Positions 1 through 5,169 of a stretch of 5,169 nucleotides of DNA are shown one piece after another. Under the pieces are notes generated by a model. That model searched no databases. It was not told where the DNA came from and saw nothing but the letters and a program-made list of their open reading frames with translations. Position numbers and translations under genes: made by a program. Origin of the DNA: an uncultured Bacteroidales bacterium (GTDB lineage: Bacteria > Bacteroidota > Bacteroidia > Bacteroidales > F082); contig CAMKAR010000171.1 in the NCBI GenBank assembly GCA_946410535.1, positions 1-5,169 on the forward strand. The letters run 5' to 3'. Every line of letters begins with the position of its first letter. Position 1 is the first letter of the stretch.

Positions 1-1840
1 TGATTTCCAATACCTTCTCGTTAGCCGCTTCAGCCATCTTGGTCAGTTCCGGCATCACCTCGTTATAAGCCTTCTTTAATCCCTCCAATGCGTGTTTTTT
101 GTACACTGCGCCACCCCCGCCTTCCCTAATGGATTTTTCAAGTTCTTGGTATTTCGCCCAAACCCTCTCCCGCGTTTCTTCCACGGAGATAAATTCGTTG
201 CCTATGTTGCGGAACATTTCGGAATACATCTTTGCCGTCCGCTCCTCTATGCTTCCTTCGGGGTCAATCAAGTCTCGGATGCCGTTGATGCCATCGGTGA
301 GAAACTTGAACACCTTGGCAAACCTCCCCGTGCTGTTTCTGAAACTCAAAACCAAGCCTTCCCATGCCGACTTCATCCCATCGATGGCACCTTCAACGGT
401 GTTGGCCCGCTGGTCGGCCATCGTCTGCAGCTCGCCGTCCACGTTCTCCAGTTCGCCCCGCAGCGTCATTGCGCTCTCCGCCCCGTCGAGGAAGGTGTTG
501 AAGGCCGCCACGCTGCGTTTGTCGGTCAGTTCGAGGGTCGTGTTCAGGTCTACGCCTTGGTCGCGCAGTTTCTTCATCGCGCCCATGATGTCCTCGAATG
601 AATGCACCGAGCCGCCCAACGCCTTGGCCAACTTGCCGTTGGTGTCGCTCAGGTTCAGCAAGATGTTCCTCGTCGCCGTGGCCGCGCTGCTTGCGTCGAA
701 GCCCGCGTTGGCCAACGTGCCAAGCAGGGCTATCGTGTCCTTCAGCGAGAGGCCGTAGGTCTTCGCCACAGGCGCAATCGTGCTGAACGAGTTCTGCAAG
801 TAGGTGAACGACAGGGCCGATTTGTTGCAAGCCACCGCCATCGTCCCCAATGCGTCCTCCGTCTGCTCGCTCCCGAGGTTGAACGAGCGCAGCGCCACGC
901 CCGCCAACGCTGCTGCACTGGCAAGGTCGGTGCCCACGCTGCCCGCGAAGTTCAGCACCGCCGGGCTCATGTCCGTGATCTCCTTTACCCCGAAGCCCAA
1001 CTTGGCCAGCTCGGTCTGCAAGCCCGTCACCTGCGAGGCCGAATAGCGCGTGCTGCTGCCCAAGGCGATGGCCGCCTTCTCCAGCTTCTCCATCTGGTCC
1101 GAGGTCGCGCCAAGGATGGATGCAAGGTTGGCGTTGGCCTGCTCGAAGTTGGAGATGGTTTTGTAGGCATCGGCGAAGCGGCGAGCCACGGCTATGGCCG
1201 TCCTAGCCGCCTGCCCGATGAACAGGAATGCGCTCGAAACGCCATTCAGCCGCTGTAGCCAACCTTTTTGTTTTGTCACCACGCCGCTTTGGACTGCTTC
1301 AAGCCGCTTTATTTCGGCAGTCACCTGCTGGTATTTCTTGGCCAATTCGTCCCATTCCTTGGTATTGGGTTTCGTCTTGTCGAGTTCCGACCTTAACTGG
1401 CGTTGCATCCTTACAAGGTTTTCCATGCTTTTCCCCGAAAGGTTTTCCATGGCTTTGCCGAACTTCTTGACGCCCTCGTCGGCCCTCTTGATACTCTCTT
1501 GCATCGAATCCATCTCACGCTTCGCTTGGTCGGTCTTGTGCTTGCTGATTTCGAGTTTCTTGGCAAGGTCGTTGTATGCCTTTTCCTGTTCTTTGAGTTT
1601 CTTCGAAGTCTTGGCGTATTCCTCGGTGCCTTCCTTCATCCCCTCCAAGGCCTTGGCCGTTTCTTCCATCGCAGCCTTGGCCTTGTTTGTTTTCGCGGCC
1701 AGTTTCTCGTTCTTTGCCGCAAGGTCGTCGTATTTGTCGGTCAGCTTGGCAAGCTGCTTTGTCATCTCGGCAATGGCATCGTTGGCCTGCTCGTTGTTGA
1801 CGTAAATCTCGGAAACAAAAGTATCTCTATTGTCTGCCAT
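1..1840 (-). CDS. Phage tail tape measure protein, TP901 family (3' end beyond the window)
   Basis: The first 613 codons of a large gene are visible with no stop, so the protein is truncated by the left edge. Tape measure proteins set tail length, occupy the tail lumen and are ejected ahead of the DNA. Residues about 20-185 are charged, Lys/Glu/Ala-rich and coiled-coil-like (for example KAKAAMEETAKALEG near 53-67). A hydrophobic stretch follows near 200-220. Residues about 230-430 match the conserved TP901 core: an FEQANANLASILGATSDQME-type start, then GSSTRYSASQVTGLQTELAK, then a Gly/Ala/Ser-rich helical segment through FDASSAATATRNILLNLSDT. The start ATG at 1838-1840 gives MADNRDTFVSEIYVNNEQA, a natural N-terminus; the next in-frame Met is residue 26. 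No Shine-Dalgarno site precedes it. Instead a 17-bp hairpin ends one base before the ATG, so expression probably depends on readthrough or refolding. The family call is firm; the exact start is likely but not certain. Confidence 0.93.
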   Translation of the reverse strand, partial: MADNRDTFVSEIYVNNEQANDAIAEMTKQLAKLTDKYDDLAAKNEKLAAKTNKAKAAMEETAKALEGMKEGTEEYAKTSKKLKEQEKAYNDLAKKLEISKHKTDQAKREMDSMQESIKRADEGVKKFGKAMENLSGKSMENLVRMQRQLRSELDKTKPNTKEWDELAKKYQQVTAEIKRLEAVQSGVVTKQKGWLQRLNGVSSAFLFIGQAARTAIAVARRFADAYKTISNFEQANANLASILGATSDQMEKLEKAAIALGSSTRYSASQVTGLQTELAKLGFGVKEITDMSPAVLNFAGSVGTDLASAAALAGVALRSFNLGSEQTEDALGTMAVACNKSALSFTYLQNSFSTIAPVAKTYGLSLKDTIALLGTLANAGFDASSAATATRNILLNLSDTNGKLAKALGGSVHSFEDIMGAMKKLRDQGVDLNTTLELTDKRSVAAFNTFLDGAESAMTLRGELENVDGELQTMADQRANTVEGAIDGMKSAWEGLVLSFRNSTGRFAKVFKFLTDGINGIRDLIDPEGSIEERTAKMYSEMFRNIGNEFISVEETRERVWAKYQELEKSIREGGGGAVYKKHALEGLKKAYNEVMPELTKMAEAANEKVLEI

Positions 1841-1841
1841 A

Positions 1842-1883
1842 AAAATAAGGTTTGACGCAAAACTATGCGCCAAACCTTATTTT
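1842..1883 (-). terminator. Strong hairpin with short U-run, abutting the tape measure start
   Basis: On the minus strand AAAATAAGGTTTGGCGC (1883-1867) pairs with GCGTCAAACCTTATTTT (1858-1842). This gives 17 bp with one G-U wobble and an 8-base loop. The 3' arm ends in five Us counting base 1841, and the ATG of the tape measure gene follows at once. It lies 27 bases past the stop of the membrane-protein gene, so it reads as that gene's intrinsic terminator. The A-tract/U-tract symmetry would also let it act on plus-strand transcripts. It could instead be a translational or antitermination control for the tape measure gene. The structure is seen in the sequence; its role is inferred. Confidence 0.72.
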
Positions 1884-1909
1884 GCAGTGACAAAAAAAGG
1901 AAGTCTTTC

Positions 1910-2140
1910 CTATTCGTCCCAAGAACGACCGTACTTCTTTTCCCAATCAGCCTTGACCTTGTTGTAGAATTCGTCTACCTTGGCCGATTCTTCTTCGATA
2001 TACTTTTGGAACTCTTTGTCGTGGGCATAGTCATGAGGTTTGACGGGCTTATGCTCGCGATAATCTTTTATCGCCCAAACCACAAACAGGATGATGGCTA
2101 CGATGCCGCCCGCAAATCCTATGTCAACGAATGCCCACAT
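1910..2140 (-). CDS. Small single-pass membrane protein (76 aa), possible moron product
   Basis: I do not recognise this protein. It begins MWAFVDIGFAGG and has one membrane helix at about residues 5-24 (GIVAIILFVVWAI). A positively charged juxtamembrane stretch follows (KDYREHKPVK), then an acidic/basic helical tail to ...YGRSWDE. The positive-inside rule suggests the N-terminus is outside and the C-terminal tail in the cytoplasm. The frame is open up to 2176, but I chose the ATG at 2138-2140. It has a good ribosome site (AAAGGAGA, 2148-2155), and the longer start would lie upstream of the promoter's -7 box. The gene has its own promoter and operator-like palindrome upstream and a terminator-like hairpin downstream, so it looks like an independent transcription unit. 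Superinfection exclusion or host modification is possible for such a phage protein, but this is only inferred from context. Confidence 0.8.
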   Translation of the reverse strand: MWAFVDIGFAGGIVAIILFVVWAIKDYREHKPVKPHDYAHDKEFQKYIEEESAKVDEFYNKVKADWEKKYGRSWDE

Positions 2141-2147
2141 TTTATAT

Positions 2148-2155
2148 TCTCCTTT
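2148..2155 (-). promoter_or_regulatory. Ribosome binding site that decides the membrane-protein start
   Basis: The minus strand reads AAAGGAGA followed by seven bases and ATG (2138-2140). It supports the 76-aa form over an 88-aa form starting at 2176. Confidence 0.75.
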
Positions 2156-2162
2156 CTTGCCG

Positions 2163-2192
2163 CAAATATACGACAATTTCCGTTCCTGTCAA
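2163..2192 (-). promoter_or_regulatory. Bacteroidota-type promoter for the membrane-protein gene
   Basis: The -7 box TATATTTG (2163-2170 on the minus strand) matches TAnnTTTG exactly. A TTG at 2190-2192 sits 19 bases upstream, as expected for the -33 element. The -7 box is 22 bases upstream of the chosen ATG, giving a very short leader. The -33 region is covered by the small palindrome CCTGTCAACAGG (2185-2196). Confidence 0.75.
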
Positions 2193-2194
2193 CA

Positions 2195-2212
2195 GGTTGC
2201 AATGTTACAACC
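2195..2212. promoter_or_regulatory. Operator-like imperfect palindrome just upstream of the promoter
   Basis: GGTTGCAA-TG-TTACAACC has 8-base arms with a single mismatch and a 2-base centre. It begins one base after the stop codon of the 43-aa gene and touches the -33 region of the downstream promoter. The 2-base centre and the lack of a U-run argue against a terminator hairpin, so a dimeric DNA-binding protein site is more likely. No regulator gene is visible in the window. Confidence 0.5.
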
Positions 2213-2213
2213 C

Positions 2214-2345
2214 TCAATCTTCGTTCATGTCGAGAATCAATTGATTCACTTGCTCACGAATCGCGGCACCGTGTTCCTCATGGGTTTGAAGTTCTGCGAC
2301 TATCTCAACCAGCCGCGTCTGTATCTCCAATAGTGTCAGCTTCAT
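2214..2345 (-). CDS. 43-aa hypothetical protein, last gene of the small-gene operon
   Basis: This is a very short gene that is easy to overlook. Its product begins MKLTLLEIQTRLVEIVAELQ and ends ILDMNED. It is acidic and apparently all helical. The hydrophobic spacing (L3, L5/L6, I8, L12, I15/V16, L19, then I29, V33, L36/I37) suits an amphipathic helix or a short coiled coil, perhaps a dimerising or partner-binding peptide. It starts within the stop of the 204-aa gene (ATGA) and has a near-perfect ribosome site (AAAGGAGGTG, 2353-2362) whose spacing to the ATG is three bases longer than at the other junctions. I assign no function. The ribosome site and the coupling, identical in design to four other junctions, make it a real gene rather than a chance frame. 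Confidence 0.8.
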   Translation of the reverse strand: MKLTLLEIQTRLVEIVAELQTHEEHGAAIREQVNQLILDMNED

Positions 2346-2363
2346 GCGTTCACACCTCCTTTC
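2342..2363 (-). promoter_or_regulatory. Coupling junction 5: in-frame Shine-Dalgarno plus ATGA (204-aa to 43-aa gene)
   Basis: GAAAGGAGGTGTGAACGC then ATGA. The upstream gene reads the site as K-G-G-V-N-A-stop. It is the only junction with three extra bases between the ribosome site and the ATG. Confidence 0.8.
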
Positions 2364-2956
2364 ACTTTTCCCCGGATGTCTTTAAGCGGGTCTTCGAAAC
2401 AGTCGCACTCCTTCTCGAAGAAGCGGAACGGCACGACGGGAATGTCCATCATCGCCCTGGCCGCGTCGGGGTACGAAAGTTTGTAAATGGTGTAATGCTC
2501 ACGGGTGTCTTCTCTTCTTATCGTGAATCTGCAATACTCCGAATCGAACTTGATTGAACATACATCCGCGTTCTTTAGCGCACGGCGCACAAACCGGACT
2601 GCGTCTATCATTTGGCCCTTCTCGTTGACATAATGCCAATCCGTGACCTCTGCCCTGCTCAATTTGCCGTTAAGCCCGGCAAGGTTCTTTTTGTGGAAAT
2701 CTTCCTCCAACTTGGAAAGGTCGGCACGCAGGTCGCACAAGGTCTTGTGGTCGCCCATCTCGCCCGTAAGAAGGATTTTGTCGAGCTGCTCGATGTATTT
2801 GTGTATCGGGTTGAAGCAAAAAAGGCATTGAGCTGGTTCCCATTCTCCGGCGGCGTTTTTCCTATATTCAATATCCGACCACTTCATCAGCGTTTCGTAA
2901 TCGCATACGGGGAAACCCGATGCCGCCCTGCTAATAGGATAATTCTTCTTTTTCAT
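2342..2956 (-). CDS. 204-aa hypothetical protein with N-terminal domain shared with the 96-aa protein
   Basis: I do not recognise this family. Residues about 26-95 align with residues 20-87 of the 96-aa product (3563-3853). Shared positions include W-x-DIE, then YIxxLDxILxTG, then DxKxL, RxDL, and a final F-x-K...GL. I count 18 identities over the 42 ungapped residues 54-95. The remainder (about 100-190) is unique and mixed alpha/beta in character, with WHYVNEKGQMIDAVRFVRR, an IKFDSEYCRFTIRRED strand-like stretch and a C-terminal ECDC. Cys residues occur at 18, 44, 47, 74, 133, 142, 184 and 186; C44-x2-C47 and C184-x-C186 could bind metal, but this is weak. The start has an ideal ribosome site and overlaps the upstream stop by ATGA. 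The gene looks like a 96-aa-type module fused to an extra C-terminal domain. Confidence 0.85.
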   Translation of the reverse strand: MKKKNYPISRAASGFPVCDYETLMKWSDIEYRKNAAGEWEPAQCLFCFNPIHKYIEQLDKILLTGEMGDHKTLCDLRADLSKLEEDFHKKNLAGLNGKLSRAEVTDWHYVNEKGQMIDAVRFVRRALKNADVCSIKFDSEYCRFTIRREDTREHYTIYKLSYPDAARAMMDIPVVPFRFFEKECDCFEDPLKDIRGKVKGGVNA

Positions 2957-2971
2957 TTCTCACCTCCTTTC
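2953..2971 (-). promoter_or_regulatory. Coupling junction 4: in-frame Shine-Dalgarno plus ATGA (99-aa to 204-aa gene)
   Basis: GAAAGGAGGTGAGAA then ATGA. The upstream gene reads it as K-K-G-G-E-K-stop. Confidence 0.85.
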
Positions 2972-3252
2972 TTTGCCCTGCCTTGCGTGAGCACCTCGCC
3001 GTTGGCGATGAGTTCGGTCACTTCGTTGGCCAGCTTCTTCATGTCGCGCACGGCACTGACAATGGCGTTGTTGATGGTGCGCAGCTTCGCTGATTCTTCC
3101 TTGTCGGAGGTGTCGACCAAAAGGATGTTCGTCTCTGCCAAGCCTTGGCAAAGGTTGTCGATGATTTCGGTGATGATCCATTGCGACTTGTCGGCATCGT
3201 AGTCAGCAAACCAGTCGGTTAGCGTCTCGCAGCTGATATACATCTTACTCAT
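2953..3252 (-). CDS. 99-aa hypothetical helical protein
   Basis: No family is recognised. The product begins MSKMYISCETLTDWFADYDA and is predicted mostly helical, with a charged, coiled-coil-like middle (SDKEESAKLRTINNAIVSAV, then RDMKKLANEVTELIANGE). It ends KKGGEK, the last residues being encoded by the next gene's ribosome site. There is no signal peptide or membrane segment, so it is probably cytoplasmic. The frame is open to 3372, but the extension (MQRLRPPPGLRPAPPAHQHH...) is a low-complexity shadow of the 105-aa gene. The ATG at 3250-3252 has an ideal ribosome site and the ATGA overlap, so I use that start. A second Met three codons in is possible but lies too far from the ribosome site. 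Confidence 0.82.
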   Translation of the reverse strand: MSKMYISCETLTDWFADYDADKSQWIITEIIDNLCQGLAETNILLVDTSDKEESAKLRTINNAIVSAVRDMKKLANEVTELIANGEVLTQGRAKKGGEK

Positions 3253-3267
3253 TGCGCACCTCCTTTC
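3249..3267 (-). promoter_or_regulatory. Coupling junction 3: in-frame Shine-Dalgarno plus ATGA (105-aa to 99-aa gene)
   Basis: GAAAGGAGGTGCGCA then ATGA. The upstream gene reads it as K-K-G-G-A-Q-stop. It fixes the start of the 99-aa gene at 3252. Confidence 0.85.
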
Positions 3268-3566
3268 TTGAATTGCTTCCTGTAGTGCTTCGTGCTGAAG
3301 TCGATGGCGTTGATGATGCTGATGCGCAGGCGGCGCAGGGCGCAGTCCTGGTGGTGGCCGCAGCCGCTGCACTGGTCGAAATCAAGGAAGCAGCGGTCAA
3401 CATTAAGACTTGCGCCATTTTCGCCTTCCAGTTCGCTGACAAAGGTGTTGGCGAAGAAGCAGGCGTTGAACTTGGCGATGTCGCCCTGCGGATGGCGGTA
3501 TTGGTCGCGCTTCCAGCTTTGCTCGAAAGCCTTCCTTTTCTCCGAGTCGATGATGCGTGTCATCAT
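3249..3566 (-). CDS. 105-aa hypothetical protein with a Cys/His cluster
   Basis: No named family is recognised. The N-terminal half contains EKRKAFEQSWKRDQYRHPQG and KFNACFFANTFVSELEGENG. At residues 59-75 lies a cluster C59-x6-C66-x2-C69-G-H71-H72-x2-C75 (core CSGCGHHQDC). It could coordinate zinc, or an iron-sulfur cluster if all four Cys are used. A basic, helical C-terminus follows (ALRRLRISIINAIDFSTKHY) with the tail KKGGAQ. Two ATGs stand in tandem at 3561-3566. I chose the first because its spacing from GGAGGT equals that of the neighbouring junctions. The overlap with the upstream gene is ATGA. Nucleic-acid or metal binding is possible but unproven. Confidence 0.83.
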   Translation of the reverse strand: MMTRIIDSEKRKAFEQSWKRDQYRHPQGDIAKFNACFFANTFVSELEGENGASLNVDRCFLDFDQCSGCGHHQDCALRRLRISIINAIDFSTKHYRKQFKKGGAQ

Positions 3567-3582
3567 CTCTCACCTCCTTTCC
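3563..3582 (-). promoter_or_regulatory. Coupling junction 2: in-frame Shine-Dalgarno plus ATGA (96-aa to 105-aa gene)
   Basis: GGAAAGGAGGTGAGAG then ATGA. The upstream gene reads it as G-K-G-G-E-R-stop. The next codon is again ATG, giving tandem starts. Confidence 0.85.
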
Positions 3583-3853
3583 CGTCCTCATATAATCCTT
3601 CCATCTTAAGCTTCACAAACTCTTTTCGTGTGATGTCGAGGTCATTACGCATAGTACGCAACACTTTGAAATCCGAAACCTTGCCAGTAATCAAAATATG
3701 GTCAAGTTCAGCGATGTAGTCGCGTAAAATGTCAAAACCGTCCGGTCTTACGACAAATGCTTCATTGATGTCTTTCTTCATTTCAATGTCGTGCCAGGCA
3801 ACCAAGGCACTGAAGTCGGCTAAGGGGCAGTCAAGCGCTTTGTGGCTTCTCAT
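3563..3853 (-). CDS. 96-aa hypothetical protein, paralogue of the N-terminal half of the 204-aa protein
   Basis: The function is unknown. Residues 20-24 (WHDIE) and 46-87 (starting YIAELDHILITGKVSDFKVL, ending in the EGL of MEGLYEDGKG) align with residues 26-30 and 54-95 of the 204-aa product. There are 18 identities over 42 ungapped positions. The aligned part is predicted as two or three helices around a conserved ILxTG turn. There is no signal, membrane helix or catalytic motif. The tail GKGGER is partly the ribosome site of the next gene. The ATG at 3851-3853 overlaps the upstream stop as ATGA and follows AAGGAGGTGAGAG. Recognisable similarity two genes apart points to duplication within the operon, followed by gain (or loss) of a C-terminal domain. 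Confidence 0.85.
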   Translation of the reverse strand: MRSHKALDCPLADFSALVAWHDIEMKKDINEAFVVRPDGFDILRDYIAELDHILITGKVSDFKVLRTMRNDLDITRKEFVKLKMEGLYEDGKGGER

Positions 3854-3868
3854 CTCTCACCTCCTTCC
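3850..3868 (-). promoter_or_regulatory. Coupling junction 1: in-frame Shine-Dalgarno plus ATGA (97-aa to 96-aa gene)
   Basis: GGAAGGAGGTGAGAG then ATGA. The upstream gene reads it as M-E-G-G-E-R-stop. This is the first of the five matching junctions. Confidence 0.85.
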
Positions 3869-4143
3869 ATAGTGCTTGCAGTGAGTGCAAGGTTGAAGGC
3901 ACCGCCCAAGCGTGGGCGCGGACGTTCGACGATGGTGGCAGGCTTGCGCCAGTTGTTCTCGGCGGCGGCGGCCATGGCGGCGGGCTGCACCTCGGTCTTG
4001 CGGATGCAGCACGGCCAGCCCATGCGGCGGGCGAAGTTGCGGTAGAACCGCTCCTCGTAGCGGTCCTCGATGGGGATAACCAGGTTGTTCCTCTTGTGGC
4101 AATCCCTGAAGATCACCAGTGTCTTTTGATTCTGTTTTTCCAT
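3850..4143 (-). CDS. 97-aa hypothetical basic protein
   Basis: I do not recognise this protein. It starts MEKQNQKTLVIFRDCHKRNN, then VIPIEDRYEERFYRNFARRM and GWPCCIRKTEVQ. Residues about 54-80 turn Ala/Pro/Arg-rich and low in complexity (PAAMAAAAENNWRKPATIVE, RPRPRLGG). The tail is TMEGGER. Unlike the next genes, it has no Shine-Dalgarno site: its ATG at 4141-4143 follows GTCAAAATCTACAAGAA, a copy of an element also found in the operon leader. An in-frame stop at 4162-4164 rules out a longer form. A 101-aa frame (3857-4162) covers the same DNA, but its product is a low-complexity QG/RR-rich shadow that breaks the ATGA pattern, so I reject it. The G+C-rich second half looks unlike its neighbours. 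Confidence 0.72.
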   Translation of the reverse strand: MEKQNQKTLVIFRDCHKRNNLVIPIEDRYEERFYRNFARRMGWPCCIRKTEVQPAAMAAAAENNWRKPATIVERPRPRLGGAFNLALTASTMEGGER

Positions 4144-4145
4144 TT

Positions 4146-4160
4146 CTTGTAGATTTTGAC
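4146..4160 (-). repeat. Copy 3 of the GTCAAA(A)TCTACAAG element, at the start of the 97-aa gene
   Basis: The minus strand reads GTCAAAATCTACAAG, ending two bases before the ATG at 4143. It matches the copy at 4639-4654 except for one missing A in the A-run. Confidence 0.6.
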
Positions 4161-4173
4161 ATTAAACAATTGA

Positions 4174-4455
4174 TTAGTTATTAGTTTTGAAAGGCGGGAA
4201 CAAGTGTCGGGTTTCAAACCCTTCATCCTCTTCCATGTGCGCCGTTTCAATGTTTTTTTCTTCCAGTTTCTTGTGATGTACGTATTCACGGAACCTCGCT
4301 TGCTTGTTGGCGGCAATCAATACAGCCTGCAACGCTTTCTTCAGTTCGCGTCTTGTATAGGGGAACTCGTCTGTCTTTCCGCCCAGATAGTTGATGTAGG
4401 CGGCGACAATCTTGCACTTCTCGCGGAATTTCTCCATCTTTTCTTCGTGTGTCAT
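4174..4455 (-). CDS. 93-aa hypothetical protein, first gene of the small-gene operon
   Basis: The function is unknown. The product is charged and mostly helical: MTHEEKMEKFREKCKIVAAY, INYLGGKTDEFPYTRRELKK, then ALQAVLIAANKQARFREYVH and an acidic, less ordered end (KLEEKNIETAHMEEDEGFET) closing in PPFKTNN. The middle helix with alternating hydrophobic and basic residues could bind a partner or nucleic acid, but no motif proves it. The ATG at 4453-4455 follows an A-rich stretch (CAAAACAAAGAATACT), the usual Bacteroidota style, with no Shine-Dalgarno core. It is the first gene after the promoter at 4659 and lies behind a structured leader of about 200 bases. The next gene begins 30 bases downstream without overlap, so this gene is not part of the junction array. 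Confidence 0.78.
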   Translation of the reverse strand: MTHEEKMEKFREKCKIVAAYINYLGGKTDEFPYTRRELKKALQAVLIAANKQARFREYVHHKKLEEKNIETAHMEEDEGFETRHLFPPFKTNN

Positions 4456-4486
4456 AGTATTCTTTGTTTTGATCGTTAAACAATAA

Positions 4487-4562
4487 CGGCTCCGATACGG
4501 GTGTCAAGGTTCTACAAGCGCGACCTTGCGGGCATTACTGCTACCGCGTCCGTATGGAGCCG
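4487..4562 (-). ncRNA. Predicted three-way-junction RNA in the operon leader
   Basis: On the minus strand CGGCTCCATACGG (4562-4550) pairs with CCGTATCGGAGCCG (4500-4487), forming 13 bp with one bulged C. Inside are two hairpins. One is GCGG/CCGC around a 12-base loop. The other is CAAGGT (4528-4523) with ACCTTG (4510-4505) around the 12-base loop CGCGCTTGTAGA. The outer stem is too long to be chance. The two inner stems are short, and the C between them can belong to only one. It could be a cis-regulatory leader, a processed small RNA or a DNA recognition site. No known riboswitch class is recognised. Confidence 0.5.
4503..4520 (+). repeat. Copy 2 of the GTCAAnnnTCTACAAGCG element, inverted
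   Basis: The plus strand reads GTCAAGGTTCTACAAGCG. It matches the minus-strand copy at 4637-4654 at 15 of 18 positions; the three differences are together in the middle. In a minus-strand transcript the two copies can pair, 10 bp plus 5 bp around a 3x3 internal loop. Confidence 0.65.
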
Positions 4563-4601
4563 AATTTTGACTCTTTTGTATTATCAATAAGGTTCGGGCA
4601 C

Positions 4602-4676
4602 AAAAAAAGCCGACTTTGCAGGTCAGCGGTCAGTGCCGCTTGTAGATTTTTGACGCTGCAAATATACGGCTTTTTT
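4602..4676. terminator. 75-base imperfect palindrome with A/T-run ends, terminator-like on both strands
   Basis: AAAAAA-GCCG (ending 4612) mirrors CGGC-TTTTTT (4667-4676). TTTGCAG (4615-4621) mirrors CTGCAAA (4656-4662), and GTCA (4622-4625) mirrors TGAC (4651-4654). A further hairpin AGCGG/CCGCT (4625-4629 with 4636-4640) sits in the centre. Stem breaks are small and asymmetric. A minus-strand transcript ends in GGC plus seven Us, and a plus-strand one in GGC plus six Us. The operon promoter lies in the right arm, so transcripts started there would lack most of one arm. Confidence 0.6.
4637..4654 (-). repeat. Copy 1 of the GTCAAAAATCTACAAGCG element, at the predicted transcript 5' end
   Basis: The minus strand reads GTCAAAAATCTACAAGCG, starting five bases after the -7 box. 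It would therefore form the 5' end of the operon transcript. Its TCTACAAGCG half is fully complementary to the loop of the leader hairpin at 4511-4520. Confidence 0.65.
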
Positions 4677-4687
4677 GGATTGTGCAA
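4659..4687 (-). promoter_or_regulatory. Bacteroidota-type promoter for the small-gene operon
   Basis: The -7 box TATATTTG (4659-4666, minus strand) matches TAnnTTTG exactly. TTG at 4685-4687 lies 18 bases upstream as a -33 element. Together with its flank the -7 box shares CGTATATTTG with the promoter at 2163-2170. The start should fall near 4653, giving a leader of about 200 bases before the 93-aa gene. Confidence 0.75.
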
Positions 4688-4708
4688 GTTTTTTTGTGGG
4701 AAATTTGC

Positions 4709-4734
4709 AAAAAAAGCCGCCCTTATGGGGTGGC
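4709..4734 (-). terminator. Intrinsic terminator of the right-edge gene
   Basis: On the minus strand GCCACCC (4734-4728) pairs with GGGCGGC (4722-4716), 7 positions with one A-C mismatch and a 5-base loop. Seven Us follow (4715-4709). The stop codon TAA (4725-4723) lies in the loop and the adjoining stem base, so the hairpin overlaps the end of the gene. Confidence 0.75.
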
Positions 4735-5169
4735 TTGCGGGTCTTGTGCTCCAAATCCTTCCGATTCAGGCTCGGCTGAAGGCGGAGCCTGCACTTCCTT
4801 TTCCTGTATTTTCTTCACCCCTCCGTTGCCGATGGTGAATGTGTATTCATGGCTCGACATGATGAAGAAAAACATCATTGCCGCAAGTGCCAGCATCAAG
4901 AAAAGCGACCCTAACGCGCTCTGCCATACGCCGTGCATGAACGTTTTGGGCTTGATGTCGTCCATTTCCCGCCTGATTTGCAACTCCTTCTCCTTGTTCT
5001 CCGTCTCTATCTTGCTTGACGCCTCATCCAACGTGTTTTGCATGAAGTCTTGTAATATTCCCGTGGCTTGGATGCGATAACGGTTTACTTCTTCGTCGAG
5101 GCAGGCAATTTTATGGAAATGTTCGAGATAGTCTTCGTCAGGCTCTGCACCATTGTTCTGCGATTTGTA
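4723..5169 (-). CDS. Hypothetical protein with one C-terminal membrane helix (5' end beyond the window)
   Basis: The frame is open from the right edge to the TAA at 4723-4725, so at least 148 C-terminal residues are visible. An internal Met at 5043 gives 106 aa, but there is no stop between it and the edge, and the upstream codons read as good protein (DEDYLEHFHKIACLDEEVNR, YRIQATGILQ). Visible residues 10-75 are charged and helical, including EASSKIETENKEKELQIRRE. Residues about 82-104 form a clear membrane segment (ALGSLFLMLALAAMMFFFIM). A short polar part follows (SSHEYTFTIGNGGVKKIQEK), then a Pro/Glu-rich tail ending ATP. The likely arrangement is a cytoplasmic helical domain tethered to the inner membrane with a short exterior tail. 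The family is not recognised. It has its own terminator and is not part of the small-gene operon. Confidence 0.8.
   Translation of the reverse strand, partial: YKSQNNGAEPDEDYLEHFHKIACLDEEVNRYRIQATGILQDFMQNTLDEASSKIETENKEKELQIRREMDDIKPKTFMHGVWQSALGSLFLMLALAAMMFFFIMSSHEYTFTIGNGGVKKIQEKEVQAPPSAEPESEGFGAQDPQATP

Follow-up and report, generated by a model that had tools for sequence, protein, structure and literature searches.

The window, which is the whole 5,169-nt stretch analyzed here from an uncultured Bacteroidales contig, is a piece of phage DNA that we read on the minus strand, where all of the features given below lie. In that order, a gene with a membrane-like stretch (judged by eye) is followed by a promoter, a C4-type RNA and an extra gene, g0, and then by six small genes, g1 to g6, with five junctions between them, a second promoter, a 76-aa gene and a gene for a tape measure protein. 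The first gene of the array, g1 (3850..4143; family F1), encodes a protein ending in MEGGER. It is followed by g2 (3563..3853; F4), g3 (3249..3566; F7), which encodes a cysteine-rich protein of 105 aa, g4 (2953..3252; F2), which encodes another small protein, and g5 (2342..2956; F4), whose product has 204 aa. The last gene, g6 (2214..2345; F3), encodes 43 aa and ends without the coupler found at the ends of the others. The next promoter (TTGACAGG...TATATTTG, 2163..2192) has the same sequence as sites behind the arrays of two related loci, L001 and L004, and the tape measure protein gene (1..1840; PF10145, E = 2e-30; phrog_1533) forms the right flank of the array.

The first-pass annotation had reported five genes joined by one repeated junction. 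The junctions are real, but the genes that they join number six. The consensus is AAAGGAGGTG-N4-ATGA, which is fitted with at most one mismatch by junction 1 (GAAGGAGGTGAGAG-ATGA, 3850..3867, reading GAAGGAGGTG at 3850), junction 2 (AAAGGAGGTGAGAG-ATGA, 3563..3580), junction 3 (AAAGGAGGTGCGCA-ATGA, 3249..3266) and junction 4 (AAAGGAGGTGAGAA-ATGA, 2953..2970). Junction 5 (AAAGGAGGTGTGAACGC-ATGA, 2342..2362) is 3 nt longer, with 9 nt rather than 6 from GGAGG to ATG, and keeps the register. Searching the window with up to two mismatches returned 4 matches, while 200 shuffles gave a mean of 0.06 and never reached 4. ATGA is a stop/start overlap at all five junctions: the upstream protein ends in E/K-G-G followed by two or three residues, with the TGA of its gene overlapping the ATG of the one behind. 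The ribosome site is read in the same upstream frame, the KGG register, at every one of the five, just as had been claimed. It had also been said that the upstream genes otherwise all differ, which is incorrect for g2 and g5: their alignment (89 columns, 36% identity, E = 1e-13) shows that the two are paralogous.

None of the window's array genes had a reliable family in Pfam, PHROGs, PADLOC or NCBIfam, the best PHROG match being that of g2 (E = 0.0086). A predicted structure for the g3 family (pLDDT 65) found no match in the PDB at E ≤ 0.001, and that for the g4 family was set aside at pLDDT 56.

Relatives were found by several routes. Scanning viral contigs for g3 gave L001, with g3 at 90%; L004 was found via the window's downstream promoter; a profile of array proteins led to two contigs of Bacteroidales/Bacteroidia metagenome-assembled genomes, L005 and L006; and further loci came from 173 genomes of the host family. 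Among those genomes, profile A3 had matches in 5 (one of them weak), A4 in 2 and A5 in 7. Subfamilies A3 and A4 (probability 92) and A4 and A5 (80) look distantly related, and A3 and A5 (9) do not. In protein searches at E ≤ 0.01, 7 of 9 candidates were relatives of g3 and 77 of 224 were relatives of the paralogue profile, and GG fell inside the last six residues in 6 of the 7 and 69 of the 77, respectively. The junction pattern RAAGGAGGTGNGNNATGA was present in 43 of the 173 genomes, whereas the reversed pattern had one match. The window DNA matched a phage collection over 76 bases only, tblastn with two array proteins found no match, and the tape measure protein as a scan query returned no relative, yet a similar gene is visible by eye in L004. 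Locus L002 was dropped as it had no such junctions.

Single linkage at E = 1e-4 sorted the genes of 28 arrays into families; a further array, that of L112, which has a single junction and an MQHTQ start and whose leader was tested, brings the total to 29. This is a small set, in which several arrays share a contig, and it comes from fragmented host genomes. The window array reads F1-F4-F7-F2-F4-F3. Next to it stand F8-F1-F7-F5-F2-F3 in L001, F1-x-F5-F3 in L004, F8-F1-x-F5-F3 in L005 and F1-F4-F7-F13-F5-F3 in L006. Those from the other loci include F9-F1-F1-F7-F2-F2-F3 (L044), F9-F8-F2 (L045), F9-F2-F8-F6 (L046), F14-F2-F1 (L102) and F14-F1-F2-F6 (L104). Gene order is partly conserved: certain families come early, and a small gene of the MTKLEATTF/MKLTLLEIQT type is usually in last place. 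One contig, G105:C4, has four arrays together with terminase and integrase genes, and its integrase was of the phage type (phrog_1) among ten proteins scanned.

The register of the junctions had been treated as a one-in-three event at each. Because the ATGA overlap makes the register equal to the GGAGG-ATG spacing modulo 3, this is only a rough null, although the excess itself is real in the fetched loci: by simple ORF rules rather than gene annotation, 79 of 81 chained junctions (duplicates removed) were in register, compared with 14 of 30 single junctions in the same loci (Fisher p = 2e-9, with junctions that are not independent, as gene families recur). The 81 chained junctions had spacings of 6 (73 junctions), 9 (6) and 5 (2). 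A spacing of 7 occurred in nine single junctions, for example ahead of gene MNIPEEEMVSWVGDK, and in 4 of the 6 GGAGG-ATGA junctions that three Firmicutes phages contributed. Once a junction is established, a shift of one or two bases would make the upstream gene miss its stop codon. Only changes by whole codons are then open to it, which accounts for the spacings of 6 and 9. The lock on the register is partly a consequence of geometry, given an existing junction.

We aligned homologous loci on the junctions, as the first-pass annotation had proposed, and saw neither a fixed gene content and order nor freely diverging junctions. For an unbiased look at breakpoints, we used blastn among 15 arrays, which gave 38 pairs of blocks of at least 120 nt and at least 75% identity. 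Forty-six of the 55 block ends internal to both arrays lay within 25 nt of a junction, against 8.8 expected under uniform placement. Most of the right ends fell at +4 to +10 and most of the left ends at −13 to −18, which means that the shared block spans the Shine-Dalgarno (SD) sequence through the next ATGA, and blocks of homology mostly include the coupler at both ends. Nine of the 55 ends fall inside genes, six of them involving the fused first gene of L004. At base level, 20 of 22 chosen pairs had a shared side with an identity of 0.67 to 1.00 and another side at 0.20 to 0.41; the other two were left uncounted because a spacing difference of 9 versus 6 had misaligned them.

Individual events fit the same picture. 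L001 has one extra gene between two couplers relative to L004, and L046 has one between F9 and F8 relative to L045. The F7 position of L001 is taken by another gene in L005. The window and L006 share the same g2 protein, with identity extending through the ATGA of junction 2 and then dropping to 0.39; the gene that follows in L006 is a distant relative of F7 (31%). Near-identical genes have different neighbors in different phages, and, compared at the level of family order, L102/L104 and L042 differ in arrangement. Comparison of the loci shows that whole genes have been gained, lost and replaced at standard couplers in Bacteroidales phages, with a single register and with exchange breakpoints at the couplers, and supports the earlier suggestion of a modular cassette. 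A crossover within the coupler and a random crossover kept by selection would leave the same trace in such sequence comparisons.

SD sequences in these phages go with overlapped starts. Counted by the same ORF rules in three phage contigs without double counting, an SD preceded 30 of 47 ATGA-overlapped starts and 8 of 116 other starts (17/27, 8/12 and 5/8 versus 4/51, 2/45 and 2/20 for the individual contigs). When the window, L001 and L004 were pooled, the figures were 5 of 8 and 0 of 23. Six 20-kb stretches of host DNA, counted likewise by ORF rules, had an SD at 1 of 11 overlapped starts and 6 of 96 others. This association is as expected if the SD serves reinitiation. Strong SD sites are unexpected given the host phylum: in the accessible text of the papers concerned, Bacteroidia ribosomes sequester the 16S rRNA tail and leave the SD unrecognized (PMC9976891), and Bacteroidetes use the SD neither at first starts nor in reinitiation (PMC6728339). 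A pattern for the 16S tail matched 3 of 40 relatives. Two of them, one of the family (G051) and one of the order (G190), end in CACCTCCTTT, which complements AAAGGAGGTG exactly; the third (G178) ends in TACCTCCTTT.

The leader of the window array, which the first-pass annotation had not picked up, has a promoter of the Bacteroidota type, TTG-N20-TATATTTG (4659..4687). At its 5' end lies a copy of the antisense target (4636..4654), 12 nt of which match the target exactly, 8 nt past the promoter. Between this mimic and the C4-type RNA lies what looks by eye like a terminator hairpin with a T run (4602..4627), at the same position by eye in L001 and L004. The RNA itself (4484..4563) is of the c4-2 type (RF02944), although at 33.8 bits it falls short of the gathering score (41). 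It contains the antisense arms CTTGTAGA and TTGACA (4502..4518), 8 and 6 nt that are the exact complement of the target, TGTCAAAATCTACAAG (4146..4161), whose end is separated from the g1 ATG by 2 nt. The extra gene g0 (4174..4455) sits between the RNA and the target, and L045 has an ORF in the same position.

The same layout (promoter, target copy, antisense arm and target at the start of the first gene) was present in all 14 leaders tested from the 29 arrays, a nonrandom set picked by first-gene start or C4 core. The target copy starts 3 to 12 nt past the promoter, and the antisense arm lies 125 to 145 nt in. Of the other 15 arrays, 6 had a promoter-type site no more than 320 nt from the first gene, 2 had one farther away, and 7 had no such site in the 600 nt upstream. 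The Rfam c4-2 model scored over its cutoff ahead of the arrays of L001 (49.7 bits), L004 (47.8), L046 (43) and L112 (41.1) and below it in L006 (33.5); L044 and L045 had the c4-2 core motif without a score over the cutoff. Elsewhere in the order, 16 c4-2 loci (L024-L039) had no arrays in fetched stretches of up to 3.1 kb, so the distribution of c4-2 is wider than that of the array.

When arms were cut by rule around ACC, the own target came out on top in 7 of 9 rows; as for the two exceptions, L046 had mis-cut arms and L045 had its target taken ahead of the inserted gene. With a crude longest-match measure, own matches averaged 9.1 nt versus 6.2 nt. Their total was not reached in any of 20,000 permutations, although the own target was the row maximum, or tied for it, in only 8 of 14 rows. 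Target copies averaged 10.8 nt versus 5.6 nt off the diagonal, but three of them (L115, L006 and L042) had just 6 nt, near that off-diagonal mean. The arms are complementary to the downstream RBS region, and arm and target appear to have changed together from phage to phage.

Two further leader types, B and C, found no Rfam match at E ≤ 1 in L005 and L042 or in a gathering-level scan of L102, L104, L112 and L115. A type B model matched 13 of the 173 genomes, 4 of which had been used to build it and 2 of which were weak. In the type B helix, seven pairs each contain a single cell in which both partners have changed, and 95.6% of cells are paired versus 40 to 59% when slid (12 sequences, in an alignment fitted to the model). 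The type C model matched 3 of the 173 genomes, two of them model building. The four arrays of G105:C4 have leaders of types A, B, A and C and four different antisense arms. One type of first-gene start (M-x-NSRKTAGETA-like, by eye) occurs on different cassettes, which suggests that the leader is a fixed entry.

We think it likely that the window's array is modular and consists of small accessory genes of a phage that are translationally coupled and exchanged at their couplers, with many such arrays under an antisense lock. Each cassette would be one gene, running from its SD-ATG up to the next SD-ATGA, and the shared coupler of 18 to 21 nt places a strong SD in frame inside the end of each upstream ORF. 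A crossover between couplers would then keep the upstream gene open and provide the new downstream gene with an SD and a stop-overlapping start; since all share one register, a crossover within the coupler leaves the frame unbroken, as the first-pass annotation had envisaged. We infer coupling, repression and the agent of exchange as follows. A ribosome finishing one gene would reinitiate at the next by means of the SD, so that the array is translated as a unit; the leader RNA, where present (of the C4 type in the window), would pair with the first gene's start region, thereby shutting the whole coupled array; and exchange would be ordinary phage recombination at or near couplers, retained when coupling survives. 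As the antisense arms are directed at the gene that heads a coupled row, one RNA could close the row whatever its genes. The more specific proposal, that the exchange site is the ribosome coupler itself and that temperate Bacteroidales phages carry several interchangeable arrays, many under their own antisense RNA, using the SD for reinitiation in hosts that ignore it at first starts, we put forward tentatively, at close to but short of an even chance.

A substantial chance, clearly below even, goes to ordinary phage mosaicism, in which recombination is random, only joins at gene ends survive and the repeat is the best SD, reached repeatedly. Pairing with the 16S tail would select AAAGGAGGTG, and such junctions are also present in other operons on the array-bearing contigs. 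Convergence on the SD alone, however, permits a spacing of 7 or 8, as in the single junctions and the Firmicutes phages, whereas the chained junctions keep to 6, 9 and 5, and the coupler mostly lies inside the homology blocks at both ends. Alternatively, genes may have been duplicated in tandem and have diverged inside a single phage lineage, with the junction inherited from the duplicated genes and little exchange between phages, which would explain why g2 and g5 are paralogous and why A3 and A4, and A4 and A5, look distantly related. This is nevertheless unlikely, because the same coupler is found on families with no detected relation and because near-identical genes are flanked by different neighbors in different phages.

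Could the SD drive de novo initiation at each gene, with no coupling, on a ribosome altered by a phage bS21 or by loss of the host's? Bacteroidia ribosomes lacking bS21, which is thought to block SD pairing, do recognize an extended SD according to the accessible text of PMC9976891; no bS21 gene was found in two array-bearing genomes, G001 and G105; and in G067:C53, G049:C14 and G066:C26 the genome's only bS21 gene shares a contig with the array, 5.6 to 19 kb away. We nonetheless regard this as quite improbable. The gene is present in 148 of the 173 host-family genomes, so its absence from G001 and G105 may reflect incompleteness; the three same-contig copies score like the only copies of other genomes and are probably host genes; two virus records searched had no bS21; and the SD is rare at other starts of the same phages. 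Very unlikely, in our judgment, is integron-like, site-specific recombination of cassettes by a phage recombinase that targets the coupler. Insertion and reordering at an 18-nt sequence have a cassette-like look and the G105:C4 contig has an integrase gene, but the coupler is no inverted repeat and is accounted for by its SD and ATGA, the 4-nt gene overlaps allow no space for attC-like sites, and that integrase may be a plain prophage integrase.

If the modular reading is right, the arrays are a natural case of plug-in gene expression, in which a standard part would keep translation working through any swap, and one antisense RNA at the first gene would silence any gene set plugged in behind it. 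Ribosomes of a phylum said to ignore the SD would then be able to use it after termination, and the arrays make this testable. As the window's array genes lack a reliable family in the four libraries, we would guess that new proteins for host control or counter-defense might be found in such arrays.

Integron cassettes are rows of promoterless genes behind one leader that are gained, lost and reordered as units. The arrays share with them this behavior of gene rows behind a leader; here, however, the joining element is a ribosome signal, and there is no attC, for which the 4-nt gene overlaps leave no space. The C4 RNA of phages P1 and P7 has an a1b1/a2b2 layout. In that precedent (accessible text of PMC12197685), a single target gene has its start region blocked by an antisense RNA. 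Common to C4 and Rfam c4-2 on the one side and the present leaders on the other are a structured RNA, two arms against a downstream RBS region and a second copy of that region upstream; here the RNA heads a coupled gene array, the pairing varies from array to array, and types B and C are added. In Cluster K mycobacteriophages, many different genes are likewise preceded by a short conserved sequence that can in part pair with 16S rRNA, the start-associated sequence (PMC3203893). Theirs is the 13-bp GGGATAGGAGCCC rather than AAAGGAGGTG-N4/7-ATGA, and the accessible text of that paper mentions neither an ATGA register nor an exchange of genes at the repeat. We found no description of arrays like the present ones in the literature searched, which took in few subscription papers and in which these start-associated sequences came closest, and a word search of the accessible text of PMC8710568 turned up no coupling terms. 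With termination-reinitiation coupling at ATGA overlaps, as described in the accessible text of PMC6728339, the arrays share the ATGA overlap and an SD within the end of the upstream gene. Bacteroidetes appear in that survey as making no use of the SD, whereas in these phages the SD tracks overlapped starts, and does so in exchangeable arrays.

Type B leader RNA lies ahead of the arrays at the related loci L005, L102, L104, and L112 and also occurs at L128 to L141. Its helix covaries, its antisense arm is array specific, and it had no match in Rfam. Type B is a candidate for a new C4-like RNA family. Type C leader RNA is assigned to L042, L115, and L142 to L144, with three members only found. 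L144 is a new member, and the gene behind its leader RNA is absent from the arrays seen.

In the window, an extra gene (4174 to 4455) separates the C4-type RNA from the target, the site at the first gene's start with which the antisense arm would pair; L045 likewise has one additional gene in this position. By eye, a degenerate target was seen at the start region of the extra gene itself in both loci. It is as if the extra gene had escaped antisense control.

In each of three arrays in other operons (L110, L114, and L120), a promoter-type site precedes the first gene by exactly 319 nt. Four arrays (L112 to L115) sit on a single phage-like contig, G105:C4, where other operons, including methyltransferase genes and, presumably, a YopX-like gene, share the same junction register. 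P0007, a relative of g3 with 59% identity, is nearly identical to other g3 relatives over its last 17 to 18 residues, which suggests that exchange may also occur just inside the gene end.

In G067:C53, G049:C14, and G066:C26, the contig with an array also carries the genome's sole bS21 (rpsU) gene, 5.6 to 19 kb away from that array, perhaps reflecting a common integration neighborhood. Clusters of tRNA genes are present in L041 (13617 to 13956) and L112 (12869 to 13362). Inspection by eye of L001 (5876 to 6518) showed a near-identical repeat pair, one copy ending a 2,015-aa gene and the other just past it. An RT-3 RNA (RF03068, 71.7 bits) follows, and the combination looks like a diversity-generating retroelement adjoining the L001 array.
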